In this document: positions 1 to 35,704 of the stretch, one piece after another
Numbering within the stretch: position 1 is the first letter of the stretch
How the letters are laid out: each line of letters opens with the position of its first letter
Source of the DNA: Verrucomicrobiota bacterium
Lineage (GTDB): Bacteria > Verrucomicrobiota > Verrucomicrobiia > Limisphaerales > JACQFS01
Length of the DNA: 35,704 nucleotides
NCBI GenBank assembly: GCA_016199935.1
Contig: JACQFS010000072.1
Location: forward strand, 1-35,704
Reading direction: 5' to 3'
The notes under the pieces: generated by a model
Told to the model about the DNA's origin: nothing
Seen by the model: only the letters and a program-made list of their open reading frames with translations
Databases searched by the model: none
Made by a program: the position numbers and the translations under genes

Positions 1-297
1 GAGCAGCGCGGCGCTCAAGCACAGCAGGCCCTTCGACTGCCACAGCGCATCCCACACCGGTGCCCACTTGGATTCCATATAGCGGAGCTGCTGCTGCGGC
101 GTGGGCTGCGGTTGGTTGCCGGTCTCGTTGTGGACGAGTTGGGCGACGGCGTCGTGGATGTCCTCGGTCTTGAGTTCGAGGTCCGTCAGGCCGCGCGCGG
201 TGAGCTGGGCCTTCGCTTCGGCGGCGTTCGCGGCGGTGACGCGTTCGAGCACCGCCTGTCCGTCGGAATTTTTCGCGCTCCAGAGATAGGTGGGCAT
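1..297 (-). CDS. Partial protein with GspF-like N-terminal segment
   Basis: An open frame starts with ATG at 297 on the minus strand and runs off the window edge (99 codons visible). It begins MPTYLWSAKNSDGQ and continues with an alpha/beta pattern around VTAANAAEAKAQLTARGLTD. This resembles the N-terminal segment of type II secretion/type IV pilus inner-membrane protein GspF/PilC, where a similar small domain precedes the membrane domain. Around residues 50-75 the sequence becomes Gln-rich (PQPTPQQQ), and the visible end (LLCLSAALL) could begin a membrane segment. The start lies 20 nt after the stop of the PAS gene, so it is probably the third gene of one minus-strand operon. The rest of the protein is not visible, so true GspF identity cannot be claimed. 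Verrucomicrobial membrane proteins with only this N-terminal similarity are an alternative. Confidence 0.6.
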   Translation of the reverse strand, partial: MPTYLWSAKNSDGQAVLERVTAANAAEAKAQLTARGLTDLELKTEDIHDAVAQLVHNETGNQPQPTPQQQLRYMESKWAPVWDALWQSKGLLCLSAALL

Positions 298-317
298 GGC
301 GGGACCGGGTCGGGGTT

Positions 318-1037
318 TCAGGCGTTCGCGCTTTTGTCCTCGATCACCGTAATGAGCAACTGGCGTTCGAGGTTGCGGAACAGGATTGAAACGCCGGAGA
401 CCACGCGGTTTCCGGGAATGCGGAATTGCCCCGCCTGCTCCACATTTTCCACGGACTTGCTTTGGAAGAGATCCACGTAGCGCTGGATCGCCTTGCCGCG
501 GTTGACGGGATCCATCAGCACCGAGAAATAGGAGAAGCCCGTGAGGTCCGCGACGCTCAGGCCGATGAGCCGCGCGGCCTTTTCGTTGGCGAGCTGGATG
601 ATGCCGTTCTCGTCGGAGACGATCACGGCGGCGGGCAGGCGCGAAAGCAGTTCGCGGAAAACCTGCTGCTGTGCCGCCGCCTCGTGGCGGTGCCGGCTGA
701 ACATCACGGCGATCGCGCCGGCGATGATGAACGATGCCATGCGAATCCACGGCGTCGGGTTGGCCCGCAGTTGTTCGGCGGCCTCGTGCAAGCTCAGGTC
801 GAGCATGAAAAACACGGCGACGCTGTAGATGACCACCCAGCCGGTGAGCGCACGCGGGCCGAGCCGGAACGCCAGCAGCGCGAGCACCGACAGCCCGAGA
901 AACGGCGTGAGCGTCGCCTCCCGGTAAACAGCATCCACGAGCAGCGTCGCCACCAGCCCGAGCAGCGCGGCGGCGTGGAAGCGCGCGTTCACCCGGAGGG
1001 CGGCGAGGTTGATGAGCGGGCGGCGGCGGTCACTCAT
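318..1037 (-). CDS. Membrane-anchored PAS domain protein without output domain
   Basis: The 239-aa product has four hydrophobic segments (about residues 21-38, 43-60, 64-82 and 99-115) and then one PAS domain (about 127-235) with a typical start, LLSRLPAAVIVSDENGIIQL. No histidine kinase, GGDEF, EAL or HTH module follows, so it senses something but cannot signal alone. The ATG at 1037 overlaps the stop of the upstream glycosyltransferase (ATGA, 1034-1037). That overlap decides the start; a longer in-frame extension upstream to 1127 would lie inside the glycosyltransferase gene. Ligand and partner are unknown. The coupling suggests it is made in fixed ratio with the glycosyltransferase and might modulate cell-surface polysaccharide synthesis, which is inference only. 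Confidence 0.8.
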   Translation of the reverse strand: MSDRRRPLINLAALRVNARFHAAALLGLVATLLVDAVYREATLTPFLGLSVLALLAFRLGPRALTGWVVIYSVAVFFMLDLSLHEAAEQLRANPTPWIRMASFIIAGAIAVMFSRHRHEAAAQQQVFRELLSRLPAAVIVSDENGIIQLANEKAARLIGLSVADLTGFSYFSVLMDPVNRGKAIQRYVDLFQSKSVENVEQAGQFRIPGNRVVSGVSILFRNLERQLLITVIEDKSANA

Positions 1038-2263
1038 GGCGGGACGGCGGTCGGGTGATTGCGGTTTGCGAACCGCGTCGGATGCACGTCGAGCCGGCGG
1101 TAGAGCCGCTGGATTTTTTCCAGCCACACGGCGCGCGTGAAGCGGGTGTTGAGTTCCTGCAAGCCGGCCTGGCCCATCGCCTCAGTGTCGCGCGGGCGGT
1201 CGAACATGGTGGCCAGCGCGCCGGCGAACGCGGCGGGGTTGGACGGCGGGGCCAGCCAGCCGGTGCGGCCCTCGTCGATGAGTTCGGGAAAGGCGCCGTG
1301 CGTGCTGCCGAGGACCGGCCGTGCGTTGGCCCACGCCTCGAGCACGACCATGCCGAAGGGTTCCAGCCAGGTCGAGGGCGCGACCCCAAAGGCGGCGCGC
1401 GCCCACAACGCGCGCTGCTCCGTCGGCTCGGCGAAGCCGGTGAACTCCACGTTGCGCAGGTTCAGGCGCGCGGCCTTCGCCTCGAGCGCGGCCCGCTCGG
1501 GGCCGTCGCCGGCGATGATCAGCTTCGCGTCCGCGCGGCCGAGCATTTTCCACGCGTCGAGCAACTGGCTCACGCCCTTCTCCGGCGAGAGCCGGCCGAT
1601 GAAGAGCGCCGTCTTCCCGTTGCCCGGCGGCGGCGGCGGTTCCTTCGTCTCGTAGAAATGGTGGATGACCTCGATGCGCTCCGCGGGCAGGCCCATTTTG
1701 ATGTGCTCGTCCTTTTGCGCCTCGCTGATGGCGATCCAGCGCCAGACCTGGTCGAACACGCCGAGGTTGCGCACGCGCCGGAGCACGAGGCCCATCATGC
1801 CGCTGACGAGGTGGTTGTCGCGCCAGCACGCGGTCTGGAACGCGGGCCAAAAATTTCCATTGATGCACCGCTGGCAGGGCGCGCCGTGGTTGAGGAAAAA
1901 ACCGTTGGTGCAGGAGAGCCGGTAGCTGTGGAGGAAATGGATGATCGGCACGCCGAGGTCGAACGCCAGCTTGTAAACCGCCGGCGACATCGTGGGAAAA
2001 ACATTGTGCGCCTGCCACGCGTGGAAGCGCCCCACGCGCTGGAGGTGCCGCAACCGCGTGACGACCTCGTTGTTGCGCAGCGCGCGCGCGGGGAGCAGGA
2101 ACTTGCCCAGCGCGGTGGTCTTCAGAAAATCCTTCGTGGAGGTGATGAAATACTCCACGTCGTAAAGCTCCTGCATCGCATCGCCGATGCGATAGACGCT
2201 GCCCTCCTCGCCGCCGTAATTCTCGTAGCGGTTGAAAAGTTGCAGGATGCGGAGCCGGTTCAT
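1034..2263 (-). CDS. Family 4 glycosyltransferase
   Basis: This 409-aa protein starts MNRLRILQLFNRYENYGGEE, the N-terminal Rossmann strand and glycine loop of GT-B retaining glycosyltransferases (GT4). The second Rossmann domain carries FIGRLSPEKGV, LIIAGDGPE and EPFGMVVLEAWANARPV, the EX7E-type nucleotide-sugar site. A Cys cluster in the acceptor half (C-TNG and CQRC) is typical of a subset of GT4 enzymes. It is predicted to be cytoplasmic, acting on a polysaccharide or glycolipid precursor, with an unknown sugar. An upstream in-frame extension exists but would translate a palindromic repeat element, so the ATG at 2263 is preferred. It is first in a minus-strand operon with the PAS protein (ATGA overlap). 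Confidence 0.9.
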   Translation of the reverse strand: MNRLRILQLFNRYENYGGEEGSVYRIGDAMQELYDVEYFITSTKDFLKTTALGKFLLPARALRNNEVVTRLRHLQRVGRFHAWQAHNVFPTMSPAVYKLAFDLGVPIIHFLHSYRLSCTNGFFLNHGAPCQRCINGNFWPAFQTACWRDNHLVSGMMGLVLRRVRNLGVFDQVWRWIAISEAQKDEHIKMGLPAERIEVIHHFYETKEPPPPPGNGKTALFIGRLSPEKGVSQLLDAWKMLGRADAKLIIAGDGPERAALEAKAARLNLRNVEFTGFAEPTEQRALWARAAFGVAPSTWLEPFGMVVLEAWANARPVLGSTHGAFPELIDEGRTGWLAPPSNPAAFAGALATMFDRPRDTEAMGQAGLQELNTRFTRAVWLEKIQRLYRRLDVHPTRFANRNHPTAVPP

Positions 2264-2343
2264 CGGTGCTTCGACTGCGGGTCGTTGCAACGCGACCTTC
2301 GCAACGTGCGCGCCGGCAGACAACGCCTTTTTCCGACGAAGGC

Positions 2344-2499
2344 GGGCGCATTCGGGCACTTGCCCCGGACCGCGAGCCGTCCCGGCTCGCAGCGGCCACC
2401 TTGGCGGAACGATCCACAAACTTTTCAAGCTCTGTTCCATTCGCAACCGTTGCGAGCCGGGACGGCTCGCGGTCCGCCGGGGCAGTCCGGATGCGCCCC
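2344..2499. repeat. Palindromic element family A, copy A1
   Basis: Two inverted arms bracket a ~50-nt core. The inner arms (2367-2390 region and 2450-2477 region) each form a hairpin with the stem GCGAGCCG/CGGCTCGC and a 3-nt loop. The inverted similarity extends outward to GGGCGCAT (left, 2344) and ATGCGCCCC (right, ends 2499). The core (about 2395-2446) is nearly identical to copy A4 near 24240. It sits in the divergent gap between the glycosyltransferase and esterase genes and resembles a REP doublet (REPIN). Function unknown. Confidence 0.85.
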
Positions 2500-2512
2500 A
2501 CGAACGCGGGCA

Positions 2513-2533
2513 TTGAACTTTGAACTTTGAACT
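2513..2533. repeat. TTGAACT heptamer tandem repeat, 3 copies
   Basis: Three perfect 7-bp units sit 37 nt before the esterase start codon, in the divergent intergenic region. The same heptamer (different register) occurs five times inside the ABC transporter gene at 18561-18595. It could affect spacing of upstream promoter elements if copy number varies. Confidence 0.9.
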
Positions 2534-2569
2534 TTTCCCTCCGCCCGCCAAACTCGCGCCGCTTTGCTT

Positions 2570-3493
2570 ATGAAATTCCGATTGCCCGCGGTCGTTGCCC
2601 TTGCGTCACTTTTTGCCATGACCTCGTTTGCCCAACCCAAGGCCGTCCCCAAGCCCGCCGCGTCCGCGCAGCCGCCGCGCGAGGGTTTCGCGCTCTGGCC
2701 TGACGGCGCGCCCGGCGCACTCGGCACCGCGGACAAGGACGTGCCCACGCTCACCGCCTACCTCGCGCCCTCGGGCAAGGCCACCGGCGCGGCCATCGTC
2801 ATCTGTCCGGGCGGCGGTTACGGTGGGCTCGCGCCGCACGAGGGTTATCAATACGCGCTCTTCCTCAACGAGCTCGGCATCACCGGTTTCGTCCTCAAGT
2901 ATCGCCTCGGTCCCGGTGGCTATCATCACCCCGCGATGATGAACGACGTGAACCGCGCCATCCGCTACGTCCGCGCCAACGCCGCGAAGTGGAAGCTCGA
3001 CGCAAATAAAATCGGCGTGATGGGTTCCTCCGCCGGCGGTCACCTCGCCTCGACGGCCATCACGCACTTCGGCGCGGGCGATGCGAACGCCGCCGATCCG
3101 ATTGAGAAGGTCAGCTCCCGTCCCGACCTCGGCATCCTGTGCTACCCCGTCATCTCGATGGGCGAGTTCACGCACAGCGGCTCGAAGAAAAATCTGCTCG
3201 GCGAAAATCCCGACCCGAAGCTGGTCGAGCTGATGTCGAACGAGAAGCAGGTCACGAAGGACACGCCGCCGACGTTCATCTTCCACACCTTCGAGGACAA
3301 GGGCGTGAAGGTGGAGAACGCGCTGATGTTCGCCGACGCGCTGCGCAAGAACGGCGTTCCGTTCTCGTTGCACATTTACCCAAACGGCCCGCACGGCATC
3401 GGCCTCGGCGGCGCGCAGTGGGATCCGGACCATCGGCATCCGTGGACGACCCAGCTCGCCGTGTGGCTCAAGGAGCAGAACTTCGCGAAATAA
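2570..3493 (+). CDS. Secreted alpha/beta hydrolase (esterase, acetylxylan esterase-like)
   Basis: The 307-aa product begins with a Sec signal peptide ([20 protein letters not shown], cleavage after about residue 21). The mature part has an oxyanion-hole motif CPGGGYGG, a nucleophile elbow GSSAGGH with Ser154, a probable acid Asp243 in FEDKGV and the catalytic His275 in PHGIG. This is the bacterial polysaccharide-deacetylating/BD-FAE type of alpha/beta hydrolase common in Verrucomicrobiota and Planctomycetes, acting outside the cytoplasm on acylated plant or algal glycans. The exact substrate is not readable. A TTG at 2564 is in frame, but ATG at 2570 gives a normal signal peptide. The methyltransferase starts 7 nt downstream, so the two are probably cotranscribed. 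Confidence 0.9.
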
Positions 3494-3500
3494 TTTTCCC

Positions 3501-4340
3501 ATGAACCCGAACGACCCCGCCCATCTCGAAAAACTCCGCCGGCTCATGCCGGAAATCCTCACCACCGCGCGCGGGATCCGCGGCTTCCTCACCGAGAAGG
3601 AAATGAAATTTCTCGCCACGATGGCCGCGTGCCCAACGGCGGACGGCGTGATCCTCGAGATCGGAAGTTTTCAGGGCAAGTCCACGAGCATCCTCGGCCT
3701 CGCCGGCCAGCTCGCGCCCGGCACGCAGGTCGTGGCCGTGGACCCGCTCGACTACCGGCCCTCGCACGACCCGAAGATCGGCAAGTCGGATGGCAAGTCC
3801 GATGTCGCCGAGGAATTCTGGAAGCACCTGCGCCAGGCGAAGGTGGACCACCTCGTCGAGTTCAACCGGATGCGCTCGCAAGAACTCGCGCCCAAGTGGC
3901 CGGCCGGCCGCAAGATTCGCTTCCACTGGATTGACGGCGACCACTACTACCCCGGCGCGAAGGACGACTTCGATCTGTATTATCCGCATCTCGCCGACGG
4001 CGCGATCGTGGCGCTGCACGACTGCTTCAAGCACGACCCCGGCCCGATGCGCGTGATGGCCGAGGACATTCTGCTCTCGCCGCACTTTGGCGCGACGGGC
4101 GCGTGCGGCTCGATCGGCTGGGGCCAATACCGCAGCGACCCGAAGGACGCCGCGCCGTTCCTGCGCGAGAAGCTGAAATTTTATTCGCGCGTCGCGCGGC
4201 TCATCCCGCACGCGGCGCTCGATCACCAGGACCATCGGACGAGCGGGCCGTTCTACAAGGTGCTCCGCTCCCGCATCCCGCACGGCGAACTCAACCCGGC
4301 GGATTTTGTGAAGCAGGTCGCGCTGTGTGCGAAGCAGTGA
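3501..4340 (+). CDS. Class I SAM-dependent methyltransferase (Methyltransf_24 type)
   Basis: The 279-aa protein contains the SAM-binding motif I in VILEIGSFQGKSTSILG (about residues 50-66), an acidic motif II VVAVDPLDY and a late WIDGDHYY segment followed by a strand, ADGAIVALHDC. This order is that of the Methyltransf_24 family, often linked to surface glycan or small-molecule O-methylation. No signal peptide or membrane segment is seen, so it should be cytoplasmic. It follows the esterase with a 7-nt gap. The acceptor is unknown; nearby glycosyltransferase genes make a sugar acceptor plausible. Confidence 0.85.
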   Translation: MNPNDPAHLEKLRRLMPEILTTARGIRGFLTEKEMKFLATMAACPTADGVILEIGSFQGKSTSILGLAGQLAPGTQVVAVDPLDYRPSHDPKIGKSDGKSDVAEEFWKHLRQAKVDHLVEFNRMRSQELAPKWPAGRKIRFHWIDGDHYYPGAKDDFDLYYPHLADGAIVALHDCFKHDPGPMRVMAEDILLSPHFGATGACGSIGWGQYRSDPKDAAPFLREKLKFYSRVARLIPHAALDHQDHRTSGPFYKVLRSRIPHGELNPADFVKQVALCAKQ

Positions 4341-4407
4341 GGTGAAGTATGCGGCGCGCGGAGCGGCGATTGCGAAACTTGGGAGTGTGCGGGACAGCCT
4401 CGCGCCC

Positions 4408-4547
4408 GTTCCCCTCACCCCGGCCCTCTCCCGGAGGGAGAGGGAGAAACGCATCCAGCCTCGCGTCACGCCGGGCGCGCTCGGTTCGTCGGGCGCTGGG
4501 GACGATTCCCCCTCTCCCTCCGGGAGAGGGCCGGGGTGAGGGGGAAC
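4408..4547. repeat. Palindromic element family D, copy D1
   Basis: The left arm (CCCCTCACCCCGGCCCTCTC onward) and the right arm (ending GAGGGCCGGGGTGAGGGG) are inverted copies about 60 nt apart. Each arm holds its own hairpin of CCCTCTCC and GGAGAGGG. It fills much of the 318-nt gap between the methyltransferase and oxidoreductase genes. Copy D2 lies at 22515-22664. Confidence 0.85.
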
Positions 4548-4658
4548 GCGCCGCAGTGGTTCGCACAGCCCTCAATCTTGAACCGCGCCAGTGCTAAGCA
4601 CCGTTCCTCAGAAAAGATTTTCGCATTCCGCCAACTCATCACATCTTTCTCTCACCCC

Positions 4659-6962
4659 ATGAAACGTCTCCTTCCCTTCCTCGCGCTGGCGCTGGTCGCC
4701 GCACTGCCGGCGCGCGCCGCGCTAAACGTCCTTGTCGAGGCCGAGAGCTTCGCCAACCCCGGCGGCTGGGTGCTCGACACGCAGTTCATCGAGATCATGG
4801 GCTCGCCCTACCTCATGGCCCACGGCATGGGCGCGCCGGTGAAGGACGCGACCACCACCGTGAAGCTTCCCAGCGCCGGCGCGTGGCGCGTGTTCGTCCG
4901 CACCAAGGATTGGGTCGCGCGCTGGAAGGCGCCAGGCACGCCGGGAAAATTCCAATTGCTCGTCAACGGCCAGCCGCTCAAGGAAACCTTCGGCACCAAG
5001 GGCGAGGATTGGTTCTGGCAATACGGCGGCAAGGTCGAGGTCACCGGCGCCGAGGTGAAGCTCGCGCTGCACGACCTCACCGGTTTCAACGGCCGGTGCG
5101 ATGCGATCCTGTTCACGAAGGACGAAAACTTTGTTCCGCCCAACGACGGCGCGCCGCTCGCGAAGTGGCGGCGCGAGTTGCTAGGCCTGCCGGAGAAGCC
5201 CATCGAGACCGGGCCGTTTGATGTTGTCGTGGTCGGCGGCGGCTACGGCGGCCTCGGCGCGGCCATCTCCGCGGCGCGCATGGGCTGCAAGGTCGCCCTC
5301 ATCCAGAACCGCCCCGTGCTCGGCGGCAACGGCTCCTCTGAAATCCGGGTGTGGGCGATGGGCGGCACGCGCCGCGGCCTCTACCCGGAACTCGGCGAGA
5401 TCGTCGAGGAGTTCATGGACCGCGCCAAGGCCTCGCCCGGCACGTTCGAGGAGTTCGGCGACGCGAAGAAGGAGGAGATCGTCCGCGCGGAAAAAAACAT
5501 CACGCTGTTCCTCAACACCCACGCCTACGCCGTGGAGGTGAGCGCGGACAAAAAGCGCATCGTCGCCGTCACCGGCTTCAACACGATGACCGGCGAGGTG
5601 CGCCGCTTTGCCGGCCGGCTCTTCGTGGACTCCACCGGCCACGCCACCATCGGCGCGCTCGCGGGCGCGGACCACACGACCAAGGAGGAGGGCCACCTCG
5701 GCATGAGCAACATGTGGCGCTGGAAAATCGGCGACGCGCCCGCGCCGTTCCCTGACGTGCCGTGGGCGCTCGACATGACGATGGACGACTTTCCCTATCC
5801 GAAGAAAAACAAGCGCGTGAACGGCAAACTGGAGGACGAACTCGCCGCGCCGTGGTTTTGGGAAAGCGGTTTCGACAAACACCCGCTCACCGACCTCGAA
5901 TACACGCGCGACTGGAACCTGCGCGCCATCTTCGGCGCGTTCAACGCGATGAAAAACAAGGACGGCAAGGCCGAGCACCCGAACGCGCAGCTTGAATGGG
6001 TCGCCTACATCGGCGGCACGCGCGAGTCGCGGCAGTTGCTCGGCGACGTCGTCCTCACGCGCGACGACATCGAGTCCAAGAAGCCGTTCCCCGATGGCAC
6101 GGTGCCGACGACGTGGGACATTGACCTCCACTACCCGAAGGAGGAGTTCGCCAAGAAGTTCCCGAACGACCCCTTCATCTCCATCGCCAAGATGGACAAG
6201 AAGGTGGACCGCGAGCACGGCTACCCCGTGCCCTACCGCTGCTTCTACTCGCGCAACCTCGAGAATCTTTTCATGGCCGGCCGCGACGTGAGCGTCACGC
6301 ACGAGGCGCTCGGCACCGTGCGCGTGATGAAGACCGGCGGGATGATCGGCGAGGTCGTCGGCAAGGCCGCGTCGCTCTGCCTCATTTACAAGTGCAACCC
6401 GCGCGACATTTATTACGACCACTTTGACGAGTTGAAGAAGCTCATGCAGCTCCGCGGCGTCGCGCGTCGCGACACGGTGGATTCGCCCATTTACATCCCC
6501 GCCGGCGCAAAGGAACTGCCGCCGTCCGCCGTCTCGTCCGTCACCATCGCCTCGCTCAAGGGCATCGTGGTGGACGACGCGCAGGCGAAGCTCACCGGCA
6601 AATGGACCGCGGGCGCGGGGCTGCCGGGCTACATCGGCGCGGGCTACCGTTACGCGGGGAAAAATTCCGGAGCCACTGCGCGCTTCGAGTTCACCGTGCC
6701 CGAGACGGGCATCTACGAGGTGCGCTTCGCGTATCAGCCGCACGAGAACCGCGCCGCCAACGCGCCCGTCACCGTCCACAGTGCTGACGGCGCGCGCGCG
6801 CTCACGGTGAACGAAAAGGAGGTGCCGGTGATTCCGCCGACCTTCGTCTCGCTGGGCAAATACAAGTTCGAGTCCGGCAAACCCGGCGCGGTGGAGGTGA
6901 CGACCGAGAAGGCCAACGGCAACGTCCACATTGACGCCGTGTGGGTGCTGAAGGCGGAGTGA
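4659..6962 (+). CDS. Secreted FAD-dependent oxidoreductase with golvesin-like C-terminal domain
   Basis: The 767-aa protein has a signal peptide (MKRLLPFLALALVAALPARA), an N-terminal beta-sandwich-like region with AESFANPGGW (about residues 22-180), then an FAD_oxidored domain starting FDVVVVGGGYGGLGAAI at about residue 187 with the NRPVLGGNGSSEIR loop. The C-terminal part from about residue 625 (KGIVVDDAQAKLTGKW, RFAYQPHENRAANAPV) matches the golvesin/xanthan-lyase carbohydrate-binding-like domain. Such proteins are abundant in Verrucomicrobiota and Planctomycetes and are thought to act on polysaccharides outside the cytoplasm; the reaction is not established. ATG at 4659 is chosen because it creates the signal peptide. 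The last codons are duplicated ~1 kb downstream (see the direct repeats). Confidence 0.9.
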   Translation: MKRLLPFLALALVAALPARAALNVLVEAESFANPGGWVLDTQFIEIMGSPYLMAHGMGAPVKDATTTVKLPSAGAWRVFVRTKDWVARWKAPGTPGKFQLLVNGQPLKETFGTKGEDWFWQYGGKVEVTGAEVKLALHDLTGFNGRCDAILFTKDENFVPPNDGAPLAKWRRELLGLPEKPIETGPFDVVVVGGGYGGLGAAISAARMGCKVALIQNRPVLGGNGSSEIRVWAMGGTRRGLYPELGEIVEEFMDRAKASPGTFEEFGDAKKEEIVRAEKNITLFLNTHAYAVEVSADKKRIVAVTGFNTMTGEVRRFAGRLFVDSTGHATIGALAGADHTTKEEGHLGMSNMWRWKIGDAPAPFPDVPWALDMTMDDFPYPKKNKRVNGKLEDELAAPWFWESGFDKHPLTDLEYTRDWNLRAIFGAFNAMKNKDGKAEHPNAQLEWVAYIGGTRESRQLLGDVVLTRDDIESKKPFPDGTVPTTWDIDLHYPKEEFAKKFPNDPFISIAKMDKKVDREHGYPVPYRCFYSRNLENLFMAGRDVSVTHEALGTVRVMKTGGMIGEVVGKAASLCLIYKCNPRDIYYDHFDELKKLMQLRGVARRDTVDSPIYIPAGAKELPPSAVSSVTIASLKGIVVDDAQAKLTGKWTAGAGLPGYIGAGYRYAGKNSGATARFEFTVPETGIYEVRFAYQPHENRAANAPVTVHSADGARALTVNEKEVPVIPPTFVSLGKYKFESGKPGAVEVTTEKANGNVHIDAVWVLKAE

Positions 6963-6967
6963 GGCGG
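6936..6967. repeat. 32-bp direct repeat, left copy (3' end of oxidoreductase gene)
   Basis: This segment covers the last nine codons and stop of the FAD oxidoreductase plus 5 nt. It matches 7957-7988 at 31 of 32 positions, in the same orientation. The two copies bracket the HNH gene. Confidence 0.9.
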
Positions 6968-7023
6968 TTGCGAAAGGGAAACGCGCGTCCGGCCGACGCG
7001 AGGGTTTGCAGCCTGTCTACGGG

Positions 7024-7674
7024 TTAGGCGTTTCCGGTCCCATTGTGAAGGTGCTTCTGAAGCTCCGCGACAGTAAGGGGTGGCGAAGTCTGGTGAAGCA
7101 TCGCATGGCAGTTCGGGCAGACTGGAATCAAGTCTCGCTTTGGGTCAACCGCGTAGCCAACGCGAATGTCTCGAAGTTGGCGAGTATGATGAACGTGGAT
7201 GAAACCGATCCCAAGCTCGCCATACGTCGCGCCGAAGTCGAAACGGCACACGCTGCAAACTGTGCCGAAGTGAGCGATGCAGGCACGCCGAGCGGCTTCA
7301 TCGCGCTCGAACGCGTTGACGGTGATGCGCCGCACTGCTCCCTCCCAAAAACTCTCCGGCACGTGAACCTCATCAGTGTGGAATGTGGGTGATGCGTCTG
7401 ACGCAATCACGCGCATATAGCCGGGAACACTCGAGATGCCGCCGGGAACACTGATTTGCTTACCAATGTGGATGTGCCGCGATGCGCGAAGCGCATCCTC
7501 GGTCGGAAAAACAAGGTAACCATGAGAGTCGAACAAGGCTGCTGGAAAGCGTTTGAGCGTGTGATACCAGTTACCAGTCTCCCGGTAGCGAGCCTGAACG
7601 GCACCAACATCCCAAGACTTATTAAGGAGAGAAGCCTTGGCTCTGTTCTGTGCAGCTTTTTCGTAACGGTCCAT
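7024..7674 (-). CDS. HNH endonuclease (COG3183-like, possible restriction enzyme)
   Basis: The 216-aa protein has a C-terminal HNH/treble-clef nuclease: C140-x2-C143, a His cluster in HVHHTRQL (160-163), then PVCPNCHAMLH with C186, N188, C189, H190 and H194. The N-terminal half contains WYHTLKRFPAALFDSHGYLV and IGKQISVPGGIS, which resembles the DNA-recognition half of COG3183-type predicted HNH restriction endonucleases. All nuclease residues are present, so it looks active. No partner methyltransferase or restriction subunit is adjacent, suggesting a solitary modification-dependent nuclease or phage-defence gene. Lower GC and flanking direct repeats suggest recent acquisition. Confidence 0.85.
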   Translation of the reverse strand: MDRYEKAAQNRAKASLLNKSWDVGAVQARYRETGNWYHTLKRFPAALFDSHGYLVFPTEDALRASRHIHIGKQISVPGGISSVPGYMRVIASDASPTFHTDEVHVPESFWEGAVRRITVNAFERDEAARRACIAHFGTVCSVCRFDFGATYGELGIGFIHVHHTRQLRDIRVGYAVDPKRDLIPVCPNCHAMLHQTSPPLTVAELQKHLHNGTGNA

Positions 7675-7799
7675 AGATGACGCGAGGAAACGTCTAACTA
7701 GCGAATGAGCGGCAAATTTGCAGCCAATCCGGTTTCATCGCGGGCACGATAGGCTCGCCGCTTCCGCCCGTCCAGCTTCACCCGCTGGCAGACCGGCAC

Positions 7800-7909
7800 G
7801 GACCGCGGGCCGTCCCGGCCCGCAGCGCGTCGGAAGTTTGAGGGCTGCCGGATTTTCCGAGGCGCGCCCGCCGCCGTGGCCGCTGCAAGCCGGGACGGCT
7901 CGCGGTCCG
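7800..7909. repeat. Palindromic element family A, copy A2
   Basis: The left hairpin GCGGGCCG-TCC-CGGCCCGC differs from copies A1 and A4 by a compensatory pair. The right arm ends ACGGCTCGCGGTCCGC. The core differs completely from A1/A4, so only the arms are conserved. It lies upstream of the HNH gene, inside the direct-repeat-bounded unit. Confidence 0.8.
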
Positions 7910-7956
7910 CACTCAGTCCCTGCGGGACTCGCCCATGCGGCCATGCGCGCATGGCC

Positions 7957-7988
7957 GCCGTGTGGGTGCTGAAAGCGGAGTGAGGCGG
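7957..7988. repeat. 32-bp direct repeat, right copy (orphan gene 3' end)
   Basis: This is a second copy of the oxidoreductase 3' end, coding AVWVLKAE and a stop, with one mismatch to 6936-6967. No coding frame of that gene precedes it. Palindromic element B1 follows almost immediately. Confidence 0.9.
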
Positions 7989-7989
7989 C

Positions 7990-8069
7990 GTGGCCGTGCT
8001 CGTGAGAGCACGGGTGACTGACCTCCGAAGCGAACGGAAATTTTCCCGCGTTCTCACGAACGCGGCCAC
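7990..8069. repeat. Palindromic element family B, copy B1
   Basis: The ends are GTGGCC and GGCCAC. The left hairpin is CGTGCTC-GTGA-GAGCACG; the right is CGCGTTC-TCAC-GAACGCG, which reads GTGA (a GNRA-type loop) on the other strand. It lies just downstream of the CvpA-like gene, whose stop codon is at 8094-8096. Copy B2 is at 21782-21851, with compensatory stem changes. Confidence 0.85.
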
Positions 8070-8093
8070 CACTCATCGCGGCCCGCGCTCCGC

Positions 8094-9293
8094 TCAATAC
8101 ACCCGCGAGAAGACCAGCGCGTAGTCGTCGCGCGTCGAGCGCAGGACCAGCCGGTTGTTCTCGATCGCCACGTCGTCGAAGCTCACGTTGGGCTTGCCCT
8201 GCCGGATGCGCGGCAGATCGAGCGCGACCGAGTAGTGGCCCGCGGCCCCGGCCCATTGCGCCGAGAGGTTGACCGGGCCCGCGCGGAAGATGAGTTGCTT
8301 CTCCGGCGTGGCGATGAGGCTTGCCCCCGCGAGCGCGTCCGCCTCCAGCTTGAGCCGGCGCTGTTCCGTGGCGGTGAACTTGGGGTTGCGGATGATCGCG
8401 TTGCGCACGGTCGCGCCCGGGTCCACCTGCCAGCGGCCGAGGACCGGCTCGGAATCGTAGATCGCGGAGGTTCCGTTCGTGATGAACATCAGCATGTCCG
8501 GCGGCGAGAGCGCGTAGATGGACTTGAGGGTGTCGGCATTGGCGAAGACCGCCTGGACCTTCGGATGGTTGATGATCACGTCCAACGCCGGGCGCGTCAT
8601 GAGGAGTTCGTTGAATTGCGCGTCGTTCGCCAGGTCCTTGATCTCCGGCTTTTCCGCCAGCGAGAGCATCGCCGGGTAACTCCCCAGCCGGCTTTGCGCG
8701 GGCGGGTTCTGATACAGGATGCCGAGCAGGTCCGCCGCGGCGTAAAACTGCGGCGGCGTCGGGTCGATCGCCGCGAGCGCCTTGTCCATCCCCGTCGCCT
8801 GGATGTCGTCGCGCACGCGGTTGAGCCACTGGAGCGCGGGCGGATCCTTCGACGGGTCCGACGACGCGAGTTGATAAGTCAGGTAGCCCGCCGCCATCAC
8901 GATCATCGCGAGCAGCACGAGATACACCGCGCCGACGAACACGCCGACGCAGATGCCCAGCCGCGCGTTGAGCCGCTGCCACGCGAGGTAGAGCGCGTCG
9001 GTGGCCTTGTATTTGTAAAACCACGACACCTTGCCGTGGACCATGAACGCGAGGATGCCGAAGACGAGGTTGACGAGGAGAAACACCGTGACCGGCGGAA
9101 GAAACCAGTTGAAAAGCGGGTTGGTGATCCCGGCCGACGTGTAGATCGGCGCCACCAGCGGCGCGAGGCGAAACGCCAGCGCCGCCGCCAGCACCAGACC
9201 CACGAGGCTCACCAAACCACGGATGGCCCCGAGGCGATGGCCGACGAGGCCAAACAGAATGAACAGGACGAGCGCGGCGATGAGGACGGTCAT
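8094..9293 (-). CDS. CvpA family membrane protein with long C-terminal extension
   Basis: The first ~160 residues of this 399-aa protein have four membrane segments (MTVLIAALVLFILFGLVGHR, then LVSLVGLVLAAALAF, FLLVNLVFGILAFM and a long one around VGAVYLVLLAMIVMAAGYL). They match the colicin V production protein (CvpA) fold, an inner-membrane family linked to envelope integrity and, in some bacteria, peptidoglycan hydrolase control. CvpA proteins are usually about 160-190 aa. Here about 230 more soluble residues follow, first helical (NRVRDDIQATGMDKAL), then a beta-rich tail (GRWQVDPGATVRNAI, DDYALVFSRVY). The extension's function is not known. It is transcribed alone and divergently from the DUF2851 gene. 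Confidence 0.75.
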   Translation of the reverse strand: MTVLIAALVLFILFGLVGHRLGAIRGLVSLVGLVLAAALAFRLAPLVAPIYTSAGITNPLFNWFLPPVTVFLLVNLVFGILAFMVHGKVSWFYKYKATDALYLAWQRLNARLGICVGVFVGAVYLVLLAMIVMAAGYLTYQLASSDPSKDPPALQWLNRVRDDIQATGMDKALAAIDPTPPQFYAAADLLGILYQNPPAQSRLGSYPAMLSLAEKPEIKDLANDAQFNELLMTRPALDVIINHPKVQAVFANADTLKSIYALSPPDMLMFITNGTSAIYDSEPVLGRWQVDPGATVRNAIIRNPKFTATEQRRLKLEADALAGASLIATPEKQLIFRAGPVNLSAQWAGAAGHYSVALDLPRIRQGKPNVSFDDVAIENNRLVLRSTRDDYALVFSRVY

Positions 9294-9402
9294 TGAGGGC
9301 GCACGCTAACGGCCGCGCTCCGTGAAATCACGAAGAAAACACCGGTCGGCCGCGCGGCGTGCTCCACTTGACTTTGCCGGTGCGCCCACCAGCATCGCCC
9401 GC

Positions 9403-10842
9403 GTGACCACCGGCCTCTACGCCCAATGGCGTGAACGCCTCCGCCGCGACACTTTGCGCGAGGGCGCCGGCGGCGCGCCCGCCGAAAAACTTCTCCAGGC
9501 CATCTGGCAGCACCAGCGCCTCCACCGCGATCGCCTCCGCACACTCGATGGCCGCCGCGTGCGCGTGTTGCACCCCGGTTTCTGGAATCACGGGGCCGGT
9601 CCCGACTTCCGCTCCGCCGTCGTGCAGCTCGACGCCGACCCCGCGCGCAGTGGCGACATCGAGGTGGATCGCGAGCGCGCCGGCTGGCACGGGCACGGGC
9701 ACGACACCAACCGCAACTTCGCCGGCGTCATCCTGCACGTCGTGTGGGACGCGCCGGAAAAAAATGCGCCGCCGGATTTGCCCACGCTCGCGTTGCGTCC
9801 GCTGCTCGACGCGCCGCTCGACGAACTTGAACTCTGGCTCGGCGGCGACGCGCCTGAACTCCCCGCCGAGTTCCGCGGCAAATGCAGCGCGCCCCTCGCC
9901 GAACTCGACGCTGGAAAAATTTCCGCGCTCCTCGCTGATGCCGCGCGCGTCCGCCTCGCGATGAAAGCCGCCCAGCTCGCCGCGCGCGCGAAGGACGCCG
10001 GCTGGGAGCAGGCGCTGTGGGAGGGACTCTTCGCCGCGCTCGGCTACCGCCACAATGTCTGGCCGTTGCGCCGGCTTGCGGAGTTGATTCCGCAAATTCG
10101 CGCCGCCGCGTCCGCCGATGGTTCGCTCCAGCACTGGCAGGCGCGGCTGCTCGGGCTTGGCGGCCTGCTCCCGGCCGAGGTCAGCCGGCGGCATCGTGGC
10201 GCGGATGATTACCTCCTCCGGCTCTGGGAAATCTGGTGGCGCGAGCGTGACGCGTGGGAGGAATTCATCCTGCCGCGCGCCACGTGGCGCCTCGCCGGCC
10301 TGCGTCCGGCGAACCAGCCGCCTCGCCGGCTCGCGCTCGCCTCGCACTGGCTTGCGGCCGGCGACCTGCCCACGCGGCTCGAAGCGTGGCTGCGCGCGGA
10401 AGCGGCGCCGGAAAAATCCGCCGTCGGTTTGCTGAAACTCCTCCAGCCGGAGCGCGACGAGTTCTGGTCGTGGCACCTCACGCTCGCGGGCCAGCGCGCC
10501 GCCAAGCCACAGGCGCTGCTCGGCGCGCCGCGCGCGACCGATCTCGCCGTCAACGTCGTGCTCCCGTGGCTGTGGGCGCGCGCCGACGCCGGCCGCAACG
10601 CCGCGGCGCGCGCGCAGGTCGAGGCGCGTTACTTCGCGTGGCCCGCCGCCGAGGACAACACCGTGCTCAAGCGCGCGCGGCAGCGGTTGCTCGGCGGCAG
10701 CCCGCCGCGCCTCTTCCGCACCGCCGCGGCGCAGCAGGGCCTGCTGCAAATCGTGCGCGACTTCTGCGACCACTCCAACGCCGTGTGCGACCAGTGCCGC
10801 TTCCCGGACTTGGTGCGGCAGTTCTCCACGGCGACCGCGTGA
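9403..10842 (+). CDS. DUF2851 family protein
   Basis: The product (479 aa from GTG at 9403) begins VTTGLYAQWRERLRR and contains the hallmarks of DUF2851: EKLLQAIWQHQRL, RVLHPGFWNHGAGPDF, GDIEVDRERAGWHGHGH and a VILHVVWD strand. The C-terminus has a Cys set (DFCDHSNAVCDQCRFPD) that could bind metal. The biochemical role of the family is not established; the GPDF and IE-containing core resembles a nuclease-like fold, which is only a suggestion. A longer GTG start at 9322 is possible but encodes an Arg-rich, unlikely leader. It is divergent from the CvpA-like gene; thyA starts 78 nt downstream. Confidence 0.8.
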   Translation: MTTGLYAQWRERLRRDTLREGAGGAPAEKLLQAIWQHQRLHRDRLRTLDGRRVRVLHPGFWNHGAGPDFRSAVVQLDADPARSGDIEVDRERAGWHGHGHDTNRNFAGVILHVVWDAPEKNAPPDLPTLALRPLLDAPLDELELWLGGDAPELPAEFRGKCSAPLAELDAGKISALLADAARVRLAMKAAQLAARAKDAGWEQALWEGLFAALGYRHNVWPLRRLAELIPQIRAAASADGSLQHWQARLLGLGGLLPAEVSRRHRGADDYLLRLWEIWWRERDAWEEFILPRATWRLAGLRPANQPPRRLALASHWLAAGDLPTRLEAWLRAEAAPEKSAVGLLKLLQPERDEFWSWHLTLAGQRAAKPQALLGAPRATDLAVNVVLPWLWARADAGRNAAARAQVEARYFAWPAAEDNTVLKRARQRLLGGSPPRLFRTAAAQQGLLQIVRDFCDHSNAVCDQCRFPDLVRQFSTATA

Positions 10843-10881
10843 CGGATCGGCACCCGTCAGTCGTTTGAATCTGAATTTCCG

Positions 10882-10905
10882 TTTGCGTCTTTGCGCCTTT
10901 GCGTT
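10882..10905. repeat. TTTGCGYY octamer tandem repeat, 3 copies
   Basis: Three 8-bp units (TTTGCGTC, TTTGCGCC, TTTGCGTT) lie 16 nt before the thyA start codon, close to or within the 5' untranslated region. A short T-rich stretch precedes them. They are not an obvious ribosome-binding site. Confidence 0.7.
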
Positions 10906-10920
10906 AAACCCCCCTCCGCG

Positions 10921-11715
10921 ATGCTCGAATATCACCGCCTCCTCCGCCACGTCATGGACCACGGCCGCTTCAAGGCCGACCGCACGGGCACGGGCACCTA
11001 CTCGGTCTTTGGCGCACAAGCGCGCTTTCCGCTCGTGGAAGGTTTTCCGCTCGTCACCACGAAGAAGGTTCATCTCAAGAGCATCATTTACGAACTGCTC
11101 TGGTTCCTCCGCGGCGAAACGAATGTCCGCTGGCTTCAGGAAAACGGCGTGAATATCTGGAACGAATGGGCCGACGCTGACGGAAATCTCGGCCGCGTCT
11201 ATGGCGCGCAATGGTGCGACTGGCGCACGGCCGACGGTCGCTCGATCAACCAGATCGAAAACGTGGTCGCGCAAATTCGGAAGAATCCCGACAGCCGACG
11301 GCTGATCGTCACTGCATGGAATCCCGGCGAGGTGGAGACGATGGCGCTGCCGCCGTGCCATTCGCTGTTTCAGTTCTACGTGAGCGAGGGCGAGTTGAGC
11401 TGCCAGCTTTATCAGCGGAGCGCGGATATTTTTCTCGGCGTGCCATTCAACATCGCGAGCTACGCGCTGCTCACGCTGATGGTCGCGCAGGTGTGCGGGC
11501 TGAAGCCGGGCGACTTCGTCCACGCGTTCGGCGACCTGCACCTCTACGCGAACCACGTCGAGCAGGCGAAGCTCCAGCTCACGCGCGAGCCGCGTCCGCT
11601 GCCGGTGATGAAGGTGAATCCCGCGGTGAAAAATCTGCGCGACTTCCAGTTCGAGGACTTCGAGTTGGTGGGCTACGACCCGCATCCCGCCATCAAGGCG
11701 CCGGTGGCGGTGTGA
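10921..11715 (+). CDS. thyA: Thymidylate synthase
   Basis: The 264-aa protein is the same length as E. coli ThyA and has the full set of signatures: [12 protein letters not shown], the substrate loop [20 protein letters not shown], the active-site Cys146 in [29 protein letters not shown] (phosphate and dUMP contacts) and HLYANHVEQ. It catalyses dUMP + 5,10-methylene-THF to dTMP + DHF in the cytoplasm. ATG at 10921 is chosen by alignment of the [13 protein letters not shown] start with the family; an upstream in-frame GTG/ATG region is repeat-like. No dihydrofolate reductase gene is adjacent. Confidence 0.97.
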
Positions 11716-11723
11716 GTGTGTTT

Positions 11724-12176
11724 ATGACGACGACTGAAAACGGGGCAAAGCAGATAACCAACGGAAGTTCGATCGGAATTCTTGTCGTAGTAACAATCCT
11801 GACTTTTTTAGCGGCCATCGGAGCTAGTCTGTATTTTGGCTTCGCCTATGGCATGTCCGCTTCCGGCGGGACTTTGGTTCGTCCCGGGAAATACTTGTGG
11901 CTGGCAATCCCATGCATCTTAATTTTTGCGGTTTCGATTCGCCGGTTTGGACCGCTCGCCGCTCTCATCGCACTCTTGTCCGTATCTAGTGTTTTTAGTT
12001 TTGCATCGTTCAAGATGTGGAAAACAGAACGCGACCCGAGGGACGCAAGAGAATGGGGAACCGTGTTTCGTGTAATCGTCGTCACCGCCGGTGGGGCAAT
12101 CTTGGTCTCAACTGTCCCAATCCGCTCTACCCCAAAAAACCGTAGCCGGACGACTCACGCCGCCCGGCTTCGCTGA
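11724..12176 (+). CDS. Small integral membrane protein, unknown function
   Basis: The 150-aa protein has four predicted hydrophobic segments: GILVVVTILTFLAAIGASLY, YLWLAIPCILIFAVSI, PLAALIALLSVSSVFSF and VFRVIVVTAGGAILVSTV. A short Lys/Arg-rich tail follows. It starts 8 nt after the thyA stop and is probably cotranscribed. Its base composition is unlike its neighbours (28 of 60 G+C at 11881-11940, versus 39 of 60 at 10201-10260), which suggests later acquisition. The 3' end overlaps the convergent Spy-like gene by 22 nt. I do not recognise a family. Confidence 0.65.
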   Translation: MTTTENGAKQITNGSSIGILVVVTILTFLAAIGASLYFGFAYGMSASGGTLVRPGKYLWLAIPCILIFAVSIRRFGPLAALIALLSVSSVFSFASFKMWKTERDPRDAREWGTVFRVIVVTAGGAILVSTVPIRSTPKNRSRTTHAARLR

Positions 12177-12739
12177 ACCTTTTCCCATTTCTCGAACTGC
12201 TCCTTGTTCAGGATTTCCTTCATCTTCGCGCTCATCGTCTCCTGCGCCTTCTGCATCTTCTCACGGCGTTCGTCCGGCGAGGCATCGCGCAGTCCCTGCA
12301 TGGCCTGACCCTGCTCCTGCATCAGGGCCTGGACCTTGGGCTTCTGCTCATCGGAGAGGCCGAGTTCCTCCATGATCTTCTGCATCCGCTCGCGCATGGA
12401 GCCGGCGCCACCCGCACCGGGAGCGCCGCCGGGACCGGCCGCGCGCGCCTTTTCCCATTTCTCGAACTGTTCCTTGGTGAGCAGTTCCTTCATCTTCGCG
12501 GTCATCTTGTCACGGCGTTCTTCGGCCGGAACCTCGCGCAGCTCCTGCATCGCAGCGCGGAACTTTTCCTTCTGCTCGTCGGAGAGGCCGAGGTCCTCCA
12601 TGGCCTTCTGCATGCCGGCGCGGCCGGGACCGCCGTCGGGGCCTTTGGCTTTGCCTTTGGCTTCGGCGTCGGCGGCGCGGGCCAGCGGGGTGAGAGTGAG
12701 CGTGAGCGCGGTGAGGAGGAGCAACGGTGTGGTTTTCAT
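12155..12739 (-). CDS. Spy/CpxP-like periplasmic protein with internal duplication
   Basis: The 194-aa protein has a signal peptide (MKTTPLLLLTALTLTLTPLA, then RAADA). The mature part consists of two related helical repeats. Each begins with LGLSDEQK and ends with a KMKE(L/I)L(T/N)KEQFEKWEK block (about residues 50-99 and 123-188), separated by a Gly/Pro/Ala linker around GGAPGAGGAGS. The L-x-x-x-Q pattern and charged helices resemble Spy/CpxP and related metal/stress periplasmic helical proteins; strong relatives are common in Planctomycetes and Verrucomicrobiota. Role inferred: periplasmic chaperone or stress sensor. It is transcribed divergently from the pseudopilin gene across a 183-nt gap in which I see no clear operator. 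Confidence 0.75.
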   Translation of the reverse strand: MKTTPLLLLTALTLTLTPLARAADAEAKGKAKGPDGGPGRAGMQKAMEDLGLSDEQKEKFRAAMQELREVPAEERRDKMTAKMKELLTKEQFEKWEKARAAGPGGAPGAGGAGSMRERMQKIMEELGLSDEQKPKVQALMQEQGQAMQGLRDASPDERREKMQKAQETMSAKMKEILNKEQFEKWEKVQRSRAA

Positions 12740-12922
12740 AAAATGCAGTCTTCGGTTGTTCGTGCCGGCCCGGTCGGGCGGCGGTGTTTGGTTCGTTGAA
12801 GGAGCATGACGCCGTCGGGCGGGAGCGGTTACAGGCGCAGTTTCTCAGACCCAAGAAGCGGATGGGCGGTCGGATGAATTAACCGCTTGTCGCGGCCTCG
12901 CGGCGGCGTTATCACCAACCCC

Positions 12923-13594
12923 ATGCAAGCCCCTTCCCCGACCCGGCGGCGCGCTGCGTTCACGCTGATCGAGCTGCTGGTCGTCATCGCCATCATCGCG
13001 ATCCTTGCCAGCCTGTTGCTGCCTGCGCTCGCGAAGGCCAAGAGCAAGGCCCAGCGGGCCAAATGCAGCAGCAACCTCAAGCAGATCGCCCTCGCGCTGA
13101 ACATGTGGCAGCATGACAACGAGGAAAAAAATCCGTGGCAGGTGTCTACCAACAACGGCGGCAGCCAGAGCAACATCGTCACTTGGACGCATTTCCTCCC
13201 GCTGCAGAAGGATCTCCTCACGCCGCAGGTGCTCGTCTGTCCGGCCGATTCCGCTAAATCCCCAGCGACGGATTTCTCCACCAGCGCCAGCGGCTTCCAG
13301 ACCCTTGGCAGCAATGCCCTGAGCTACACCGTCTGCCCGGAAGCCACCGTGGACCTGCCGCACTATCAGGTCTTTGGCGACCGCAACATCTCGGGCAGCG
13401 CCGGCATGTGCGGCGGCGTCTACCCCTGCATCGCGGTCGGTACCAATGGCAATTGGACCAGCGCGATCCACGTTTTTTCGGGCAGCCTCGCCTATGAGGA
13501 CGGCAGCGTGCAGACCACGGGGCCCAACGACTTGGTGAACTGGCTTGGGCTCACCGAGGACCCGAACCTCAGCAACTGCACCATGCTGCCGTAG
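12923..13594 (+). CDS. Type II secretion/pilus pseudopilin-like protein (prepilin cleavage domain)
   Basis: The 223-aa protein has a short basic leader ([12 protein letters not shown]) followed by [20 protein letters not shown], the classic type IV prepilin N-terminus with the peptidase cleavage before F and Glu at position +5. [20 protein letters not shown] follows, the pattern of the large H-X9-DG/DUF1559-related families of Planctomycetes and Verrucomicrobiota. The C-terminal domain is Gly/Ser/Cys-rich with [13 protein letters not shown]. It is exported, processed by prepilin peptidase and anchored at the inner membrane or assembled into a pseudopilus. ATG at 12923 gives the correct short leader. 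Genomes of this group carry many such paralogues; the specific role is unknown. Confidence 0.9.
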
Positions 13595-13672
13595 CCCGCG
13601 CGGCCCGGCGCGCCGCGCAGCCGGCCGTTGCTTTTCCTCCGGGCGCGGCGCACGCTCGCCAAAATCCCGCCC

Positions 13673-13981
13673 ATGAAAAAACTCCTGCTCTCCGCCAGCC
13701 TTTTGCTCGCGCTCCTCGGATCCGCGGCGCGCGCCGCCGAGGAAGCCGCCCCCGCCCGTGCGTGGCACGCCACCACGTTGTGGGAGGCCATCGCCTACAT
13801 GATTGTGTTCGCCGCGTTCGGCCTCGCCGCGGCGATCGTCGGCTACAAGGTCTTCGACAAATGCACGCCCGGCGATCTGAACAAGGAGATCCTCGAGCAC
13901 CGGAACATCGCCGCCGCCATCATCGGCGCCGCGGTGATCCTCGGCGTGTGCATCATCATCGCCGCCGCGATGATCGGTTGA
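13673..13981 (+). CDS. DUF350 (YjfL-like) membrane protein
   Basis: The 102-aa protein has a signal-peptide-like N-terminus (MKKLLLSASLLLALLGSAAR, about residues 1-21). Two further membrane helices follow, around IAYMIVFAAFGLAAAIVGYK and ILEHRNIAAAIIGAAVILGV, the core of DUF350 with the conserved N-x-A-A-A-I-I-G element. The family is represented by E. coli YjfL and is often encoded next to glutathionylspermidine-synthase-like ATP-grasp proteins, as here. It acts in the inner membrane; function unproven. It is the first gene of a tight plus-strand cassette (25 nt to the lipoprotein gene, then a 1-nt overlap to the ATP-grasp gene). Confidence 0.85.
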   Translation: MKKLLLSASLLLALLGSAARAAEEAAPARAWHATTLWEAIAYMIVFAAFGLAAAIVGYKVFDKCTPGDLNKEILEHRNIAAAIIGAAVILGVCIIIAAAMIG

Positions 13982-14006
13982 ACGGGCTCGCGCCCGCCGC
14001 CCTCGG

Positions 14007-14369
14007 ATGAAACGCTCCCGGCGCATCCGGCTCGTGCTCCTCGGCGGCCTCGCCTCCGGGACGTTTGCGAGTTGCTCGCCCCCGCCCTCGATCTCCACCG
14101 AGAACGTCTATCCCAACAATCACCACGTCCCCGGCGTCGGCTACTATCACGCGCCGTTTCGCGCGTGGTATCCGCTTCCCTACAACCAGTTCGACGCGGC
14201 GCAGCAACGCTACTACCACGGCGGCCAGTGGGACGCCGCGCCGCACGAGAGCATCACCAACCTTTCCTCGCCCACGCCCGAAGCCGTCGCGCGCGCCGAG
14301 ATCGTGCGCACCGACGTGAAGCGCAGCGGCTTCGGCAGTTCGTCGCGCGGCTTTTCCACCTCGTCCTGA
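14007..14369 (+). CDS. Small lipoprotein, YgiB/DUF1190-like C-terminus
   Basis: The 120-aa protein has a basic N-terminus, a short hydrophobic stretch (LVLLGGLASGTFASC) and a Cys at residue 23 that fits a lipobox, although Phe at -3 is slightly unusual. The mature part is rich in Tyr, His and Pro (NHHVPGVGYYHAPFRAWYPL) and ends SGFGSSSRGFSTSS. A similar Gly/Ser-rich 'GFGSS' tail is characteristic of the YgiB/YjfM (DUF1190) proteins that accompany YgiC/YjfC. It is therefore probably the YgiB-type partner, exported and lipid-anchored; the assignment rests on position and tail only. The TGA stop shares a base with the next ATG (TGATG). Confidence 0.7.
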   Translation: MKRSRRIRLVLLGGLASGTFASCSPPPSISTENVYPNNHHVPGVGYYHAPFRAWYPLPYNQFDAAQQRYYHGGQWDAAPHESITNLSSPTPEAVARAEIVRTDVKRSGFGSSSRGFSTSS

Positions 14370-15490
14370 TGCAACGCCACCGCTGCCATCCCCGCCCCGA
14401 CTGGAAGGAAAAGGTCGAGTCCATCGGCCTCACGTATCACTCGCACGAGCACGGCCCCTACTGGGACGAGTCCGCGTGTTACGAACTCGACGCGCGCGAA
14501 GTCAGCGCGCTCGAATCCGCCGCCAACACGCTGCACCACCTCTGCATCGCTGCCGCCGAGGCCGTCATCGAGCGGAAATGGTGGGACCGCCTTGGCATTC
14601 CGTCCGCGGCGATTCCCGCGATCACGCGCTCGTGGGAGCGCGATGACTTCAGCCTTTTCGGCCGGTTTGATTTCGCTTTCGACGGCCACACGCCGCCGAA
14701 GCTGCTTGAATACAATGCCGACACGCCGACCGCGCTCGTCGAGGCCGCCGTCGCGCAATGGTTCTGGCTCCAGGACACGCGGCCGGACGCCGACCAGTTC
14801 AACTCGATCCACGAGCGGCTCATCGAGGCGTGGCGCCGTTTCGCGGGCACGACCATTCACTTCAGCGGCGTGAAGGAGCACGCTGAGGACGAGCAGACGA
14901 TTTTGTATCTGCGGGACACTTGCACGCAGGCCGGCGTCGAGGCGCTCGCCGTCCACATCGAGGACCTCGGCTGGGATGCGCGGCAGAAATGTTTCGTGGA
15001 CCTCGACCTCCGGCGCGTCACGCGCTGCTTCAAACTTTATCCGTGGGAATGGCTCTGGCACGAGGAGTTCGCGCCGCACCTCGCGCGCGAGCCGGTGCAG
15101 TTCATCGAGCCAACGTGGAAAATGCTGTTGAGCAACAAGGGCCTGCTGCCGGTGCTGTGGGAACTTTTTCCTGGTCATCCAAATCTCCTGCCCGCCTTCG
15201 ACTCGGCCGCGCCGCTCGGCGGGCATTTCATCCGCAAACCCAAACTCAGCCGCGAGGGCAGCAACGTCGCGCTCGTCGAGTCCGGCATCGTGGTCGAGGA
15301 GACCGGCGGCGATTACGGCGCGGAAGGCCACGTGTTTCAGGCGCTCGCGCCGGTGCCGGACTTCGATGGCCACCGGCCTGTCTGCGGCGTGTGGGTCGTG
15401 GATCACGAGGCCGCCGGCCTCGGCATCCGCGAGGACACGCGCCGCATCACCGGCAACCTCAGCCGCTTCGTCCCGCATTTTTTCCGTTGA
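14369..15490 (+). CDS. YgiC/YjfC-type glutathionylspermidine synthase-like ATP-grasp protein
   Basis: The 373-aa protein matches the synthetase half of glutathionylspermidine synthase: WERDDFSLFGRFDFAFDG, the family signature LLEYNADTPTALVEAA, FIEPTWKMLLSNKGLLPVLW and the ATP-grasp loop RKPKLSREGSNVALVESG. It lacks the N-terminal amidase of E. coli Gss, as do YgiC and YjfC. Expected chemistry is ATP-dependent amide ligation of a peptide carboxylate to an amine (polyamine or peptide), but the YgiC/YjfC substrates are not established. ATG at 14369 overlaps the lipoprotein stop, indicating translational coupling. The neighbouring DUF350 and DUF4178 genes reinforce the assignment. Confidence 0.9.
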   Translation: MQRHRCHPRPDWKEKVESIGLTYHSHEHGPYWDESACYELDAREVSALESAANTLHHLCIAAAEAVIERKWWDRLGIPSAAIPAITRSWERDDFSLFGRFDFAFDGHTPPKLLEYNADTPTALVEAAVAQWFWLQDTRPDADQFNSIHERLIEAWRRFAGTTIHFSGVKEHAEDEQTILYLRDTCTQAGVEALAVHIEDLGWDARQKCFVDLDLRRVTRCFKLYPWEWLWHEEFAPHLAREPVQFIEPTWKMLLSNKGLLPVLWELFPGHPNLLPAFDSAAPLGGHFIRKPKLSREGSNVALVESGIVVEETGGDYGAEGHVFQALAPVPDFDGHRPVCGVWVVDHEAAGLGIREDTRRITGNLSRFVPHFFR

Positions 15491-15505
15491 ACACAAACGC
15501 GCGCG

Positions 15506-16696
15506 ATGGACTTTCAAAATCCAACTCCACTGAAGCTCGGCGCGACCGGCACGCTCGCCGGCCGGCGGTTCCGCGTCGTCGGGCGTGTGGTGATGGGCGT
15601 GGAAGAGGACGGCGAAAGTTATTTCTGGAACGAGTTCAACGTCGTGGACGACGGCGGCCACTCCGCCACGCTCGTCTTTGAAACCACCGAGAACGGCGTC
15701 GAGTGGCGGCTGTTCACTTTGTTCGAGCCGACGAACCCGATCAGCGTGCAGGAGGCCGCGACCAAGCGAGTGGGCGACAGCGTGAACCTCGACGGCCGGC
15801 CGTGCAGCGTCACGCTCGTGAGCCAGTCGTGTGTGGACTTCATCGAGGGGCAGGCACCCGAAGGCGTCGAGCTGGGCGACGTGGCGAATTACTTCAACGC
15901 CGGTCCCGGCAACCACCAGATCGTCGTGAGCTGGACCGGCAACGAGGTCGAGTGCTACCGCGGCATTGACCTTCCGGCTGGCGTGGTGAGCAACGCCTTC
16001 GGTCTGCCGAAGCCCGTCCCCAGCGTGACGGCGATCCCGACGCGGCCAAACAACTCGTCGGGAATTTCCGGCACCGTCACGTCGGTGGCGATGTTCGCGC
16101 TCTACGTCTGGTTTTCCATCGGTGATTTTTCCTGCTCCGGCAATCGCGCGCCGCGCCGCGCCGCCGCCATCGTGAAGCCGCCCACGCCCGTGTCGCCATT
16201 GTTCGTCGGCGCGGAAGGAATGCTGGCCGGAAAAATCTGGCGCATCCGCAAACACACGGTCGTCGAGATCACCGCGCCGCGCGCGCGCTTCGACCGTCAC
16301 GAATACCAACTCGCCGCCGCCGATGGCTCGACCGCCGTGCTCCTGCATTGGCTCACACCCAACGAACGCGACTGGCACCTTCTCCTGCGCGCGCAAGCCG
16401 AGCCCGAGCTCACGCCGCAACAGGCCGCCACGCGCAAGCCCGGCGATGCGCTCACCGTGGACGGCCGCACCGCGCGCATCGCGGACCTCTATGTTTCACG
16501 CGTCCAGTTCGCCGAGGACACCACCACGCTGCTCGAGGAAAATGGCGTCGTCGCGTTTCACTTCCTGGCGCGCGCGGGAAAGGAAATCGTGGTGGTCGAC
16601 TGGACCGAACGCGGAATCCAGTTCCTCCGCGGCCGCTCCGTCCGCAAATCCGAAGTCGAGGCGGCCTTCCTCCGGACGCCGGCGAAGACGAAGTGA
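15506..16696 (+). CDS. Protein with two DUF4178 domains and a central membrane segment
   Basis: The 396-aa protein has two similar halves: GATGTLAGRRFRVVGRVVMG onward (about 12-155) and GAEGMLAGKIWRIRKHTVVE onward (about 233-390). Each has the short beta-strand order of DUF4178, including the W-x-L-F/L strand and a later QEAATKRVGD or QQAATRKPGD helix. A hydrophobic stretch VTSVAMFALYVWFSI (about 192-206) lies between them, so one domain may lie on each side of a membrane, or the segment may anchor the protein. DUF4178 genes are recurrently found with DUF350 and polyamine-synthase-like genes. It starts 15 nt after the YgiC-like gene and ends the cassette. Function unknown. Confidence 0.8.
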   Translation: MDFQNPTPLKLGATGTLAGRRFRVVGRVVMGVEEDGESYFWNEFNVVDDGGHSATLVFETTENGVEWRLFTLFEPTNPISVQEAATKRVGDSVNLDGRPCSVTLVSQSCVDFIEGQAPEGVELGDVANYFNAGPGNHQIVVSWTGNEVECYRGIDLPAGVVSNAFGLPKPVPSVTAIPTRPNNSSGISGTVTSVAMFALYVWFSIGDFSCSGNRAPRRAAAIVKPPTPVSPLFVGAEGMLAGKIWRIRKHTVVEITAPRARFDRHEYQLAAADGSTAVLLHWLTPNERDWHLLLRAQAEPELTPQQAATRKPGDALTVDGRTARIADLYVSRVQFAEDTTTLLEENGVVAFHFLARAGKEIVVVDWTERGIQFLRGRSVRKSEVEAAFLRTPAKTK

Positions 16697-16743
16697 ACCG
16701 CTCGGCCCTCGACGCGCGCCGCTGCGCCGCGTAGTTTGCGCGC

Positions 16744-17514
16744 GTGTTTCGTCCGTGCATTGACCTCCACGAAGGCCAGGTGAAGCAGATCGTCGGCGGC
16801 TCGCTCTCCGACGGCGGCACCGGCCTGCGCACCAACTTCGTCTCGGAAAAATCCGCCGCGTGGTTCGCCGAACTCTATCGGCGCGACGGACTCACGGGCG
16901 GCCACGTCATCCAGCTCGGCCCCGGCAACGAAGCCGCCGCGCGCGCCGCCCTCGCCGCGCATCCCGGCGGCCTGCACCTCGGCGGCGGCGTGAATCTGGA
17001 AAATGCAAAAGGCTGGCTCGAGGCCGGCGCGTCGCACGTCATCGTCACGTCGTGGGTTTTCCGCGATGGCCGGCTCGATGCGGAGCGGCTCAAATCACTC
17101 GTTGCCGCCATCGGCCGGGAGCGGCTCGTGCTCGACCTGAGCTGCCGCGTGCGCGACGGGAAATATTTTGTCGTCACGGATCGGTGGCAGAAATTCACAG
17201 AACTCGAAGTGACCGCGCCGACGCTCGCCGGACTCGCCGCGCAGTGCGCGGAGTTTCTCATCCACGCCGTGGACGTGGAGGGACTGTGCCGTGGCGTGGA
17301 TTTGAAACTGGTCGAGCTGCTCGGCGAAGCCTCGCCGATTCCTTCGACCTACGCCGGCGGTGCGCGGTCGCTTGAAGATTTGGAACTCGTCACGCGCGCC
17401 GGTCGTGGCCGCGTGGACCTCACCATCGGCTCCGCGCTCGACATCTTCGGCGGCACCGGCGTGCGCTACGCGGATTGCGTGGCGTTCAATCGGCGGGCGG
17501 CTTCTGCTCCTTGA
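16744..17514 (+). CDS. hisA: Eukaryotic-type HisA (ProFAR isomerase)
   Basis: The 256-aa TIM-barrel protein begins with a GTG start and FRPCIDLHEGQVKQIVGGSL, with the N-terminal catalytic Asp7 in CIDLHEGQVKQ. HLGGGVNLENA and ASHVIVTSWVF, HAVDVEGLCRG (Asp177, probable second catalytic acid) and STYAGGARSLEDLELV with GRVDLTIGSALDIFGG (phosphate loop) follow. This pattern matches the fungal/plant HIS6 type rather than the usual bacterial HisA. The reaction is ProFAR to PRFAR in histidine biosynthesis (cytoplasm). No other his genes lie in the window. Start at GTG 16744 is supported by family alignment; the gene lies 47 nt after the DUF4178 stop and may be its own unit. Confidence 0.9.
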   Translation: MFRPCIDLHEGQVKQIVGGSLSDGGTGLRTNFVSEKSAAWFAELYRRDGLTGGHVIQLGPGNEAAARAALAAHPGGLHLGGGVNLENAKGWLEAGASHVIVTSWVFRDGRLDAERLKSLVAAIGRERLVLDLSCRVRDGKYFVVTDRWQKFTELEVTAPTLAGLAAQCAEFLIHAVDVEGLCRGVDLKLVELLGEASPIPSTYAGGARSLEDLELVTRAGRGRVDLTIGSALDIFGGTGVRYADCVAFNRRAASAP

Positions 17515-17794
17515 GCCACACGCGGTATTTCCAACCGCACGCGCCGAAGACGAGCACGCACGCGGCCTTGAAGAAGAAGAGCCAGATCGGCTCCCACCAC
17601 GCGCCCGTCTGCGCCTCGATCAGGTCGGAGATGCCGAAGCAGAAAAATGCCACGGCGGCGATGGCACCGAGCTTGCGTGGGGTTTCCGGTTGCCGTCGTG
17701 ACCGCGCAAACAGGACGAGCGAGACGACAAACCACAGCCCGGCTTCGCCGTAGTTGAAGTTCGTTTCGACTGAGTTCCAGTTCATCGCAGTCAT
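17486..17794 (-). CDS. Small membrane protein, unknown function
   Basis: The 102-aa product has three hydrophobic segments (about GEAGLWFVVSLVLFARSR, LGAIAAVAFFCFGISDLI and PIWLFFFKAACVLVFGACGW) and ends KEQKPPAD. A SDLIE motif and several aromatic residues are present. It is convergent with hisA and overlaps its 3' end by 29 nt. It starts 6 nt after the ABC transporter stop on the same strand, so it is probably cotranscribed behind it. No family recognised. A start at 17785 (MNWNSVETNF) is equally plausible. Confidence 0.65.
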   Translation of the reverse strand: MTAMNWNSVETNFNYGEAGLWFVVSLVLFARSRRQPETPRKLGAIAAVAFFCFGISDLIEAQTGAWWEPIWLFFFKAACVLVFGACGWKYRVWLKEQKPPAD

Positions 17795-17800
17795 TCCGCC

Positions 17801-19642
17801 TCAATCCAGACTCACCTGCCCGCTCGCCACGCGGGTGTAGTAGCCGCCACGCGCGAGGAGTTCCTCGTGGCTGCCCATCTCGGCGAGGCGGCCGTTTTCC
17901 AGCACGATGATCTTCGTCACGCGGCGGATGGTGCTGAGGCGATGCGCGACCATCAGGACCGTGCGTCCCTTCATCAAGTCGTTCAGGCTTGCGACCACGA
18001 GGGCCTCGCTCTCGGCGTCGAGCGCGCTGGTCGGCTCGTCGAGCAGGAGGATCGGCGCGTCCTTGAGAAACGCCCGCGCGAGGTTGAGGCGCTGTTTCTC
18101 GCCCACACTCAACCGCGCCGCACCTTCCCCCACCTGCGTGTCGTAGCCCTGCGGCAGCTTGCGGATGAACGCGTCGGCATTCGCGGCGCGCGCGGCGGCC
18201 TCGATGTCGTCGCGGGTCGCGCCCGGTTTGCCGCAGGCGATGTTCTCGGCAATCGTCGTCGGCAACAGGATCGGCTCCTGCAGCACCACGGCGATCTGCT
18301 CGCGCAAATCTTTCAGCTTCAGCTCGCGCAAATCCGCGCCGTCGAGCCTCACCGCGCCGCCGGTCGGATCGTAAAAGCGCGGGAGCAGATTCATCAGCGT
18401 CGTCTTGCCCACGCCGCTCGGGCCGATGATCGCGGCGGATTCGCCCGGCTTCAGTTCAAAGGAGATGCCGCCGAGAATCTCGCGCTCCTGCTGGTAGCGG
18501 AACGAAACGTTTTCAAATCGGATCGCGCCGTCAACCGTGAGCACGGCGGAATCGGACAACTTTGAACTTTGAACTTTGAACTTTGAACTTTGAACGCGCC
18601 GCGCGTTCGGCGCCTCCTTCACTTCCTCGTGGCTGTCGAGAATCTCGAAGACGCGCTTCACGCCCGCGCGGGCCGAGGCGAGGGTCGCGCCGACGTGTGA
18701 GAGCTGGTTGAGCGGCTCGTAAAGCTGCGCGAGGTAGGCGAGGAAGATGAGCAGCGCGCCAACGGTGAGCTTGCCGCCGAGCACCTGCGTCGCGCCGAGA
18801 TAGACAATCGCCGCCGTGCCGAGCCCGAACGCCGCGGTGATCGCGAGCCAGTAGATGAGTTCCCAGCCGTGCTGCGCGAGGCGTTTCTCCTGCGCGCTCG
18901 CGGTCTGCGCGGTGAACTTCTCCTCCTCGGAGGCCTCGCGCGTGTAGCTCTGGATGAGCGGGAGCGCGGCGATGTTCTGTTGCACCAGCGAGGTGACGGC
19001 GCTGTCGGCCTGTTGCGCCGCCGCGCCGCGCTCGGTCATTTTTTTGCCGAAAAATTTTATCGCCGCGACGACGAGCGGCACCGTCGCGAGCGCGACGAGC
19101 GTGAGGAGCAAATTAAGCTGCCACATCACCACGACCATGAGCAGCAGCGAGCAGGTCGCGCTCGCGGTGGTCATCAGGCCCTGTTGAAACAAAGTCTGAA
19201 ACGAGAACGTGTCCCACGCGGCGCGGTAGATGAGGTCGCCGCTTTTCGCGCCGTGATGGAACTTGAGCGAGAGCCGCTGGAGGCAGGCGAAGACGTCGTT
19301 GCGCACGCGCTGAAGCCCGCGCAGCCCGACGCCGATGGCGAGAAAGTTTTGCCACGCGCCGAGCGCGCCCTGGAGCAGATGCAGCCCGAGCGTGAGCAGA
19401 CTGAACACAATCAGCAGGCACGATTTGCAATCGCCGCCGGCCCAACTGCCGATCCACGCCGGCACCGGCTTGTCGCCGAGCACCGAGTCCACGATGAGCG
19501 CGAGCGGCCAGGGCTTGAGGAGGTTCAGCGCGATGTTCACGAGCATGAGCGTGAACACAAACGCGATGCGCGCCCGGTCGGGGCGGAAGAAACGGAGCGC
19601 GCGCTGGAGGTCGTTGGCCAAGCGGCCGATGGTTGAACGCAA
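17801..19642 (-). CDS. ABC exporter half-transporter (permease-ATPase fusion)
   Basis: The 613-aa protein is a type I ABC exporter: an N-terminal six-helix membrane domain (starting FVFTLMLVNIALNLLKPWPL), then an ATPase domain. Walker A is GPSGVGKT (about residues 407-414), the signature is LSVGEKQRLNLARA instead of LSGGQ, Walker B is ILLLDEPTSALD and the switch His is in VAHRLST. The start is TTG at 19642; no ATG gives full homologous length. The linker before the ATPase domain (about residues 350-361) is encoded by five TTTGAAC heptamers (SSKFKVQSSK). It probably works as a homodimer exporting a lipid-linked or hydrophobic substrate; glycosyltransferases flank the region. Substrate not readable. 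Confidence 0.9.
   Translation of the reverse strand: MRSTIGRLANDLQRALRFFRPDRARIAFVFTLMLVNIALNLLKPWPLALIVDSVLGDKPVPAWIGSWAGGDCKSCLLIVFSLLTLGLHLLQGALGAWQNFLAIGVGLRGLQRVRNDVFACLQRLSLKFHHGAKSGDLIYRAAWDTFSFQTLFQQGLMTTASATCSLLLMVVVMWQLNLLLTLVALATVPLVVAAIKFFGKKMTERGAAAQQADSAVTSLVQQNIAALPLIQSYTREASEEEKFTAQTASAQEKRLAQHGWELIYWLAITAAFGLGTAAIVYLGATQVLGGKLTVGALLIFLAYLAQLYEPLNQLSHVGATLASARAGVKRVFEILDSHEEVKEAPNARRVQSSKFKVQSSKLSDSAVLTVDGAIRFENVSFRYQQEREILGGISFELKPGESAAIIGPSGVGKTTLMNLLPRFYDPTGGAVRLDGADLRELKLKDLREQIAVVLQEPILLPTTIAENIACGKPGATRDDIEAAARAANADAFIRKLPQGYDTQVGEGAARLSVGEKQRLNLARAFLKDAPILLLDEPTSALDAESEALVVASLNDLMKGRTVLMVAHRLSTIRRVTKIIVLENGRLAEMGSHEELLARGGYYTRVASGQVSLD
18561..18595. repeat. TTTGAAC heptamer tandem repeat, 5 copies, inside the ABC transporter gene
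   Basis: Five perfect 7-bp units (35 nt) encode part of the linker between membrane and ATPase domains. Because 7 is not a multiple of 3, a gain or loss of one unit would shift the frame before the ATPase domain. Only changes of three units would keep it. The current copy number leaves the gene intact. The same heptamer occurs at 2513-2533. Confidence 0.9.
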
Positions 19643-19671
19643 AGCCGCGCGGACGGAAGCTCAAAGCAGCC

Positions 19672-19783
19672 GGACCGCGAGCCGTCCCGGCTCGCAGCGG
19701 GTGCGCAAGGTCGGACGGGTTCGGCGAATCTCAACGCGCCGTGAGCTTCCTGGCCGCTGCGGGCCGAGACGGCCCGCGCTCCG
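19672..19783. repeat. Palindromic element family A, copy A3
   Basis: The left hairpin is GCGAGCCG-TCC-CGGCTCGC; the right is GCGGGCCG-AGA-CGGCCCGC. The stem change between arms is compensatory. The core differs from the other copies. It lies between the divergent ABC transporter and glycosyltransferase genes. Confidence 0.8.
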
Positions 19784-19868
19784 TGCCCACTTTTCCGGCG
19801 CCTCCGCACTTTGAGCTTTGCACTTCGCCCGCGCGCCGACATAAACGCGCGTCGCCAATCCGGCACCC

Positions 19869-20972
19869 ATGCGTTTCCTCATGCTCAACTGGCGTGACCC
19901 GAAGAACCCGCTCGCCGGCGGGGCCGAACGCGTCACGCTCGAATACCTCGCCGAACTCGGCCGGCGCGGGCACGAGGTCTTCTGGTTCGCCTACGATTTC
20001 CCCGGCGCGGCGCGCGAGGAAACCATCGACGGCGTCCGCATCGTGCGCGGCGGCGGGATGGTCTCCTCGATCTTCGCGGCGCGAAAATGGTTTCGGCAGC
20101 AGCCGCGTTTCGATCTCGTGATGGACCAGCACCACGGCCTCCCGTGGTTCGCCCCGTGGTGGTGCGGCACGAACAACATTGCCTACATCCACGAGGTGCT
20201 CGGCCCGATCTGGCGCGCGTTTTATCCGTGGCCCATCAGCACCATCGGCCGCTGGCAGGAACGGTGGACGCACTGGTTCTACCGCCGCGTGCCGTTCTTC
20301 ACCGCGTCGTCCTTCACGAAACAAAAACTCGTGGAGCACGGCGTGCGCGACGTGACGATCATTCCCTACGGTGTGCACACGAATGCGCTGCCGGCACTGC
20401 CGCCCAAGCCGCTCGGCGAGCCGCTCCGGCTCATCGTCGTCTCGCGGCTCGCGCCGAACAAACGCATCGCGCACGCGATCCGTGCGGTGCATCACCTCGT
20501 CCACCTCGGCGTGCGCGCGGAGCTGACCGTTGTCGGCACGGGCGAGGAGGAGAAGATGCTGAAGGAACTGGTCAACGAGTTGCAAATGCAGCGCAGCGTG
20601 CATTTCACCGGCCTGATTGATGAAGCCGAGAAGGACGAACTGCTGCGCGCGTCGCATTTTCTCCTGCACACGTCGCAGCGCGAGGGCTGGGGCTTGAACG
20701 TGATCGAGGCGAACGCGATGGGCACGCCCGCCGCGGTTTATCCCGTCGCCGGCCTGATCGAGTCCACGCTGCACAACGAGACCGGCCTCGTGGCCGCGGA
20801 GGAAACGCCCGCGTCGCTCGCCGAGGCGTTGCGCGACGGCCTGCGCTCGCCGGAGCGTTACACGCAATGGCGCGTGCAGGCGTGGGAGCGCGCGAAGACT
20901 TTTCACTGGAGCCAGGTGCTGCCGAAGGCGGCGGAATGGTTCGAGGCGCAGGCCCGCTCGCCGCGCTGCTAA
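19869..20972 (+). CDS. Family 4 glycosyltransferase
   Basis: This 367-aa GT-B enzyme starts MRFLMLNWRDPKNPLAGGAE, containing the GGAE loop of the acceptor domain. A DQHHGLPWF segment precedes the inter-domain region. The nucleotide-sugar domain has RLIVVSRLAPNKRI, LTVVGTGEEE and the EX7E segment SQREGWGLNVIEANAMGTP. It is predicted to be cytoplasmic, adding a sugar to a glycolipid or exopolysaccharide intermediate. It is divergent from the ABC exporter, and the gap carries element A3. The SDR gene follows 51 nt downstream. Sugar and acceptor are unknown. Confidence 0.9.
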   Translation: MRFLMLNWRDPKNPLAGGAERVTLEYLAELGRRGHEVFWFAYDFPGAAREETIDGVRIVRGGGMVSSIFAARKWFRQQPRFDLVMDQHHGLPWFAPWWCGTNNIAYIHEVLGPIWRAFYPWPISTIGRWQERWTHWFYRRVPFFTASSFTKQKLVEHGVRDVTIIPYGVHTNALPALPPKPLGEPLRLIVVSRLAPNKRIAHAIRAVHHLVHLGVRAELTVVGTGEEEKMLKELVNELQMQRSVHFTGLIDEAEKDELLRASHFLLHTSQREGWGLNVIEANAMGTPAAVYPVAGLIESTLHNETGLVAAEETPASLAEALRDGLRSPERYTQWRVQAWERAKTFHWSQVLPKAAEWFEAQARSPRC

Positions 20973-21023
20973 ACATTTATTTCCGACTCGAAACCCTCAA
21001 CGAAGAAAGGCATCGCAACTCTC

Positions 21024-21773
21024 ATGCAACTCAAAGGCAAAATTGCCCTCATCACCGGCGGCACCAAGGGCATCGGCGCGGCCACGGCCATCGCGCTCGC
21101 GAAGGACGGCGCGGACGTCGCCATCACCGGCCGGCGCGAGGACGACGACACGCGCGCGACCAAACGCGCCGTCGAGTCGCTCGGCCGCCGTTGCGAAGTG
21201 ATCTTCGGCGATGTCGCGAAGCCGGCCGAGTGCACGCGTGCCGTCGAGGAAACGGTGAAGCGCCTCGGTGCGCTCGACGTGCTCGTGCATTCCGCCGGCG
21301 GGCCGGTGCCGGGCAACCTCCTCGACCTCACGCCCGAGGCGTGGCACACGGCGTTCGATGTCCACGTCCACGCCATTTACTATCTCTGTCGCGCGGCGGT
21401 GCCGCACATGAAACAGCGCAAGGAGGGTGCGGTGGTTTTGATTTCCTCCACGGCGGGCAAGCTCGCCATCGTCGGCAACCTCGCGTATCAGGCCGTGAAG
21501 GGCGCGATCCCGCAGCTCACGCGCGCGCTCGCCCGCGAACTGGCCAACGACAACATCCGCGTCAACTGCGTCGCACCCGGCGTGGTGTGGACGAAATTTC
21601 ACGAGAAGATGACGCCCGAGCAGCGCAAAAATAATTTGGACAACCGCATCCCGCTCCACCGCGACGGCACCGCCGACCAGGTCGCGGACGTGATCCTGAT
21701 GCTCGTGAAGAACGACTACATGACCGGCGACATGGTGACGATCGACGGCGGGCTGACGGCGCGGATCGCGTGA
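21024..21773 (+). CDS. SDR family oxidoreductase (3-oxoacyl-ACP reductase-like)
   Basis: The 249-aa classical short-chain dehydrogenase has the cofactor motif TGGTKGIGAATA (about residues 11-22), with ITGRRE after the second strand (Arg suggests NADPH). HSAGGPVPG replaces the usual NNAG. The catalytic Ser142 lies in ISSTAG and Tyr155/Lys159 in AYQAVKGA. NIRVNCVAPGVV and the C-terminal MTGDMVTIDGG are typical. It reduces a ketone or oxidises an alcohol in the cytoplasm; specificity cannot be read, so the FabG-like label describes fold only. It probably forms a transcript with the preceding glycosyltransferase or stands alone. Confidence 0.9.
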   Translation: MQLKGKIALITGGTKGIGAATAIALAKDGADVAITGRREDDDTRATKRAVESLGRRCEVIFGDVAKPAECTRAVEETVKRLGALDVLVHSAGGPVPGNLLDLTPEAWHTAFDVHVHAIYYLCRAAVPHMKQRKEGAVVLISSTAGKLAIVGNLAYQAVKGAIPQLTRALARELANDNIRVNCVAPGVVWTKFHEKMTPEQRKNNLDNRIPLHRDGTADQVADVILMLVKNDYMTGDMVTIDGGLTARIA

Positions 21774-21781
21774 GGCTCGGT

Positions 21782-21851
21782 GTGGCCGCGCTCGTGAGAG
21801 CGCGGGTGACTGTCTTCCTAAAAAATCCCGCGGACTCACGTCCGCGGCCAC
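21782..21851. repeat. Palindromic element family B, copy B2
   Basis: The ends are GTGGCC/GGCCAC, as in B1. The left hairpin is CGCGCTC-GTGA-GAGCGCG and the right is CCGCGGAC-TCA-CGTCCGCGG. Stem bases differ from B1 in compensating pairs while the GTGA/TCAC loops are kept. It sits between the convergent SDR and miaE genes, so it may also act as a bidirectional transcription barrier. Confidence 0.85.
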
Positions 21852-21857
21852 GCGGCC

Positions 21858-22430
21858 TCAGTGCAGCATCGGCTCGGGGTTCGGCACGCGGATGAGCTGC
21901 GCGTCGAGGTCGAGGTAGAAGTCCAGCCGGCGTTCCGTCTCCGCGTCGTCAATCGCGCGGGCCATGAGCACAAAGGTGGCGTAATGGTTTCCCTCCGACT
22001 CGACGAGGCTCGCGTAGAATTTCGCCAGCTCGTCGTCGCGCCCTTCGAGCTCACGCCCGAGGATTTGAAATTTCTCGCAGCTCCGCCCCTCGATGAACGC
22101 GCAGACGAGCAGGTGATCAATCACCGACACGCGCACGCCCTGGCGCACGCTGCCCATCAGGCCGGAAATCCACGGGCTGCGGCGCGGCTCGGTGAACGGA
22201 ATCCCGCGGCGCTTGAGCAACTGGAGCACGAGCCCGAAGTGCTGCAGCTCCTCGATGGCGATGGCGTTGAGTTCCTCCACGCGGCCGAAGAGGTCGCGGT
22301 ATTTTTCCAGCACGAGCGCGGTGGTCGCGGCCTTGCGCTCGAGGTGCGCGTGGTCCACGAGGACGGCCGGGAGGTTCGCCAAAACCTTGGGCAGCCAGTC
22401 GGCCGGAATTTTTTCACGCCACAGAAGCAC
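21858..22430 (-). CDS. miaE: tRNA-(ms2io6A) hydroxylase MiaE-like
   Basis: The 190-aa helical protein carries the di-iron ferritin-like ligand set of MiaE: DHAHLERKAA, then AIEELQHFGLVLQLLKRRGI, FIEGRSCEKF and LVESEGNHYATF (E-x-x-H pairs). MiaE hydroxylates the isopentenyl group of ms2i6A37 in tRNAs reading UNN codons, using O2. The length agrees with the short bacterial MiaE form. No miaA or miaB lies in the window. It is transcribed alone on the minus strand; element D2 lies upstream and B2 downstream. Confidence 0.85.
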   Translation of the reverse strand: MLLWREKIPADWLPKVLANLPAVLVDHAHLERKAATTALVLEKYRDLFGRVEELNAIAIEELQHFGLVLQLLKRRGIPFTEPRRSPWISGLMGSVRQGVRVSVIDHLLVCAFIEGRSCEKFQILGRELEGRDDELAKFYASLVESEGNHYATFVLMARAIDDAETERRLDFYLDLDAQLIRVPNPEPMLH

Positions 22431-22514
22431 GGCGAAATTTTACGGGCGCGACGTCTCCACCGCAAGCCGCGCCAACGTCTCTGGCAGGAAACTTCGGAAA
22501 GCGCGCGGCGCGAT

Positions 22515-22664
22515 CTCACCCCTCGCCCCGGCCCTCTCCCCGTTGAGGGGAGAGGGAGAACCTTCAAGCGTCGTTGGTCGGCGAGCAGGCCTGCATCCGT
22601 CGACGCGTCCAGACCGACTTCCCTCTCCCCTCAATGGGGAGAGGGATGGAGGGTGAGGGGTGAG
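22515..22664. repeat. Palindromic element family D, copy D2
   Basis: The left arm starts CTCACCCCTCGCCCCGGCCC and contains the hairpin CCCTCTCCCC/GGGGAGAGGG. The right arm is the inverted form, ending GAGGGTGAGGGGTGAG, with its own CCCTCTCCCC/GGGGAGAGGG hairpin. It lies between the miaE start and the ceramidase-like gene's stop. Copy D1 is at 4408-4547. Confidence 0.85.
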
Positions 22665-22701
22665 GACAAGAGCGAAGGCCGCGAATTCGAGTCGCGAGGG
22701 A

Positions 22702-24102
22702 TCAGCGCAAAAACTCCTTCGGCATCAGCTTGTGCACCGCGCCCACGATGCGGTCCTCGAGGCCGGGCGCGAAGCGCGTCGGTCGGTCGTAGTAGAGCAT
22801 CGCGGTCGCGCCCTCGTAGCCGCCCTCGGCGAGCACGCGCTCGGACGGGATGTAGCACGGCACGTCGTTGGCGTAGCCGTTGACCCAGAGCCGCTCGGAG
22901 TCGAACTCGCGCTTGAGCCGCAGCGAGTAGTCCACCACGACCTCGCCCGGCAGGAAAACCATCGCGAGGTCGCGACCGAAATTCCAGACCTGCACGAGAT
23001 ACGGGAGCTTGGGCGGCAGCTTCTCGCCGCGGTCGAGCTTCGCGAGCTGCACCTGCGCGTGATAGGCGGTGTTGGCGCCCTTGTCTTTCGCGCGCGTCTC
23101 CCACTCGGCGCGCGTGGGCAACTTGTCGAAGGGCAGCTCGATTTGTTTCGTGCGGCATTCGAGGCGTGAGGTGAGCGGCTTGAGCGTGCCGGCGGCGAGC
23201 CGCTTTGCCTCCGCGCCGAGGGCGTTGCCGTATTCGATGGCGTAGTCGTAAGTGCCGCGCGGGTTCGGGTTCTGGTCCGCGCCGCAGCCGATGGCGGTGA
23301 GCGCGATCGCGCCGGGAAATTCCTTTTCCAAAAATTCCTGCGCGCAGCCGGCCCAGTCGCCGTGGACCTTGTTGAAGCTCACGACGGTGCAATGGCACGC
23401 GTAGCTCGTCAGCACCGCGCGGACCTTGCCGTCGGCGCCGGTGACGCGCAGCGCGGGCAGTGAATGATCCTCGGGGCGGAAGGCGTAGGCGCGGCGGTTG
23501 TGCGCGAAGCTCACGTGGCCGAAACCATAGGCAAGCCTCGACGGCTGACGGTCGGCGAGCGCGGCGAGCGCGACCTGTTCGAGCTTGTCCATCAGCTCGC
23601 GCGAGTAGCGTTCGATGTTCGCCAGGTGCTCCGGCGGAATGTTGGTGCTGAAAAGATTCGGCAAAATGCCGGTGAGCATCGGCGCCGAGTGCGTGTGGCT
23701 GGAGCAGATGGCGACACGGTCATTCACGACTTTGGTTTTCGCGGCGAGACGTTTCACGAGTTCGTCGCGCATCCACGCGGGCACGCCGCAATTGTCCACC
23801 GTCACGAGCACGGCCGGCCCTTCCGCATCCGCGCCGAGCGCGAGCGCCTTGGCGAAGATGCGCTGCTCGACCGCTTCATGCTCGGTGCGGCGGCCGCCGT
23901 AGCCGCTGAGGCGCACCGGATAATCCGGCGTGATGTCCACCTTCGCCGCGCCGACATCCGAAAGGTGAATGGGCGTGACCGTGGCGCGCGCGCGCGGACC
24001 GAGGACGAGGACGAGGACGAGGACGAGAACGAAATGCGGAACGACGCGCACGAGGCACACGGTGAAACGAGCGGGGAGCCGCTTGAGCAATGGAGCATTC
24101 AT
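22702..24102 (-). CDS. Neutral/alkaline ceramidase-like protein (N-terminal domain), secreted
   Basis: The 466-aa protein has a Sec signal with an unusually regular hydrophobic core of alternating Leu-Val (FVLVLVLVLVLG), coded by GAGGAC hexamers. The catalytic domain has VDITPDYPVRLSGYGGR, SSHTHSAPM (Zn-binding His pair), SYACHCTVVS (His) and GCGADQNPNPRG, the metal and nucleophile region of the neutral ceramidase superfamily. The ~130-residue C-terminal immunoglobulin-like domain of true ceramidases is absent. The family hydrolyses N-acyl bonds; many verrucomicrobial members are of unknown substrate, so sphingolipid specificity is not claimed. It is first of its own unit, with A4 upstream. 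Confidence 0.85.
   Translation of the reverse strand: MNAPLLKRLPARFTVCLVRVVPHFVLVLVLVLVLGPRARATVTPIHLSDVGAAKVDITPDYPVRLSGYGGRRTEHEAVEQRIFAKALALGADAEGPAVLVTVDNCGVPAWMRDELVKRLAAKTKVVNDRVAICSSHTHSAPMLTGILPNLFSTNIPPEHLANIERYSRELMDKLEQVALAALADRQPSRLAYGFGHVSFAHNRRAYAFRPEDHSLPALRVTGADGKVRAVLTSYACHCTVVSFNKVHGDWAGCAQEFLEKEFPGAIALTAIGCGADQNPNPRGTYDYAIEYGNALGAEAKRLAAGTLKPLTSRLECRTKQIELPFDKLPTRAEWETRAKDKGANTAYHAQVQLAKLDRGEKLPPKLPYLVQVWNFGRDLAMVFLPGEVVVDYSLRLKREFDSERLWVNGYANDVPCYIPSERVLAEGGYEGATAMLYYDRPTRFAPGLEDRIVGAVHKLMPKEFLR
24001..24030. repeat. GAGGAC hexamer tandem repeat coding the signal-peptide core
   Basis: Four perfect GAGGAC units and one variant (GAGAAC) lie inside the signal peptide of the ceramidase-like gene; on the coding strand they give Val-Leu pairs. 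Copy changes would keep the frame and lengthen or shorten the hydrophobic core. Confidence 0.9.
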
Positions 24103-24169
24103 GGGATGCGCCGAGTCTCGGCAGCCGCCGCGGGTGAGTCAAGCGGGGCGCAATCGTTCCGCGGCGCAC

Positions 24170-24305
24170 GGGCGCATCCGGACACTGCCCCGGACCGCGA
24201 GCCGTCCCGGCTCGCAGCGGCCACTTTGGCGGAACGATCCACAAACTTTTCAAGCCCTGTTCCATTCGCAACCGCTGCGAGCCGGGAAGGCTCGCGGTCC
24301 GCCGG
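24170..24305. repeat. Palindromic element family A, copy A4
   Basis: The outer motif GGGCGCATCCGGACACTGCC and both hairpin arms match copy A1. The ~50-nt core (GCGGAACGATCCACAAACTT region) differs from A1 at only about two positions, whereas A2 and A3 have unrelated cores. It ends just before the stop codon of the DUF2490 gene (24317). Confidence 0.85.
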
Positions 24306-24316
24306 ACTTGCTCCGC

Positions 24317-24994
24317 TCACTTCAGCGACACATCGAACACGGTGTAGAACACATGCATGTCGTTCCACTGGCTGCCCGAGCGGAAATGGTCCCAGAAATA
24401 ATACGTGCGCAATGAAACCTGCTTCGAGAGCCGCCACTCCAACCCGAGCGGCGTGAAGCGGTTCTCGGTGGGGCGACGGAGATTCCAGTCGTAGAAGACT
24501 TCGTCGTTCACAAAAATGGACGTGAGCGGGCCGAGGTGGCTCGTCTCGAACACCAGCTCGGGCCGGTGGCGGGTGCGGTCATTCGTGCCGCGAACCTCGA
24601 CCCAGCGGTGCTCGTAGCGGTTGCGGATGCGGAAGGTGACGTTGGTCGCCACGTGCCAATGCGGATTGGCTTCAAACTCGGCGCGGTGTGTGGACTGCCA
24701 GCGCGTGAGGCCGCTTTTCGCACTGGTCGTTTCCACGTCCACATAGGTGTAGTTCACGCACAGCGTGAGGTTCGTGAAATAGTCGAACTGGAGTTTTTCC
24801 CAAAACGCCATGCCGTCGTGCAAGGTGTGGCTGTCGGTTTTGCGGAACTCGCCGTAGGTGGTGAAGCTCCACGGTGGGAGGTCGAGCAGCTTGAGGCTCA
24901 GGCCGACGCGGTATTGGCAATCGTCCGCGCGAAGGTGGGGCACGCCCGCTATGAGCAGCAGGGACAGGCACGCGATCAACCGGCGCAGTTTCAT
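24317..24994 (-). CDS. DUF2490 outer-membrane beta-barrel protein
   Basis: The 225-aa protein begins with a signal peptide (MKLRRLIACLSLLLIAGVPH, cleavage near residue 23). The rest is built of alternating amphipathic strands with aromatic girdles (LCVNYTYVDVETT, NVTFRIRNRYEHRW, FFYDW-like and VSLRTYYFWDHFRSG) and ends in FTVFDVSLK-type aromatic pattern. This is the DUF2490 pattern, a small barrel of the outer membrane with unknown function. It is monocistronic and divergent from the PHP-domain gene. Confidence 0.8.
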   Translation of the reverse strand: MKLRRLIACLSLLLIAGVPHLRADDCQYRVGLSLKLLDLPPWSFTTYGEFRKTDSHTLHDGMAFWEKLQFDYFTNLTLCVNYTYVDVETTSAKSGLTRWQSTHRAEFEANPHWHVATNVTFRIRNRYEHRWVEVRGTNDRTRHRPELVFETSHLGPLTSIFVNDEVFYDWNLRRPTENRFTPLGLEWRLSKQVSLRTYYFWDHFRSGSQWNDMHVFYTVFDVSLK

Positions 24995-25097
24995 CAGTGG
25001 CCGCGGTTTTTGTCACGGCGTGACGCGGCGCGCAAGTCCGCACTCGGCTCAAGACGGGAGGTTGCCAGACTCCGGGCCGCCGCTACACTCGCGCGCA

Positions 25098-26369
25098 ATG
25101 CATCCCGAAACATTTCTTCGTCGTGGCGCCGGCTGCGTCGTCGCGGCATTCCTGTTCACCCTCACCGTTTCCGCCGCCGAACCGGCGCGCTGGTGGAAGG
25201 GCAACCTCCACACGCACTCGCTGTGGAGCGACGGTGATGACTATCCGGAGATGATCACCGACTGGTATCGGCAGCACGGCTACGACTTCCTCGGCATCTC
25301 CGACCACAACACGCTCCAGAACTCCAACAAGTGGGCAAACGCGGCGAAGGCCAAGGGCGGCCCGGTGGCGCTGGAAAAATATCTCAAGCGCTTCGGCAAG
25401 GATTGGGTCGAGCAACGTGACGGGGAGAAGGGCAAAGAGGTGCGGCTGAAAAGACTCGAAGAGTATCGCGGCAAGTTCGAGGAGCCGGGGAAATTTCTGC
25501 TGATGCAGTGCGAGGAACTCACCGACCGCTACAAGACTTCGCCCATCCACATGAACGTCCACAACATCCAGGAGCGCATCGCACCGCAGGGCGGCGACAG
25601 CGTGCTCGAGGTGATGCAGAACAACGTGAACGCCGTTTTCGCGCAGCGCGAGCGCACGGGCGTGCCGATGATTCCGCACCTGAACCACCCGAACTTCGGC
25701 TGGGGCGTGACGGCCGAGGAACTGGCGCAGGTGAAACGCGAACGCTTCTTCGAGGTCTATAACGGCCATCCGACCGTCCATAATTCCGGCGACTCCGTTC
25801 ACGCGAGCACGGACCGCATCTGGGACATCGTGCTGACGCAGCGGCTCGGGCAACTCGGGCTGGAGCCGATGTTCGGCATGGGCACGGATGACGCGCATCA
25901 TTACCACAAATTCTCGGCGACCAACTCGAACGTGGGTCGCGGCTGGATTTTCGTGCGCGCCACGGAGCTGACGCCGGAGAAACTCATCGCGGCGATGGAG
26001 GTGGGGGATTTTTACGCGTCATCCGGCGTGACGCTGAAGGAAGTGAAGCGAAGCCAGAGCGAGTTGACGCTCGAAATCGCTGCCGAGCCGGGGGTGACCT
26101 ACGTGACCGAGTTCATCGGCACGCGCAAGGGCTACGACGGCAAGAGCGAGCCGGTGCGCACGGCCAAGGGCGACGCCATCCGCGTGACGCACCGCTACAG
26201 TGGCGACATCGGCAAGGTGCTCGCGACGGTGAAGGGGACGAAGGCGGGCTACGCGCTGAAGGGGGATGAACTTTACGTGCGCGCGCTGGTGACTTCCTCG
26301 AAGCCGAAGAAGGATTCAAACGAGCAACCCGAGTTCGAGCGCGCGTGGACGCAGCCGGTGGTGAAGTGA
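25098..26369 (+). CDS. Secreted PHP-domain metal-dependent phosphoesterase-like protein
   Basis: The 423-aa product has a signal peptide (residues 1 to about 25, ending TVSAAEPARW). The PHP motif GNLHTHSLWSDG with H-x-H follows, then FLGISDHNTL (DH), HLNHPNFGWG and GTDDAHHYH, which together make the trinuclear metal site. The C-terminal ~90 residues (TYVTEFIGTRKGYDG onward) look like a small beta domain. PHP proteins hydrolyse phosphomonoesters or phosphodiesters; this exported type is frequent in Planctomycetes and Verrucomicrobiota and its substrate is unknown. ATG at 25098 is chosen because it gives the signal peptide; upstream in-frame codons read through a divergent gap. Confidence 0.85.
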   Translation: MHPETFLRRGAGCVVAAFLFTLTVSAAEPARWWKGNLHTHSLWSDGDDYPEMITDWYRQHGYDFLGISDHNTLQNSNKWANAAKAKGGPVALEKYLKRFGKDWVEQRDGEKGKEVRLKRLEEYRGKFEEPGKFLLMQCEELTDRYKTSPIHMNVHNIQERIAPQGGDSVLEVMQNNVNAVFAQRERTGVPMIPHLNHPNFGWGVTAEELAQVKRERFFEVYNGHPTVHNSGDSVHASTDRIWDIVLTQRLGQLGLEPMFGMGTDDAHHYHKFSATNSNVGRGWIFVRATELTPEKLIAAMEVGDFYASSGVTLKEVKRSQSELTLEIAAEPGVTYVTEFIGTRKGYDGKSEPVRTAKGDAIRVTHRYSGDIGKVLATVKGTKAGYALKGDELYVRALVTSSKPKKDSNEQPEFERAWTQPVVK

Positions 26370-26371
26370 AC

Positions 26372-26479
26372 GGAGCGCAGAGCTCCAGCTCTGCGCGTTC
26401 CAATTTCGTCTTTCGTCCTCAGCTCCATTCTGAAGCCGGAGCCAAACCACCAACACGCGGAGCTGGAGCTCCGCGCTCC
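26372..26479. repeat. Palindromic element family C
   Basis: The left hairpin GCGCAGAGCT-CC-AGCTCTGCGC is a perfect palindrome. The right hairpin GCGGAGCT-GG-AGCTCCGC is also perfect. The two arms differ by a compensatory A-T to G-C change in the stem. The ends are GGAGCGC and GCGCTCC. It lies between the convergent PHP and cytochrome genes; only one copy is in the window. Confidence 0.85.
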
Positions 26480-26484
26480 AAACA

Positions 26485-26513
26485 AAAAAGCCCCCGGGTT
26501 TCCCGGAGGCTTC
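26485..26513 (-). terminator. Rho-independent terminator for the cytochrome gene
   Basis: On the minus strand this reads AAGCCTCCGGG-AAA-CCCGGGGGCTT followed by TTTTG: a stem of about 11 bp with one G-T pair, a 3-nt loop and a T run. It follows the cytochrome stop by about 25 nt. Confidence 0.85.
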
Positions 26514-26538
26514 GACATTTATCTGACTCGGCCCGCGT

Positions 26539-26952
26539 TTACTTCGCGCCCTGGTCAATCCACGCGCGGACGAGGCCGATCTGGTCCTTGGTCAGCGCGG
26601 GATATTTGTCGCGCTTGTCCGTGGGCGGCATCTCCATGTCCTTCACGAGATCCGCGGTCATGTGGACGAGCGGGCTCTTGGCGCTGTTGCCGGCGACGAC
26701 ACCCTTGCCTTCCTTGCCGCCCTTGAGGATGGCCGCGAGGCTTTCCATGCTGTATTTGCCCTTGGGCTTTTCGCCGCTGTGGCACTTCACGCACGACTTC
26801 TCGAAGATCGGCTTGATCTGCTTGTCGTAGGTGACGCCGGCCGTCTTGGCGGCGGCGGGAAGTTTGGCGGCATCGCCGAGTTCGAGTTCGGCGAGGGCTG
26901 CGGTGGTGAACGCGGCGGAGATTCCGAGGGAGAGGATGAGTTTGGTTTTCAT
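26539..26952 (-). CDS. Planctomycete-type c-type cytochrome, secreted
   Basis: The 137-aa protein has a signal peptide (MKTKLILSLGISAAFTTAAL) and one haem-binding CVKCH motif in IFEKSCVKCHSGEKPKGK. A distal Met ligand is likely in KDMEMPPTDK, followed by LTKDQIGLVRAWIDQGAK. The family (cytochrome c, PSCyt1-like) is typical of Planctomycetes and Verrucomicrobiota. It should carry electrons in the periplasm. It lies downstream of a Gfo/Idh/MocA oxidoreductase and a TIM-barrel isomerase on the same strand, and the 45-nt gap suggests cotranscription. Confidence 0.9.
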   Translation of the reverse strand: MKTKLILSLGISAAFTTAALAELELGDAAKLPAAAKTAGVTYDKQIKPIFEKSCVKCHSGEKPKGKYSMESLAAILKGGKEGKGVVAGNSAKSPLVHMTADLVKDMEMPPTDKRDKYPALTKDQIGLVRAWIDQGAK

Positions 26953-26997
26953 GGTGGTTTTAACTTAGCGTTTCAGACTGTTTGGATCGAGAAAGAT

Positions 26998-28155
26998 TCA
27001 CTTCACCCGCCTGGCCTGCTTCACCTTGGTCCACTTGTGGGACTTGGCAGAGTCGAGCACGGCGTCCACGACGTAGTCGGTGGCGAGGCCGTCGTTAAAG
27101 TTCGGGCGCGCGCCCTTGCCGTTCTCGAGGCCGGCGATGAACTCGACCACCGCGTGGACGAAGCTGTGCTCGTAGCCAAGCTGAAGGCCGGGCACCCACC
27201 AGTTGCCGCAATACGGATGATCGCCGTCGCTGACGTGGACGCTCTTCCAGCCGCGCTCGGTGCCGACGTCCTTGTGGTCGAAAATCTGGAGGCGATGCAG
27301 GTCGTGCAGATCCCACTTGAGGCTCATGTGTTCGCCGTTGATCTCGAAAGTGTAGAGCGCCTTGTGCCCGCGGGCGTAACGGGTGGACTCGAACAGGCCG
27401 AGCGAGCCGTTGTTGAAGTGGCAGAGGAACGAGCACGCGTCGTCAATGGTGACCTTCTGCACTTTGCCGGTGAGCGTGTGCTTGCGCTCCTTGATGAACG
27501 TCTCGGTCATGGCGGTGACGTCCTTGATGCCGCCGTTGAGCCAGAGGGCGGTGTCAATGCAGTGCGCGAGCAGGTCGCCGGTGACACCGCTGCCGGAAAC
27601 CTTCGCGTCGAGCCGCCAGAGGCCGGCACCGCCCTGCGGGAGTTCGGGGCTGATGGTCCAGTCCTGGAGAAAGTTGGCGCGGTAGTGGAAAACTTTTCCG
27701 AGCTTGCCGGCGTCAATGAGTTGCTTGGCGAGCGTGACGGCGGGGCAGCGGCGGTAGTTATACCAGACCATGTTCGGAATGCCGAATTTGTCCACGGCCT
27801 TGACCATCTGCTCAGCTTCCTTCGAGTTCAGTGCGAGCGGCTTCTCGCAAAAAATCATTTTGCCGGCCTTGGCGGCGGCGATGGCCTGCTCGGCGTGGAG
27901 GTTGTTCGGCGTGGCGATGTCAATGACATCAATGTCGTCGCGCGCGATGAGTTTCCGCCAGTCCGTCTCGATGGACTTGTAGCCCCACTTGTCCGCGAAG
28001 GCCTGCGCGGCGGCGGCGTCCCGGCCGCAGACGGCCTGAAGGACGACCTGGTAGCTGGAGGGGAAGAAATGCCCGACCTGGGCGAAGGCGTTGCTGTGGG
28101 CGCGGCCCATGAAGCCGTAGCCGATGAGGCCGATGCGGAGTGGTTTCTTTGGCAT
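26998..28155 (-). CDS. Gfo/Idh/MocA family oxidoreductase
   Basis: The 385-aa protein starts [20 protein letters not shown], an NAD(P)-binding Rossmann fold, with the signature [10 protein letters not shown] (the EKP motif) in the first domain. The second domain has [17 protein letters not shown] and [20 protein letters not shown], the conserved substrate and catalytic stretch. No Tat signal is seen, so it is cytoplasmic. The family oxidises or reduces sugars, inositols or their derivatives; the adjacent TIM-barrel isomerase-like gene supports polyol or sugar metabolism. It lies between the TIM-barrel gene (96 nt upstream, with palindrome E in between) and the cytochrome gene. Confidence 0.92.
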
Positions 28156-28171
28156 GGTGATTTGTGAGTTG

Positions 28172-28235
28172 CCCGCGAATCACGCGAAAGGCGCGAAGGC
28201 GGATTCAGTTTCGTGTGGTTGGCGTGATTCGCGGG
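28172..28235. repeat. Palindromic element family E
   Basis: CCCGCGAATCACGC at 28172-28185 is perfectly inverted as GCGTGATTCGCGGG at 28222-28235, with a 36-nt spacer. It fills the gap between the TIM-barrel and Gfo/Idh/MocA genes. The arms contain only short self-complementary cores (CGCG/CGCG). One copy in the window. Confidence 0.8.
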
Positions 28236-28251
28236 AAAATTTCCGGGAAGG

Positions 28252-29298
28252 CTAAAGCGTGTTCCACCCGTGCTGCTCGCGGACGTTGATCATCGAGGCG
28301 AGGATGTTGTTCCACGTCTCCTGCTGCTTCATCACGGCGTTGGGGAACATGCAGCCGTCCCAGCAGATGTGCGCAAACTTTTTGGTGAGCGCGCCCTTCT
28401 CGTCGCGCAGCCAGAAGCCGGCGTGGTGCGGGATGTTGAGCTTGCCGTTGGGATCGTTGACCTGGCAGTGCTTGCCGGTCTTGTCGTGGCCGCCGGAGCC
28501 TTTGACCGTCGCGTCGTTTTGCGCGACGTGGAAATCAATCGTCCACGGGCGCAGCGCGGCGGTGAGCGTGGCGAGCGCCTTGTCGAGGGCCTTCTTGTCC
28601 TTCCAATCGTAGCCGGCAGGGAGAATGGCGTCCTGCTCGGCGTTGAAGCCCATCGTGTAGAGGAGCGTGTGCGCCATGTCGGCCTGAAAGCCGACGGTCT
28701 GCGGGCGGTCCACGAGTTCAAGAAGCTTCACCATCTCGCGCCACGAGTGCATCGCGCCCCAGCAGATTTCGCCCTCGGCGGCGAGGCGTTCCCCGTGATC
28801 CTCGGCGACGGTCGCGGCTTCGCGGAAGGTTTGCGCGATGAGCTTCGTGTTGCCGATGGGGTCCTTGTCCCAGTCGCTGACGCTCGCGGCGGAATCAATG
28901 CGCACGATGCCGTAGGGGCGGATGCCGATTTCGCGGAGCCGCCTGGCGATGCGGCAGGCCTTGCGCACGGCGGTGACGAAGCCGGCGCGCTTGCCTTCGT
29001 CGCCCATCGCGTTGCCATCGAACCACACGGGCGCGACCACCGAGCCGACGGTGAAACCTTTGCCGGCAATCTTGTCGGCGAGCGCCTTGATGCCGTCGTC
29101 GCTGATGTCAATCGAGACGTGCGGGTCGTAGAGAAAAATGTCCACGCCATCGAACTTCACACCGCCGACCTCGGCCGCGGCGGTGAGGTCGAGCATGGTG
29201 TCGAGGTCAATGGACGGCTCTGCGCCCTCGCCGCCTTTGCCGACGAGGCCCGGCCACATGGCGTTGTGGAGTTTTGGAAACAGGTTCTTGGCACTCAT
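28252..29298 (-). CDS. Xylose-isomerase-like TIM barrel protein (sugar isomerase/epimerase family)
   Basis: The 348-aa protein starts [20 protein letters not shown] and carries [64 protein letters not shown] and [20 protein letters not shown]. Acidic and His residues at the barrel ends are consistent with a divalent-metal site. This is the AP-endonuclease-2-like fold of sugar isomerases/epimerases (COG1082). Substrate unknown; next to a Gfo/Idh/MocA enzyme it probably belongs to sugar or inositol turnover. An upstream in-frame start at 29373 exists, but ATG at 29298 gives the normal family start. Confidence 0.85.
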
Positions 29299-29431
29299 GG
29301 TCTTGCTTTGGAAATGCGAGCAAAGGATTAGCAGCGGCCTGCGCAAACAGGCAATGCCAAAGTGGCGGATCAACCCGTCGAGCGTGCCTTACGCGGGCCG
29401 AACGCGGCATCCAGCCGCTGTGTTTACTGCC

Positions 29432-29986
29432 TTACGCGAAGTCGTGCTCGTCACTCCGCACGATGAGCACCGGGCACGGCGCGTGGCGGACGACACGCTC
29501 GGCGGTGCTACCGAGGAGCGCGTGCTTGATGCCGGTGTAGCCGTGGGTGGCGATGATGAGCAGGTCGGTGTCGGCGGCCTTGGCCGCGTCGCAGATTTCC
29601 CGCCACGAACGGCCGAGGCGCAGCACGGTGTCCGCCTTCACGGTCTTGCCGAGATCCTTCGCGAGCGCGTCGAGGCGGCCGCGGATTTCCTCCATGCGTT
29701 TCTCGTCCAAGTCCTCGGTGGCGAGCGGAACGTAACCGAGCTCGGCGGGATAAAGCATCGGCTCGACGACGTGGATGAGCGTGATGCTGGCGCCAAACTG
29801 CTCGGCAAAGACACGGGCGTAGCGGAGCGCCTGGTGCGACGGCTCGGAGAAATCGAGCGGCACCATGATCTTGCGGATGTGAACCTTGAGCGGCGCGAGT
29901 TCGATGATGGGCGCGGTGGCGCGGCGGTGGCCGGCGCGGTCGGTGACGACGACGGAGACGGAGGTTTTTTTGTTTTTGGTTTTCAT
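29432..29986 (-). CDS. Universal stress protein (UspA family)
   Basis: The 184-aa protein has a basic N-terminal extension (MKTKNKKTSVSVVVTDR, about 35 residues), then the single Usp domain: KIMVPLDFSEPSHQALRYA, ASITLIHVVEP and the nucleotide-binding region THGYTGIKHALLGSTAERV with PCPVLIVR. The GX9G(S/T) part is intact, with Ala replacing the first Gly of the G2XG element, so ATP binding is likely. It follows the CBM48-like gene by 47 nt on the same strand. Both proteins begin with a similar M-K-x-K-N-K-K leader. Confidence 0.9.
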   Translation of the reverse strand: MKTKNKKTSVSVVVTDRAGHRRATAPIIELAPLKVHIRKIMVPLDFSEPSHQALRYARVFAEQFGASITLIHVVEPMLYPAELGYVPLATEDLDEKRMEEIRGRLDALAKDLGKTVKADTVLRLGRSWREICDAAKAADTDLLIIATHGYTGIKHALLGSTAERVVRHAPCPVLIVRSDEHDFA

Positions 29987-30033
29987 AGGGGGGATCCTTC
30001 GGTTCGGCTGACGTCAAAAACCTAGCACATATT

Positions 30034-30336
30034 TCACATTGCGGCCCGGCTCGCAACGGTCACCACACTGTTTACGCCGCCGAACGGATTGGGAACGGTC
30101 GCCCGCGCACCGGGATCGGGCCACCACTGGCCGTCCACAACGAAGAGGTATTCGTGGGCACCCGGCGGCAGCGCGAGATCCTTGGCCCAGCGTCCACCGC
30201 CGAGGTCAATCATTGGCGAGGCGGCGGGATGCCAGTCGTTGAAGGAGCCGGCGACGCAGACTTCGCGCGCGGCGGTGGCGGCAAGTTCGAAATGAACCGC
30301 CGCCGGGACTTTCGGTTTTTTGTTTTTGGGCTTCAT
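30034..30336 (-). CDS. Small CBM48/AMPK glycogen-binding-like protein
   Basis: The 100-aa protein is a single early-set domain: VHFELAATAAREVCVAGSFN, DWHPAASPM, RWAKDLALPPGAHEYLFVVD and GQWWPDPGA. This is the glycogen-binding module of isoamylase N-domains and AMPK beta, with conserved Trp and the G-SFNDW motif. It has no catalytic domain, so it probably binds glycogen or an alpha-glucan and tethers or regulates a partner. The N-terminus is Lys-rich (MKPKNKKPKV). The Usp gene follows 47 nt downstream, suggesting one stress-related transcript. Confidence 0.85.
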   Translation of the reverse strand: MKPKNKKPKVPAAVHFELAATAAREVCVAGSFNDWHPAASPMIDLGGGRWAKDLALPPGAHEYLFVVDGQWWPDPGARATVPNPFGGVNSVVTVASRAAM

Positions 30337-30521
30337 GGTGTTGTGGGGTGTTCGGGTGTGAACTTGGACGCCGTTGGCCCGTCCGGCATTTCAGATCTTG
30401 GCAAAGCGTGGCTGAATCTTGCCGGACGCGCGCGGCGGTCCGGAAGCGCCAAGCCAAAAATGTCACCACCTTTGGCAAAGAACGGAGAGGGCGGCGGGCG
30501 GCGTTGAGTTATCGAACGGGC

Positions 30522-30728
30522 ATGAAAACCGACCTCCTTGCCCGTGAAACGTCGGCTCCGGCCCGGTGGCCGGGCCGCGCCGTAAACCAGCCCAGTCTGG
30601 CCGGGGCGACCACGCCTCCACGGGCGACGCAGCCGCCGGCGGAATTGGTCGGCGAAGAGCTGACCGGGTGGCTGGCGGATTTCCTCTCGGGCAATGATCC
30701 GTGCGAACCACACACCGGCGACTGCTGA
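30522..30728 (+). CDS. Short hypothetical protein with Cys at the C-terminus
   Basis: A 68-aa open frame from ATG 30522 ends 21 nt before the radical SAM gene on the same strand. It has a Pro/Ala-rich middle (AGATTPPRATQPPAELVG), a short amphipathic helix (EELTGWLADFLSG) and ends NDPCEPHTGDC, with both Cys near the C-terminus. No family is recognised and no obvious ribosome-binding site supports it strongly. Position directly before a radical SAM gene makes it a possible small substrate or partner. It could also be a chance frame in GC-rich DNA. Confidence 0.4.
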   Translation: MKTDLLARETSAPARWPGRAVNQPSLAGATTPPRATQPPAELVGEELTGWLADFLSGNDPCEPHTGDC

Positions 30729-30749
30729 GGCGCCGGCCACTTTTTAACG

Positions 30750-31571
30750 ATGCCTCCGACGCTCGATATGCCTCCCGTCACCGGACGTTATGCGTGCCTG
30801 AAGCTCTGCCCGCGCGCCGGCGGCGTGTGCGTGGATCTCAATTTCAACCCGGCGTGCGATTGCAACTTCGACTGCATCTATTGCTCGGTGGATCGCCGGC
30901 GCGCGGTGCCGTGCGGGCGCATTGATCCGGACGCGCTCGCGGAGGAACTGGCGCGCGCGCTCGCGGGCGTGACCGAGCGGTGTGAGCCGGAGCCGGGCGA
31001 GCCACGCAGCTTCCCGCTCCGACTGGTCGCCATCAGCGGCGACGGCGAGCCGACGCTCTGCCCGCAATTCGCCGAGGCCGTCGAGGCGGTGATGCACCTG
31101 CGCGCGTTACAGCGGTTTCCATTCTTCAAGATCGCGCTCCTCACCAATGGCTCCGGACTGGATCGCCCCGAGGTGGAGCGCGCGCTCCAGCTTTTTTGCG
31201 CCGACGATGAAGTGTGGGTGAAGCTCGACGCGGGGGGGCAGGAATGGATGAGCATCGTCAACCGCCCGTCGGACCTCACGCTCGACCAGATCACCGCCAA
31301 GCTGCTCCGCTTCGCGCGCCGGCGACCGATCATCGTGCAGACCCTTTTCCCCTCCGTGCATGGCCGCGGGCCGGATGACGCGGAGATTCAGCGCTACATT
31401 TTCCGGCTGCGCAGCCTCGTGAACGACGGCGCGTGCATCGCGGGGGTCCAGATTTATTCGGCGTCCAGCCCGACAGCCGACGCGGCCTGCGGTCACCTGC
31501 CGTTGCGAACGCTTTCCCACATCGCCCGCGTCGTGCGCGAGGCCACGGGTTTGAAAGTGGAGGTATTCTGA
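30750..31571 (+). CDS. Radical SAM protein (COG0731-like)
   Basis: The 273-aa protein has the radical SAM [4Fe-4S] motif CNFDCIYC (C38-x3-C42-x2-C45), preceded by extra Cys residues (ACLKLCPRAGGVCVD; C16, C20, C27, C36). It also has SGDGEPTLCP (96-105, SAM-binding GGE-like motif) and IALLTNGSGLDRPEV. The length fits a core TIM-barrel enzyme with no SPASM or other C-terminal Fe-S domain. The reaction is unknown; COG0731-type labels cover varied activities, including activases and tRNA-modification-like enzymes. The stop overlaps the ATG of the PocR-AraC gene (TGATG), so the two are translationally coupled. Confidence 0.85.
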   Translation: MPPTLDMPPVTGRYACLKLCPRAGGVCVDLNFNPACDCNFDCIYCSVDRRRAVPCGRIDPDALAEELARALAGVTERCEPEPGEPRSFPLRLVAISGDGEPTLCPQFAEAVEAVMHLRALQRFPFFKIALLTNGSGLDRPEVERALQLFCADDEVWVKLDAGGQEWMSIVNRPSDLTLDQITAKLLRFARRRPIIVQTLFPSVHGRGPDDAEIQRYIFRLRSLVNDGACIAGVQIYSASSPTADAACGHLPLRTLSHIARVVREATGLKVEVF

Positions 31572-32647
31572 TGAGCAATGGAAACATCAACGGCTGTGCG
31601 TGCGCCCCGAACGGGCCTTGTCACGCGCAGGACAAACCATGGCCGAAGTCCGCCCGCCCGGTGCCCGCGCCGCCGCCCGCCACGGCTTCATCCGCGGCTT
31701 CATCCTTGCCGCCGCCCGCGCGGACGGCCATGCTCCGCGACGTGAACGACAAGGCCAACCGGCATCTGCTCGAGCAACTCTCCAAGTCGCGGATGTTTCA
31801 GGATTACGAGCGGGCATTCAGCGCGGCCACGGGGATGCCCCTCACGCTCCGGCCGGCCGAAGTCTGGCAGGTCGCGCATCACGGCAAGAAGGACCAGAAC
31901 CCGTTTTGTGCGCTGATGGCGAAAACCAGCCGCACCTGTGCCGCGTGCCTGGAGGTGCAGCAAAAAATTTCCCAGCAGGCCGACGACGACTCCTGCTCCG
32001 CGACGTGCTTTGCGGGGATGTGCGACACGGCGGTGCCCATCCGGCTGGGCAAGGAACTCGTCGGCTACCTCCAGACCGGCCAGGTCTTCACGCGCAAACC
32101 CACCAAGGCGATGTTTGACAGGACCACGCGCCAGCTCGTGCAGTGGGGATTGAAGACGGATTTCAAGCAGATGGAGGAGGCTTATTTCCACACGCGCATC
32201 ATCTCGCCCAAACAATACGAGGCGATGGTCCGCCTGCTCACCATCTTCGGCCAGCACCTGAGCGTCATCAGCAACCAGCTCGCGGTGCAGGAGGCCAACG
32301 CGGAACCGCCGGTCATCGCGCGCGCCAAGCAGTTCATCCACGACCACCAGACCGAGGAGCTTTCGCTCGGCCTGGTCTCCAAGGCCGTCAACACCAGCAG
32401 CTTTTATTTCTGCAAGCTGTTCAAGAAGGCCACCGGCATCAACTTCACCGAATACGTCTCGCGCGTGCGCGTGGAGAAGGCGAAAAATCTTCTGCTCAAC
32501 CCGAACCTGCGCATCAGCGAGATCGCCTACGAGGTCGGCTTCCAGTCGCTCACGCACTTCAACCGCATCTTCCGCAAGCTCACCGGCCAGTCCCCCACCG
32601 ACTATCGTGAGAAGCTCCCGAAGTTCGACGCGGTGAAAAGGAACTGA
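31571..32647 (+). CDS. AraC-family regulator with PocR sensory domain and Cys-rich N-terminus
   Basis: The 358-aa protein has four parts. Residues 1-25 are Cys-rich (CACAPNGPC). A Pro/Ala/Ser linker (about 30-52) follows. The PocR domain (about 60-240) has a Cys array at C113, C123, C126, C142, C146 and C151 and the AVPIRLGKELVGYLQTGQVF strand. Two helix-turn-helix motifs of AraC type (about 250-350) have LGLVSKAVNTSSFYFCKLFK and ISEIAYEVGFQSLTHFNRIF. PocR-type domains sense small ligands or metals; the ligand here is unknown. It probably binds DNA as a transcription activator. It is cotranslated with the radical SAM protein. Confidence 0.9.
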   Translation: MSNGNINGCACAPNGPCHAQDKPWPKSARPVPAPPPATASSAASSLPPPARTAMLRDVNDKANRHLLEQLSKSRMFQDYERAFSAATGMPLTLRPAEVWQVAHHGKKDQNPFCALMAKTSRTCAACLEVQQKISQQADDDSCSATCFAGMCDTAVPIRLGKELVGYLQTGQVFTRKPTKAMFDRTTRQLVQWGLKTDFKQMEEAYFHTRIISPKQYEAMVRLLTIFGQHLSVISNQLAVQEANAEPPVIARAKQFIHDHQTEELSLGLVSKAVNTSSFYFCKLFKKATGINFTEYVSRVRVEKAKNLLLNPNLRISEIAYEVGFQSLTHFNRIFRKLTGQSPTDYREKLPKFDAVKRN

Positions 32648-32722
32648 GCCGTCGGACGGCGGGCCAACCCCCGCCCGATACTCCGCCGCGGCGCTGCTTT
32701 ATCCTCCCCACCTTGCGGAGTT

Positions 32723-35704
32723 TCATGAACCGACAGCATGGGCGTCGTGCAAACCCGGTGGTGCGAGTCGCGGCAGCCACCGCCGAATCCGGGCGCGTTC
32801 GCGGCAGCCCACCCACCCGATGAGAAAGATGACGCTCACGATGGTGGCCGGCTCGGGCACGGGGACGATCTCGCCGGAACTCAGCATCGTGGCGGCATAG
32901 GTGCCCGTCAGACCATTGGGATCGACGAACCGAATCAGACTGAGCTCGCCACTGGTGAGGCCGCTGGCGTCCGTGCCAAAATAAATCTGATCGGTCCCGC
33001 CGCCGCCGCCGCCCGGACCGCTGCCGGTCCAATCCACGATGTTCAGCACCCCGCCGGTCCAGGTGGCGGAGGAACTTTTTCCGAAATGCAAGATGCTGGC
33101 GCCGTTCCCCATCTCAAGAGTCGAGGTGGCCGACAACGTGAGCGTCCCGATCGTGTCGCTCAACCCGCCCGTGTCGAGAGTGCCGCCGGCCAGATTCAGG
33201 TTGGCCTGGCCGTTGATGCGCTGGGCCGCGCCCAGGAGCAGCGTCCCCTGATTGATGACCACCGTGCTGCCGCCGATCTGCTGGTCCACCTGCACGGTGC
33301 CGGCGCCGGTCTTGGTCAGCGTGCCGAGGCCGGTCAAGGGAGTGGAACCGTTGATGAAATTTGTCCCGGCGGAAATGTTCATCGTGATGTCCGGCGAGTG
33401 GGTCAGCGTCGTGCCGTCGGATTCCACGTCGCCGCTGACGATCAATTTTCCGTGGCTGGCGGCGAGACCGCCATCCAACTGTCCGCCGCTCAAGGTCGCC
33501 TGGCCGGCAATCGTCAGCGTCCGCGCGGTCAACGGGCTGCCGCCGGCGAGGACGAAAGTTCCGCCCGTGATGTCGAGCGTGCTGGTTCCGGTGCCGGTCA
33601 GCGTTTCGTCTTTCGCCAGTTCCACGCGGCCGCCTTTGACCACGAGACCATTCCAGTTCGCGAGATCGTTCGCCGCGGCGCCGAGCGAATACACAGTGTT
33701 CGTCGTTCCGCCGGTCACGTCGAAGCCCAGCCGCAGGTTGCTCGCCGACGAGGGCGCCTTGCTGAACGTGTTCGTCGAGTTCTCGTTCGCATACGCGATG
33801 GTCAGCGTGCCGTCGGTGCCGCTCAAACCCTGCACGCGCGCGGTCGTCAGCAAAGCGTCCACGACCGCCGCGGATCCGGCCACGGTCAGGCCGCCGAGGC
33901 CGGCGCCGTTGATGGTGAGGGTGGAACTGGAATTGAAAGTCGTGTTGCTGCCGAGCGACAATGTGGAGTCCGAGCCGGTGATGCCCTGGCCGATGAAATT
34001 GCGCGCCGAGGTGCTGCCGATGAGTTTGGTTCCGGCTCCCGTCGTGGCCAAGGTCGCCCCCGCCGCCAGCGTGATGTCCTGCGCCGCCGAGGAATCCAAC
34101 CGGACTTCATCCGCGCTGCTCGCGGCGTTCAGCGTGAGCGTGCCGCTGTCAATGTTGATCGGCCCGCCAAATTGCAAATAGCCGCCCGCGCCGTCGCCGC
34201 CCGCGTCAGTGAGGAACGCGTTGCCCGTCGTCGTCAGGAGCACCGTGCCCGTGAACTTCGTCGGGCTGCCGCTGGCGTCAATGCGTCTGATCGTGCCGTC
34301 ATCAATGGTGAGGGAAGTGACGGCGGCATTGTTGGCGGAATCATGCCAGTTGGCCTGAAGTTCCGCCCCGCCATTGATCGTGAGATCGCCGGTGCCCAGC
34401 GCCCGCCGCTCGGACATCTTCAACGTGCCGGCGTCCACGGTGGTCCCGCCGGTGTAGGTGTTGATCCCGGTGAACTCCAGCAGGCCGAGGTCGCCCTTGT
34501 CCACGCCGCCCGCGCCCGAGATCACCGCGCTCACCTGCATATCGGTCGCCGCCGTGCCCTCGGCGATGTTGAAAATGCTCACGTTCGCCAGCGCCAATTT
34601 GCCGGTGATGGTCGCGGTGGTGGCGCTGGCGTTGCCCGTCACGTCCCCGGCCACCGTCAGCGTGCCGGTGCCGGTGATGGCATTGCCGCCGCCCACGGTC
34701 AGGTTGTTGAATTGATTGTCGCGGTTGTTCAAGTCGAGTCGGCCGTCGCTGGCGATCGTCACATTGGCCGTGGTCGGGATGAAGTTGCTGTTTTGCAATT
34801 GCACCACGGCGGAGTTGGCCGCGCCGATGTCATCGCCGATGATCAGATTGCCGCCCAAGGCGAGATTGCCCACGGTGACATTCAGGGAAAGTGTTCCGTC
34901 GTTCACCGTCGTGTCGCCGACGTAGCTGTTGGCGGTGCCGGTGAAACTCAGCGTCCCCGTGCCGTTCTTGGTGAAACCGCCGCTGCCCGAGATCGAGGAA
35001 TTGACCGTGACGTTGCCGTTGCCCACCGTCGTCAACGTGCCGCCGGTGAGGTTGATGGTGTTGAGAAAAGTCGTTCCGCTGCCGAGCGTCAGCGGGTGGG
35101 TGTCCGCGCCGACCGTCGCGTCCGCGCTGATCACCAGATTGCCTTCCCAGCGGTTGGTGCCGCTCACGCTGCGCAACGCGCCGTTCCCAGCCGGGCCGGC
35201 TCCGCTCAAAGTCAGGGACTCGCCCACCACCACGAGGCCGCCGGAAAATTCCACGGCACCACCGGAGTTGACCACCGTGCCGTTGTTGGTCGCGCCGAGC
35301 GCCGCGGCCGATTGGAGAGTCAGCACGCCCGCGTTCACGGTGGTCAGACCGGTGTAAGCGTTGGTCCGCGTCAACGTGACGGAGTTGGTGGTGGACTTGG
35401 TGAGCGCGCCGCTGCCGTTGAGGATGGCGGAGATGGAACCGCTCTCGACGTTGTAGGCGCTGGCCGTCAGCACGCCGGTGGTGCCGGTGATGGAGCCGCC
35501 GTTCTTCAACGTCACCACGCCCACAGTGTCGCTGTTGGTGCCCAAGCTGAAGACGGCGGTCGCGCCGTCCACCGCCACCGCGCCGGAATCCGCGAGGACG
35601 TTGTTCGCGCCCAGCGCGAGCGTGCCGGCGCTGACGGTGCTGCCGCCGGAGTAAGAGTTCGCGCCGCTGAGGGTGACGGTGTTCGTCGTGGACTTGGTGA
35701 GTGC
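32723..35704 (-). CDS. PATR-repeat surface protein with PEP-CTERM signal (5' end beyond window)
   Basis: The frame is open from the window edge to a TGA at 32723 (993 codons visible). It consists of autotransporter-associated beta-strand (PATR) repeats such as NAYTGLTTVNAGVLTL and NTYTGGTTVDAGTLKM, with strings of Gly, Asn, Thr and Ser. Near the C-terminus is the exosortase sorting signal: VPEPATIVSVIFLIGW (PEP box and hydrophobic helix), then a basic cluster CRERARIRR. A further tail of about 18 residues (WLPRLAPPGLHDAHAVGS) follows, which is unusual. The product is a secreted, surface-anchored adhesin or matrix protein. The true N-terminus, with an expected signal peptide, lies outside. Confidence 0.9.
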   Translation of the reverse strand, partial: ALTKSTTNTVTLSGANSYSGGSTVSAGTLALGANNVLADSGAVAVDGATAVFSLGTNSDTVGVVTLKNGGSITGTTGVLTASAYNVESGSISAILNGSGALTKSTTNSVTLTRTNAYTGLTTVNAGVLTLQSAAALGATNNGTVVNSGGAVEFSGGLVVVGESLTLSGAGPAGNGALRSVSGTNRWEGNLVISADATVGADTHPLTLGSGTTFLNTINLTGGTLTTVGNGNVTVNSSISGSGGFTKNGTGTLSFTGTANSYVGDTTVNDGTLSLNVTVGNLALGGNLIIGDDIGAANSAVVQLQNSNFIPTTANVTIASDGRLDLNNRDNQFNNLTVGGGNAITGTGTLTVAGDVTGNASATTATITGKLALANVSIFNIAEGTAATDMQVSAVISGAGGVDKGDLGLLEFTGINTYTGGTTVDAGTLKMSERRALGTGDLTINGGAELQANWHDSANNAAVTSLTIDDGTIRRIDASGSPTKFTGTVLLTTTGNAFLTDAGGDGAGGYLQFGGPINIDSGTLTLNAASSADEVRLDSSAAQDITLAAGATLATTGAGTKLIGSTSARNFIGQGITGSDSTLSLGSNTTFNSSSTLTINGAGLGGLTVAGSAAVVDALLTTARVQGLSGTDGTLTIAYANENSTNTFSKAPSSASNLRLGFDVTGGTTNTVYSLGAAANDLANWNGLVVKGGRVELAKDETLTGTGTSTLDITGGTFVLAGGSPLTARTLTIAGQATLSGGQLDGGLAASHGKLIVSGDVESDGTTLTHSPDITMNISAGTNFINGSTPLTGLGTLTKTGAGTVQVDQQIGGSTVVINQGTLLLGAAQRINGQANLNLAGGTLDTGGLSDTIGTLTLSATSTLEMGNGASILHFGKSSSATWTGGVLNIVDWTGSGPGGGGGGTDQIYFGTDASGLTSGELSLIRFVDPNGLTGTYAATMLSSGEIVPVPEPATIVSVIFLIGWVGCRERARIRRWLPRLAPPGLHDAHAVGS

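Follow-up and report, generated by a model that had tools for sequence, protein, structure and literature searches.

Nearly all stand-alone ATP-grasp ligases of the YgiC/YjfC type are encoded beside a protein that ends in a short tail built around the motif R-[G/S]-G-F-G. This tail-ligase association is near-universal and specific to stand-alone ligases, and statistically it is very strong. The sequences suggest that the natural target of YgiC-type ligases is probably the end of a tagged envelope protein. We assign a probability of about 0.6 to the whole explanation, in which the paired ligase would recognise the tail and join a polyamine to its C-terminus before export. The pairing appears to be undescribed in the openly readable literature searched. 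No description of the conserved tail was found there either, though an earlier mention may exist elsewhere.

The Cassette and Its Products

The window analysed is a stretch of 35,704 nucleotides from a Verrucomicrobiota bacterium of the order Limisphaerales (assembly GCA_016199935.1, contig JACQFS010000072.1). The source assembly has a size of 5.03 Mb in 260 contigs and is 97.7% complete. A preliminary description of this DNA had reported four tightly packed genes, which were confirmed by a codon-model gene caller with gaps of 25, -1 and 15 nt. The features are as follows.

13673..13981, + strand: DUF350 membrane protein of half size (codon-model gene caller; PF03994, E=4.3e-12, profile positions 2-66 of 133)
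14007..14369, + strand: small Tyr/His-rich lipoprotein, 120 aa, proposed ligase substrate (codon-model gene caller)
14322..14366, + strand: C-terminal tag R-S-G-F-G (14322-14336, residues 106-110) and the ten residues SSSRGFSTSS up to the C-terminus (motif common to upstream ORFs)
14369..15490, + strand: YgiC/YjfC-type ATP-grasp ligase, 373 aa, stand-alone synthetase domain (gene caller; PF03738, E=3.7e-145)
15506..16696, + strand: double DUF4178 protein with a central hydrophobic helix, optional accessory (gene caller; Pfam DUF4178 in two stretches, E=1e-12)

The identities previously given to the four products hold, and Pfam matches were obtained for all of them but the lipoprotein. The DUF350 protein exhibits a signal-like N-terminus and two hydrophobic segments. 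It comprises one DUF350 repeat, whereas E. coli YjfL comprises two, and its homologues lie upstream of the ligase in most relatives. The lipoprotein, homologues of which are likewise present in relatives, carries a lipobox-like FASC near residue 22. It matched no Pfam family up to E=1, including PF06693 (DUF1190), and its structure model, of low confidence throughout (mean pLDDT 49.6), revealed no fold. The YgiB-like character of its tail was confirmed: the window protein ends in ...VKRSGFGSSSRGFSTSS, while E. coli YgiB contains ...VTRGGFGESVAK... and YjfM ends in ...VSRGGYGRSSSARGHWGG. The model predicted for the DUF4178 protein (pLDDT 74.8, pTM 0.48) shows two domains rich in beta structure, with a short helix (residues 191-205) at the centre. 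Comparison of this model with the PDB gave nothing significant (best E 0.015).

The absence of a PspA-like gene was also confirmed, as no PspA_IM30 match was found in the neighbourhood or anywhere in the 97.7%-complete genome. A membrane-stress (PspA) version of the cassette is thus ruled out for the source genome. The link to membrane-stress handling that had been proposed is not supported as worded; it was carried over from related PspA operons (PMC11237479).

The Ligase

The GSP_synth domain (PF03738) is present at full length, with residues 12-371 of the ligase matching profile positions 1-370 of 371 (E=3.7e-145). It is the sole domain found in the 373 aa, and a CHAP amidase domain is lacking. 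The ligase was thus correctly described as glutathionylspermidine-synthase-like and without the amidase half. The absence itself is normal for the family, since ygiC and yjfC of E. coli are stand-alone genes too. YjfC and YgiC were also the best structural matches (PDB 7uk6-7uk8/7uka, E=1e-91/1e-90).

Residues R99, D101, E114, N116, E173, D174, K257, K290, R295 and R354 of the ligase align with the active site of E. coli GspSA. Here R316, D318, E330, N332, E391, K498, K533, R538 and R598 of GspSA are identical in the cassette ligase, and E392 is represented by D. We take these aligned residues to have ATP, Mg and catalytic roles. The position of GspSA D610, presumably a spermidine contact, is occupied by R366.

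RefSeq, following Pederick et al. 2023, names YgiC and YjfC peptide--spermidine ligases. That paper uses the same term in its title, as cited in PMC12568646, and is also cited in PMC10948618. In the openly readable literature no description of the natural substrate of YgiC/YjfC was found. A signal peptide is lacking from the cassette ligase, and PMC4858940 lists YgiC as cytoplasmic. Consequently, a lipoprotein substrate must be met by the enzyme before export.

A Conserved Tail Next to the Ligase

The tails of E. coli YgiB and YjfM contain RGGFG and RGGYG, respectively. A strict motif was defined as R[GS]G[FY]G within the last 40 residues. At 80 named loci from many phyla it was detected in 47 of the 70 called genes at position -1 versus 1/800 other genes, and this sole other gene encodes the second of two tandem tail proteins (locus L097). 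Direct examination of the reading frames revealed the tail in the ORF just upstream of the ligase at 108 of 119 loci (the 80 named loci, 25 at order level, 11 at class level, two from E. coli and the window). The remainder includes several degenerate tails (RGGFT, RGGLG, RGTFG) or truncated contigs. A ligase without a tail was observed at L031, L032, L104, L260, L264 and L265.

The tail consists of R-[G/S]-G-F-G followed by 7-25 Gly/Ser-rich residues up to the C-terminus, with a median of 10. Among 107 non-redundant tails, R was found in 100, G or S at the second position in 105 and F in 106. These tails end in S (69), G (27), E (6), T (3) or A (2), so that S or G closes 96/107. Acidic residues are avoided in this first set: only 10 of 1089 internal tail residues are D/E, compared with 7.1% in the protein bodies, and 100 of the 107 tails contain no internal Asp or Glu. 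The C-terminus is therefore usually the only carboxylate of first-set tails, which is consistent with formation of a C-terminal amide as in glutathionylspermidine.

A chance or low-complexity origin of the tail is ruled out by the neighbour genes, the opposite strand, the bifunctional-ligase controls (see below) and composition shuffles of the last 40 residues, which gave a mean of 0.5 matches versus 99/107 observed. The motif codons are synonymously diverse. Thus, the peptide and not the DNA is under selection. DNA-level selection, for example for a ribosome-binding site of the ligase, is ruled out by these diverse codons and by a tail-ligase distance that ranges from overlap to more than 400 nt.

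The proteins that bear the tail share little else. Across 68 aligned tail proteins no column was invariant except those of the two GFG glycines, with R and F conserved in more than 90%. DUF1190 (PF06693) matched only 11 of the 68. Divergent bodies include a membrane protein of 372-399 aa (L077) and, of another kind again, two proteins of 294 aa (L091, L134). Many tail proteins have an N-terminal KRS-hydrophobic signal in common; for this reason not all bodies are provably unrelated. A genome-wide search with the DNA pattern of the motif yielded 151 matches versus 142 for a backward control, which is no clear excess, and no second tail was seen in 30 loci. A few tail-bearing substrates may be encoded in trans elsewhere in the genome.

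Hold-Out Set, Bifunctional Enzymes and a Distant Clade

As a hold-out, ligases from three other phyla were collected by whole-genome search, and the strict motif was sought on the same strand within 1.5 kb. It was present at 40/53 loci, compared with 0/53 on the opposite strand. Variant tails lay directly upstream in ten of the 13 misses (RGGLG, RAGFG, REGFG, QGGFG, HGGFG, RSGGFG, RGGFF), and three were true misses. The hold-out tails ended in GG in 32 of 36 cases. Depletion of acidic residues was weaker than in the first set, with 15 acidic among 531 residues and 22 of 36 tails acid-free, because enterobacterial YgiB tails contain a few acidic residues after the motif.

Bifunctional glutathionylspermidine synthases use free glutathione. 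Beside such GspSA-type enzymes, taken as open frames of more than 600 aa, the strict same-strand motif was found in none of 11 cases. A tail protein does accompany the one stand-alone paralogue that had been retrieved with the bifunctional set (L280).

A distant clade of ligases (L056-L059, L153-L155) matched PF03738 at E values of about 1e-11 to 1e-25. All seven loci, from Verrucomicrobiota, encode a triad of a membrane protein, the ligase and then a protein of 214-317 aa with a ...GG[FY]G... tail such as RSSAGGFGSVIPEPSSGG. The membrane protein belongs to DUF350 in L056 (E=1.6e-7), and a weak match below the curated cut-off was obtained in L153 (E=0.008). Among 21 further weak PF03738 matches, from the phylum Planctomycetota and elsewhere, 9 had the tail versus 0 on the opposite strand; the tail-less remainder may represent other ATP-grasp families. 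Hence there seem to be two deeply diverged forms of a unit of DUF350 protein, GspS-like ligase and GGFG-tail protein, in which tail proteins with unrelated bodies lie on opposite sides of the ligase.

The Cassette in Relatives

PF03738 was detected in 29/146 genomes of the same order and in only 15/387 genomes drawn across the phylum. The order DUF350-tail protein-ligase-DUF4178 of the window was found at 11 of 25 order-level loci, so the earlier characterisation as a reduced version does not stand. Seven more loci showed DUF350 upstream together with tail and ligase (18/25), and with one downstream case DUF350 flanked the ligase on either side at 19/25. A DUF4178 gene lay 3' of the ligase at 12/25. 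The preliminary description had named neighbourhoods that break up the four genes as a refuting condition, and such break-up is seen in part: DUF4178, the dispensable member, and DUF350 are optional, and tail protein and ligase are a near-invariant pair.

In other phyla full-length DUF350 is the usual companion; 27 DUF350 matches were counted among 75 sampled neighbours, Verrucomicrobiota included. Occasionally they are joined by AdoMet decarboxylase and spermidine synthase, as in the operon of Burkholderiales.

Proposed Reaction and Alternatives

The lipoprotein tail had been suggested as a possible ligation target. This suggestion has gained support, as the tail motif is the sole conserved feature of the protein beside nearly all YgiC-type ligases. 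The cassette would then represent a dedicated enzyme-substrate pair with membrane accessories. The cytoplasmic ligase would recognise R-[G/S]-G-F-G close to the C-terminal end of the freshly synthesised lipoprotein, and ATP would activate the C-terminal carboxylate of the tail. Before export this carboxylate would be linked to an amine, for which spermidine or a different polyamine is the most likely choice. Such a reaction would be of the glutathionylspermidine-synthase type, except that the tail of a protein made on the ribosome would replace glutathione. After export, the end of the lipoprotein in the envelope would be flexible and positively charged. DUF350 is the probable membrane partner, and DUF4178 may serve as an optional accessory.

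Judged from the sequences, recognition of the tail by the ligase is highly probable and its ligation at the C-terminus is somewhat favoured. Timing of the modification and its role in the envelope are inferred. Spermidine as the amine in the source organism is rated lower, because its genome contains only weak Spermine_synth matches and no nspC above the cut-off.

These missing canonical genes for spermidine synthesis also speak for an alternative in which the tail is ligated but receives something other than spermidine, be it a different polyamine, a compound carrying an aminopropyl addition or an amine group in the cell envelope. The exchange at the position of GspSA D610 fits it as well, and Ravi et al. 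suggest aminopropylation of other substrates (PMC11237479). Nevertheless, the acidic pair equivalent to GspSA E391/E392 is retained and speD and speE occur in some operons, and we estimate this variant at about one chance in four.

The tail may also be a docking tag only, which tethers the ligase to the lipoprotein or to a membrane complex. What is ligated would then be some free peptide or metabolite, for example a peptidoglycan or glutathione-like peptide. The reported peptide--spermidine ligase activity of YgiC and YjfC would agree with this, and a spacing of 7 to 25 residues between motif and C-terminus would be tolerable for a pure docking site. Docking would require neither the constrained C-terminus (mostly S or G in the first set, mostly GG in the hold-out) nor tails that are nearly acid-free in the first set. 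It is thus unlikely, somewhat more so than a change of amine.

Still more doubtful is a localisation or assembly signal for other machinery next to a merely co-regulated ligase gene. Gly/Ser-rich tails with aromatics could mediate assembly, and the KRS signal is a second motif common to tail proteins. Against this, two deeply separated ligase clades both have the tail next to them, carried by unrelated proteins that lie upstream of the ligase in one clade and downstream of it in the other. Bifunctional enzymes have no such tail beside them, other neighbourhood genes lack it, and its DNA pattern shows no clear genome-wide excess.

Graspetides arise by side-chain macrocyclisation through ATP-grasp enzymes, and a similar reaction of the tails, rich as they are in Ser, Thr and His, is very improbable because the acid partner is missing from the window tail and from 100/107 first-set tails.

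Comparison with Known Systems

The preliminary description had seen a core shared with E. coli yjfLMC/ygiBC, which the comparison supports. Both E. coli clusters contain a stand-alone GSP_synth ligase (41-44% identity), and the gene before it encodes a lipoprotein-like product whose tail has RGG[FY]G; DUF350 is present in the yjf cluster. In contrast to E. coli, the body of the window lipoprotein is not DUF1190 and the DUF350 protein has half the size. DUF2491, DUF2170 and PspA of the yjf cluster are absent from the window, whereas the E. coli clusters lack its DUF4178. The cassette is an ordinary Verrucomicrobiota form, a variant of the known ygiBC/yjfLMC operon type.

The bifunctional GspSA has the same synthetase fold and catalytic residues as the cassette ligase. 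It differs by its amidase domain, by the use of free glutathione and by the lack of an adjoining tail protein (0/11). RimK and tubulin tyrosine ligase are ATP-grasp enzymes that act on protein C-terminal tails, and PEARLs are aminoacyl-tRNA-dependent C-terminal ligases. By general knowledge, all of these are work-alikes that extend an encoded tail at its C-terminus, but their families and donors differ.

Ravi et al. 2024 described PspA-linked operons with an ATP-grasp ligase, DUF350 and DUF1190, and assigned DUF4178 to another group (PMC11237479). These PspA-linked polyamine/ATP-grasp operons share the partners of the cassette (peptide ligase, YjfL/DUF350, lipoprotein and, in one variant, DUF4178), but the cassette lacks PspA and the CesT/Tir dyad. 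In the passages found, the DUF1190 lipoprotein was called metal-chelating and the conserved tail is not mentioned.

Implications

The odds are about even that the tail marks a widespread, previously unrecognised modification, in which a C-terminal tag (R-G-G-F-G and a short Gly/Ser tail) would be capped with a polyamine by a paired GspS-like ligase. It would occur in two deeply diverged versions, both with a DUF350 membrane partner, and unrelated proteins would have been recruited as substrates. A candidate for the natural substrate of YgiC/YjfC is indicated by the shared RxGFG tail, which turns the question into a simple peptide assay. If true, polyamine-based C-terminal modification of envelope proteins would be spread over many phyla. 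The joint occurrence of DUF350, DUF1190 and stand-alone GspS-like ligases would then be accounted for, and so would the occasional presence of polyamine synthesis genes beside them.

Further Genes of the Window

Besides the DUF350–lipoprotein–ligase–DUF4178 cassette, the window carries the following genes:
12155-12739, minus strand: small secreted protein whose two LTXXQ/Metal_resist-like halves resemble each other
16744-17514, plus strand: HisA-like gene (His_biosynth, GTG start), 47 nt after the DUF4178 gene on the same strand
32723-35704, minus strand: large ORF with many autotransporter-like Gly/Asn/Thr repeats, continuing past the contig end

Variation of the Tail Proteins and a Distant Ligase Clade

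A KRSxxIxLVLxG signal motif is kept at the N-termini of many tail proteins, the proposed ligase substrates (e.g., window 14007-14060), and is retained even in Bradyrhizobium, where it lies downstream of an N-terminal extension. This motif may be a second recognition feature. At one comparison locus (L097:6178-6966) a single ligase is preceded by two tandem tail proteins (TSRGGFGSSAASHSASS and TSRGGFGSHGGSFGS). At another (L077:2559-3755) the small lipoprotein is replaced by a hydrophobic membrane protein of 372-399 aa which bears the RRGGFG tail.

A distant clade of GSP_synth-like ATP-grasp proteins was observed at loci L056-L059 and L153-L155 and, in Planctomycetota, at L220-L228 and L236. 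Its triads have the gene order DUF350, ligase and a protein of 214-317 aa, which ends in a C-terminal tail of the GG[FY]G...PEPSSGG type.

Polyamine Genes

The whole genome containing the window (G000) yielded only weak matches to Spermine_synth, no nspC match over the cut-off and no PspA. In a betaproteobacterial operon (L093:5381-8556 and L102:5290-8567), genes for AdoMet decarboxylase and spermidine synthase are followed by those for the tail protein, the ligase and DUF350, in this order; in L093 the Pfam assignments were checked one gene at a time. This operon links the tail protein/ligase pair to polyamine synthesis.

Follow-up and report, generated by a model that had tools for sequence, protein, structure and literature searches.

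The locus analysed here raises the question of why a stand-alone radical SAM enzyme gene stands directly ahead of a Cys-rich PocR-AraC regulator gene and what the enzyme might act on. The window is the whole stretch of DNA that was analysed, 35,704 nucleotides that make up a single whole contig (G000:C163); its order-mates include records under the names Verrucomicrobia subdivision 3, Limisphaerales and Pedosphaera. A sequence-only reading had proposed that the two genes are translationally coupled, and that either the regulator N-terminus or a small upstream ORF could be the substrate of the enzyme, or that the regulator could sense the product of the enzyme or its Fe-S state. The relevant features of the window are the following.

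29432..29986, - strand: universal stress protein (USP), divergent from the enzyme (PF00582, E 1.7e-36)
30034..30336, - strand: 100-aa AMPK-type glycogen-binding (CBM48-like) protein, between the USP and the enzyme (PF16561, 45.2 bits)
30522..30728, + strand: 68-codon ORF, most likely no gene of the enzyme-regulator system
30750..31571, + strand: stand-alone radical SAM enzyme, 273 aa (PF04055; CX3CX2C at Cys38/42/45)
30795..30857, + strand: stretch of the enzyme with four extra Cys (16, 20, 27 and 36) ahead of the cluster motif
31559..31573, + strand: GGAGG followed by the TGATG stop/start overlap, as read in the sequence
31571..31729, + strand: stretch with CACAPNGPC that may extend the regulator at its N-terminus, either a variable, probably disordered linker or untranslated
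31730..32647, + strand: core of the PocR-AraC regulator, a predicted GAF-like sensory domain (PF10114) followed by an AraC HTH (PF12833)

The landmarks named in the earlier reading (the 68-codon ORF, the radical SAM gene, the TGATG overlap and the PocR-AraC regulator) were all found where it had placed them, as were the six clustered Cys of the PocR domain, the N-terminal CACAPNGPC, the four Cys that precede the enzyme motif and the two Cys that end the ORF. A scan for sigma-70 sites across 29900-32800 revealed no promoter-like site. Among the 77 enzyme loci with at least 1200 bases upstream, the AMPK-type glycogen-binding gene lay near the enzyme only in the window itself, and its position was not conserved. 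Beyond the regulator, the - strand of the window (32723-35578) encodes a long PATR-repeat surface protein (PF12951) with a C-terminus that appeared PEP-CTERM-like by eye.

The enzyme scored 34.1 bits against the Pfam profile PF04055 (cut-off of 29.5) and belongs to the radical SAM superfamily; its codon score of 0.125 fell below 0.134, the value at the 5th percentile for gene windows. In the predicted model (pLDDT of 82), the barrel filled the structure and no added domain was present. The structural overlays of this model revealed similarity to RlmN (VIA-align Z-score of 18.3 and rmsd of 3.3 over 240 aligned residues), PFL-AE (Z-score of 17.8 and rmsd of 3.1 over 224) and TYW1 (Z-score of 17.2 and rmsd of 4.2 over 242), and neither Pfam nor NCBIfam gave a match to a SPASM or similar C-terminal domain in the 273-aa protein. 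As modelled, the enzyme is a TYW1/PFL-activase/RlmN-like barrel without a SPASM or other added domain. The barrel is similar to that of RlmN and pyruvate formate-lyase activating enzyme, although the sequence identity to these proteins was 13-16% and no family-level match was found in Pfam or NCBIfam. The radical SAM barrel and the GEPTL region were also common to TYW1/Taw1 (4-demethylwyosine synthase), to which a weak profile match was obtained (MJ0257, named UPF0026 in the PDB; E of 0.28). In contrast to TYW1/Taw1, the window enzyme is bacterial, stand-alone and linked to a regulator, and its 20.7 bits against the TYW1 family TIGR03972 fell far under the curated cut-off of 317.95. Searches of solved structures with the enzyme gave no confident match, and a contig scan using the single enzyme sequence as the query gave no match.

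The enzyme Cys residues were compared with those of 79 relatives at 42% identity or higher, with 15 paralogues set apart. Cys38, Cys42 and Cys45 of the CX3CX2C motif were present in the window enzyme and in all 79 same-clade relatives; Cys104 was present in 58 of the relatives and Cys247 in 73. Of the four Cys that precede the motif, Cys20, Cys27 and Cys36 were common to the window enzyme and its closest relative. The remaining 78 relatives had no Cys at position 20 or 36, and one had a Cys at position 27; Ser occupied position 20 in 77 of the 79 and position 27 in 72 of the 79. Cys16 was found in only one other relative among the 79. This extra set is limited to two lineages, too small a number to call it an additional cluster site. 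We also observed decayed copies of the enzyme in two loci: in L069 (G033:C157), a C-terminal remnant alone lies ahead of an intact regulator, and in L091 (G053:C25), the gene is broken across several frames.

The regulator scored 86.9 bits against PocR (PF10114; cut-off of 23.9) and 89.6 bits against HTH_18 (PF12833; cut-off of 33.6), which places it among the PocR-domain AraC regulators; against the PocR equivalog NF047788 it scored 102.2 bits, below the cut-off of 500. Apart from one weak unrelated match, searches of solved structures with the regulator revealed only AraC HTH relatives. Upon superposition, the predicted sensory domain matched the NifA GAF domain with a Z-score of 9.3 and an rmsd of 3.0 over 112 aligned residues, and on this model the PocR sensory domain is GAF-like. 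NifA is an AAA+ activator. Although the sensory domain fold is common to NifA-type GAF regulators, the window regulator has an AraC HTH, and the comparison covered the fold. The PocR domain of Salmonella PocR binds 1,2-propanediol, and the response to this compound is lost when R51 or D64 of the domain is mutated (PMC11264322). The combination of a PocR sensory domain and an AraC HTH in this propanediol/cobalamin activator is shared by the window regulator; in contrast to Salmonella PocR, the window-type regulators have stress and two-component genes as conserved neighbours.

Six Cys of the regulator are clustered within the PocR domain (positions 113, 123, 126, 142, 146 and 151), and Cys113, Cys123, Cys126 and Cys146 were invariant in 50 of 50 aligned regulators. 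This count was made among the window-type regulators. In a phylum-wide family search, the equivalents of positions 113, 123 and 146 were kept in nearly all of the 27 aligned PocR domains, whereas position 126 varied, as judged by eye. This conservation across the regulators and the wider family indicates that the domain family as a whole mostly accounts for the clustering of Cys. The same four Cys and the overall sequence were retained when no enzyme gene lay near the regulator; therefore, no enzyme-dependent site was visible. It is reasonable to assume that the PocR domain, with its Cys, functions in sensing.

The link between the enzyme and the regulator held up across genomes. In an order-wide search of 320 genomes (enzyme at E <= 1e-60, regulator at E <= 1e-70), we found the enzyme in 163 genomes and the regulator in 218; both were present in 154 genomes, the enzyme alone in 9, the regulator alone in 64 and neither in 93. 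The regulator thus occurred in 154 of the 163 genomes with the enzyme versus 64 of the 157 without it (Fisher p of 4e-27, a value that ignores the kinship of the genomes), and several of the nine enzyme-only genomes are incomplete. Among the 105 distinct regulators with at least 1450 bases of upstream sequence, 18 had the enzyme in tandem upstream. On the tree, the tandem state required 11 changes, at least 6 of them on starred branches; the shuffled mean was 16.9, and none of 500 shuffles was as low. The closest relative of the window (L065/L217, G002:C134) retains the tandem pair, with proteins that are 60% and 78% identical to those of the window. The window pair and this sister fall in a set of 42 regulators, and as the other 40 have no tandem enzyme, the window pair was either gained independently or kept through many losses. 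The pairing is real and recurrent in one group of Verrucomicrobia. A literature search at listing level found no description of the enzyme-PocR-AraC pair.

The neighbourhoods of the two genes revealed a larger module. Its fuller form was found in L199 and L201, in which a USP, the radical SAM enzyme, a cNMP-binding protein, the PocR-AraC regulator, a PAS kinase and a LuxR-type response regulator follow one another in this order, and shorter forms were found in L192, L193, L194, L196, L202 and L203. In 23 of the 77 enzyme loci, the gene immediately upstream of the enzyme was a USP gene in the same orientation, and in 26 of the 77 a USP lay within 3 kb of the enzyme. Around 80 named regulators, we found a kinase in 32 loci, a response regulator in 30, a cNMP-binding protein in 22, a CoA-ligase/acetyltransferase (GNAT) in 14, a USP in 13 and a P-type ATPase in 12. 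The enzyme was near these regulators in 9 of the 80 loci by clustering; of the 62 loci with more than 2500 bases upstream, 10 contained it. In two loci (L072 and L073), FixS (cbb3 oxidase maturation) and HemN adjoin the USP and the radical SAM gene. Because of these partner genes, the module may be concerned with energy, respiration or oxygen stress, a suggestion drawn from the neighbours alone.

A 15-bp palindrome, TAAGGRWWWYCCTTA, was often found upstream of stand-alone regulators (for example, L107:741-755, L113:4585-4599 and L117:4803-4817). When 58 genomes were searched, among them that of the window, 8 had the exact sequence, each of them once and always just upstream of a PocR-AraC gene. 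The pattern had been drawn mainly from seven upstream regions whose seven genomes were among the 58 and supplied five of the eight exact matches; the matches in G017, G019 and G049 played no part in its derivation. This placement is most simply read as autoregulation. The window does not contain the palindrome, and it was not found before the enzyme except between the enzyme and the regulator in one pair. A relaxed search for a palindrome regulon in 15 genomes gave no excess over a reversed-pattern control, and no FNR- or CRP-type box was found in 70 regions upstream of module genes. Additionally, many stand-alone regulators (for example, L107, L108, L113 and L118) have in their upstream region a CCCAATTGT element, approximately 55 nt beyond the palindrome, where TAATTTG or TATTTTG then stands a few bases ahead of ATGCAAACAAC (MQTT...), an arrangement that resembles a leaderless start.

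The coupling proposed from the TGATG motif stood in part. The enzyme TGA (31569-31571) overlaps the regulator ATG (31571-31573), and the GGAGG ends seven bases before this ATG; however, it is uncertain whether the regulator starts at 31571, and the overlap is peculiar to this genome, as 82-196 nt separate the two genes in the nine other tandem pairs in which both genes were called. The gene caller favoured the ATG at 31730, which is near the starts of the relatives. The codon scores of 31571-31729 (-0.241) and of the 68-codon ORF (-0.079) were under the same 5th percentile of gene windows, which low-complexity coding sequence could also cause. CACAPNGPC occupies residues 9-17 of the extended regulator, and residues 1-56 nearly all had a pLDDT below 50 in the predicted model. 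A CxC...C N-terminal segment was found in 1 of 72 regulators, that of the window; it was found in none of the other 71, and other regulators start just ahead of the core or bear low-complexity extensions unrelated in sequence, and the regulator of the closest relative begins without any Cys segment.

The 68-codon ORF, which ends in PCEPHTGDC, fared similarly. It had no Pfam or NCBIfam match, its best hit in a blast search against the neighbours had an E of 0.034, and besides itself only 15 weak, chance-level matches (E 0.0015-0.0095) and no credible homologue were found in the 320 genomes of the order. The closest relative has no small ORF upstream of its enzyme, and the pair is kept there without either the ORF or the Cys segment, the very finding that the earlier reading had named as refuting its proposal. 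Both elements are peculiar to this genome and probably unimportant. The substrate proposals of the earlier reading thus fell away, while its link between enzyme and regulator stood, so that this interpretation was partly supported overall.

Taken together, we consider that the following reading has an even chance of being correct: the locus would be a reduced version of a module of the stress/low-oxygen type that belongs to Verrucomicrobia subdivision 3 (Limisphaerales). In this module, a PocR-AraC activator would use its GAF-like PocR domain, with the four invariant Cys, to sense either a small metabolite or the redox/metal state, and would turn on the stand-alone TYW1-like radical SAM enzyme as well as stress genes. 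The one-base stop/start overlap of this genome would additionally match the amounts of both proteins if the upstream start is used. The target of the enzyme, which may be a metabolite, a tRNA or another protein, would be encoded elsewhere and would be neither the regulator N-terminus nor the small ORF. The domains, the recurrent pairing, the shared distribution and the module partners are observed; the direction of control, the nature of the signal and the target of the enzyme are inferred. Against this reading, the regulator occurred without the enzyme in 64 of its 218 genomes, and only 10 of the 62 loci with sufficient upstream sequence contained the enzyme.

It is also conceivable, but rather unlikely, that RNA or a small metabolite is the substrate of a TYW1-like or RlmN-like reaction in which the enzyme never directly contacts the regulator, and that the pairing is mere neighbourhood without control by the regulator. 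TYW1 and RlmN are among the closest folds, and the weak MJ0257 match points the same way. A second radical SAM clade, approximately 37% identical to the enzyme (G000:C145:43786-44562 in L002 and L070, and paralogues), is widespread and does not adjoin the regulator in the loci examined, which is also in line with this explanation. However, the score of the enzyme lies far below the TYW1 cut-off, and the recurrent pairing suggests more than coincidence. In several loci, members of this second clade lie directly downstream of an enoyl-ACP-reductase-like gene (FabI-like by eye).

We consider it unlikely that the substrate modified by the enzyme is one of the module proteins, namely the regulator in its conserved core or the USP. 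The rarity of the enzyme without the regulator (9 of 163 genomes), the loci with a USP directly upstream and the fold that the enzyme model has in common with the protein-modifying PFL activase are consistent with such a role, but regulators that lack a nearby enzyme show no difference in the four Cys or in their sequence overall, most enzyme loci have no USP within 3 kb, and the same fold also serves tRNA and small-molecule substrates. A version in which the four-Cys PocR/GAF domain is an Fe-S or metal oxygen/redox switch, and the enzyme modifies this sensor or the USP or makes its signal, appears decidedly improbable; if true, sensor and enzyme would form a new kind of couple, and this couple would control a programme of low-oxygen stress in Verrucomicrobia.

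It is very unlikely that the two genes of the window came to adjoin through a local rearrangement by chance and without functional meaning; the 40 regulators of the window's set without a tandem enzyme would fit this explanation, but it was rejected because the same order and strand recur across several families. A RiPP-like system with the small ORF or the N-terminal Cys segment as its substrate is extremely improbable and was rejected: both candidates are Cys-bearing and adjacent in the window, but neither is conserved, both are weak in coding signal, the closest relative has the pair without either and the enzyme has no SPASM match.

If the activator reading is right, it would assign a conserved regulatory module to a family of TYW1-like radical SAM enzymes that is uncharacterised, and PocR domains would gain a second setting, beside stress and respiration genes, in addition to the propanediol sensing described for Salmonella PocR. 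It could then be tested in a cultivable Verrucomicrobium, both for the substrate of the enzyme and for a cluster or metal at the PocR cysteines.
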